Of a stretch of DNA of 34,646 bases, positions 1 to 34,646 are shown in pieces; position 1 is the stretch's first letter, and the number at the start of each line of letters is the position of its first letter. The position numbers and the translations under genes were made by a program. The notes beneath the pieces are model-generated. The model did not search any database. It saw only the letters and a program-made list of their open reading frames with translations, and was not told the origin of the DNA. The stretch is from Crocinitomicaceae bacterium (GTDB lineage Bacteria; Bacteroidota; Bacteroidia; Flavobacteriales_D; Crocinitomicaceae), in NCBI GenBank assembly GCA_024643555.1, contig JAHEMQ010000007.1, positions 1 through 34,646 of the forward strand. The letters run 5' to 3'.

Positions 1-1988
1 ATGAAGGATTTCAAGAGTGCTTCGTTGTGCTGCATCACCACGACATCGTCAATGGATCCATGAATTAACAATAAATCGCCTTTTAAATTCTTCGTGTAGT
101 TCAATAATGAATTCGCATCGTATCCAGTTTTGTTTTGTTCCGGACGATCCATGTAGCGTTCTCCGTACATGATTTCGTAGTATTTCCAATCCGTTACGGG
201 TCCACCAGCAACACCAACCTGAAAGACACCAGCTTGACGCAACATTAACGAGGTGGTCATGAATCCACCAAAGGACCAGCCATGAACAGCAAGGCGATTT
301 CCATCCACGTAATTCAAGGATTTCAAAAAGTCGACTCCGCTCAATTGGTCTTCCATTTCTACAGTTCCTAATTGGCGGTGAATCTGGGATTCAAAAGCAA
401 ATCCACGTTCACCTGATCCGCGGTTGTCCAAGGTGAAAATAATGTAACCTTGATTCGCCATCCAATGCATCCAAAGGTTGGCGCCTGCTAACCATGAATT
501 GGTCACCATTTGAGCATGTGGACCACCATAGACATAGACTAAAACAGGGTATTTTTTCGATGGGTCAAAATTACTTGGCTTAATCATTCGGTAATACAAA
601 TCCGATCCGTCTTTTCCTTTAATCGATCCAATTTCCGTTGTGCCCACGTTATAATCCACTAGCTTATCTTTGGATTCCATTAACAATTTCGTCATTTTAC
701 CGTTGTTGGTCCAAAGCATGCATTTAAAAGGAACCGTTAAGCTCGAATAAGCGTCCATGAAATAGGTGTCATTCGCTGAAAGGCTGAATGTATGCGTGCC
801 TTCTTCTTTTGTGATCAACTCCGTATTTCCTTTTAAGTCGCAGCGATAGATTAAGGTATTGGTTGGATTCGGTCCTGTTGCCGAATAGTACACTTTAGAA
901 CCGTCTTTCGTCGTACAAAGAATGTCCTTCACCACAAAGGTGTGATTCGTCAATTTTTGTAACATCTTTCCATCGAAGTCATACAGATACAAGTTGTTGA
1001 ATCCATCGCGTTCTGAAATCCATACAAATTGATTGGAGCTGTTACTTGGGAAAAATACAGGGTGCTCAGGTTCAATCCATTTGTCGTTTTTCTCTTCAAA
1101 TAGGGTCTTCACGAATTTTCCCGTTTTCACGGAGTAGACATTCAACCACATATGGTTTTGGTCGCGGTTGACTTCTGCGACAACAATGAATTGTTCATCG
1201 GGAGTAATCGCTAAGTTGGTAAAGTAATCATCTGCAGCTCCACGTGGAGAAATGTAAAGGGTTTTCTTTGATTTTACATGGTAAATTCCCACGCGTGGTT
1301 TTTCGGATTTTTGTCCTGCCATTGGGTACTTTATGGACATCAACGTTCCTGGAGTCGCGTTAATATCGAGCAGTGGATAGTTGTGCACCTCTGTTTCATC
1401 CTTCTGATAGAATGCAAGAATAGCGCCGCTGTTCGACCAGAAAATTCCGCCTGAAATGCCAAATTCGTTACGCGCAATAGACTGACCTGAAACAATGTTT
1501 TTGTCTGTGTTTTTTGTTACTGCTCGTCCGTCCACATAAAGATTATTATCAATCGTATAGGCCAATTGATTGGAAGCGGCATGGTAAGATTGATTCGCAG
1601 CGTTTTCTACCGGATTTTTTCTGATCTCACCTAATTTCGATTGAATGTTATACGTTGCAACGGTTTGTCCATCGTTCAATAACAGAGTCGTTTCATTCAA
1701 CCATTCTGCTCCAAAGAAGTTTGCATATTGTGTATGCAAGGCTTTATTGATTTCATCGATGGTAAGGAGCTCTGCAGACTTGTCGCTCGCAACGGAGGAT
1801 TGAAACATGGTTTTATAATCCTTACTACAAGCCGTGTAGTCCTTGTCATTCATCCATAGGAAATTATTCACACGCTCGGGAGAAACACTGCGTTGAAGCA
1901 GTACGGATTCTTTGACACTCATTTCTTTTTTCTGCGTGAAGGCGAAAGGAGTGATGATTAATAGTAGTGGTAGAAAAATGCGTTTCAT
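1..1988 (-). CDS. S9 family (DPP IV-like) serine peptidase, 3' end cut by window edge
   Basis: Secreted or periplasmic prolyl-oligopeptidase-family peptidase that should cleave dipeptides from the N terminus of peptides. About 662 codons are visible, read from the ATG at 1988. A signal peptide (MKRIFLPLLLIITPFAFTQ) is followed by a long DPP IV-type beta-propeller region and then the alpha/beta hydrolase domain. The nucleophile motif GWSFGG (Ser about residue 572, bases 273-275) and the acid in HGSIDDVV (Asp about residue 647) are both present. The catalytic His, usually about 30 residues further on, lies beyond base 1. The start overlaps the stop of the upstream DUF2461 gene in an ATGA (1985-1988), so the two are probably cotranscribed and translationally coupled. 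The family assignment is secure; the substrate is not known. Confidence 0.92.
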   Translation of the reverse strand, partial: MKRIFLPLLLIITPFAFTQKKEMSVKESVLLQRSVSPERVNNFLWMNDKDYTACSKDYKTMFQSSVASDKSAELLTIDEINKALHTQYANFFGAEWLNETTLLLNDGQTVATYNIQSKLGEIRKNPVENAANQSYHAASNQLAYTIDNNLYVDGRAVTKNTDKNIVSGQSIARNEFGISGGIFWSNSGAILAFYQKDETEVHNYPLLDINATPGTLMSIKYPMAGQKSEKPRVGIYHVKSKKTLYISPRGAADDYFTNLAITPDEQFIVVAEVNRDQNHMWLNVYSVKTGKFVKTLFEEKNDKWIEPEHPVFFPSNSSNQFVWISERDGFNNLYLYDFDGKMLQKLTNHTFVVKDILCTTKDGSKVYYSATGPNPTNTLIYRCDLKGNTELITKEEGTHTFSLSANDTYFMDAYSSLTVPFKCMLWTNNGKMTKLLMESKDKLVDYNVGTTEIGSIKGKDGSDLYYRMIKPSNFDPSKKYPVLVYVYGGPHAQMVTNSWLAGANLWMHWMANQGYIIFTLDNRGSGERGFAFESQIHRQLGTVEMEDQLSGVDFLKSLNYVDGNRLAVHGWSFGGFMTTSLMLRQAGVFQVGVAGGPVTDWKYYEIMYGERYMDRPEQNKTGYDANSLLNYTKNLKGDLLLIHGSIDDVVVMQHNEALLKSF

Positions 1989-2659
1989 GCGCGCTGAATA
2001 AATTGATTAAAAAATTGTTCTAAGGGTCTTCCTACTTCGTAACAATGTAAGATTTGTTGATCTAAATCAGCGTTGAGCATTGTTTCGGCAGGAAATTCGG
2101 CATAAAAATACCATTGTTTATTGAAAATCAGGTTTTCCTCTTGTGCGGCTTCTTTCAGGTGAGCCGGAAGCACCTTATTTTTCTCTCCAAGAATTTCACC
2201 AAAGGTTTGTTGGAAGGACTTCGATTGGTAGATTTTACGGAATTCAGTCATGTTGGCAGCAATTCCCTCTCGAACTGATTCAAGGTCTTCTTTATCGATT
2301 TCATAAATCCCACCATAGGCGCGCACATGTTCCGGACTCAATTCAAAGTAAATGCCATTTACGGCTTTGCTTTTCTTTCCATTCGGAGCGATGACCGCTG
2401 AACACATGAGTTTGTAAGGAGTCTTATCCTTCGAAAAGCGGATATCACGATTGATTCGGAAAACGCAGTCCTTCACTTGTAAATCCGCAAATTGTGGATT
2501 TGTTTTCGCAAGTTGATGGATGAGGTGTTGGGTAAACGCATAAAATGGTTTTTTGACAGATTCTTCATAGCGTTTTCGGTTTTCATCGAACCATGTTTTG
2601 TGGTTGTTGCCGGCGAGTTCAATAAAAAAATGTAGGTAATCTTCAGTGAAAAATGACAT
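1985..2659 (-). CDS. DUF2461 family protein
   Basis: A 224-residue soluble protein recognised as DUF2461 (TIGR02453) by its layout: an N-terminal FxxFxxELxxNNxKxWFxxNRxxY-type segment (residues 9-31), then FRINRDIRFSKDKTPYK (about residues 68-84) and a Y/W-rich C-terminal half. It has no signal peptide or membrane segment. The molecular function of this family is not established; it is common in Bacteroidota and also found in fungi. Its stop overlaps the start of the S9 peptidase gene (ATGA), indicating an operon. It is divergent from rpsF across a 121-base spacer. A one-mismatch -7 box (TACCTTCG, 2664-2671 minus) lies only a few bases from the ATG and would give a nearly leaderless transcript; this is weak. 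Confidence 0.88.
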   Translation of the reverse strand: MSFFTEDYLHFFIELAGNNHKTWFDENRKRYEESVKKPFYAFTQHLIHQLAKTNPQFADLQVKDCVFRINRDIRFSKDKTPYKLMCSAVIAPNGKKSKAVNGIYFELSPEHVRAYGGIYEIDKEDLESVREGIAANMTEFRKIYQSKSFQQTFGEILGEKNKVLPAHLKEAAQEENLIFNKQWYFYAEFPAETMLNADLDQQILHCYEVGRPLEQFFNQFIQRA

Positions 2660-2717
2660 GAAGCGAAGGTAATAAATTCCATGTAAACTTTTGCTATGAA
2701 TCCCTTGTGAAAAGCTA

Positions 2718-2748
2718 TTGCACGATTAAAGTAGAATGTGTATCTTTG
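2718..2748 (+). promoter_or_regulatory. Bacteroidota-type promoter of the rpsF operon
   Basis: A perfect -7 box TATCTTTG (2741-2748, consensus TAnnTTTG) with a -33 TTG at 2718-2720, separated by 20 bases. Spacing and sequence fit the Bacteroidota primary sigma factor. It lies 32 bases upstream of the rpsF ATG, with an AT-rich leader between. Confidence 0.75.
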
Positions 2749-2780
2749 CACCCGATTAATTAATTTTAAAAAATAATCTT

Positions 2781-3119
2781 ATGAATTCTTACGAAACTGT
2801 TTTCATTTTAACTCCCGTTTTGTCTGATGATCAGGCAAAGGAAGCAGTACAGAAATTCGAAGGTGAGATCAAATCACTTGGTGGTTCAATCAAGCATTCG
2901 GAGAACTGGGGTTTGCGCAAGTTGGCGTACCCAATCCAGAAAAAATCCACTGGTTTCTACTTTCTAGTAGAATTCCAAGCGGAAGGTAATGTTGTTGCGA
3001 ACTTCGAATTGATGATGAAGCGTGATGAACGAGTTTTACGTTTTTTAACGGTAAAAATGGATGTTGATCATGTGACTTACTCTGAGAAAAGACGTGCAAA
3101 AGCTGGAGCTACTGCCTAA
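2781..3119 (+). CDS. rpsF: 30S ribosomal protein bS6
   Basis: A 112-residue bS6, the primary 16S rRNA-binding protein of the 30S platform, which pairs with bS18. The N terminus ([21 protein letters not shown]) and the [22 protein letters not shown] core (about residues 44-65) are diagnostic. The ending [15 protein letters not shown] fits the family. It lacks the long acidic C-terminal tail seen in E. coli. It is the first gene of rpsF-rpsR-rplI, 28 bases before rpsR, behind the promoter at 2718-2748. Length is normal for the phylum. Confidence 0.97.
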
Positions 3120-3147
3120 CTAATTGTTAACCTTAAAAAATTAAAAG

Positions 3148-3408
3148 ATGTCAAACGATATTCGTTATCTAACCCCGATTAATATTGATATTAAGAAGGA
3201 CAAATACTGCCGTTTCAAGAAAAGCGGAATCAAATTTATTGATTATAAAGATGCTAACTTCTTATTGAAATTAGTAAACGAGCAAGGTAAAATTCTTCCA
3301 CGTCGTATCACTGGTACTTCTGCGAAATACCAAAAGAGAGTCAACAAAGCGATCAAACGTGCACGTCACCTTGCGATCCTTCCATACGTTGGTGATATGT
3401 TGAAATAA
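3148..3408 (+). CDS. rpsR: 30S ribosomal protein bS18
   Basis: An 86-residue bS18, the platform partner of bS6. Diagnostic segments are [15 protein letters not shown] (about residues 22-36), [24 protein letters not shown] (about 40-63) and the basic stretch [19 protein letters not shown] near the C terminus. It sits between rpsF (28-base gap) and rplI (30-base gap), the usual operon order. The gap upstream is AT-rich with no clear Shine-Dalgarno sequence, as expected in this phylum. A single Cys is visible (residue 21). Confidence 0.97.
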
Positions 3409-3438
3409 TCATTTGTTGAACAGAAAAACTGAAAAGTC

Positions 3439-3885
3439 ATGGAAATTATCTTAAAGAAAAACGTTGATAAATTAGGTTACGCAAACGAAATCGTTTCCGT
3501 AAAACCTGGATATGGTCGTAACTTCTTGATTCCTCAAGGATACGCGATTCTAGCTACTGCTAGCGCAAAGAAAGCACACACAGAGATGATGCGTCAAAAA
3601 TCTCACAAAGAATCTAAAATGTTGGCTGAAGCTCAAGAATTGGCTGCTAAAATCGCTGATTTAACCATCACTATCGCTACGAAAGCAGGTGAAAATGGTA
3701 AAATCTTTGGTTCTGTAAACACCGTTCAATTGGCTGATGCGCTACGTGCATTAGGATTTGATATCGATCGTAAATCTTTGAAAATCAAAGATGAGCCTAT
3801 CCGCGAGATTGGTACGTACGAAGTTGAAGCAAACCTTTACAAAGGTGTGAAACAAGGATTCAAATTTGAAGTAGTAAGCGAATAA
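3439..3885 (+). CDS. rplI: 50S ribosomal protein bL9
   Basis: A 148-residue bL9, which binds 23S rRNA domain V and projects from the L1 side of the ribosome. The N-terminal domain MEIILKKNVDKLGYANEIVSVKPGYGRNFLIPQGYA is diagnostic. It is followed by the long connecting helix (about residues 42-76) and the C-terminal domain with GKIFGSVNTVQLADAL (about 88-103). Full length for the family. Last gene of the ribosomal operon; an intrinsic terminator begins 24 bases after the stop. Confidence 0.97.
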   Translation: MEIILKKNVDKLGYANEIVSVKPGYGRNFLIPQGYAILATASAKKAHTEMMRQKSHKESKMLAEAQELAAKIADLTITIATKAGENGKIFGSVNTVQLADALRALGFDIDRKSLKIKDEPIREIGTYEVEANLYKGVKQGFKFEVVSE

Positions 3886-3909
3886 GCTGAAACATTCTAA
3901 AATAGCTGA

Positions 3910-3940
3910 AACTCCTTCCGTTTGGAAGGAGTTTTTTTTT
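3910..3940 (+). terminator. Intrinsic terminator of the rpsF-rpsR-rplI operon
   Basis: A 10-bp perfect stem, AACTCCTTCC (3910-3919) with GGAAGGAGTT (3924-3933), and a four-base loop GTTT. It runs directly into a T tract ending at 3940. It is 24 bases past the rplI stop and isolates the ribosomal operon from cysC. Confidence 0.92.
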
Positions 3941-3995
3941 GCCTTCCTTTCATTAACAGAGAGAAAAAAACTAACTTTAGTCCGTACAAAAGAAC

Positions 3996-4520
3996 ATGGA
4001 AAAAGCTCGCGTTTATTGGTTTTTTGGACTTTCAGGATCTGGAAAGTCGACCCTTTCGGATGCGTTTGCGCTTAGATTGAATGACTTTGGTCAACATGTG
4101 TTTCGATTGGACGGAGATGAATTGAGAAAGGGAGTAAACAAAGACCTAGGATTTTCCCAAGAGGACCGAATGGAGAATGTTCGTCGAGCAGCAGAAATGG
4201 CACAACTAGCCTTGACACAAGGATTCACTGTTGTTGCCTCTTTCATTTCTCCCGAAGAAATACACCGCGAAAAAGTGCGATCTGTTCTGGGTGAATATGT
4301 TGAAATGATTTTTGTCGATGCGAGCATTGACACCTGTCGAACCCGCGATGTGAAAGGATTATATCAACAGGTAGAAAAAGGAAACATCAAGGAATTTACC
4401 GGTGTTTCTGCACCGTTCGAAATGCCCAACATGGAAGAACTTCGAATTTCAACAGATGGAACAACAGTGGAGCATTGCGTGAATGTACTTTGGGAAAAGT
4501 TAATCGTGTCAAGGAAATGA
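3996..4520 (+). CDS. cysC: Adenylylsulfate (APS) kinase
   Basis: Cytosolic enzyme that phosphorylates adenosine 5'-phosphosulfate to PAPS using ATP. It has 174 residues. The P-loop GLSGSGKST is at residues 11-19. Other family segments are FRLDGDELRKGVNKDLGFS (about 36-54), the DVKGLYQQVEKG segment (about 117-128) and FTGVSAPFEMP, equivalent to the usual FTGIDSPYE. It is a stand-alone enzyme, not fused to cysN as in many bacteria. Its stop overlaps the cysD start (ATGA, 4517-4520), so cysC-cysD-cysN are coupled. A partial -7 box (TAACTTTA, 3972-3979) lies just upstream, after the ribosomal terminator, and could drive the operon; no good -33 element is seen. Confidence 0.95.
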   Translation: MEKARVYWFFGLSGSGKSTLSDAFALRLNDFGQHVFRLDGDELRKGVNKDLGFSQEDRMENVRRAAEMAQLALTQGFTVVASFISPEEIHREKVRSVLGEYVEMIFVDASIDTCRTRDVKGLYQQVEKGNIKEFTGVSAPFEMPNMEELRISTDGTTVEHCVNVLWEKLIVSRK

Positions 4521-5419
4521 AGTACCGTTTAAATCATTTACAAGAATTGGAAGCGGAGGCGGTTTATGTCATTCGTGAAGTATTTGCACAATTCCAGCAT
4601 CCATGTATTTTATTTTCGGGAGGAAAAGATTCCATTGTGTTAACACATTTGGCAGCGAAAGCATTTGCGCCCGGGCCGATGCCCTTTTCCTTGTTACACA
4701 TTGATACTGGACACAATTTCCAGGAAACCTTGGACTTTCGCGATGCTTTAGCTGAGCAATTACAGGTGCGCTTGGTTCTTGGAAAGGTAGAAGATTCAAT
4801 TGAACGTCAAACAGTCACCGAAGAATCTGGGCCAAATGCCAATCGCAATCGGGCGCAATCCATAACCTTATTAGAAAGCATGGAACTTCATGGTTTTGAT
4901 GCCGCAATGGGAGGGGGGAGAAGAGACGAAGAAAAAGCACGGGCAAAAGAACGCTTTTTTTCACATCGCGACGCTTTTGGACAATGGGATCCTAAAAATC
5001 AAGGTCCTGAACTATGGAATTTGTATAACGGTCGAAAAAATGAAGGGGAACATTTTCGCATTTTCCCGATTAGTAATTGGACGGAACTAGATATTTGGGA
5101 ATATATTCAACAAGAAGAAATTAAGTTGCCCAGTTTGTATTTTTCACACAGTCGTTTATGCGTCAAACGGAATGGGACCATCTTGGCAGATTCACCTTAC
5201 CTCATTCCACATCGTTTGGATGAAAAAGCCATTTTACAAGTGCGTTTTAGAACCATTGGTGACATGACGATCAGTGGAGCAATGGAGTCCTCGGCAACAT
5301 CTGTCTCGGAAATCATTTCTGAATTAAAGGCAATGAACATCTCGGAGCGAGGTGGAAGAGCAGATGATTTTCGATCGGAATCTTCCATGGAGGACCGTAA
5401 AAAAGAAGGGTATTTTTAA
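4517..5419 (+). CDS. cysD: Sulfate adenylyltransferase subunit 2 (ATP sulfurylase)
   Basis: Catalytic subunit of the heterodimeric ATP sulfurylase, which forms APS from sulfate and ATP with energy from GTP hydrolysis by CysN. From the ATG at 4517 it has 300 residues. The PP-loop SGGKDS is at residues 34-39, followed by HIDTGHNFQE, GFDAAMGGGRRDEEKARAKERFFS and the WDPKNQGPELWNLYNG and PISNWTELDIWEYI segments, all classic CysD. I chose 4517 over an upstream in-frame ATG at 4475 because the former gives the family N terminus (MKYRLNHLQELEAE) and an ATGA overlap with cysC. The stop shares a base with the cysN start (TAATG). Confidence 0.96.
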   Translation: MKYRLNHLQELEAEAVYVIREVFAQFQHPCILFSGGKDSIVLTHLAAKAFAPGPMPFSLLHIDTGHNFQETLDFRDALAEQLQVRLVLGKVEDSIERQTVTEESGPNANRNRAQSITLLESMELHGFDAAMGGGRRDEEKARAKERFFSHRDAFGQWDPKNQGPELWNLYNGRKNEGEHFRIFPISNWTELDIWEYIQQEEIKLPSLYFSHSRLCVKRNGTILADSPYLIPHRLDEKAILQVRFRTIGDMTISGAMESSATSVSEIISELKAMNISERGGRADDFRSESSMEDRKKEGYF

Positions 5420-6672
5420 TGAGTGGCACAAAAGATATATTGCGTTTTACAACCGCAGGTAGTGTGGATGACGGAAAAAGCACCTTGATTGGACGCTTGT
5501 TATTGGACAGTAAAAATATTACACTGGATCAATTGGAACATGTCCAACGCATCAGTGAACGAAAGGGAATGGAAGGTATCGATTTGTCCTTGTTTACCGA
5601 TGGACTAAAAGATGAACGTGCGCAAGGAATCACCATTGATGTGGCCTATCGCTATTTTCAAACGGAAAAAAGAAAATTCATTATTGCAGACACACCTGGA
5701 CATTTGCAATATACGCGCAATATGGTGACTGGAGCTTCCACTGCTAACGCGGCTGTGATCTTGGTTGATGCGCGTAAGGGTGTCGTTGAGCAAACGAAAA
5801 GACACAGTTTTATTGCTTCCTTATTGCACATTCAACATTTAATTGTGTGCGTCAATAAAATGGATTTGGTTGACTTTGATCAAACTTGTTTTGAAAACAT
5901 TGTGGCCTCGTTTCGTGATTTCGCTGCAAAATTGGACATTGTCGATGTACAGTTTATTCCCGTTTCAGCACTGAAAGGGGATCAAGTGGTGGAACGTTCT
6001 GCGAACATGTCTTGGTATCAAGGTTCAACATTGTTACATACCTTAGAAAATCTTTCGGTGGCGAATGATGTCAACCAAATCGACCTGCGCTTCCCTGTCC
6101 AACACGCCATACGGGTTGATTCAGAAAATATGAGGGATTATCGTGCTTATGCTGGACAATTATCGAGTGGAATCATTCGTGTCGGTGATGAAGTCTTGGT
6201 CATGCCAAGCGCGTCCAAATCTGTTGTAAAGTCTATTCAAGCAATGAATGGACCAGTAACAGAGGCGTTTGCGCCACAATCTATTTCCATCGAATTATCG
6301 GATGACTTGGATATTTCTCGCGGTGACATGATTGTAAAGCCCATGAATCAAGCGGAACCATTGACGCAATTTTCTGCTATACTTTGTTGGATGAGTAACA
6401 AGCCATTTGTTGCTGCAAAAAAATACCTGATTCGTCACACGACAAGAGAGGCTAAATTGCGCATAAAATCCATCCAATACGTTTATGATTTAAATGCATT
6501 AAAACGGATGGAAGGTATTCAGGAATTGGCGATGAACGACATTGCACGTGTGGATGTGCATGTATCTGCTCCTATATTTGTAGACTCCTTCAGAAGGAAT
6601 AAAAGCACCGGTTCGTTTATTGTCATTGATGAACAGACGAATGAAACCGTTGCGGCGGGAATGATCTTTTAA
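5419..6672 (+). CDS. cysN: Sulfate adenylyltransferase subunit 1 (GTPase)
   Basis: Regulatory GTPase subunit of ATP sulfurylase, a translation-factor-type GTPase of 417 residues. The G1 loop GSVDDGKST is at residues 14-22; DTPGH (G3) and NKMDLVD (G4) follow, then EF-Tu-like domains 2 and 3. The protein ends after domain 3 with no APS kinase extension, which agrees with the separate cysC. It starts inside the cysD stop (TAATG at 5417-5421). The stop overlaps the stop of convergent hldD by four bases (6669-6672). No PAPS reductase or sulfite reductase gene is in the visible neighbourhood, so PAPS from this operon could serve assimilation elsewhere or sulfation. Confidence 0.96.
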   Translation: MSGTKDILRFTTAGSVDDGKSTLIGRLLLDSKNITLDQLEHVQRISERKGMEGIDLSLFTDGLKDERAQGITIDVAYRYFQTEKRKFIIADTPGHLQYTRNMVTGASTANAAVILVDARKGVVEQTKRHSFIASLLHIQHLIVCVNKMDLVDFDQTCFENIVASFRDFAAKLDIVDVQFIPVSALKGDQVVERSANMSWYQGSTLLHTLENLSVANDVNQIDLRFPVQHAIRVDSENMRDYRAYAGQLSSGIIRVGDEVLVMPSASKSVVKSIQAMNGPVTEAFAPQSISIELSDDLDISRGDMIVKPMNQAEPLTQFSAILCWMSNKPFVAAKKYLIRHTTREAKLRIKSIQYVYDLNALKRMEGIQELAMNDIARVDVHVSAPIFVDSFRRNKSTGSFIVIDEQTNETVAAGMIF

Positions 6673-7625
6673 CGGTTTTCCAAGTAATTCTTTACGTAAT
6701 CAGAAATGCCTTCTTCTAAGGAGTAAAAAGCATGTGGGTAGCCAATCGAACGAAGTTTGGACATGTTTGCCTCCGTAAAATATTGGTATTTATCGCGGAT
6801 GTCAATCGGAGTGTCGATAAAAGAAATAGATGGTTCAAGTCCAAGCGCGGTAAACGTTAAACTTGCTAAATCTAAAAATGTTCGTGCTTTCCCTGATCCA
6901 AGGTTATAAATTCCGGAGTGATCTTGATGTGTCATCAAGAATTCACAAACTTTCGCAACGTCTTTTACATAAACGAAATCACGCAATTGTTCACCATCCT
7001 TGTAAGCAGGATTGTGTGAGCGGAACAATTGCATGTGACCTTTTTCCTTGATTTGACGATGTGTGTGGAAAACAACGCTCGCCATTCTACCTTTGTGGTA
7101 TTCTTTCGGCCCATAGACGTTAAAGAATTTAAGTCCCGCCCAAAAAGGTGGTGTTTCATTTTGCTGAATCGCCCATTTGTCAAATTCATTCTTTGAAATC
7201 CCATACGGATTCAAGGGTGCTAACTTTGGAATCACGTCATTGTTATCCTCATAACCATATTCTCCCAATCCATAAGTTGCGGCACTACTCGCATAGACCA
7301 ATGGAATATGATGTTCGGTGCAAATGTTCCAAATGGACTTCGTAAAGTTGAGGTTTAATTGATCTAATATGGCTAAGTCTTTCTCAGTGGTATCCGTTCG
7401 TGCACCAAGATGAAAAACGAAGTCAACTTGTTCGGCATTTTGTTCAAACCAAGCAATGAACTCAGAACGGTCCATTTTCATTCGGTGCTTCGTGTGCATC
7501 CAATTCTCCTTTTTGGATTCGAACGAAAAATCATCAACTAACAGAAGGTCGGTATGACCAAGCTCATTGAGGTGATCCACCAAGTAGCTTGCGATGAATC
7601 CAGCGGAACCAGTAACTACAATCAT
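6669..7625 (-). CDS. hldD: ADP-L-glycero-D-manno-heptose 6-epimerase
   Basis: Short-chain dehydrogenase/reductase-type epimerase (318 residues) that converts ADP-D-glycero- to ADP-L-glycero-D-manno-heptose for the LPS core. The nucleotide-binding motif TGSAGFIA is at residues 5-12, with Ala where the third Gly is usual. The YASSAATYG segment (111-119), the catalytic pair Y141/K145 (YGISK), FFNVYGPKEYHKGRMASV and RDFVYVKDVA match HldD/RfaD closely. The product is cytosolic. The gene lies 9 bases downstream of the deoxynucleoside kinase and is probably cotranscribed with it. Its stop codon overlaps that of cysN. A related sugar-nucleotide epimerase is the only realistic alternative. Confidence 0.9.
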   Translation of the reverse strand: MIVVTGSAGFIASYLVDHLNELGHTDLLLVDDFSFESKKENWMHTKHRMKMDRSEFIAWFEQNAEQVDFVFHLGARTDTTEKDLAILDQLNLNFTKSIWNICTEHHIPLVYASSAATYGLGEYGYEDNNDVIPKLAPLNPYGISKNEFDKWAIQQNETPPFWAGLKFFNVYGPKEYHKGRMASVVFHTHRQIKEKGHMQLFRSHNPAYKDGEQLRDFVYVKDVAKVCEFLMTHQDHSGIYNLGSGKARTFLDLASLTFTALGLEPSISFIDTPIDIRDKYQYFTEANMSKLRSIGYPHAFYSLEEGISDYVKNYLENR

Positions 7626-7634
7626 TCGATCTGC

Positions 7635-8249
7635 TTAAAATAAACCGTTAATTTCTGCATCAATCGAGTTGATGATTTTCCCTAAGTCTTCTTGATTGTC
7701 CGGGAAGCGGTTATTATCGATGTCGATGATCAATACTTTACCTTTATCATAGGTGGAAATCCATGCTTCGTAACGTTCATTCAATCGTTTCAAGTAGTCC
7801 AAACGAATACTCTCTTCGTAATCCCTTCCACGTTGTTGAATTTGATTGACTAGCGTCGGTACACTTGCGCGCAAGTAAATCAATAAATCCGGTGCAGAAA
7901 CGAATCCATCCATTAAGTTGAACAGCGAGAAATAGTTTTCAAAATCACGTGTAGTCATCAATCCCATGGAATGAAGATTGGGTGCGAAAATGAAGGCATC
8001 TTCGTAAATGGTACGGTCTTGAATTACCGTATGCGCCGTTTCTTTGATTTCTTGAATCTGTGTAAAGCGGCTATTGAGGTAATAGATTTGCAAGTTGAAA
8101 GACCAACGCTGCATATCGTGATAGAAATCATTCAAATAAGGATTTTGATCCACATCTTCGTAATGTGTTTCCCAACCATAATGTTTTGACAACAAGTTTG
8201 TTAAAGTCGTTTTTCCAGATCCGATGTTTCCTGCGATTGCAACGTGCAT
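7635..8249 (-). CDS. Deoxynucleoside kinase (dNK/dCK family)
   Basis: Cytosolic salvage enzyme of 204 residues that phosphorylates deoxynucleosides. The P-loop GNIGSGKTT is at residues 7-15, the catalytic/substrate motif DRTIYED at 78-84 and the lid RGRDYE at 140-145, all typical of the dNK/dGK/dAK family. The EDVDQNPYLNDFY segment (about 31-43) matches bacterial deoxyadenosine/deoxyguanosine kinases, but the preferred base cannot be read from sequence alone. It is upstream of hldD by 9 bases and is the first gene of that pair. The 60-base upstream spacer is AT-rich, with no clear promoter box. Length is normal. Confidence 0.92.
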   Translation of the reverse strand: MHVAIAGNIGSGKTTLTNLLSKHYGWETHYEDVDQNPYLNDFYHDMQRWSFNLQIYYLNSRFTQIQEIKETAHTVIQDRTIYEDAFIFAPNLHSMGLMTTRDFENYFSLFNLMDGFVSAPDLLIYLRASVPTLVNQIQQRGRDYEESIRLDYLKRLNERYEAWISTYDKGKVLIIDIDNNRFPDNQEDLGKIINSIDAEINGLF

Positions 8250-8309
8250 AATTTCTTTTTTAGAAACGCTAATTTACGATTTTTTCAGGCAATTAAAAAA
8301 GGAGGAAGC

Positions 8310-9116
8310 CTAGTATTTGATGGAAAAAAGTGAAATAGTTGTTCCATTTTGTATTCCAAGGATTTCACCTTGCAGGTGAAATGAGCTCATTGGACTTTCG
8401 AGTTGCCAATCAGCGCTGCGCTCGCTGGACCTTTCATGGATGGGGGTGAAATGTAAAACACTCGTATTTTCACCCAACCAAATCAATTGATCTTTCCAAA
8501 AATCGAATTGATGGCACTTGTCGAGTTGGTAAGAACCGGTGTAGTTTAACAAAAAATCATAGCGGTTCATACTTCCATCGGAGAAAAGGACGTACAAATG
8601 ATCCTGATATTCTTTCATGGAGATAAAGGAGATCCCTTTTTTCTCAACGTTTTGGATGATTTGCACAGCCTTCATTTGATTAAAGTCAAACAATTGTAAG
8701 GAGGAGCGAAATTGATCAAAAATCCAGATGAGATTGGGACGATTAGAGGAGCATATGGCATGCACATTGGAAAATTCAAGTTCGTTCAGGTCAATAAGAT
8801 CACCTTGCTGACTTAGGGTGTTGTCCACCACGGAAATGGATTGCTGTACTTCAGAAAACAATAAAATTTTCATGGCGTTCACCGGTTGAATCGACTGAAT
8901 ACTTCCCAATCCTTTAAAGGTTTGTGTGAATTTTCTTTCCGTGAAAATGCTTTTTTTAAACATCGTATTTTCTGTTGCTACCAATAAATTCTGTTGCCCG
9001 TCGATGGTCCATGCTTGAACATTGCCCGGTGCTTGGTAGTTTTCAATCAGGGTTAGCTGTTGAGCCGTTATAGCAAAGTGTGCGAATATGCCAAGTAAAT
9101 TGAATAGGATTTTCAT
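8310..9116 (-). CDS. Secreted protein of unknown function, possibly beta-propeller-like
   Basis: A 268-residue product read from the ATG at 9116. An upstream in-frame TTG at 9122 is possible but the ATG is favoured. A signal peptide (MKILFNLLGIFAHFAITAQ) predicts export. The rest is beta-rich, with recurring short strands ending in phrases such as LLVATENTMF, NLIWIFDQF, LYVLFSDGSMNRYD and LIWLGENTSVLHF. These look like degenerate propeller blades of the kind found in periplasmic WD40-like proteins, but I recognise no named family. The start overlaps the stop of the GH3-family gene (TGATG at 9118-9114), so it is translationally coupled to that enzyme. Its role is unknown. Confidence 0.75.
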   Translation of the reverse strand: MKILFNLLGIFAHFAITAQQLTLIENYQAPGNVQAWTIDGQQNLLVATENTMFKKSIFTERKFTQTFKGLGSIQSIQPVNAMKILLFSEVQQSISVVDNTLSQQGDLIDLNELEFSNVHAICSSNRPNLIWIFDQFRSSLQLFDFNQMKAVQIIQNVEKKGISFISMKEYQDHLYVLFSDGSMNRYDFLLNYTGSYQLDKCHQFDFWKDQLIWLGENTSVLHFTPIHERSSERSADWQLESPMSSFHLQGEILGIQNGTTISLFSIKY

Positions 9117-10624
9117 CAGCAATGACTTAAAATTTCATTCATAATGCGACGGTCATTCATCAGTCTTGGAACTTTATGTTGTCCTCCCAATTTCCCTTTC
9201 GCTTTTAACCAGGACTGAAAAGTGCCTTGCGGCGCAATCGTCAGTTTGGGGAAGCCTATGTTCAGATTGTCCTTCCGCTTGGCGTCGTAATCAGCATTTA
9301 CTTCCTTTAATAACTGATCCAAGGTAATTAAAAAACGCTGTGAATCTGGATGTTCCTCACCAAATTCAATGAGCCATTGATGTCCTCCAATCACTTCTCC
9401 TTCATGGAAATAAGGCGCGGCTGTGTAATCGATGATGTTTACGTCTAATAGTTGAGCAGCTCTACTGATGGCTTTTTCGGCATGTTCAATGATTAATTTT
9501 TCTCCAAATGCATTGATAAAATGACTTGTTCGTCCAGAGACAATGAATCGATACGGATTGAGCTCTGAGAATCGAATGGTGTCTCCAATGATGTAGCGCC
9601 ACAGTCCTGCAGAAGTAGAAATCACCAAAGCATAATCCACATTTGCTTTTATCGAATCTAAGGTCAGTACTTCGCTCGACTCCAAACCATTGAATTGATC
9701 CATCGGAATGAACTCGTAAAACACTTGGGAATTCGTTAACAGCAACAATTCCTTTGAATCAAGTTGATCTTGTAAACCGAAATAGCCCTCAGATGAATTA
9801 TAGGATTCTACATAGTTCATTTTGGGGATTTGAATGATGTCTCGGAAAGAATCTTGGTATGGTTGAAAGGACATGCCGCCATGAATGTATAATTCCAGGT
9901 TGGGCCAAACTTCACCAATGGATTTTTTACCTGATTTCTTAAGTACTTTTTTCAATAACAACAAGGTCCAACTTGGAATACCGGCAATGATACATACGTT
10001 TTCATTCAAGACGGAATCAGCCATGCGCTCCAACTTTTCTTCCCAGTTTTCTAATAGTGCAATGTCTTTCTTTGGAGTTCTTCGAAGTTCTGTCCAAAGT
10101 GGCAGATGGTTGATGATTATGGCAGATAAGTCCCCAATAAAAATCCCTGCTTCCGATTTTTCTATTTTCCCACTGCCTCCAATGATTAAGTGTTTGGCAT
10201 TGTAGAGTTTTCGTTTTGGATGGTTTGCATAATATTGAGATAGTAAATCTTTTCCACCAGCATAATGATTTTCGATCAAGGATTCTTGCGTAATAGGTAA
10301 GATTTTAATGCGGTCTGCGGTAGTCCCTGAAGATTTCGCAAACCAATTGGTTTTTCCCGGCCATAATTGAGATTCTTGGCCTTCGATGGATGCATCAATG
10401 TATGGTTTTAAGGAACCATAGTCACTTAATGGTACAACTTTTTGGAAATCGGAAATGTTTTGCTGGGCTTGAATGCCGTATTTTTTTCCATAAGTAGTCA
10501 GCGATCCTTGTTGAACAAGGAACTCAAACGTTTGGTTTTGATTCGCTAATGGATTTTGACGGTAATCATTGATACGCGTCATACGTCTTCCAATCAACCA
10601 AGAAAATACAGAGTTGAAAGGCAT
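9116..10624 (-). CDS. GH3 auxin-responsive promoter family protein (acyl-adenylating enzyme)
   Basis: A 502-residue member of the GH3 family, part of the ANL/firefly-luciferase adenylating superfamily. Plant members conjugate amino acids to jasmonate and auxin; bacterial members are largely uncharacterised. Visible family segments are VVPLSDYGSLKPYIDAS (about 65-81), the phosphate-binding loop FAKSSGTTADRIK (about 101-113), YNSSEGYFGLQ (about 281-291) and LWRYIIGDTIRF (about 340-351), followed by a smaller C-terminal domain. It has no signal peptide. It is downstream of a 32-residue membrane microprotein (10662-10760) and upstream of a coupled secreted protein (TGATG). The family call is firm; acyl substrate and amine acceptor are unknown. 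Confidence 0.9.
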   Translation of the reverse strand: MPFNSVFSWLIGRRMTRINDYRQNPLANQNQTFEFLVQQGSLTTYGKKYGIQAQQNISDFQKVVPLSDYGSLKPYIDASIEGQESQLWPGKTNWFAKSSGTTADRIKILPITQESLIENHYAGGKDLLSQYYANHPKRKLYNAKHLIIGGSGKIEKSEAGIFIGDLSAIIINHLPLWTELRRTPKKDIALLENWEEKLERMADSVLNENVCIIAGIPSWTLLLLKKVLKKSGKKSIGEVWPNLELYIHGGMSFQPYQDSFRDIIQIPKMNYVESYNSSEGYFGLQDQLDSKELLLLTNSQVFYEFIPMDQFNGLESSEVLTLDSIKANVDYALVISTSAGLWRYIIGDTIRFSELNPYRFIVSGRTSHFINAFGEKLIIEHAEKAISRAAQLLDVNIIDYTAAPYFHEGEVIGGHQWLIEFGEEHPDSQRFLITLDQLLKEVNADYDAKRKDNLNIGFPKLTIAPQGTFQSWLKAKGKLGGQHKVPRLMNDRRIMNEILSHC

Positions 10625-10661
10625 AATTCAACGAAATTGATGAATGGAAAACGAGTTGATT

Positions 10662-10760
10662 TTATCCCCAAATAAGGACAGAAATCAGGATGGATAAAGC
10701 AATAATCGTATAAATTGTTCCTACTGCTGCGGTCGACCCTTCAAAGAAATTATCTGACAT
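10662..10760 (-). CDS. Small single-pass membrane protein, 32 residues, unknown function
   Basis: A complete short reading frame from the ATG at 10760 to the TAA at 10662. The predicted product has a short polar N terminus (MSDNFFEGSTAA) followed by one hydrophobic helix of about 18 residues (IYTIIALSILISVLIWG) that runs to the end. It occupies the otherwise empty space between the GH3 gene and the terminator of the preceding operon. A perfect -7 box lies 19 bases upstream (10780-10787). The codon use is ordinary and the frame has no competing gene on either strand. The hydrophobic composition and promoter placement support translation, but conservation was not tested. I do not recognise a family. 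Confidence 0.55.
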   Translation of the reverse strand: MSDNFFEGSTAAVGTIYTIIALSILISVLIWG

Positions 10761-10779
10761 AATGTTTTATTTTAGATTT

Positions 10780-10787
10780 CAAAAATA
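10780..10787 (-). promoter_or_regulatory. Putative -7 box for the microprotein/GH3 unit
   Basis: TATTTTTG on the minus strand is a full match to TAnnTTTG, 19 bases before the ATG at 10760 and downstream of the terminator at 10821-10858. I see no good -33 TTG at the usual distance. Confidence 0.45.
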
Positions 10788-10820
10788 GGAATTGTTTTGT
10801 TTATAATACACGCATCATTC

Positions 10821-10858
10821 AAAAAAAAGTCCTGTCAATTTTCTTGACAGGACTTTTT
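10821..10858 (-). terminator. Intrinsic terminator of the mtaB-queD-folE-BI-1 operon
   Basis: A 12-bp perfect stem, AAGTCCTGTCAA (10827-10838) with TTGACAGGACTT (10844-10855), and a five-base loop. On the minus strand it is followed by an eight-base T tract, and it lies 20 bases past the stop of the Bax-inhibitor-1 gene. The plus-strand side also ends in five Ts, so it could work both ways, but no gene approaches from the left. Confidence 0.92.
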
Positions 10859-10877
10859 ATACGAATTTAAACTTTTC

Positions 10878-11588
10878 TTAATCCCTACTACCGAAAAGGC
10901 GAAGAAGCGTTAAGAATAAATTAATAAAGGTGATGTACAAGGCAAGTCCGCCCCACAACGCTAATTTACTTCGTTGTTCGGTGTCCATTTCGGCATTGTG
11001 CGCCAACTCTTTTAGCATCTGCATTTTGTAAGCTACGAGTCCAGTGAAGACAAATACACCAATGTACGTAATCATTTTGTCCATTCCGGAACTTTGCATG
11101 AACATATTGATGATGCTTGCGATGATGATTCCACCTAAGGCCATGTACAATAAGCTTCCAAATTTCGTTAAATCTGTTTTGGTGGTGTATCCCAACACAG
11201 CCATGATTCCGAAAGCGCCTGATGCAGCAAAGAATGTCAGTGCAATAGACCCCATACTGTAGATGATAAAAATAAAGGACAAACTAAGTCCCATCAATAC
11301 GGAATAGACAATGAACAACAGTAAAATCGTTCGCATCGACATGCGTTCTAAGCCCATGCTCATCGCAAATACGACCACAATTGGTGAGAACATCACGACA
11401 TAGAATAATGGAGAAACGCCAGTTTCTGTCAAGAAAAGCGTAGCAATATAGGCTGGATTTGTCCCCACAGTGTAGGCAATAATTCCAGAAATACTCAAAG
11501 CGGCAAACATGTAAGTGTACACGCTGCGGATAAAATCCCTTGCGATGTCGGAGGAAACCGACTGTTCATTGTTTAAATAATCATTCAT
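10878..11588 (-). CDS. Bax inhibitor-1/YccA family membrane protein
   Basis: A 236-residue integral inner-membrane protein with about seven hydrophobic helices from residue 20 to the C terminus. Family features are the FIRSVYTYMFAALSISGIIAY first helix (about 19-39), TFFAASGAFGIMAVLGYTTKTDL (about 118-140) and an ALYITFINLFLTLLRLFG end. Members such as BsYetJ are reported as pH-sensitive Ca2+ leak channels, and E. coli YccA modulates FtsH; which applies here is unknown. The start is one base after the folE stop (TAA-T-ATG), placing it as the last gene of the mtaB-queD-folE operon. A strong terminator follows. Confidence 0.93.
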   Translation of the reverse strand: MNDYLNNEQSVSSDIARDFIRSVYTYMFAALSISGIIAYTVGTNPAYIATLFLTETGVSPLFYVVMFSPIVVVFAMSMGLERMSMRTILLLFIVYSVLMGLSLSFIFIIYSMGSIALTFFAASGAFGIMAVLGYTTKTDLTKFGSLLYMALGGIIIASIINMFMQSSGMDKMITYIGVFVFTGLVAYKMQMLKELAHNAEMDTEQRSKLALWGGLALYITFINLFLTLLRLFGSRD

Positions 11589-11589
11589 A

Positions 11590-12159
11590 TTAGTGAAGTT
11601 TTGCTTGTACTAAATTAATAAATTCTTTACGCGTCGCATCGTTTTTCAAAAATATTCCTGTAAATGCGCTTGTCGTTGTTACTGAATTTTGTTTCTGTAC
11701 TCCACGCATTTGCATGCACATATGGCAACATTCAATCACAACAGCAACTCCTTTTGGATCTAGGGTGCGTTGGATGCAATCTCGTATTTCGATTGTCAAA
11801 CGTTCCTGAACTTGCAGTCGACGTGCATAGGCGTCTACTACTCGTGGAAGTTTACTAAGTCCAACAATTTTTCCTTGTGGAATATACGCGATGTGTGCTT
11901 TTCCGAAGAATGGCAACATATGATGTTCGCACATGGAGTACACTTCAATGTCTTTCACGATGACCATTTCCGAATATTCCTCGTGAAAAATAGCTTGTTG
12001 TACAATTTCGTCCGGATTAATGTCGTAACCGTGTGTCAAAAACTTCATCGCTTTGGAGACGCGTTCGGGTGTTTTTAACAATCCTTCGCGTTCCGGGTTT
12101 TCACCAATTTGTTCTATTATTGAGCGGTAGTGCGCTTCCATTTTTTCTTGATTAGACAT
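11590..12159 (-). CDS. folE: GTP cyclohydrolase I
   Basis: Converts GTP to 7,8-dihydroneopterin triphosphate, the entry step to folate, queuosine and tetrahydrobiopterin. From the ATG at 12159 it has 189 residues ([13 protein letters not shown]). An upstream GTG at 12207 would add 16 residues unlike the family and overlap the previous gene, so I reject it. Zinc ligands are visible as CEHH (C77, H80) and C148 in [48 protein letters not shown] and [10 protein letters not shown] are diagnostic. It is 28 bases downstream of the PTPS/QueD gene and one base upstream of the Bax-inhibitor gene. Type I, zinc-dependent form; length normal. Confidence 0.96.
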
Positions 12160-12187
12160 AAGTAGTTTTTGGTAAAACGATGGAACC

Positions 12188-12634
12188 TTAAAAAGGTTCT
12201 TTCCCACCGTAATATTCTACAAAGTTGTTTTCGGTTTCCACCAATTTGATTTTAGCCATTTCACCCCCGTGTTCCTTTACGAGTGGATCCAGGATGTCCC
12301 AAATGGCAATCGCCATATTTTCAGTGGAGGCCATGATTCCTTTTAAAAAGGGAACATCGAGATTCAGGTTTTTATGGTCTAAAGCTTCGATGATGTGTTC
12401 GCGAACCAATTCACTTAATAACTTAAGGTTGATGACAAATCCAGTGTCCGGATTAGGAATACCTTTCACCGTGATAAACAATTCAAAATTATGTCCATGC
12501 CAATTGTGATTGGAACATTTACCAAATACTTCCCAATTTTTCTCATCACTCCATTCTTCACGCCATAATTTATGGGCTGCGTTAAATGTTTCTCTGCGCG
12601 TGATGTAAACTGTTTTCATCATTTTTTCAATCAT
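12188..12634 (-). CDS. queD: 6-pyruvoyl-tetrahydropterin synthase family / 6-carboxytetrahydropterin synthase
   Basis: A T-fold enzyme of 148 residues acting on dihydroneopterin triphosphate, the FolE product. Zinc ligands H21, H46 and H48 (HGHN) and catalytic residues C40, D86/H87 (LDHKNL) and E133 are present. The sequence around [37 protein letters not shown] and [11 protein letters not shown] resembles animal 6-pyruvoyl-tetrahydropterin synthase more than E. coli QueD, which has a different C-terminal end (ETCTAGCIY). The queuosine role (QueD) is the default; a biopterin role is possible. The start at 12634 overlaps the mtaB stop (ATGA); later ATGs at 12622 and 12619 are also possible. 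The gene precedes folE by 28 bases. Confidence 0.85.
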
Positions 12635-13944
12635 ATAGTTGACAATAATTCACATTTCATGATGCCGTCTCGATCAACTTCCGTTAATCTGATCTCTTGA
12701 AACGTGTTTACCAATTGGCTGTTGTATGGATATTTTACTTTGATGTAATTTTCGGTAAATCCATACATGAGTCCTTCATCTTCTTCTTGTTCAAATAAAA
12801 CAGAGCGCTGACTACCTACATTTTCAAGGTAAAATTGACGTTTTTTTCGGTCAGATAATAAATGGAGTTGTTTGCTACGTTCGCGGCGGACTTCCATTGG
12901 TACTGCTTCACCTAACTTTGGTGCGCCGGTATTAGCGCGTTCGGAATACGTAAATACATGTAAATAGGAGATGTCAAGATCTTTTAAAAAGTCGATGGTT
13001 TCCATGAAGTCCTCGTTCGTTTCTCCCGGGAATCCAACAATGACATCTACGCCAATGCACGCATCTTTTCGCAATGATTTGATTTGTTCAACGCGTTCTG
13101 CATACAAAGAGCGTTCGTATTTACGGCGCATTAAGTGTAAGATGCGGTCACTACCGGATTGCAGTGGAACGTGGAAATGCGGTACAAATCGTTTCGAATC
13201 AGACAAACAAAAATCTATGATTTCGTTTGAAAGTAAGTTCGGTTCAATGGAGGAAATGCGAAAACGGTCGATGCCATCTACTTGATCCAAAGATTGAATA
13301 AGTTCGAAAAAATTTTCTCCTGCACCTTGTCCGAAATCACCAATGTTGACACCTGTTAAAACGACTTCCTTGATTTCAGTAGCTGCAATTTTCTTTGCCT
13401 CTAAAATCGTTTCAGCAATCGTTGCATTTCGACTTTTTCCACGGGCAAGTGGAATGGTGCAGAAGGTACAGAAATAGTCGCAACCGTCTTGAACTTTCAA
13501 GAAGGAACGCGTTCGATCACCATAGGAAAAGGAAGGAACAAATTCCTTTGTTTGTTTAATGTTATCAAAGGAAACAATGGTCTCTGAAGAAGCTGAATCC
13601 ACCTTATCTAAATGCTCAAGTATGTTGAACTTTTCATTGGCGCCTAAAACCATATTCACTCCGCTTATTTGGGCGATTTCCGTCGGTTTTAACTGAGCAT
13701 AACATCCGACAATGACCACGAAAGCATCTGGATTGATTTTCTTTGCGCGTTTGACTAGTTGCTTACATTTTTTATCCGCATTTTCTGTCACCGAACATGT
13801 ATTAATCACGTAAACGTCCGGATGTTCTTCAAAATCCACCTTAGCAAAACCAGCATCTTCGAACAACCTTGAAATGGTTGAAGTCTCGGAGAAGTTTAAT
13901 TTGCATCCAAGTGTGTAAAAAGCGACTTTTTTGAATTGATTCAT
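12631..13944 (-). CDS. mtaB: tRNA (N6-L-threonylcarbamoyladenosine(37)-C2)-methylthiotransferase
   Basis: Radical-SAM enzyme of 437 residues that adds a methylthio group to t6A37 in tRNAs reading ANN codons. The N-terminal UPF0004 domain has TLGCKLN (C14), INTCSVTE (C50) and VGCYAQ (C81), ligands of the auxiliary 4Fe-4S cluster. The radical-SAM motif CDYFCTFC supplies C155, C159 and C162. A TRAM-like C-terminal domain follows (about 370-437). TLGCKxN rather than TxGCQxN favours MtaB over MiaB and RimO. It heads the operon mtaB-queD-folE-BI-1; its stop overlaps the next start (ATGA). A -7 box (TAACTTTG) is at 13953-13960. Confidence 0.94.
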   Translation of the reverse strand: MNQFKKVAFYTLGCKLNFSETSTISRLFEDAGFAKVDFEEHPDVYVINTCSVTENADKKCKQLVKRAKKINPDAFVVIVGCYAQLKPTEIAQISGVNMVLGANEKFNILEHLDKVDSASSETIVSFDNIKQTKEFVPSFSYGDRTRSFLKVQDGCDYFCTFCTIPLARGKSRNATIAETILEAKKIAATEIKEVVLTGVNIGDFGQGAGENFFELIQSLDQVDGIDRFRISSIEPNLLSNEIIDFCLSDSKRFVPHFHVPLQSGSDRILHLMRRKYERSLYAERVEQIKSLRKDACIGVDVIVGFPGETNEDFMETIDFLKDLDISYLHVFTYSERANTGAPKLGEAVPMEVRRERSKQLHLLSDRKKRQFYLENVGSQRSVLFEQEEDEGLMYGFTENYIKVKYPYNSQLVNTFQEIRLTEVDRDGIMKCELLSTI

Positions 13945-13952
13945 TGAGAAGG

Positions 13953-13960
13953 CAAAGTTA
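13953..13960 (-). promoter_or_regulatory. -7 promoter box of the mtaB operon
   Basis: TAACTTTG on the minus strand, a full match to TAnnTTTG, ends 8 bases before the mtaB ATG, so the leader would be very short. No strong -33 TTG is seen at the standard spacing. Confidence 0.55.
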
Positions 13961-14022
13961 AGGACTTATTTTGTGAAAGGAAACGAAATGAATATGGTTT
14001 ACAACGTCAAATTGAGAATTCC

Positions 14023-14056
14023 TTGCAACTTGGCGTTCGTTTAATCATTAATTTTG
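14023..14056 (+). promoter_or_regulatory. Promoter of lhgO
   Basis: A -7 box TAATTTTG at 14049-14056, with candidate -33 TTG elements at 14023-14025 (23-base spacer) and 14030-14032 (16-base spacer). The box covers the upstream TTG codon at 14054 and argues that translation starts at the ATG at 14072. Confidence 0.6.
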
Positions 14057-14071
14057 TCAAAAATCCAAGAA

Positions 14072-15283
14072 ATGAAATTCGATATTGCGGTAATAGGTGG
14101 TGGAATTGTGGGCGCTGCAACTTTTTACAAGTTGCAACTAAAATACCCAAATTTAAAAATCGCTCTCTTTGAGAAAGAAGCCCTATTGGCAGATCATCAA
14201 ACGGGACATAATTCGGGTGTGATTCACTCCGGATTGTACTACAAACCAGGTTCTCTGAAAGCAAGAAACTGTATTCAGGGTCGACACGAATTGGTAGCAT
14301 TTGCCAAAGAATATGGTATCAAGCACGATGTGTGCGGAAAAGTGGTGGTGGCGACCGATGCCAGTGAGTTGCCAAACATGGAGCGCATTTTCAAAACGGG
14401 TCAAGAAAACAAAATCGAAGGAATCGAATTGATCAATGCGGATCAAGTGAAAGAAATTGAACCACACGTGAAATCCATTGGTGGAATTTGGGTGCCTTGT
14501 ACAGGAATCATCGATTTTCGTGGAGCAACAGCCAAAATGGTTGAATTGGCACTCGCGAAGCAAGCCGAAAGCAAATTGTTTTTGGAAACAGAAGTACTTT
14601 CCATCGATAAAGGAGAAGAAAGTTCAACGATTCGTACCTCGAAAGGAACATACGAAGCGGAGTACTTGGTGTTTTGTGCCGGATTACAAGCCGATCGTTT
14701 AGCGAAGAAAGATGGTGTTCAATTAAAAGAAAAAGTTGTGGGATTCCGAGGAGATTATTACGAATTAACACCGGAAGCAAAACATAAAGTAAAAAACTTA
14801 ATTTATCCTGTTCCAAATCCTGATTTCCCATTTCTAGGTGTGCACTTCACGCGCATGACCGACGGCGAAGTAGAGTGTGGTCCAAATGCAGTATTTACCT
14901 TCAAAAGAGAGGGATACGGGAAAACTGATTTCTCACTTAAGGATACTGTGGACGCGTTAACTTATGGTGGAACCTGGAAATTATTCTTCAATAACATGAG
15001 TTTTGGGATCAACGAATACAGAAGAGCCTTCTCGAAAAAGTTGTTTTTGAAAACCTTGCAACGCATGATTCCCGATTTAACGATGGAGGATATCCATCCT
15101 GGTCGTTCAGGGGTACGCGCCTTGTTGCTTGCAGAAGATGGCGATACGCGAGACGACTTCCGAATTGAGTATCATGGAAAGTCCATCCACGTGTTGAATG
15201 CTCCTTCACCTGCTGCAACGGCCTCTTTAGCCATCGGACAATACATCGCAGATGAGGCAGAAAAACAATTTAATTTAAAGTAA
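14072..15283 (+). CDS. lhgO: L-2-hydroxyglutarate oxidase
   Basis: FAD-dependent oxidoreductase (403 residues from the ATG at 14072) that oxidises L-2-hydroxyglutarate to 2-oxoglutarate and passes electrons to the quinone pool or oxygen. The FAD-binding GGGIVG is at residues 9-14. HQTGHNSGVIHSGLYYKPGSLKA (about 46-68), GGIWVPCTGIIDFRG and the C-terminal GRSGVRALLL and APSPAATASLAIG segments are typical of LhgO/YgaF. An in-frame TTG at 14054 lies inside the promoter -7 box and was not used. The gene is monocistronic: divergent from mtaB and convergent with 15295-15924 across 11 bases. It probably serves as a metabolite-repair enzyme for side products of 2-oxoglutarate reduction. Confidence 0.92.
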   Translation: MKFDIAVIGGGIVGAATFYKLQLKYPNLKIALFEKEALLADHQTGHNSGVIHSGLYYKPGSLKARNCIQGRHELVAFAKEYGIKHDVCGKVVVATDASELPNMERIFKTGQENKIEGIELINADQVKEIEPHVKSIGGIWVPCTGIIDFRGATAKMVELALAKQAESKLFLETEVLSIDKGEESSTIRTSKGTYEAEYLVFCAGLQADRLAKKDGVQLKEKVVGFRGDYYELTPEAKHKVKNLIYPVPNPDFPFLGVHFTRMTDGEVECGPNAVFTFKREGYGKTDFSLKDTVDALTYGGTWKLFFNNMSFGINEYRRAFSKKLFLKTLQRMIPDLTMEDIHPGRSGVRALLLAEDGDTRDDFRIEYHGKSIHVLNAPSPAATASLAIGQYIADEAEKQFNLK

Positions 15284-15294
15284 AGCGTAAACCT

Positions 15295-15924
15295 TTATTG
15301 CCGGGTTAACTTTCCTTCTTTCCAATCTTGGATTAGTTTCGCCCAAGAATATGGATTCAACAAGTTATTTACTGGAAGTTGTCCGTTCGTGTACAAACGC
15401 GTGTTGCGCATGTTGTAGGCATTCCCAGAGGCAAGGGATGCGTCAGATTCTAAACGGGCGGCAACAAAGGCAAGCGATTCACCAGAAAGTTCTTTCTGAG
15501 CACGACGCACATCGTCTTCGTATGGCGTCATATTGACAAAGTAATCTGCAAATTGCGATCTGGTAGGCCATGGGTGAACCACAACAGTTTCTAGGACCAA
15601 GGTGTCACGAACCAGCATGTGAATGATGCTGTATCGATTTTCTTTCAAGGTATCTGGAACAATAAATGGAGAGGTTTGAAATCCCTCTCTGGAAAAAAAC
15701 ACGGTGTCACCAGGTTGAGTCACCAACGTGAAAAACCCATAAAAATCAGAAACAACACCTTTTTTTAAAGAGCGATTGTATGCAGTTGAATAGGGAAGTG
15801 GTATGGCTTCTTCCGTGACAATGACACCTGATAATTGAATCAATTGCGAGTTTTTAGACGCATGATTCTGCGCAAGTGTAATCGAATGAATGGCCAGAAT
15901 AATTAGGAGGATATTAATCTTCAT
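15295..15924 (-). CDS. Secreted carboxypeptidase-regulatory-like domain protein
   Basis: A 209-residue exported protein with a signal peptide (MKINILLIILAIHSITLAQ). A CarboxypepD_reg-like beta-sandwich follows, from about residue 28 to 110: LSGVIVTEEAIPLPYSTAYN, then GVVSDFYGFFTLVTQPGDTVFFSREGF, the usual pattern of this domain in Bacteroidota. The C-terminal half (about 120-209) is polar, ends in LIQDWKEGKLTRQ and has no recognised domain. Such proteins are abundant in this phylum and mostly uncharacterised; the domain often acts as a surface or periplasmic scaffold. It is single-gene, divergent from guaB over 143 bases. A one-mismatch -7 box (TAACCTTG) lies just upstream. Confidence 0.82.
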   Translation of the reverse strand: MKINILLIILAIHSITLAQNHASKNSQLIQLSGVIVTEEAIPLPYSTAYNRSLKKGVVSDFYGFFTLVTQPGDTVFFSREGFQTSPFIVPDTLKENRYSIIHMLVRDTLVLETVVVHPWPTRSQFADYFVNMTPYEDDVRRAQKELSGESLAFVAARLESDASLASGNAYNMRNTRLYTNGQLPVNNLLNPYSWAKLIQDWKEGKLTRQ

Positions 15925-16031
15925 AAACGTTATTTCTATACAAGGTTAAGTAAAATGCGCCAATTGTTTACTTATTAGGAATTATTTAACAATTGACCCA
16001 TGCTAAAACGAAAAACCTGCCAATTAATTAC

Positions 16032-16039
16032 TAAATTTG
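16032..16039 (+). promoter_or_regulatory. -7 promoter box of guaB
   Basis: TAAATTTG, a full match to TAnnTTTG, lies 28 bases upstream of the guaB ATG in the AT-rich divergent spacer. No convincing -33 TTG is seen at the usual distance. Confidence 0.6.
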
Positions 16040-16067
16040 CAAGAATTTATTATAAAAATAAGTTCAC

Positions 16068-17540
16068 ATGTCTCTCGATAATCTACAACAAATTTCAGAA
16101 GGATTAACCTACGATGATGTTCTGTTGGCGCCCGCCTATTCAGAAGTTCTTCCTCGTGAAGTGTCCCTCAAAAGCAAATTCACTCGAAACATTACAGTCA
16201 ATACGCCGATTGTTTCAGCGGCCATGGACACCGTGACGGAATCTGAATTGGCTATTGCCATTGCACAACAAGGTGGAATCGGAGTTGTACACAAAAACAT
16301 GAGCATCGAGCAACAAGCGATGCAAGTGCGCAAAGTAAAACGTTCGGAGAGTGGAATGATCATCGATCCAATCACGCTTTTGGAAAATGCCTTGGTGCAG
16401 GATGCCTTGAAATTGATGAAAGAATTTAGCATAGGTGGGATCCCAGTTGTGGACGAACATAAAATTCTGAAAGGCATTTTGACAAATCGCGATTTGCGCT
16501 TTGAAAAAAACATGACGCGTCCGGTGCGTGAAATCATGACTTCTGAGAACATCATAACTACAGGCGATAGCACCGATTTAACAACGGCAGAGGTTATTTT
16601 GCAACAAAACAGAATTGAAAAATTACCGGTAGTTGATGAGCAAAATCGCTTGGTAGGATTGATTACATACCGCGATATCATCAAAGTGAAAGAGCATCCT
16701 TATTCGTGCAAAGATTCGTTGGGTCGCTTGCGTGTAGCTGCCGCAGTAGGTGTGACACACGATACCATGGAACGTGTGACCGCGCTTGTTGACGCAGGAG
16801 TGGATGCTATTGTCATTGATACTGCTCATGGACACACAAAAGGAGTGGTGGAACAACTGAAAAGTGTGAAAGCGAAATTCCCTACACTCGAAGTGGTTGT
16901 TGGAAACATCGCCACCGCGGAAGCAGCGAAATATTTAGTGGAAGCAGGAGCAGACGCGGTGAAAGTAGGAATTGGGCCAGGGTCCATTTGTACCACGCGC
17001 GTCATTGCTGGAGTTGGAGTTCCTCAGCTAACAGCGGTAAATGAAGTGGCAAAAGCAATTGCCGGTTCAGGAGTTCCGGTTATTGCCGATGGTGGCATTC
17101 GATACACAGGAGATATCGTCAAAGCGATTGCTGCTGGAGCAGACATCGTGATGCTCGGTTCCATGTTCGCTGGAGTAGAAGAATCACCAGGTGAAACCAT
17201 TATTTATGAAGGAAGAAAATTCAAGTCATACCGTGGAATGGGCTCCATCGAAGCCATGCAGAAAGGTTCGAAGGATCGTTATTTTCAAGATGCCGAAGAC
17301 GATATTAAAAAATTGGTACCGGAAGGAATTTCTGGACGTGTACCATACCGTGGAAAATTAATCGAAGTGATGTTCCAAATCATTGGTGGACTTCGTGCAG
17401 GAATGGGATATTGCGGCGCTCCGACTATTTCAAAGTTACAAGGAGCTAGGTTTGTTCGTATTACATCTGCAGGGGTGCGTGAATCTCATCCGCATGATGT
17501 GACAATCACCAGAGAAGCACCGAATTACAGTATCAAATAA
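16068..17540 (+). CDS. guaB: Inosine-5'-monophosphate dehydrogenase
   Basis: NAD-dependent oxidation of IMP to XMP, the committed step of guanine nucleotide synthesis, in the cytosol. It has 490 residues. The N-terminal barrel half begins [17 protein letters not shown], typical of IMPDH, and is interrupted by paired CBS domains (about residues 95-210). The catalytic loop GPGSICTTR places Cys at residue 308, and [31 protein letters not shown] and the flap YRGMGS follow. The C terminus carries the expected [12 protein letters not shown]. The -7 box at 16032-16039 probably drives it. The next gene, a parvulin foldase, is 50 bases downstream with no terminator between, so read-through into the foldase operon is plausible. 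Confidence 0.97.
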
Positions 17541-17590
17541 TTTAGCGAATTTTACGTTGCTACAAACGAATTAAAACAATAAGAGAAGAA

Positions 17591-19555
17591 ATGATGAAGA
17601 AAATTATCCTTTTATGCTTACTTATGACGGCGGTTCAGTCGTTCGCTCAGAAAGATCCAATTGTGATGGAAATCGATGGGAAACCGGTGACGAAAAGTGA
17701 ATTTTTACAGATTTACTTGAAAAACAATCCCGATCCAAAGTTTAACAAAGCAGCACTCGATGAATACGTGGAAATGTTCACGAAATTCAAGTTGAAAGTA
17801 GCGGAAGCAGAAAAATTGGGATACGACACCATTCCGAAATTGAAAAAGGAATTAGACGGATACCGCAAACAATTGGCCTTGCCTTATTTGATTGATTCGG
17901 TTGAAAATCAAGCCATGGTTGCACAAGCCTATGACCGCATTAAAAACGAAGTGCGTGCATCTCATATTTTGGTAAGAGTCGATGCGAATGCAAGTCCAAA
18001 GGATACCTTAGCAGCATATAACCGCATTTTAGCATTGAAAGCACGCATTGAAAAAGGAGAAGATTTTGCAGCGGTAGCCAAAATGAAAAATGGTTCCGAT
18101 GATCCGTCAGCGGCAAATAATGGTGGAGATTTAGGTTATTTCACAGCGTTTCAAATGGTATATCCGTTCGAAGAAAAAGCGTACACCACACCGATCGGTC
18201 AAATTTCAGAACCTTTTAGAACACGTTTTGGATACCATATCGTGAAAGTGACTGACAAGCGTCCTTCTCGTGGTACCATTCGTGTGGCTCATTTGATGAT
18301 ATCAACTGGTAAAGATGTAACGCCTGAAGCGAAAGCAAATGCTGAGAAAAAAGCCATGGAGATTTACGATAAACTAATGGCCGGGGAGAAATGGGAAACC
18401 ATGGTAAGTCTGCATTCTGATGATGCCAATTCAGTGAAGAAAGCGGGTGAGTTGCCAGCTTTTGGTTCTGGAACGACTCAACGCATGGTTCCTGCTTTTG
18501 AGGATGCAGCCTTTGCATTGAAAAAAGTAGGTGAAATTAGCAAACCGGTAAAAACGGATTTCGGATATCACATCATCAAATTATTGGAGTGGAAAGAAGT
18601 GGCTTCATTTGAGTCCATGAAAAAAGAACTGCAAACGAAAGTAAACAAAGATGAGCGCTCTAAGAAAACGCAAGATGCCTTTGTTGCTAAGTTGAAAACC
18701 AATTATCAGTATAAATACAACGGCGATAAAAACTTGAAATGGTTTAATGAGCATTTGGATTCAACGTACTACCTTGGAAAATGGTCTGCAGATGGGAAAT
18801 TGAAGTCCAATAAACCGATGTTCGTATTGAATGGGGTGACGGCACCATTTACACAACAGGAATTCGCGACCTACTTGGAGAAAAATTACCGAGGTGTGAA
18901 ACGCGATGACAATAAAGTTGTGGTCGCGAAACAATATAAAAATTGGGAAAAAACAGCGATTCTTCAATACGAAGAATCTATTTTAGCAACAAAATATCCG
19001 GAATACCGTGCTCTATTAAAAGAGTACCACGATGGAATCATATTGTATGAAATTATGCAAGACAAGGTGTGGAACAAGGCGGTAAAAGATACCGCTGGAT
19101 TACGCGCTTATTTCAATGCGAATCAATCGAAATATACATGGCCAAAACGCTTGGATGCAACCGTGTACGAATGTTTGAATGCGGATATTGCTAAAAAAGT
19201 AAGTGGGATGTTGAAAAATGACACCATCAATTCAAAACATGTGTTGGATGTCATTAACAAAGATTCTGAATTAAACTTGACCGTAAAAATGAATAAGTTT
19301 GATATCGCTCAAACACCTTATTTGGCGAATCGCGGATTGGTAAAAGGGGTGAATCCAGCTTATGAATTTGAAGGAAAATTCTACGTTATAAAAGTAGCTG
19401 CGGTTTTGGAGCCTGGGCCAAAAGAATTTACGGAGGCTAAAGGAATGGCAACATCTGATTACCAAAATTACTTGGAAGCAACGTGGTTGGAATCCTTGCG
19501 GAAAGCACACACCGTGAAAGTCAACACAGAGGTACTTTACCAAATCGGGAATTAA
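17591..19555 (+). CDS. Periplasmic peptidylprolyl isomerase with two parvulin domains
   Basis: A 654-residue exported foldase. Signal peptide MMKKIILLCLLMTAVQSFAQ. An N-terminal chaperone segment (about 25-118) resembles the SurA/PpiD N domain. Two consecutive rotamase domains follow: ASHILVRV to GYHIVKVTDKR (about 123-222) and VAHLMIST to GYHIIKLLEWKE (about 230-337), each with the GDLGYF- or GELPAFGSG-type loop. The remaining 300 residues are a helical and beta extension without a recognised domain, a common arrangement in Bacteroidota. ATG codons at 17591 and 17594 are both possible. It is three bases before the SurA-like gene, suggesting joint function in outer-membrane protein folding. 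Confidence 0.9.
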   Translation: MMKKIILLCLLMTAVQSFAQKDPIVMEIDGKPVTKSEFLQIYLKNNPDPKFNKAALDEYVEMFTKFKLKVAEAEKLGYDTIPKLKKELDGYRKQLALPYLIDSVENQAMVAQAYDRIKNEVRASHILVRVDANASPKDTLAAYNRILALKARIEKGEDFAAVAKMKNGSDDPSAANNGGDLGYFTAFQMVYPFEEKAYTTPIGQISEPFRTRFGYHIVKVTDKRPSRGTIRVAHLMISTGKDVTPEAKANAEKKAMEIYDKLMAGEKWETMVSLHSDDANSVKKAGELPAFGSGTTQRMVPAFEDAAFALKKVGEISKPVKTDFGYHIIKLLEWKEVASFESMKKELQTKVNKDERSKKTQDAFVAKLKTNYQYKYNGDKNLKWFNEHLDSTYYLGKWSADGKLKSNKPMFVLNGVTAPFTQQEFATYLEKNYRGVKRDDNKVVVAKQYKNWEKTAILQYEESILATKYPEYRALLKEYHDGIILYEIMQDKVWNKAVKDTAGLRAYFNANQSKYTWPKRLDATVYECLNADIAKKVSGMLKNDTINSKHVLDVINKDSELNLTVKMNKFDIAQTPYLANRGLVKGVNPAYEFEGKFYVIKVAAVLEPGPKEFTEAKGMATSDYQNYLEATWLESLRKAHTVKVNTEVLYQIGN

Positions 19556-19558
19556 ACC

Positions 19559-20917
19559 ATGACCATTCGCTTCGTTTTTATTTTTATATTCCTTTCCACG
19601 CTGTCCTATGCACAGCCGAAAAAGGTAGTCAATAAAATTGTCGCACAAGTAGGTGACAATATCATTTTGCTTTCGGACATTGAGTCTCAATTGTTACAGG
19701 CAGAGCAGGGACAAGCAAAGGTGGATAAAGCCATGGAATGTTCCATCCTTGAGCAATTGATGATTGAAGAACTCTTAATCAATCAAGCGATGCTGGATAG
19801 TTTGGTCATTAAAGATGAAACAGTCGACTATGAAATGGAAAATCGTTTGCGAATTCTGGAATCCAAAATGGGTGGAAGAGATAAATTAGAAGCCTACTAT
19901 GGAAAATCAGTTACGCAGATCAAAGAGGAGTTTCGCGCCAAAATCAAACAACGCTTGTTAGCGCAAGAAATGCAATCAAAAATTGTGGCAGATGTGTCGG
20001 TTACCCCGAAAGAAGTAGCGGAGTTCTATCGTTCACTCCCGAAGGATAGTATTCCTTACATTAACATGAAGTTGAGTTTTCAGCAAATTGTACAGTATCC
20101 GGTGATAACGAAAGAGGACAAAAAACGCGCTTTCGATCAATTGTCAGATATCCGCGATTTGATTGTTAATAAAGGAAAGAATTTTGAAACCATGGCGCGT
20201 ATCCACTCGATGGATCCCGGAAGTGCTGCACAAGGAGGGAAGATTTCGGCATCAAAGGGAATGATGGTGCCGCAATTCGAGGAGTGTCTTTTTCGCTTGA
20301 AAGTGGGCGAAGTTTCTCAAATTGTTGAAACGACGTATGGGTATCACATCATTAAATTGATTTCTCGAAAAGGAAACGATTATACCGTGTCCCACATTTT
20401 AATTATGCCAGAATTCAACGCAGAAAGTAGTCGAATTGCCTCTACAAAAATTGACAGTTGCTATTCCATGTTGAAAGAAAATCGCATTACATGGGATGAG
20501 GCCGTTATTCGCTTCTCTAACGATGAATTAACGAAACAAAACCGCGGAATCATTACCAATCCAATTTCTGGTGATCCACTTTGGGATATGGAGGACTTAA
20601 ATGAAGTCGATCAACAAATTTACCTGTTGACTGACGCGTTGAATAAAGGTGATATTACTCAGCCAAGTATGTATATCGACATTTATGAGCGTAAACAAGG
20701 AGTTCGAATTGTGCGTTTGGCGGAGCGTTTCCCGGCCCATTTAGCAAATTTGGAAGATGATTATGCGCTGATTAAATTAGCGGCTGAAAACGACAAAAAA
20801 CAAAAGACAATAGATAAATGGGTCGATAGTAAAATTGGAAATGCGTACATCCGCATCGATGATTCTTACCAATCTTGCCCATTTAGAAATAATTGGACCA
20901 ACCTAAACGCTGAATAA
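19559..20917 (+). CDS. SurA-like periplasmic peptidylprolyl isomerase
   Basis: A 452-residue SurA-type chaperone/isomerase. Signal peptide about residues 1-19 (ending LSYAQ). The SurA N domain begins KIVAQVGDNIILLSDIESQLLQAE, which is characteristic. A first parvulin domain spans about 175-280 (FQQIVQYPVI to GYHIIKLISRKG, including GGKISASKGMMVPQFEE). A second, more diverged rotamase-like domain follows from SHILIMPEFN (about 279) onward; it lacks the usual GYHII ending, so it may be inactive or structural. The gene starts three bases after the first foldase and ends two bases before moxR, so these form one operon. The role is likely delivery of outer-membrane beta-barrels across the periplasm. 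Confidence 0.88.
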   Translation: MTIRFVFIFIFLSTLSYAQPKKVVNKIVAQVGDNIILLSDIESQLLQAEQGQAKVDKAMECSILEQLMIEELLINQAMLDSLVIKDETVDYEMENRLRILESKMGGRDKLEAYYGKSVTQIKEEFRAKIKQRLLAQEMQSKIVADVSVTPKEVAEFYRSLPKDSIPYINMKLSFQQIVQYPVITKEDKKRAFDQLSDIRDLIVNKGKNFETMARIHSMDPGSAAQGGKISASKGMMVPQFEECLFRLKVGEVSQIVETTYGYHIIKLISRKGNDYTVSHILIMPEFNAESSRIASTKIDSCYSMLKENRITWDEAVIRFSNDELTKQNRGIITNPISGDPLWDMEDLNEVDQQIYLLTDALNKGDITQPSMYIDIYERKQGVRIVRLAERFPAHLANLEDDYALIKLAAENDKKQKTIDKWVDSKIGNAYIRIDDSYQSCPFRNNWTNLNAE

Positions 20918-20919
20918 CC

Positions 20920-21873
20920 ATGACGGATAAAGAGAGAATCGATCAGCTCGTAACGGATTACCATGCTTTGAAGAATGAAATTCACAAAGTCATTATCGGA
21001 CAAGATGATGTGGTGGATCAAGTGTTAATTGCCATATTTTCGCGTGCGCATTGCTTGTTAGTTGGAGTGCCTGGATTAGCAAAAACTTTGTTGGTAAACA
21101 CCATTGCAGAAACACTCGGGCTTTCTTTTAACCGTGTGCAGTTTACGCCGGACTTAATGCCGTCTGATATCGTCGGTTCTGAGATTTTGGATGAAAGCAA
21201 GCAATTTAAATTCATTCCCGGACCTTTGTTTTCGAACATCATCCTTGCTGATGAGATCAACCGAACACCACCGAAAACACAATCAGCGTTATTGGAAGCG
21301 ATGCAAGAGCGTCGTGTAACAGCGGCCGGAAAAACTTACGATTTACCCGCACCTTTCTTTGTATTGGCGACGCAAAATCCAATTGAACAAGAAGGAACCT
21401 ATCCTCTTCCTGAAGCACAGTTGGACCGCTTCATGTTCAATATCTGGGTCGATTACCCAAGTTATGTAGAGGAATTAGCCATTGTAAAAGCAACGACTTC
21501 AGACACCAAAGTGAGCCTGCAAAAACTTTTGAATGCACAACAAATCATGGAATACCAAGAGTTGATCCGTCGCATTCCCGTGGCAGACAATGTACTGGAA
21601 TACGCCGTTAAATTGGTCGCCAAAACAAGAGTGAATTCTCCTGAAGCAACTTCCCTAACTAAAGATTACATCACTTGGGGAGCAGGTCCTCGTGCTTCGC
21701 AATATTTGATTGTTGGTGCGAAATGTCATGCGGCATTAAAAGGGAAATATTCACCCGATATAGAGGATGTGAAGGCAGTTGCAAAAGCCATTTTGCGTCA
21801 CCGCTTGGTGCGAAACTACCGTGCGGAAGCAGAAGGATATTCCATGGATCGAATCATTGAAGAACTACTTTAA
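20920..21873 (+). CDS. MoxR family AAA+ ATPase
   Basis: A 317-residue cytosolic AAA+ ATPase. Walker A GVPGLAKT is at residues 49-56 and Walker B IILADEIN at 107-114. [42 protein letters not shown] and [15 protein letters not shown] are hallmark MoxR segments. MoxR proteins act as chaperones that activate partners carrying VWA domains; in this phylum they are usually followed by DUF58 and BatA/BatB genes. None of those partners follows here. Instead it directly trails two periplasmic foldases (two-base gap) and overlaps the start of a small Cys/His protein. The assignment is secure; the partner is unknown. Confidence 0.95.
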
Positions 21874-22180
21874 ATATCGCTCGACGAAACGATGGTTTTC
21901 CATTGTTCTCATTTCCGCTTTTTTCACGTTACTTGTTCCACGTGAGTGGATTCATGACTGTGGACATCGTAAATCATTCACAACGACCAATCAAACCCAC
22001 TTAGAGAAAGGTGCGTGTTACTTGTGTGATTTTCAATTGGCGTCATGTACTATTTTTCAATATAAATTATTAGACTTTCGAACCATTTCGAATGCCTGTC
22101 GAATTTGGAGTTTGCACGAAAAAGATGCGGTAGATCCAATTACACAGAATGCTTTGCGCGGACCACCAGAACTGATTTAA
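21857..22180 (+). CDS. Small exported/anchored Cys-His protein adjacent to a TonB receptor
   Basis: A 107-residue product if it starts at the TTG at 21857, overlapping moxR by 17 bases. No ATG exists in frame after the moxR stop; an ATG at 21779 would give 133 residues deep inside moxR and is unlikely. One hydrophobic segment (FSIVLISAFFTLLVP, about 14-28) predicts a signal peptide or anchor. It is followed by a potential metal-binding set: H33, C35, H37, a CYLCDF motif (C54, C57), then C64 and C81. It ends NALRGPPELI. From memory, similar small proteins with a CxxCDF motif and an RGPP-like tail precede TonB receptors in other Flavobacteriales. The function is not established; metal handling is an inference. 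Confidence 0.6.
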   Translation: MKNYFKYRSTKRWFSIVLISAFFTLLVPREWIHDCGHRKSFTTTNQTHLEKGACYLCDFQLASCTIFQYKLLDFRTISNACRIWSLHEKDAVDPITQNALRGPPELI

Positions 22181-22211
22181 GTTTCTTCTAAGTCTCACGT
22201 AAGCTCACATC

Positions 22212-24452
22212 ATGAAATTATTTTTTTTGGGAATCGGTTTGATTTTCGCTGCGCAAGTACAGTCACAAATCAAATTGGAAGGTCGCGTTGTCGATCGTAA
22301 AAGTCAGCAAGGAGTCCCACTTGCTCGAATTTATGTCATGGAAACTGGTCAAATGTCCCGCTCGGATTCGACCGGAACCTTTTTCTTGGAAGGATTGTTT
22401 CCTTCCAAAATGACCTTGCTCATTCAAGCAAGTGCATACGAGGATCTTCAGATGGTTTTGAAAGACCCCTTAAGTTCCCTTTTAATGATCCAATTGCAAA
22501 GCATTCATACAACAGATGTCGAGGAAGTTAAAGTCGATGCAAAAACCATCGAAATTTCAAATCGACATATGTTTTCCGTGGATTACCAAAAATTAACAAG
22601 TTTGAATCGAATTTCCACGGTAAATCTCGGCGAAGCATTGTCCAAAATACCTGGGGTTTATCAAAGTAGTACTGGAAATGGCATCTCAAAACCAGTAATA
22701 CGAGGGATGCAAGGAATGCGCGTATTAACTTACTTAAATGGTTTGCGGATTGAAGGTCAACAATGGGGTGGGGATCATGGCATGGGGATTTCAGAAGTTG
22801 GAATAGGTTCAGTAGAAATCATTAAAGGTCCCGCCTCCCTATTGTATGGAGCAGATGCATTAGGAGGTGTGCTCTACTTTGTTGATGAGCCATATGTCGG
22901 CACGGGGAAACAATCTGTTGAATTTCAACAAGCATTTCACTCGGCTTCCATGGGCAGTGCAACGCGCTTTTTGTGGAAAAAATCTGGTCCTAAATACAGA
23001 GGGCTTTTTGGTCTTTCTTATGCTTCACATGCCGATTTTCAATTGCCTAACCATCAATTCGCCTACAATACACGCTTTGAAGAGTTCGTTCTGAAAGCCG
23101 GTATCAGTTGGAATAGCAATAAGAGTGTGCAGCACTTGCGTTTTGTCTCCAATCAAGTTAAAACAGGCATTCCAGGTGAAACGGAAGATAGCGTTCTCAT
23201 CGCGAATGGCTTTCAATCGAAGCAGCGTGGACGCTTGTTTATCTTACCAATTCAGCAGTTTCAAAACCACAGTGCCTCCTTTGAGAAAAAATGGTTTATC
23301 CATCGAAACGAATTGACGCTGTTGATTGGACAAACATTAAATCAGCTGAAGGAATTCGAAGACTCTTATCTGCAAAAAGCCATGGATATGAATCTGTGGA
23401 ATACCTCTTTGCAAGTGAAGTGGTCCAAAGAGTGGAAGAATAAGTATCAATGGATCACTGGGTTCCAAGGTATGTTGCAGTTGAATCGCAACGACGCTAA
23501 AGCTGCAGAAATTTTAATGCCCAATGCAAGGACTTTGGATCAAGGAATTTATTCGGTGATGAAAGTTCAACTTTCTGAAAAGTATCAGTTAACAGCTGGA
23601 TTAAGGCTGGATCTTCGCTCGCTAAACTCCTTGGATAGCATTCATGGACAAGGGCCACTAAATCGTGTATTTGCTAGTCCAAATGGTTCCATTGGATTAC
23701 ATGCGCAAAATTCGAAACAGTGGAGTTGGCAAGTGCATGCTTCTACTGGTTATCGTGCACCGCATTTAACAGAATTATTAGCCAATGGATTTCATCATGG
23801 TGCCTTGCGATATGAGATAGGGTCGACGACACTTAGGTCAGAACGCGCTGTTCAATTGGACTATTTATTGGAGTATAAATCGGAACATTTCGATTGGAGT
23901 CTTAATCCATTCTACACCTATTTCTCGCAATTTATATATTTAAATCCACTAGATTCGTTGATGGACGGAATGCCTGTTTTTCGATATACCCAAATGGATC
24001 ATGTCCAGATGTATGGGTTGGATGTAAAAGCCCATTATCACTTGCATCGGATCGATAAACTACATATGGAAACAGACCTGTCGTATTTGCGCTTTGCAGA
24101 AGCATCTAGTCAATCTGTGTCACTTGTTCCTCAACCTCGTTTTTCCCATACGCTAAACTATCAGTTGAATCTTGGAAAGCGTTGGAAATTATCAAATGTT
24201 GAATGGAATTATGTTGCCTTTTTTCAGCAAAATCAAGTGGCCACTTTTGAGAAAGCATCCCCATTTTATCAGGTGTGCCATGCATCCATACACGTGCAGC
24301 ATCCTGGCAAACACTTACTTGATGTTTCCTTGAGTGCAAAGAACCTGTTTAATGCGAACTACATCGATCATTTGTCTCGGTTAAAAAATATCGGCATGCC
24401 AAGTCAAGGACGTAGTTTTATACTCAGTATTCAGTGGAAAATTGTTTCCTGA
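22212..24452 (+). CDS. TonB-dependent outer-membrane receptor, ZnuD-like
   Basis: A 746-residue outer-membrane transporter. Signal peptide about 1-18 (ending VQSQ). A carboxypeptidase-regulatory-like domain spans about 20-95 (GRVVDRKSQQGVPLARIYV). The plug (about 128-228) carries GEALSKIPGVYQSSTGNGISKPVIRGM, DHGMGISEVGIGSVEIIKGPASLLYGADALGGVL. The order PVIRG...GDHG...VEIxxGPASLLYGA resembles the neisserial zinc receptor ZnuD (PVIRG...PDHA...VEILRGPVTLLY), so zinc or copper is the likely cargo class. The beta-barrel ends in GRSFILSIQWKIVS. It is 31 bases after the small CxxC protein gene. No siderophore genes are nearby. The receptor call is firm; the substrate is inferred. Confidence 0.9.
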   Translation: MKLFFLGIGLIFAAQVQSQIKLEGRVVDRKSQQGVPLARIYVMETGQMSRSDSTGTFFLEGLFPSKMTLLIQASAYEDLQMVLKDPLSSLLMIQLQSIHTTDVEEVKVDAKTIEISNRHMFSVDYQKLTSLNRISTVNLGEALSKIPGVYQSSTGNGISKPVIRGMQGMRVLTYLNGLRIEGQQWGGDHGMGISEVGIGSVEIIKGPASLLYGADALGGVLYFVDEPYVGTGKQSVEFQQAFHSASMGSATRFLWKKSGPKYRGLFGLSYASHADFQLPNHQFAYNTRFEEFVLKAGISWNSNKSVQHLRFVSNQVKTGIPGETEDSVLIANGFQSKQRGRLFILPIQQFQNHSASFEKKWFIHRNELTLLIGQTLNQLKEFEDSYLQKAMDMNLWNTSLQVKWSKEWKNKYQWITGFQGMLQLNRNDAKAAEILMPNARTLDQGIYSVMKVQLSEKYQLTAGLRLDLRSLNSLDSIHGQGPLNRVFASPNGSIGLHAQNSKQWSWQVHASTGYRAPHLTELLANGFHHGALRYEIGSTTLRSERAVQLDYLLEYKSEHFDWSLNPFYTYFSQFIYLNPLDSLMDGMPVFRYTQMDHVQMYGLDVKAHYHLHRIDKLHMETDLSYLRFAEASSQSVSLVPQPRFSHTLNYQLNLGKRWKLSNVEWNYVAFFQQNQVATFEKASPFYQVCHASIHVQHPGKHLLDVSLSAKNLFNANYIDHLSRLKNIGMPSQGRSFILSIQWKIVS

Positions 24453-24583
24453 GTGAAGTAGGACAACCGAAAGGTCTCCTCACGTAACTAGTTTTTAACA
24501 AAATGGATATTTGTTGAAAACTGAAACTTGTTTCTTTTTTTAATTCGGGCTAAAGGGCGTAATTTTAGTTCAAAATTGAGTGA

Positions 24584-25981
24584 ATGTTCGATGACGACGA
24601 AGAAGAATTTGCGGATGGCAGTTTGAATGAAGATATCGAACGCTTTGAAGCACATTTACAGGGAAATACCTTACCTTTCATGGATAGTGATCGCATCGAG
24701 AACATCATCGATCATTATTTAGTTCAAGGTCAATATCAAAAAGCAAAGACTGCATCCGAATTAGGAATGTATCAGTTTGCTTATAATTTAGTTTTTCAAT
24801 TGCGAAAAGCGCAGTCCTTGGGTGGACTCGGCGTTTTAAATGAAGCCTTAGAAATTGTTCAAGGATTGGAAAAAAACATGGAGCCTTCAGCGGAGCTGTT
24901 TTTAACGAAAGCATCCTTACATTCTCAATTACGCGATCACAAAAACGCCATTAAGTATTTCCGTTTATCCATCGAATATTCGGAAGCCAATGAGACTGAT
25001 TTTATCTACCTCGATATTGCCATTGAATACCAGCGATTGAGGATGTATCGCGAAGCAGTGGAGGTTCTGAAAGAGGCATTGCGCGTGAACAAATACAACG
25101 AAAGTGCTTTGTATGAACTTGGACGTTGTTACGACATGATGGGGGATAGCAAGGAAGCGGTGAAATCCTATACGGAATTCATTGATGAGCAACCCTATTC
25201 TGCCACTGCTTGGTACAACTTAGGGAATGCTTACAGTAAGTTGGAGGATTTCGAACGTGCCGTTTGGGCCTATGATTATGCCATATTGATCAACGAAGAG
25301 TTTGGTCCAGCACATTTCAATTTGGGCAATTCTTATTTGTCCTTGGAGAAATATCATAAAGCCATTGAACACTTCGAATTATGTCAAAAATGTGATGGTG
25401 ACGACGCGATGGCCATGTGTTACATCGGTGAGGCATATGAGCAGCTCAACGAATTTGATTTGTCCAAACACTATTACAAGAAGAGCATTGAAATGGAACC
25501 GATGTTGCCCGAAGCATGGCTTGGACTTGGAATCGTAGAGGACCTACTTGGAAACACGCGGGAAGGAATTGTATTGATTCAAAAAGCACTTGACTTTGAT
25601 CCAGAAAATGCGGGGATTTACCACGTCCTTGCAGGTGCATACGAAAAGTTAGACTTGCGTGAAGAAACATGTTTCCACTATGAGAAATCCTTGGAGTTGA
25701 ATCCTGGAGATGAAGAATGTCTTTCCGATTACATCGAATTTTTGTCTGCTGAGTCGCCCTTACAAGCATACCAAGTCTTGCAAACGTATTTATTTGGTGA
25801 ACGTGAAAACGGCATTGCACGCGTTTTAGAAGTTAATTTACAGTGGATGCTCGGACAACGAGCGGAAGCGATTCGGCTGTTTACCGATTGTTTGGAACAG
25901 GATTCCATCAAAGCAAAAACCATATTTGAAATAAATCCAAAATTATTGGATGATCATGATTTTTTAAATTTATCTGAATAA
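24584..25981 (+). CDS. Tetratricopeptide repeat protein
   Basis: A 465-residue soluble protein built almost entirely of TPR helices. The acidic N terminus (MFDDDEEEFADG) is followed by about ten 34-residue repeats from about residue 65 to 420. The most regular are SALYELGRCYDMMGDSKEAVKSY, TAWYNLGNAYSKLEDFERAVWAY and PAHFNLGNSYLSLEKYHKAIEHF. No signal peptide or membrane segment is seen, so it is probably a cytosolic scaffold. It is followed after three bases by the ComA-family gene, suggesting joint action or co-regulation. A partial -7 box (TAATTTTA, 24560-24567) precedes it. The partner is unknown. Confidence 0.9.
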   Translation: MFDDDEEEFADGSLNEDIERFEAHLQGNTLPFMDSDRIENIIDHYLVQGQYQKAKTASELGMYQFAYNLVFQLRKAQSLGGLGVLNEALEIVQGLEKNMEPSAELFLTKASLHSQLRDHKNAIKYFRLSIEYSEANETDFIYLDIAIEYQRLRMYREAVEVLKEALRVNKYNESALYELGRCYDMMGDSKEAVKSYTEFIDEQPYSATAWYNLGNAYSKLEDFERAVWAYDYAILINEEFGPAHFNLGNSYLSLEKYHKAIEHFELCQKCDGDDAMAMCYIGEAYEQLNEFDLSKHYYKKSIEMEPMLPEAWLGLGIVEDLLGNTREGIVLIQKALDFDPENAGIYHVLAGAYEKLDLREETCFHYEKSLELNPGDEECLSDYIEFLSAESPLQAYQVLQTYLFGERENGIARVLEVNLQWMLGQRAEAIRLFTDCLEQDSIKAKTIFEINPKLLDDHDFLNLSE

Positions 25982-25984
25982 ATA

Positions 25985-26809
25985 ATGAATTTTAACCTCA
26001 CTTTTATACCAAAGAGAAGCGAAAAACCAAGAAACAAAGGTGTTACCATGATGATGGATAAAGGCTTGGGTTTACGTGAAACGGAGCACTTTATCGAAGC
26101 TTCTGGACATTTAACAGACATCGTTAAATTCGGTTTCGGAACTTCCTACGTGACAAAAAACTTGGAAGAGAAAATCGCCATGTACAAGTCTGCGGGCATT
26201 CGTCCCTATTTCGGTGGAACACTTTTCGAAGCATTTTATGCTCGAGGGAAATTCAACGAGTACAAAAAAGTGATGGACAAATTCAAATTGGACCTGGTAG
26301 AGGTTTCTGATGGCTCTATCATTATTCCTCACGAAGAAAAATGCCAGCTGATTCATGAATTGTCTAAAGATATGACCGTAATGTCCGAAGTAGGTTCAAA
26401 GGATTCAGGAATTTTAATTTCTCCTGCAAAATGGGTGAGAAACATGAAAGGTGAATTGGATGCAGGAAGTTGGAAAGTCATTGCTGAAGGACGCGAAGCT
26501 GGAAATGTGGGTGTTTTTCGTCCAAATGGAACGGCGCACACCATGTTAATTAATCGCATCATTGCAAGCGTGAAGCCAGAGGATATTCTATGGGAAGCGC
26601 CACAGAAAAACCAACAGGTTTGGTTCATAAAGTTGTTCGGCGCCGAGGTAAATCTTGGCAATATTGCACCAAATGACATGATTCCTTTGGAATGTTTGCG
26701 TTTGGGATTGCGTGGAGATACCTTCTTCGATTTTCTACCAAAATCCTATGCTGATCGCTTGAAACAAGTCAACGATGAGGAGGATGAAGTCGACGAAGAC
26801 GACCATTAA
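25985..26809 (+). CDS. Phosphosulfolactate synthase (ComA family)
   Basis: A 274-residue TIM-barrel protein of the ComA family, whose founding archaeal member adds sulfite to phosphoenolpyruvate to form (2R)-phospho-3-sulfolactate. Visible segments are GVTMMMDKGLGLRETEHFIE (about 19-38), DIVKFGFGTSYV, YFGGTLFEAFYARGKFNEY, DLVEVSDGSIIIPHEEK and MSEVGSKDSG, all conserved in the family. It ends in a highly acidic tail (NDEEDEVDEDDH). In methanogens the product leads to coenzyme M; in Bacteroidota the downstream use is not established, and sulfonate lipids are one possibility. It is the second gene of TPR-ComA-WD40 and overlaps the start region of the WD40 gene. No comB or comC homologue is visible here. 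Confidence 0.88.
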   Translation: MNFNLTFIPKRSEKPRNKGVTMMMDKGLGLRETEHFIEASGHLTDIVKFGFGTSYVTKNLEEKIAMYKSAGIRPYFGGTLFEAFYARGKFNEYKKVMDKFKLDLVEVSDGSIIIPHEEKCQLIHELSKDMTVMSEVGSKDSGILISPAKWVRNMKGELDAGSWKVIAEGREAGNVGVFRPNGTAHTMLINRIIASVKPEDILWEAPQKNQQVWFIKLFGAEVNLGNIAPNDMIPLECLRLGLRGDTFFDFLPKSYADRLKQVNDEEDEVDEDDH

Positions 26810-27710
26810 TCCCTTGTATCACCTGTCTTTGCAGCATGAGTGCGCCGGACATTCCGGTCCTGTTTATGCCGTCGATGGGGATGAGTCTTTCATTTACACC
26901 GCTTCGGCTGATAAATTCGTTACGCGTTGGAATCGTGAAACGGGTAAACAAGATGCATTCGCCATTCGCTGTGAATCAAGTCCTTTTGCGATTCGTTTAT
27001 TGGACCAAAAATCGATCATTGTACTTGGATTGTCGAACGGACACATGCATGTCATTGACGTACAAAAACGAAAGGAACTGCACTTATTCACTCAACACAA
27101 GGTAGGCATCTTTGCGATGCACGAGGACGAAAAAAGGCAGCACTTGTTTGTTGGAGACGCGGATGGTTTTTTATCTGTTTGGAATACCCATACTTTTCAA
27201 TTAAAATTAATCATTCCCTTGTGCTCTAGTAAAATTCGAGCGATACATTCATTAGGAGAATCCCGCATTGCTGTTGCAACGAATGATGGAGAAATCATTG
27301 TCCTTGAAACTGAATTCATGAACGAAATCCATCGGTTTTACGCACATGAAGGTGGCACTTCAGCTTTCTATTATGATTTGAATTCTGGGGAATTAATCAG
27401 CGGGGGTAAAGATGGCATGCTGCGTTGGTGGAAGGATGTTGATTTTCAAATCATTCGTGCGTTACCAGCCCACAAAGGTGCTATTTATGGGATTCAATCC
27501 ATTGATGCACAGCATTTCGTTTCCATCAGCCGAGATAAGTCCATCAAGGTTTGGGATAACATGACGCAAAAAGTCATTCAGAAAGTGGAAGCAAAAAAAC
27601 TCGGACACCGTCACTCCGTGAATGCTCTTTGGTCGGATCAAAAGGGTACAATTGCGACTGTTGGGGACGATCATTTGCTTCGCGTTTTTCGTTGGATGTC
27701 ACAGTTGTAA
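26775..27710 (+). CDS. WD40 repeat beta-propeller protein
   Basis: A propeller of up to 311 residues with six to seven WD40-type blades: GHSGPVYAVDGDESFIYTAS, HKVGIFAMHEDEKRQHLFVG, SKIRAIHSLGESRIAVATN, HEGGTSAFYYDLNSGELISG, HKGAIYGIQSIDAQHFVSIS and GHRHSVNALWSDQKGTIATV. Blade ends carry WNRET, VWNTH, WWKDV and VWDNM. It has no signal peptide and is probably cytosolic. The start is uncertain: ATG at 26775 or 26784 overlaps the end of the ComA gene, and a TTG at 26814 would begin right after its stop. Close linkage to the TPR and ComA genes suggests one functional unit. WD40 and TPR proteins both act as binding platforms; the ligand is unknown. Confidence 0.85.
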   Translation: MRRMKSTKTTINPLYHLSLQHECAGHSGPVYAVDGDESFIYTASADKFVTRWNRETGKQDAFAIRCESSPFAIRLLDQKSIIVLGLSNGHMHVIDVQKRKELHLFTQHKVGIFAMHEDEKRQHLFVGDADGFLSVWNTHTFQLKLIIPLCSSKIRAIHSLGESRIAVATNDGEIIVLETEFMNEIHRFYAHEGGTSAFYYDLNSGELISGGKDGMLRWWKDVDFQIIRALPAHKGAIYGIQSIDAQHFVSISRDKSIKVWDNMTQKVIQKVEAKKLGHRHSVNALWSDQKGTIATVGDDHLLRVFRWMSQL

Positions 27711-27721
27711 AACTTATGATG

Positions 27722-27729
27722 TAATTTTA
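27722..27729 (+). promoter_or_regulatory. Partial -7 box upstream of the T9SS cargo gene
   Basis: TAATTTTA, one mismatch from TAnnTTTG, lies 14 bases before the ATG at 27744 and just after the WD40 stop. The same octamer precedes the TPR gene at 24560-24567. The spacing to a -33 TTG is not standard. Confidence 0.3.
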
Positions 27730-27743
27730 GTGAAATTCTCCGC

Positions 27744-29963
27744 ATGAAAAAAAGTATCTTCTTGTTGTTTATCCTATGTGCGGCTCATGTGCAAGCACAA
27801 TTTCAATTCAATTTCAATGATTCTATTTTAGTTTTTAAAAACGGGAATACCTTGAATTTGGCTTGGGCAGGTGGACAAAACAATGCTCAGTTTTCGGAAA
27901 TCGATTATGATTTTGACGGGGACAAGGATTTGTTTGTTTTTGACAGGAGTCATGATCAGGTGCGCTTGTACCGCCACGAAGAAGCAAACGTACAGCATTA
28001 CTACGTGGCAGATCCTGCAGCATTCTTGAAGTTTCCAGCTGGATTGCGTTACAGGGCCTACTGTGCGGATTACAATGGCGATGGAAAAAATGATTTGTTC
28101 TGTTACACCATCGGAGGCCTACGGGTCTATAAAAACACAGGGAATGCCAGTATTGGATTGCAGTGGGAACAATACAACAATTACATTACATCGAATTATA
28201 ATGGATCTCATTTGAATTTGTACATCAGCTCTGCTGACATTCCGGCGATTGTCGATGTAGAAGGAGATGGCGACTTGGATGTGCTTACCTACCATATTAG
28301 TGGGGAGTATTTGCAATATCATCAGAATCAAAGTCAAGAGTTGTATGGACACTCCGATTCCTTGATTTTTGAATTGAAAAATTCCTGTTGGGGAGGATAC
28401 AGAGAGGATGTGACCACGAATGGAGTCTTTTTGTTTGACACTTCGGGTCCATGCAATGGTTCCAATGTACCAAATCCTGAAAGTCCTAGAGAAGAAGCAC
28501 CCAAAGCACATGCTGGATCCACGGTTTTAGCTTTGGATTACGATCATTCGGGTGTTTTGGATTTAATCCTTGGAGACGTTTCCTATACCAATTTGATGTT
28601 GCTCATTAATGGTGGTTCGGCACCCAACACCAATTCAGATATGGTTTCGATGAACACCAATTTCCCGGATAATACTACTCCCGTCAATATGCAATTGTTC
28701 CCGGCGGGATTTTACCTTGATGTGGATTTTGATGGTAAAAAAGACTTAGTGGTGACGCCAAATGCCAATAACGTTTCGGAGAACGAATCGAGTACGCTCT
28801 TTTACAAAAATACAGGTGCCAACAATCAGCCGAATTTCATCTATCAAACGAAGTCTTTTTTGCAAAATCAAATGATTGAACATGGAACAGCTTCAAGTCC
28901 GCAGTTCGTGGATTTAAATGGAGATGGATTACAGGATTTAATTGTCTCGAATTTCTATGCATACAAAGCGACAGCTCAGAAGGAGTCTCGTTTAGCTTAT
29001 TATCAAAATACAGGGACGTCCACGCAAGCGAAATTCACCTTGGTTGATGTTAATTTTTTGAATTTGGCACAATCGAATCTCGGTTTGCGCTTGTTCCCTA
29101 CGTTTGGAGACCTAAATGCAGATGGTAAACAGGACATGATGCTCGGATTGGAGAACGGAACTATTGCGTATTATCAGAATACAAGTAGTGGTGCTTCACC
29201 AACGTTCGCAGCGCCTATATTGAATTATACGGATCAATCTGGAACGGTAATCAATGTCGGACAATATGCAGCACCACAATTGTTTGATATGAACAAGGAT
29301 GGGAAATTGGACCTAATCCTAGGGATGAAAACGGGTGAATTGGCATACTATGAAAATGTGGGTTCCGCCAACTTGCCAGCTTTTTCTTTAATGAATCCTA
29401 AATTGGGCATGGAGGATACGGATTCCTTGACACCGGATGGTTATGCGGTTCCGCACTTTTTTCGTTTTCAGGACACGACGTACTTATTGTTAGGCGCACA
29501 CGATGGATCCATTCGTTTCTGTGATTCCATTGATGGAAACTTGGGAGTGGGGGTGAGTTTCCATGAAAGAACTACAGATTTCTTAGGACTAAAAGCTGCC
29601 ATTGGTGCATATAGCGCTTGTTTTGTCAATGATTTGGATCAGGATGGACACTTGGATTTATTCATTGGTCAAGATTTGGGAGGTGTTTTTCACTTGGAGG
29701 ATGAACCAGGTAGTCACTTATCTTTGAACGAGGAAGTGGAGCCGGAATTTCGCGTGTATCCGAATCCAAGCTCCCATGAATTGTTTATCGTTTCGGAAAA
29801 AGCCATCGGTTTAGTGGATGTGTTTTCCATGGATGGACGTTGGGTTTGTACCTGGAATATTCAAGCGAATGTAACTGAATTTTCAATTGAAAACATGCAA
29901 GCGGGAATGTACCTTATTCAGTCACGGACGCACGGAAGCAGTCAGAAGTTTATCAAACAATAG
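27744..29963 (+). CDS. T9SS-exported FG-GAP/VCBS repeat protein
   Basis: A 739-residue secreted protein. Signal peptide MKKSIFLLFILCAAHVQAQ. The body holds about nine FG-GAP-type repeats, each with a DxDxDG-like calcium-binding loop: DYDFDGDKDLFVF, DYNGDGKNDLF, DVEGDGDLDVL, DVDFDGKKDLVV, DLNGDGLQDLIV, DLNADGKQDMML, DMNKDGKLDLIL and DLDQDGHLDLFIG. The last about 75 residues form a type A T9SS sorting domain (FRVYPNPSSHELFIVSEKA, then MQAGMYLIQS and KFIKQ). It is therefore expected on the cell surface or released. It lies 33 bases after the WD40 gene, and its stop is two bases from the convergent FAH gene. The adhesive or enzymatic role is unknown; propeller-fold binding is likely. Confidence 0.92.
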   Translation: MKKSIFLLFILCAAHVQAQFQFNFNDSILVFKNGNTLNLAWAGGQNNAQFSEIDYDFDGDKDLFVFDRSHDQVRLYRHEEANVQHYYVADPAAFLKFPAGLRYRAYCADYNGDGKNDLFCYTIGGLRVYKNTGNASIGLQWEQYNNYITSNYNGSHLNLYISSADIPAIVDVEGDGDLDVLTYHISGEYLQYHQNQSQELYGHSDSLIFELKNSCWGGYREDVTTNGVFLFDTSGPCNGSNVPNPESPREEAPKAHAGSTVLALDYDHSGVLDLILGDVSYTNLMLLINGGSAPNTNSDMVSMNTNFPDNTTPVNMQLFPAGFYLDVDFDGKKDLVVTPNANNVSENESSTLFYKNTGANNQPNFIYQTKSFLQNQMIEHGTASSPQFVDLNGDGLQDLIVSNFYAYKATAQKESRLAYYQNTGTSTQAKFTLVDVNFLNLAQSNLGLRLFPTFGDLNADGKQDMMLGLENGTIAYYQNTSSGASPTFAAPILNYTDQSGTVINVGQYAAPQLFDMNKDGKLDLILGMKTGELAYYENVGSANLPAFSLMNPKLGMEDTDSLTPDGYAVPHFFRFQDTTYLLLGAHDGSIRFCDSIDGNLGVGVSFHERTTDFLGLKAAIGAYSACFVNDLDQDGHLDLFIGQDLGGVFHLEDEPGSHLSLNEEVEPEFRVYPNPSSHELFIVSEKAIGLVDVFSMDGRWVCTWNIQANVTEFSIENMQAGMYLIQSRTHGSSQKFIKQ

Positions 29964-29965
29964 GG

Positions 29966-30574
29966 TTATTTAACCGAAAGCGAAAAGAAGGGCTCACCAT
30001 TCAGTTCTCCTCGAAGTTGATCTCCAATTTGAACAGGTCCAACACCCGCTGGTGTTCCCGTGAAAATCAAATCGCCCGTTTTTAACGTCATGAATTGCGA
30101 AACGTAGGCGATGATTTCATCGATGCTAAAAATAAAATCACGTGGATGTCCAGTTTGCTTTAATACATCGTTTTGGTAAAACGTAAATGCGGCGGTAGAT
30201 AGGTCAAGTTCATTTTTTTGAATCCACTTATTGGATAACACAGCACTGGAATCAAAACCTTTTGCTTTTTCCCATGGAAGTCCGTTCGCTTTGCAATGTT
30301 CTTGAATGTCGCGTGCTGTGAAATCTATTCCAAGAGAAAATTCACTGTAATATTTGTGCGCAAATGCTGGATCAATGTGTTTGCCTACTCGGTCAATTTT
30401 CACCACGAGTTCGCACTCAAAATGTAGGTCTTTTGTGAAAGTTGGATAGTAAAAATCACCCTCACGTAAAATGGCCGTATCTGGTTTTAGGAAATATAGA
30501 GGCTCCGTTGGAACGGCTGATTTCATTTCTTTGGCATGATCCGCATAATTTCTTCCGATACAGATGATTTTCAT
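29966..30574 (-). CDS. Fumarylacetoacetate hydrolase family protein
   Basis: A 202-residue cytosolic FAH-fold enzyme, close in length to FAHD1/YcgM-type acylpyruvate hydrolases or oxaloacetate decarboxylases. The N terminus KIICIGRNYADHAKEM and FLKPDTAI are typical. Metal ligands are E53 and E55 (HFECELV) and D84 (GIDFTARD). The C-terminal TGTPAGVGPVQIGD loop is conserved. Its start overlaps the exonuclease stop (ATGA, 30571-30574), so it is the last gene of a minus-strand unit with the E2 and exonuclease genes. The exact substrate (acylpyruvate, oxaloacetate or a homoprotocatechuate intermediate) cannot be decided from sequence. Confidence 0.9.
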   Translation of the reverse strand: MKIICIGRNYADHAKEMKSAVPTEPLYFLKPDTAILREGDFYYPTFTKDLHFECELVVKIDRVGKHIDPAFAHKYYSEFSLGIDFTARDIQEHCKANGLPWEKAKGFDSSAVLSNKWIQKNELDLSTAAFTFYQNDVLKQTGHPRDFIFSIDEIIAYVSQFMTLKTGDLIFTGTPAGVGPVQIGDQLRGELNGEPFFSLSVK

Positions 30575-31404
30575 GGCTTGTTGAACTTTTGTTTTAATAA
30601 ATCCAATTTATCTTCGAGCGGAATCGCTTCCTTTTCAGCTTTCATGCGCTCCATTTCTTTGCGCAGTACTTGTTTGGTGTACAAAGGAAAATCAGCTTCG
30701 AGCATCCATCCATAGTAGCCAGGTTCTTCTTTCATAACCTGTGCAACGGACTTGTTTTTATGCTTGCCAAAATTGTAAATCAATTCCTTCTTGGCATTGA
30801 AAGCCAATCTTCCTGCGAAATCGGCCAATTGAAAATCTCCAGCTTTTGAAAAGTCAGCCAGCGAATCAATGTCTTTCGCTAAACTGGGATATTTCTCCAA
30901 TTGTGCCAACAAAACTTCGTAAGTCGCTAAGGTGTCGTAAATGGCATTGTGCGCATTTTCAATCGTTTTCCCACAATAGAATTGGTAGGCAGCAGCGAGT
31001 GTGCGTTGTTCCATCTTGTGGAAGATGTTCTGTACATCCACGAAGCGACGATTCGACAAATCGAAGTCATTGCCAGTGCGCAGAAGTTCCTCGGATAAAA
31101 CAGGAATATCGAATTTATTGGAATTGTAGCCCGCTAAATCCGCATCGCCAATGAACGCCAAAATTTCAGGTGCCAGTTGAGCGAAGGTAGCTTCGTTTTT
31201 TACCATCTCGTTACTCACCCCATGAATGGCTGTACTTTCTTCTGCAATCACCATTTCTGGATTGACCAAGCGACTAAATTCTTCGGTTTTTCCGTCCGGA
31301 TAAACTTTGAGAATCGCAATTTGTACAATACGGTCCTTGGTGATTTGAAGTCCTGTTGTTTCCAAGTCAAAAACACACAGTGGACGCGTTAATTGCAAGC
31401 TCAT
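30571..31404 (-). CDS. DEDDh 3'-5' exonuclease with C-terminal ExoX-like domain
   Basis: A 277-residue DnaQ-like exonuclease. The active site is complete: D13 and E15 in FDLETTGL (ExoI), D99 in NSNKFD (ExoII), H152 and D157 in HNAIYD (ExoIII), the DEDDh type. It resembles the DNA polymerase III epsilon family but lacks a polymerase context. After the catalytic domain (about 8-175), a C-terminal part carries YNFGKHKNKSVAQVMKEEPGYYGWML (about 210-235), matching the small domain that follows the nuclease in exonuclease X-like proteins. It lies six bases after the E2 gene and overlaps the FAH gene. A role in DNA repair or RNA trimming is possible. Confidence 0.9.
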   Translation of the reverse strand: MSLQLTRPLCVFDLETTGLQITKDRIVQIAILKVYPDGKTEEFSRLVNPEMVIAEESTAIHGVSNEMVKNEATFAQLAPEILAFIGDADLAGYNSNKFDIPVLSEELLRTGNDFDLSNRRFVDVQNIFHKMEQRTLAAAYQFYCGKTIENAHNAIYDTLATYEVLLAQLEKYPSLAKDIDSLADFSKAGDFQLADFAGRLAFNAKKELIYNFGKHKNKSVAQVMKEEPGYYGWMLEADFPLYTKQVLRKEMERMKAEKEAIPLEDKLDLLKQKFNKP

Positions 31405-31410
31405 GCCGGT

Positions 31411-32763
31411 TTAAAATGGCATGTTTGGATCGAAACTCTCAAGGTAATCAGCCACTCGACGCACAAATTGTCCACCTAAAGCTCCATCCACCACTCGGTG
31501 ATCGTAGGAGTGAGAAAGGAACATTTTGTGACGAATTCCAATAAAATCTCCTTCAGGAGTTTCAATCACAGCAGGAACTTTACGAATCGCACCAAGCGCC
31601 AAGATGGCTACTTGTGGTTGATTGATGATTGGTGTTCCCATGACATTTCCAAAGGAACCAACATTCGTTACAGTGTATGTTCCACCTTGAATGTCCTCCG
31701 GTTTCAATTTGTTGTTACGTGCGCTGTCAGCTAAACCGTTGACCGCTTTCGTTAATCCAACAAGGTTTAATTGGTCTGCATTTTTAATGACTGGAACAAT
31801 TAAATTTCCAGAAGGTAAAGCAGTCGCCATACCGATGTTGATGTCCTTGCGTTTGATGATCGTTGTTCCAGAAACGGAAACATTGATCATTGGGAAATCT
31901 TTAATCGCTTTTACAATCGCCTCAATTAAAATTGGCGTGTAGGTAATATTTTGTCCTTCGCGTTGTTTGAAGGTGTTTTTTACTTTTTCTCTCCATTTTA
32001 CGATGTTCGTTACATCTGCTTCCACGTACGATGTAACGTGTGGAGAAACGTGAACAGACATCACCATGTGGTCTGCAATCAGCTTGCGCATGCGATCCAT
32101 TTCCATGATTTCATCACCTGGATTCGGCAATACAATAGGCTCTTTGATGTTCATGAAGGAAGCCGTTGATGGACTTGTTGGAGTCGTCGCTACGGGTGCA
32201 CTTGTTGCCGGACTTGTAGCAGAAGCACTAGTTGCTGCAACTGCAGGTGCGGATCCTCGGTTTTCCAAATAACTAATAACATCTTTTTTCGTCACTCGTC
32301 CGTCTTGACCTGATCCAGAAAGGGCATCCAACTCTGCTGCGCTGATTCCTTCTTTTTCGGCCATGTTGCGCACTAAAGGTGAATAGAATTTACCATTCGC
32401 TCCGGATTTTGGAAGTGAAGTCGTTTCGCTTGCTGTTGCCGGCGTCGCTGCTACAACAGTTGCTGCTTCTTCTGACGCTGCACTTTCAACCGCTGCGCTT
32501 GGTGCTGCTGCACTCACCGAACCATCCGTAGATAAAATCGCAATCACATCGCCAACTTGAGCAACTTGATCTTTTTCAAATAAGATTTTAACCAATGTTC
32601 CAGCTCCTTCAGAAGGAAGTTCATTGTCTACTTTATCGGTTGCAACCTCCACTAAAGGTTCGTCCATTGCAACGGAATCTCCCACATTTTTTAACCAATT
32701 GGTGATGGTAGCTTCTGTGACACTTTCTCCCATTTTAGGAAGTCGGATTTCTATTTCTGCCAT
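31411..32763 (-). CDS. 2-oxoacid dehydrogenase E2 component (dihydrolipoyl acyltransferase)
   Basis: The acyl-transferring core of a 2-oxoacid dehydrogenase complex, 450 residues. An N-terminal lipoyl domain has the modified lysine K44 (ATDKVD). A long Ala/Thr/Ser/Pro-rich linker (about 82-118) leads to the E1/E3-binding domain (about 127-167, YSPLVRNMAEKEGI). A second flexible linker precedes the catalytic domain (about 210-450), which ends in SYDHRVVDGALGG with H422 and D426 as active residues. A single lipoyl domain and the MGESVTEATI start are compatible with a branched-chain or 2-oxoglutarate type E2; pyruvate is less likely. E1 and E3 genes are not adjacent. A -7 box (TAACTTTG) is at 32798-32805. 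Confidence 0.92.
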   Translation of the reverse strand: MAEIEIRLPKMGESVTEATITNWLKNVGDSVAMDEPLVEVATDKVDNELPSEGAGTLVKILFEKDQVAQVGDVIAILSTDGSVSAAAPSAAVESAASEEAATVVAATPATASETTSLPKSGANGKFYSPLVRNMAEKEGISAAELDALSGSGQDGRVTKKDVISYLENRGSAPAVAATSASATSPATSAPVATTPTSPSTASFMNIKEPIVLPNPGDEIMEMDRMRKLIADHMVMSVHVSPHVTSYVEADVTNIVKWREKVKNTFKQREGQNITYTPILIEAIVKAIKDFPMINVSVSGTTIIKRKDINIGMATALPSGNLIVPVIKNADQLNLVGLTKAVNGLADSARNNKLKPEDIQGGTYTVTNVGSFGNVMGTPIINQPQVAILALGAIRKVPAVIETPEGDFIGIRHKMFLSHSYDHRVVDGALGGQFVRRVADYLESFDPNMPF

Positions 32764-32797
32764 AGTTACGTGTAAATTGATGTCTTTTACTTGGGCG

Positions 32798-32805
32798 CAA
32801 AGTTA
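32798..32805 (-). promoter_or_regulatory. -7 promoter box of the E2 gene
   Basis: TAACTTTG on the minus strand, a full match to TAnnTTTG, lies 34 bases before the E2 ATG. It would give the E2-exonuclease-FAH unit its own promoter, separate from the upstream glycosyltransferase. A TTTG occurs upstream on the same strand but only 13 bases away, closer than usual. Confidence 0.55.
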
Positions 32806-32831
32806 GTGAAAAATTGCGCAAAATCTGCATT

Positions 32832-34646
32832 TTAGTTGCGGTCGAGTAATCGGAAATTTCGAAGGATACTGCGGATGTCAAACAGCGGCGTGTAATCGCG
32901 CGAATAAATGAGAAAAAAACGCTCTCTGTCTTCCTTGTTCGAAAGCTGTAGATGCTCAAAAGGTCCGATCAGACTTTGTTTTTGACTTGATTTGCTAAGT
33001 GCTTCGGAATCAGTATATCCAACAAATGTTTTTCGTCCGAGGAATACCAAGCCAGCGTTTTTAAGAAATTGTTTTTTGTTGGAAAAGAACCAAATTAAGA
33101 TGGGACTTCCCACCAAGAAAAGTAAGGCGAAGGTAACGTCAATGAGTCGCTTCGCTCGTTTGTTTTCAGGATGACTTAATGAATTAAAATTCAAAACATA
33201 CAATTCACCTGCTCGATCAATCGAATTACTTCCAATTAAAAAACTGGCATCAGGTTGTGCAATCTTAAATTCTAAATCTTGTCCAGAAGTTTGCGTCATC
33301 CAATGAATGATTTCAGAGGAACTCAAGGATTTTGCAGAGAAAATGATTTCGTTGATGTGGTGAATTGAAACGATTTCGTTCAGTTGATGCAAATCGCCAA
33401 TACTTCCGTCAAATTTTAACCCATTACTTATTCCGAAAATAGAATCGATTTGTGGGTACGTGTTTTCCAATAACAATTTAATCCGTAGGAATTCGTCTGC
33501 ACCACCAATGATGGCAAATCGTTTTTTTGGTAGTTTGGAGAGTCCGAGGTGCCCCTTAAAAAACAACTCAAACAGAAAGCGAATCACAAAGTAACTGAGA
33601 ATGTAGAGCAAGGATCCCAACAAAATGTACAAGCGTGAAAATTGCCATTCCTTCGGAAATAAAGCATAGACTGTGAGAATGACAATGGTTCCGAAAAAGA
33701 CAGATTTGAAGATCAGTCGGTGTCGACTTCCTTTGTCGTAAATGCCGAATACAAGGGAAGACAGCATCCAAATGACGGCATAACTTGGAATGAGCCAATG
33801 CCAGGCAATGTCGGGGAATTCTATGTCTTTTATTTTCCATCGCTCTGCCAACAGGTACAATCCGCTCAGGCTCAAGATAAGATCCACGGTTGGAAAAGAA
33901 ATACGTTCAATAAATCTCCTCACGATAGACAACGATGCCCGTAGGTATATCGCTAAATGAATGGCGAAGGAAAAAAGCTTGGCGTTGTTTTGCGAAAAGT
34001 GTTTCTTCGCAAAGATGATCATTGCCCGGTAAAAGATGAAGACATAATTTACGGAACTTTTCTTTGTGCTTTCACCCTTATAGTGGATGATTTTGGTTTC
34101 AGGGAAGTAATAGTTTTTATATCCACCTAATTGAATGCGGTAGGATAAATCGATGTCCTCACCATACATAAAAAACGTTTCATCCAAAACCCCGACTTTC
34201 TCTAAGGTTTCTTTGCGCATTAACATGAAGGCGCCACTGAGGACATCCACTTCATTGGTTTCAAATTCACTCAAGTATCCGAGGTGATAACGGCCAAATC
34301 GCTTTGATTTCGGGAAGATTTTTGATAATCCAAAAATCTTGTAAAACGCAACCATCGGCGTGGGTAATCCACGTTTGGATTCTGGAAGAAAACGACCTTT
34401 TCCGTCCACCATTCTGACTCCGAGTCCACCACCTTCTGGATGGGCGTCCATAAACGTAACCACTTTGTCGAAGGTATCTTCCTCCACAACCGTGTCCGGA
34501 TTTAAAAGTAAAATATAGCGCGCATCCGATAAGGCAATGGCTTGATTGTTTGCACTTGAGAATCCAACATTTTCCTTGTTGGCAATGCAGTGCACATTTG
34601 GAAATTTTTGTTGCACCATTTCAACCGAACCGTCAACGCTGTTGTT
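32832..34646 (-). CDS. GT2 glycosyltransferase fused to a degenerate phosphoglycosyltransferase scaffold (5' end cut)
   Basis: The frame stays open through base 34646: upstream of the ATG at 34619 it reads NNSVDGSVE, the usual GT2 phrase, so the true start is outside the window. About 604 residues are visible. A GT2 (rhamnosyltransferase-like) domain comes first: NKENVGFSSANNQAI, LLLNPDTVV and FFMYGEDIDLSYRI. A membrane region of several helices follows, then a Rossmann-like domain starting KRFAIIGGADEFL, as in polyprenyl glycosylphosphotransferases. A KRLIDVTFALLFLVGSPILIW anchor helix begins the phosphoglycosyltransferase module, but the catalytic middle with its Asp-Glu pair is missing; only a C-terminal YTPLFDIRSILRNF remains. 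It probably acts at the inner membrane in polysaccharide synthesis. Confidence 0.85.
   Translation of the reverse strand, partial: NNSVDGSVEMVQQKFPNVHCIANKENVGFSSANNQAIALSDARYILLLNPDTVVEEDTFDKVVTFMDAHPEGGGLGVRMVDGKGRFLPESKRGLPTPMVAFYKIFGLSKIFPKSKRFGRYHLGYLSEFETNEVDVLSGAFMLMRKETLEKVGVLDETFFMYGEDIDLSYRIQLGGYKNYYFPETKIIHYKGESTKKSSVNYVFIFYRAMIIFAKKHFSQNNAKLFSFAIHLAIYLRASLSIVRRFIERISFPTVDLILSLSGLYLLAERWKIKDIEFPDIAWHWLIPSYAVIWMLSSLVFGIYDKGSRHRLIFKSVFFGTIVILTVYALFPKEWQFSRLYILLGSLLYILSYFVIRFLFELFFKGHLGLSKLPKKRFAIIGGADEFLRIKLLLENTYPQIDSIFGISNGLKFDGSIGDLHQLNEIVSIHHINEIIFSAKSLSSSEIIHWMTQTSGQDLEFKIAQPDASFLIGSNSIDRAGELYVLNFNSLSHPENKRAKRLIDVTFALLFLVGSPILIWFFSNKKQFLKNAGLVFLGRKTFVGYTDSEALSKSSQKQSLIGPFEHLQLSNKEDRERFFLIYSRDYTPLFDIRSILRNFRLLDRN

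Follow-up and report, generated by a model that had tools for sequence, protein, structure and literature searches.

A ComA-type phosphosulfolactate synthase gene widespread in Bacteroidia and its possible link to sulfonolipid synthesis

The ComA locus

The window, a 34,646 bp stretch of DNA from a Crocinitomicaceae bacterium, carries a ComA-family gene between genes for a TPR-repeat protein and a WD40 beta-propeller protein. The features referred to below are as follows.

3996..6672, + strand: cysC-cysD-cysN (APS kinase and ATP sulfurylase subunits), sulfate activation, ~18 kb upstream of the ComA cluster
24584..25981, + strand: TPR-repeat protein, 465 aa, conserved PYSxTAWYNLG motif, neighbour of comA across the class
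25985..26809, + strand: ComA-family phosphosulfolactate synthase, 274 aa, PF02679 match of 300 bits
26771..26806, + strand: acidic tail at the ComA C-terminus, about ...VNDEEDEVDEDDH, a typical Crocinitomicaceae trait, overlapping the start of the WD40 gene
26775..27710, + strand: WD40 beta-propeller protein of 311 aa, beginning at either 26775 or 26784

The tight packing originally described for the three genes was borne out, as all three open reading frames lie on the + strand, with a gap of 3 bp between TPR and ComA and an overlap of 35 bp between ComA and WD40. Ribosomal protein genes S6-S18-L9 are located at 2781-3885 of the window, directly upstream of cysC.

The match of ComA to PF02679 (gathering score 25.2) covers positions 1-243 of the 243 in the model, and the closest solved structures are 1u83 (B. 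subtilis YitD, 173 bits) and 1qwg (M. jannaschii ComA, 157 bits). A comparison with the archaeal ComA structure, proposed along with the original prediction, came out in favour of an intact enzyme as far as conservation goes: the residues common to 1qwg and 1u83 are kept (D25, K48, GGTLFE, E106, EVGxK139, E168, R170, E171, EAPxK208, N223, N226 and GLRxDT), with retained blocks that include EGREAG, EAPQK and GLRGDTF. The score against the archaeal ComA equivalog TIGR03849, 250.2 bits, is below the cut-off of 280 bits, and by that model the protein is therefore a family member and not an archaeal ortholog. Judged by its sequence, it is a well supported case of a genuine, intact, full-length ComA-type phosphosulfolactate synthase. 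ComA was found in 97 of 100 family genomes, in all 24 genera of the Crocinitomicaceae, in 209 of the 247 genomes sampled from the class Bacteroidia, and in 98 of 395 phylum genomes, where one more listed match fell below the family cut-off. Several genomes in the phylum families f24, f36 and f14 carry 2-3 ComA paralogues each, one kind having a match about 12 residues longer. A literature search gave no functional study of Bacteroidota ComA or of sulfolactate synthesis in Bacteroidia.

Neighbouring genes and the acidic tail

The TPR gene lies directly 5' of ComA in 79 of 80 named loci and adjoins it in 100 of the 102 class genomes with both positions given; this clustering is not chance. The same gene is present in 216 of 247 class genomes, ComA-less families included, and is retained in ComA-less genomes of families f6 and f66. 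In the ComA-less genome G101 it stands 12 bp from aroE (L191:5705-7854), as if comA had been cleanly excised. Its survival after the loss of ComA means that TPR does not belong to ComA alone and serves a separate function; a dedicated TPR-ComA partnership was therefore rejected.

WD40 is found directly 3' of ComA only in Crocinitomicaceae. Outside this family, and in Crocinitomix, a rhodanese, a polyprenyl-phosphate flippase-type gene and aroE, or some of the three, commonly come after ComA; the WD40 gene takes the place of these genes in 24 of 30 family loci (a WD40 match was seen in 34 of the 80 named loci), and is thus a Crocinitomicaceae-specific addition that displaced an older tail made up of rhodanese, polyprenyl-phosphate flippase and aroE. 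A single-domain rhodanese lies downstream of ComA in approximately 40 of the 80 named loci, with the C..G active loop intact in all 40, and is absent from nearly all Crocinitomicaceae loci. The slot between rhodanese and aroE (loci L144-L190) is occupied by DUF368/PopT in 33 cases or DedA/VTT in 9, never by both; the two are polyprenyl-phosphate flippase-type families, and this has the appearance of a non-orthologous exchange.

It had been suggested that the TPR and WD40 proteins tether the enzyme and that its acidic tail is a docking site. The last 12 residues of ComA contain a mean of 7.2 D/E at loci with WD40 alongside, 4.3 in family members that lack an adjacent WD40 and 2.1 in more distant loci (p 7e-7). 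A docking site is compatible with acidity that is richest where WD40 adjoins, but the comparison is confounded by phylogeny, which may explain the tail difference given that tails are still moderately acidic in relatives in which WD40 has been relocated or was not observed. The tethering idea itself fared poorly. That TPR and WD40 form a dedicated scaffold holding ComA by its tail would agree with the tight gene order and with the tail being most acidic beside WD40, yet TPR is retained without ComA, WD40 is confined to one family and the tail difference tracks phylogeny, so that such a scaffold is improbable. Tethering by TPR is unlikely; WD40 is a possible tether.

Co-occurrence of ComA with ComB and CFAT

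The window contains neither comB nor comC, as the original prediction of a cluster without coenzyme M genes had it, but this does not extend to the genome. A comB gene (PF04029, 254 bits) is present at G000:C54:4784-5416, and had been missed because it is located on a different contig; its product scored 206 against an NCBIfam ComB equivalog cut-off of 330. No ComC-type gene (PF02615) was matched in the source genome, which is 86% complete, and coenzyme M synthesis was set aside on that account. At L105:4610-6422, comB runs into a gene that resembles S1/P1 nuclease or zinc phospholipase C, a pairing seen in 4 of 6 family loci, and none of the ComB neighbourhoods at those six loci contained pathway genes.

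ComB was found in 94 of 100 family genomes. Among 247 Bacteroidia genomes, 199 have both ComA and ComB, 10 ComA only, 5 ComB only and 33 neither (15 discordant; phi 0.78, Fisher p ~7e-27, a value that is optimistic, like those for ComA co-occurrence below, as genomes of the class are related and their independence is overstated). Just two of the 10 genomes with ComA only, G540 and G568, are at least 90% complete. Across the phylum ComB accompanies ComA in 97 of 98 genomes, and outside the class ComB also occurs without ComA. The ComA/ComB pairing is well supported, and from this co-occurrence the likely product is (R)-sulfolactate; that the two proteins make sulfolactate is very probable.

The source genome also has a PLP-dependent acyltransferase (L201:1360-2604) whose scores against CFAT-type structures were 605 and 584 bits, the latter for a structure that bears the name cysteate-C-fatty acyltransferase, vs 237 bits against serine palmitoyltransferase. 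By these scores, the genome encodes the enzyme that opens sulfonolipid synthesis, cysteate fatty-acyltransferase (CFAT). A search for CFAT was carried out over 198 class genomes, with matches at E <= 1e-90 taken as CFAT and those at E ~1e-64 to 1e-76 as related enzymes. Both ComA and CFAT were found in 159 genomes, ComA only in 8, CFAT only in 15 and neither in 16 (p ~8e-10, again optimistic); at a completeness of at least 90% the corresponding numbers were 141, 4, 13 and 16 (p 1e-11, likewise). CFAT is missing from about half of the ComA-less genomes vs 5% of those with ComA. In family f3, G101 is without ComA, ComB and CFAT, and in family f92, G616 is without ComA and CFAT, while the relatives of each retain them. 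The genomes with CFAT only belong to f5, f6, f7, f107 and a few other families. CFAT thus tracks ComA across the class, less strictly than ComB does. The sulfonate link drawn in the original prediction is favoured by both co-occurrences and was in that sense partly upheld; as for the three-gene set following sulfonolipid capacity, CFAT tracks ComA and TPR adjoins it class-wide, but WD40 does so in one family only.

Cysteate supply and the fate of sulfolactate

The published source of cysteate for sulfonolipids is a CapA-type cysteate synthase. In Chryseobacterium gleum, cysteate synthase and CFAT are the first two sulfonolipid enzymes (PMC11211663). In the ComA-less genomes G128 and G111 a cysteate synthase lies directly upstream of CFAT (NF053679 CapA, 617 and 547 bits, of which only the former exceeds the cut-off of 600 bits), in agreement with the consecutive accessions of Capnocytophaga CapA and CapB (PMC12927429). 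CapA was beside CFAT in only 2 of 9 inspected loci of ComA-less genomes with CFAT. Among the adjacent genes of 11 CFAT loci from genomes with ComA, no cysteate synthase was found, nor was there a CapA-like gene in 1.2 Mb (~55%) of the genus relative G022. Labilibaculum euxinus makes capnine lipids with a CapA homologue just 32% identical, as against 61% for CapB (PMC12927429), and the low CapA identity would fit a different source of cysteate.

These observations suggest a route in which ComA would add sulfite to phosphoenolpyruvate, giving phosphosulfolactate, and the unlinked ComB phosphatase would free (R)-sulfolactate. Oxidation to sulfopyruvate, for which an ordinary malate-dehydrogenase-like enzyme would suffice, and transamination would then yield cysteate, which CFAT would join to a fatty acid at the start of sulfonolipid synthesis. 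Interconversion of sulfolactate, sulfopyruvate and cysteate is within the reach of malate dehydrogenase and aspartate aminotransferase, and a dedicated ComC may therefore be dispensable. The ComA/ComB route would replace the CapA of other Bacteroidota, with TPR as a class-wide neighbour having a separate role and WD40 as a family-specific addition. We regard the route as a whole as tentative, its chances being a little short of even; the individual reactions, the conversion of sulfolactate into cysteate and the use of the product in lipids are all inferred. A supply of sulfonolipid cysteate by ComA and ComB in lineages without CapA is the reading we favour, though it is about as tentative, or slightly more so, and it is possible, though we would not presume it, that most Bacteroidia make their sulfonolipid cysteate in this way from phosphoenolpyruvate and sulfite, with only CapA lineages using cysteate synthase. 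Counting against the sulfonolipid explanation are the 15 genomes with CFAT and no ComA, the rarity of CapA next to CFAT in such genomes (2 of 9 loci), the 8 with ComA and no CFAT, the lack of a PF02615 match in the source genome, scores below the equivalog cut-offs, and the missing PF01507 gene of two genus members, which bears on the supply of sulfite.

As to the sulfite, the only PF01507 matches in the source genome were the cysD of the window and one weak match, with no PAPS-reductase-type gene found. In G022 and G053, which belong to the same genus, PF01507 gave no match at all, though ComA and ComB are present, and sulfite there is therefore probably not derived from PAPS reduction. PAPS from the cysC-cysD-cysN route may serve sulfotransferases.

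A serious contender, which we consider possible but doubtful, is that (R)-sulfolactate made by ComA and ComB is an end product (a solute, a store or an excreted sulfonate), and that the correlation with CFAT reflects common ancestry and genome reduction in common. In B. subtilis, yitCD and yitBA-yisZ are late sporulation operons, both with an inferred part in making phosphosulfolactate, and 5% of the dry weight of spores is sulfolactate (PMC517825); this precedent, the ComA/ComB pairing, the missing ComC and the imperfect CFAT correlation would all suit an end product. The joint disappearance of ComA and CFAT within f3 and f92 and the far more frequent absence of CFAT from ComA-less genomes argue against it. 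It is unlikely that ComA serves as a sink, trapping as sulfolactate the toxic sulfite that arises when cysteine, thiosulfate or persulfides are broken down, perhaps with the neighbouring rhodanese as an intermediary. The intact C..G loop of the rhodanese in about half of the named loci, and the retention of ComA in genus members without a PF01507 gene, are in keeping with a sink, but hardly any Crocinitomicaceae locus retains rhodanese, trapping would cost phosphoenolpyruvate, and the CFAT correlation is not predicted. Least credible is a ComA paralogue acting on another substrate, with no sulfonate made (cf. plant Hsa32): the score below the archaeal equivalog cut-off would allow this, whereas the near-obligate partnership with ComB and the intact conserved residues make it very unlikely.

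The proposed route from sulfolactate to sulfonolipid has parallels in known systems. The archaeal coenzyme M pathway ComA-ComB-ComC (Methanocaldococcus jannaschii, 1qwg) uses the same ComA and ComB families with the same conserved residues, but here no PF02615 ComC was found in the source genome, the genes are scattered and scores are below the archaeal equivalog cut-offs, and coenzyme M is not expected. B. subtilis yitCD, which provides the closest solved homologue, is likewise a ComA and ComB pair giving sulfolactate (the predicted product here), whereas in the non-sporulating Bacteroidia the genes are unlinked and ComA lies in a TPR/WD40 or TPR/rhodanese/flippase/aroE context. CFAT is shared with the CapA-CapB(CFAT)-CapC sulfonolipid pathway of Capnocytophaga, Chryseobacterium and Alistipes, from which the present system would differ in its putative cysteate source, ComA/ComB and not CapA. 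In methanogens, ComABC and cysteate synthase are alternative sulfonate entries, the latter being the route to coenzyme M in Methanosarcina; the same two entry routes appear to substitute for each other in Bacteroidia, where the sulfonate would end up as the headgroup of a lipid.

Sulfonolipids are important in gliding, in gut inflammation and in the development of choanoflagellates. The co-occurrence of ComA, ComB and CFAT suggests, at the level of gene content, a second way to make their sulfur headgroup, and if most of the class relied on ComA/ComB for cysteate, both the map of the pathway and predictions from genomes of which organisms are producers would change. Even without a role in lipids, sulfolactate synthesis appears to be ancient and nearly universal in Bacteroidia.
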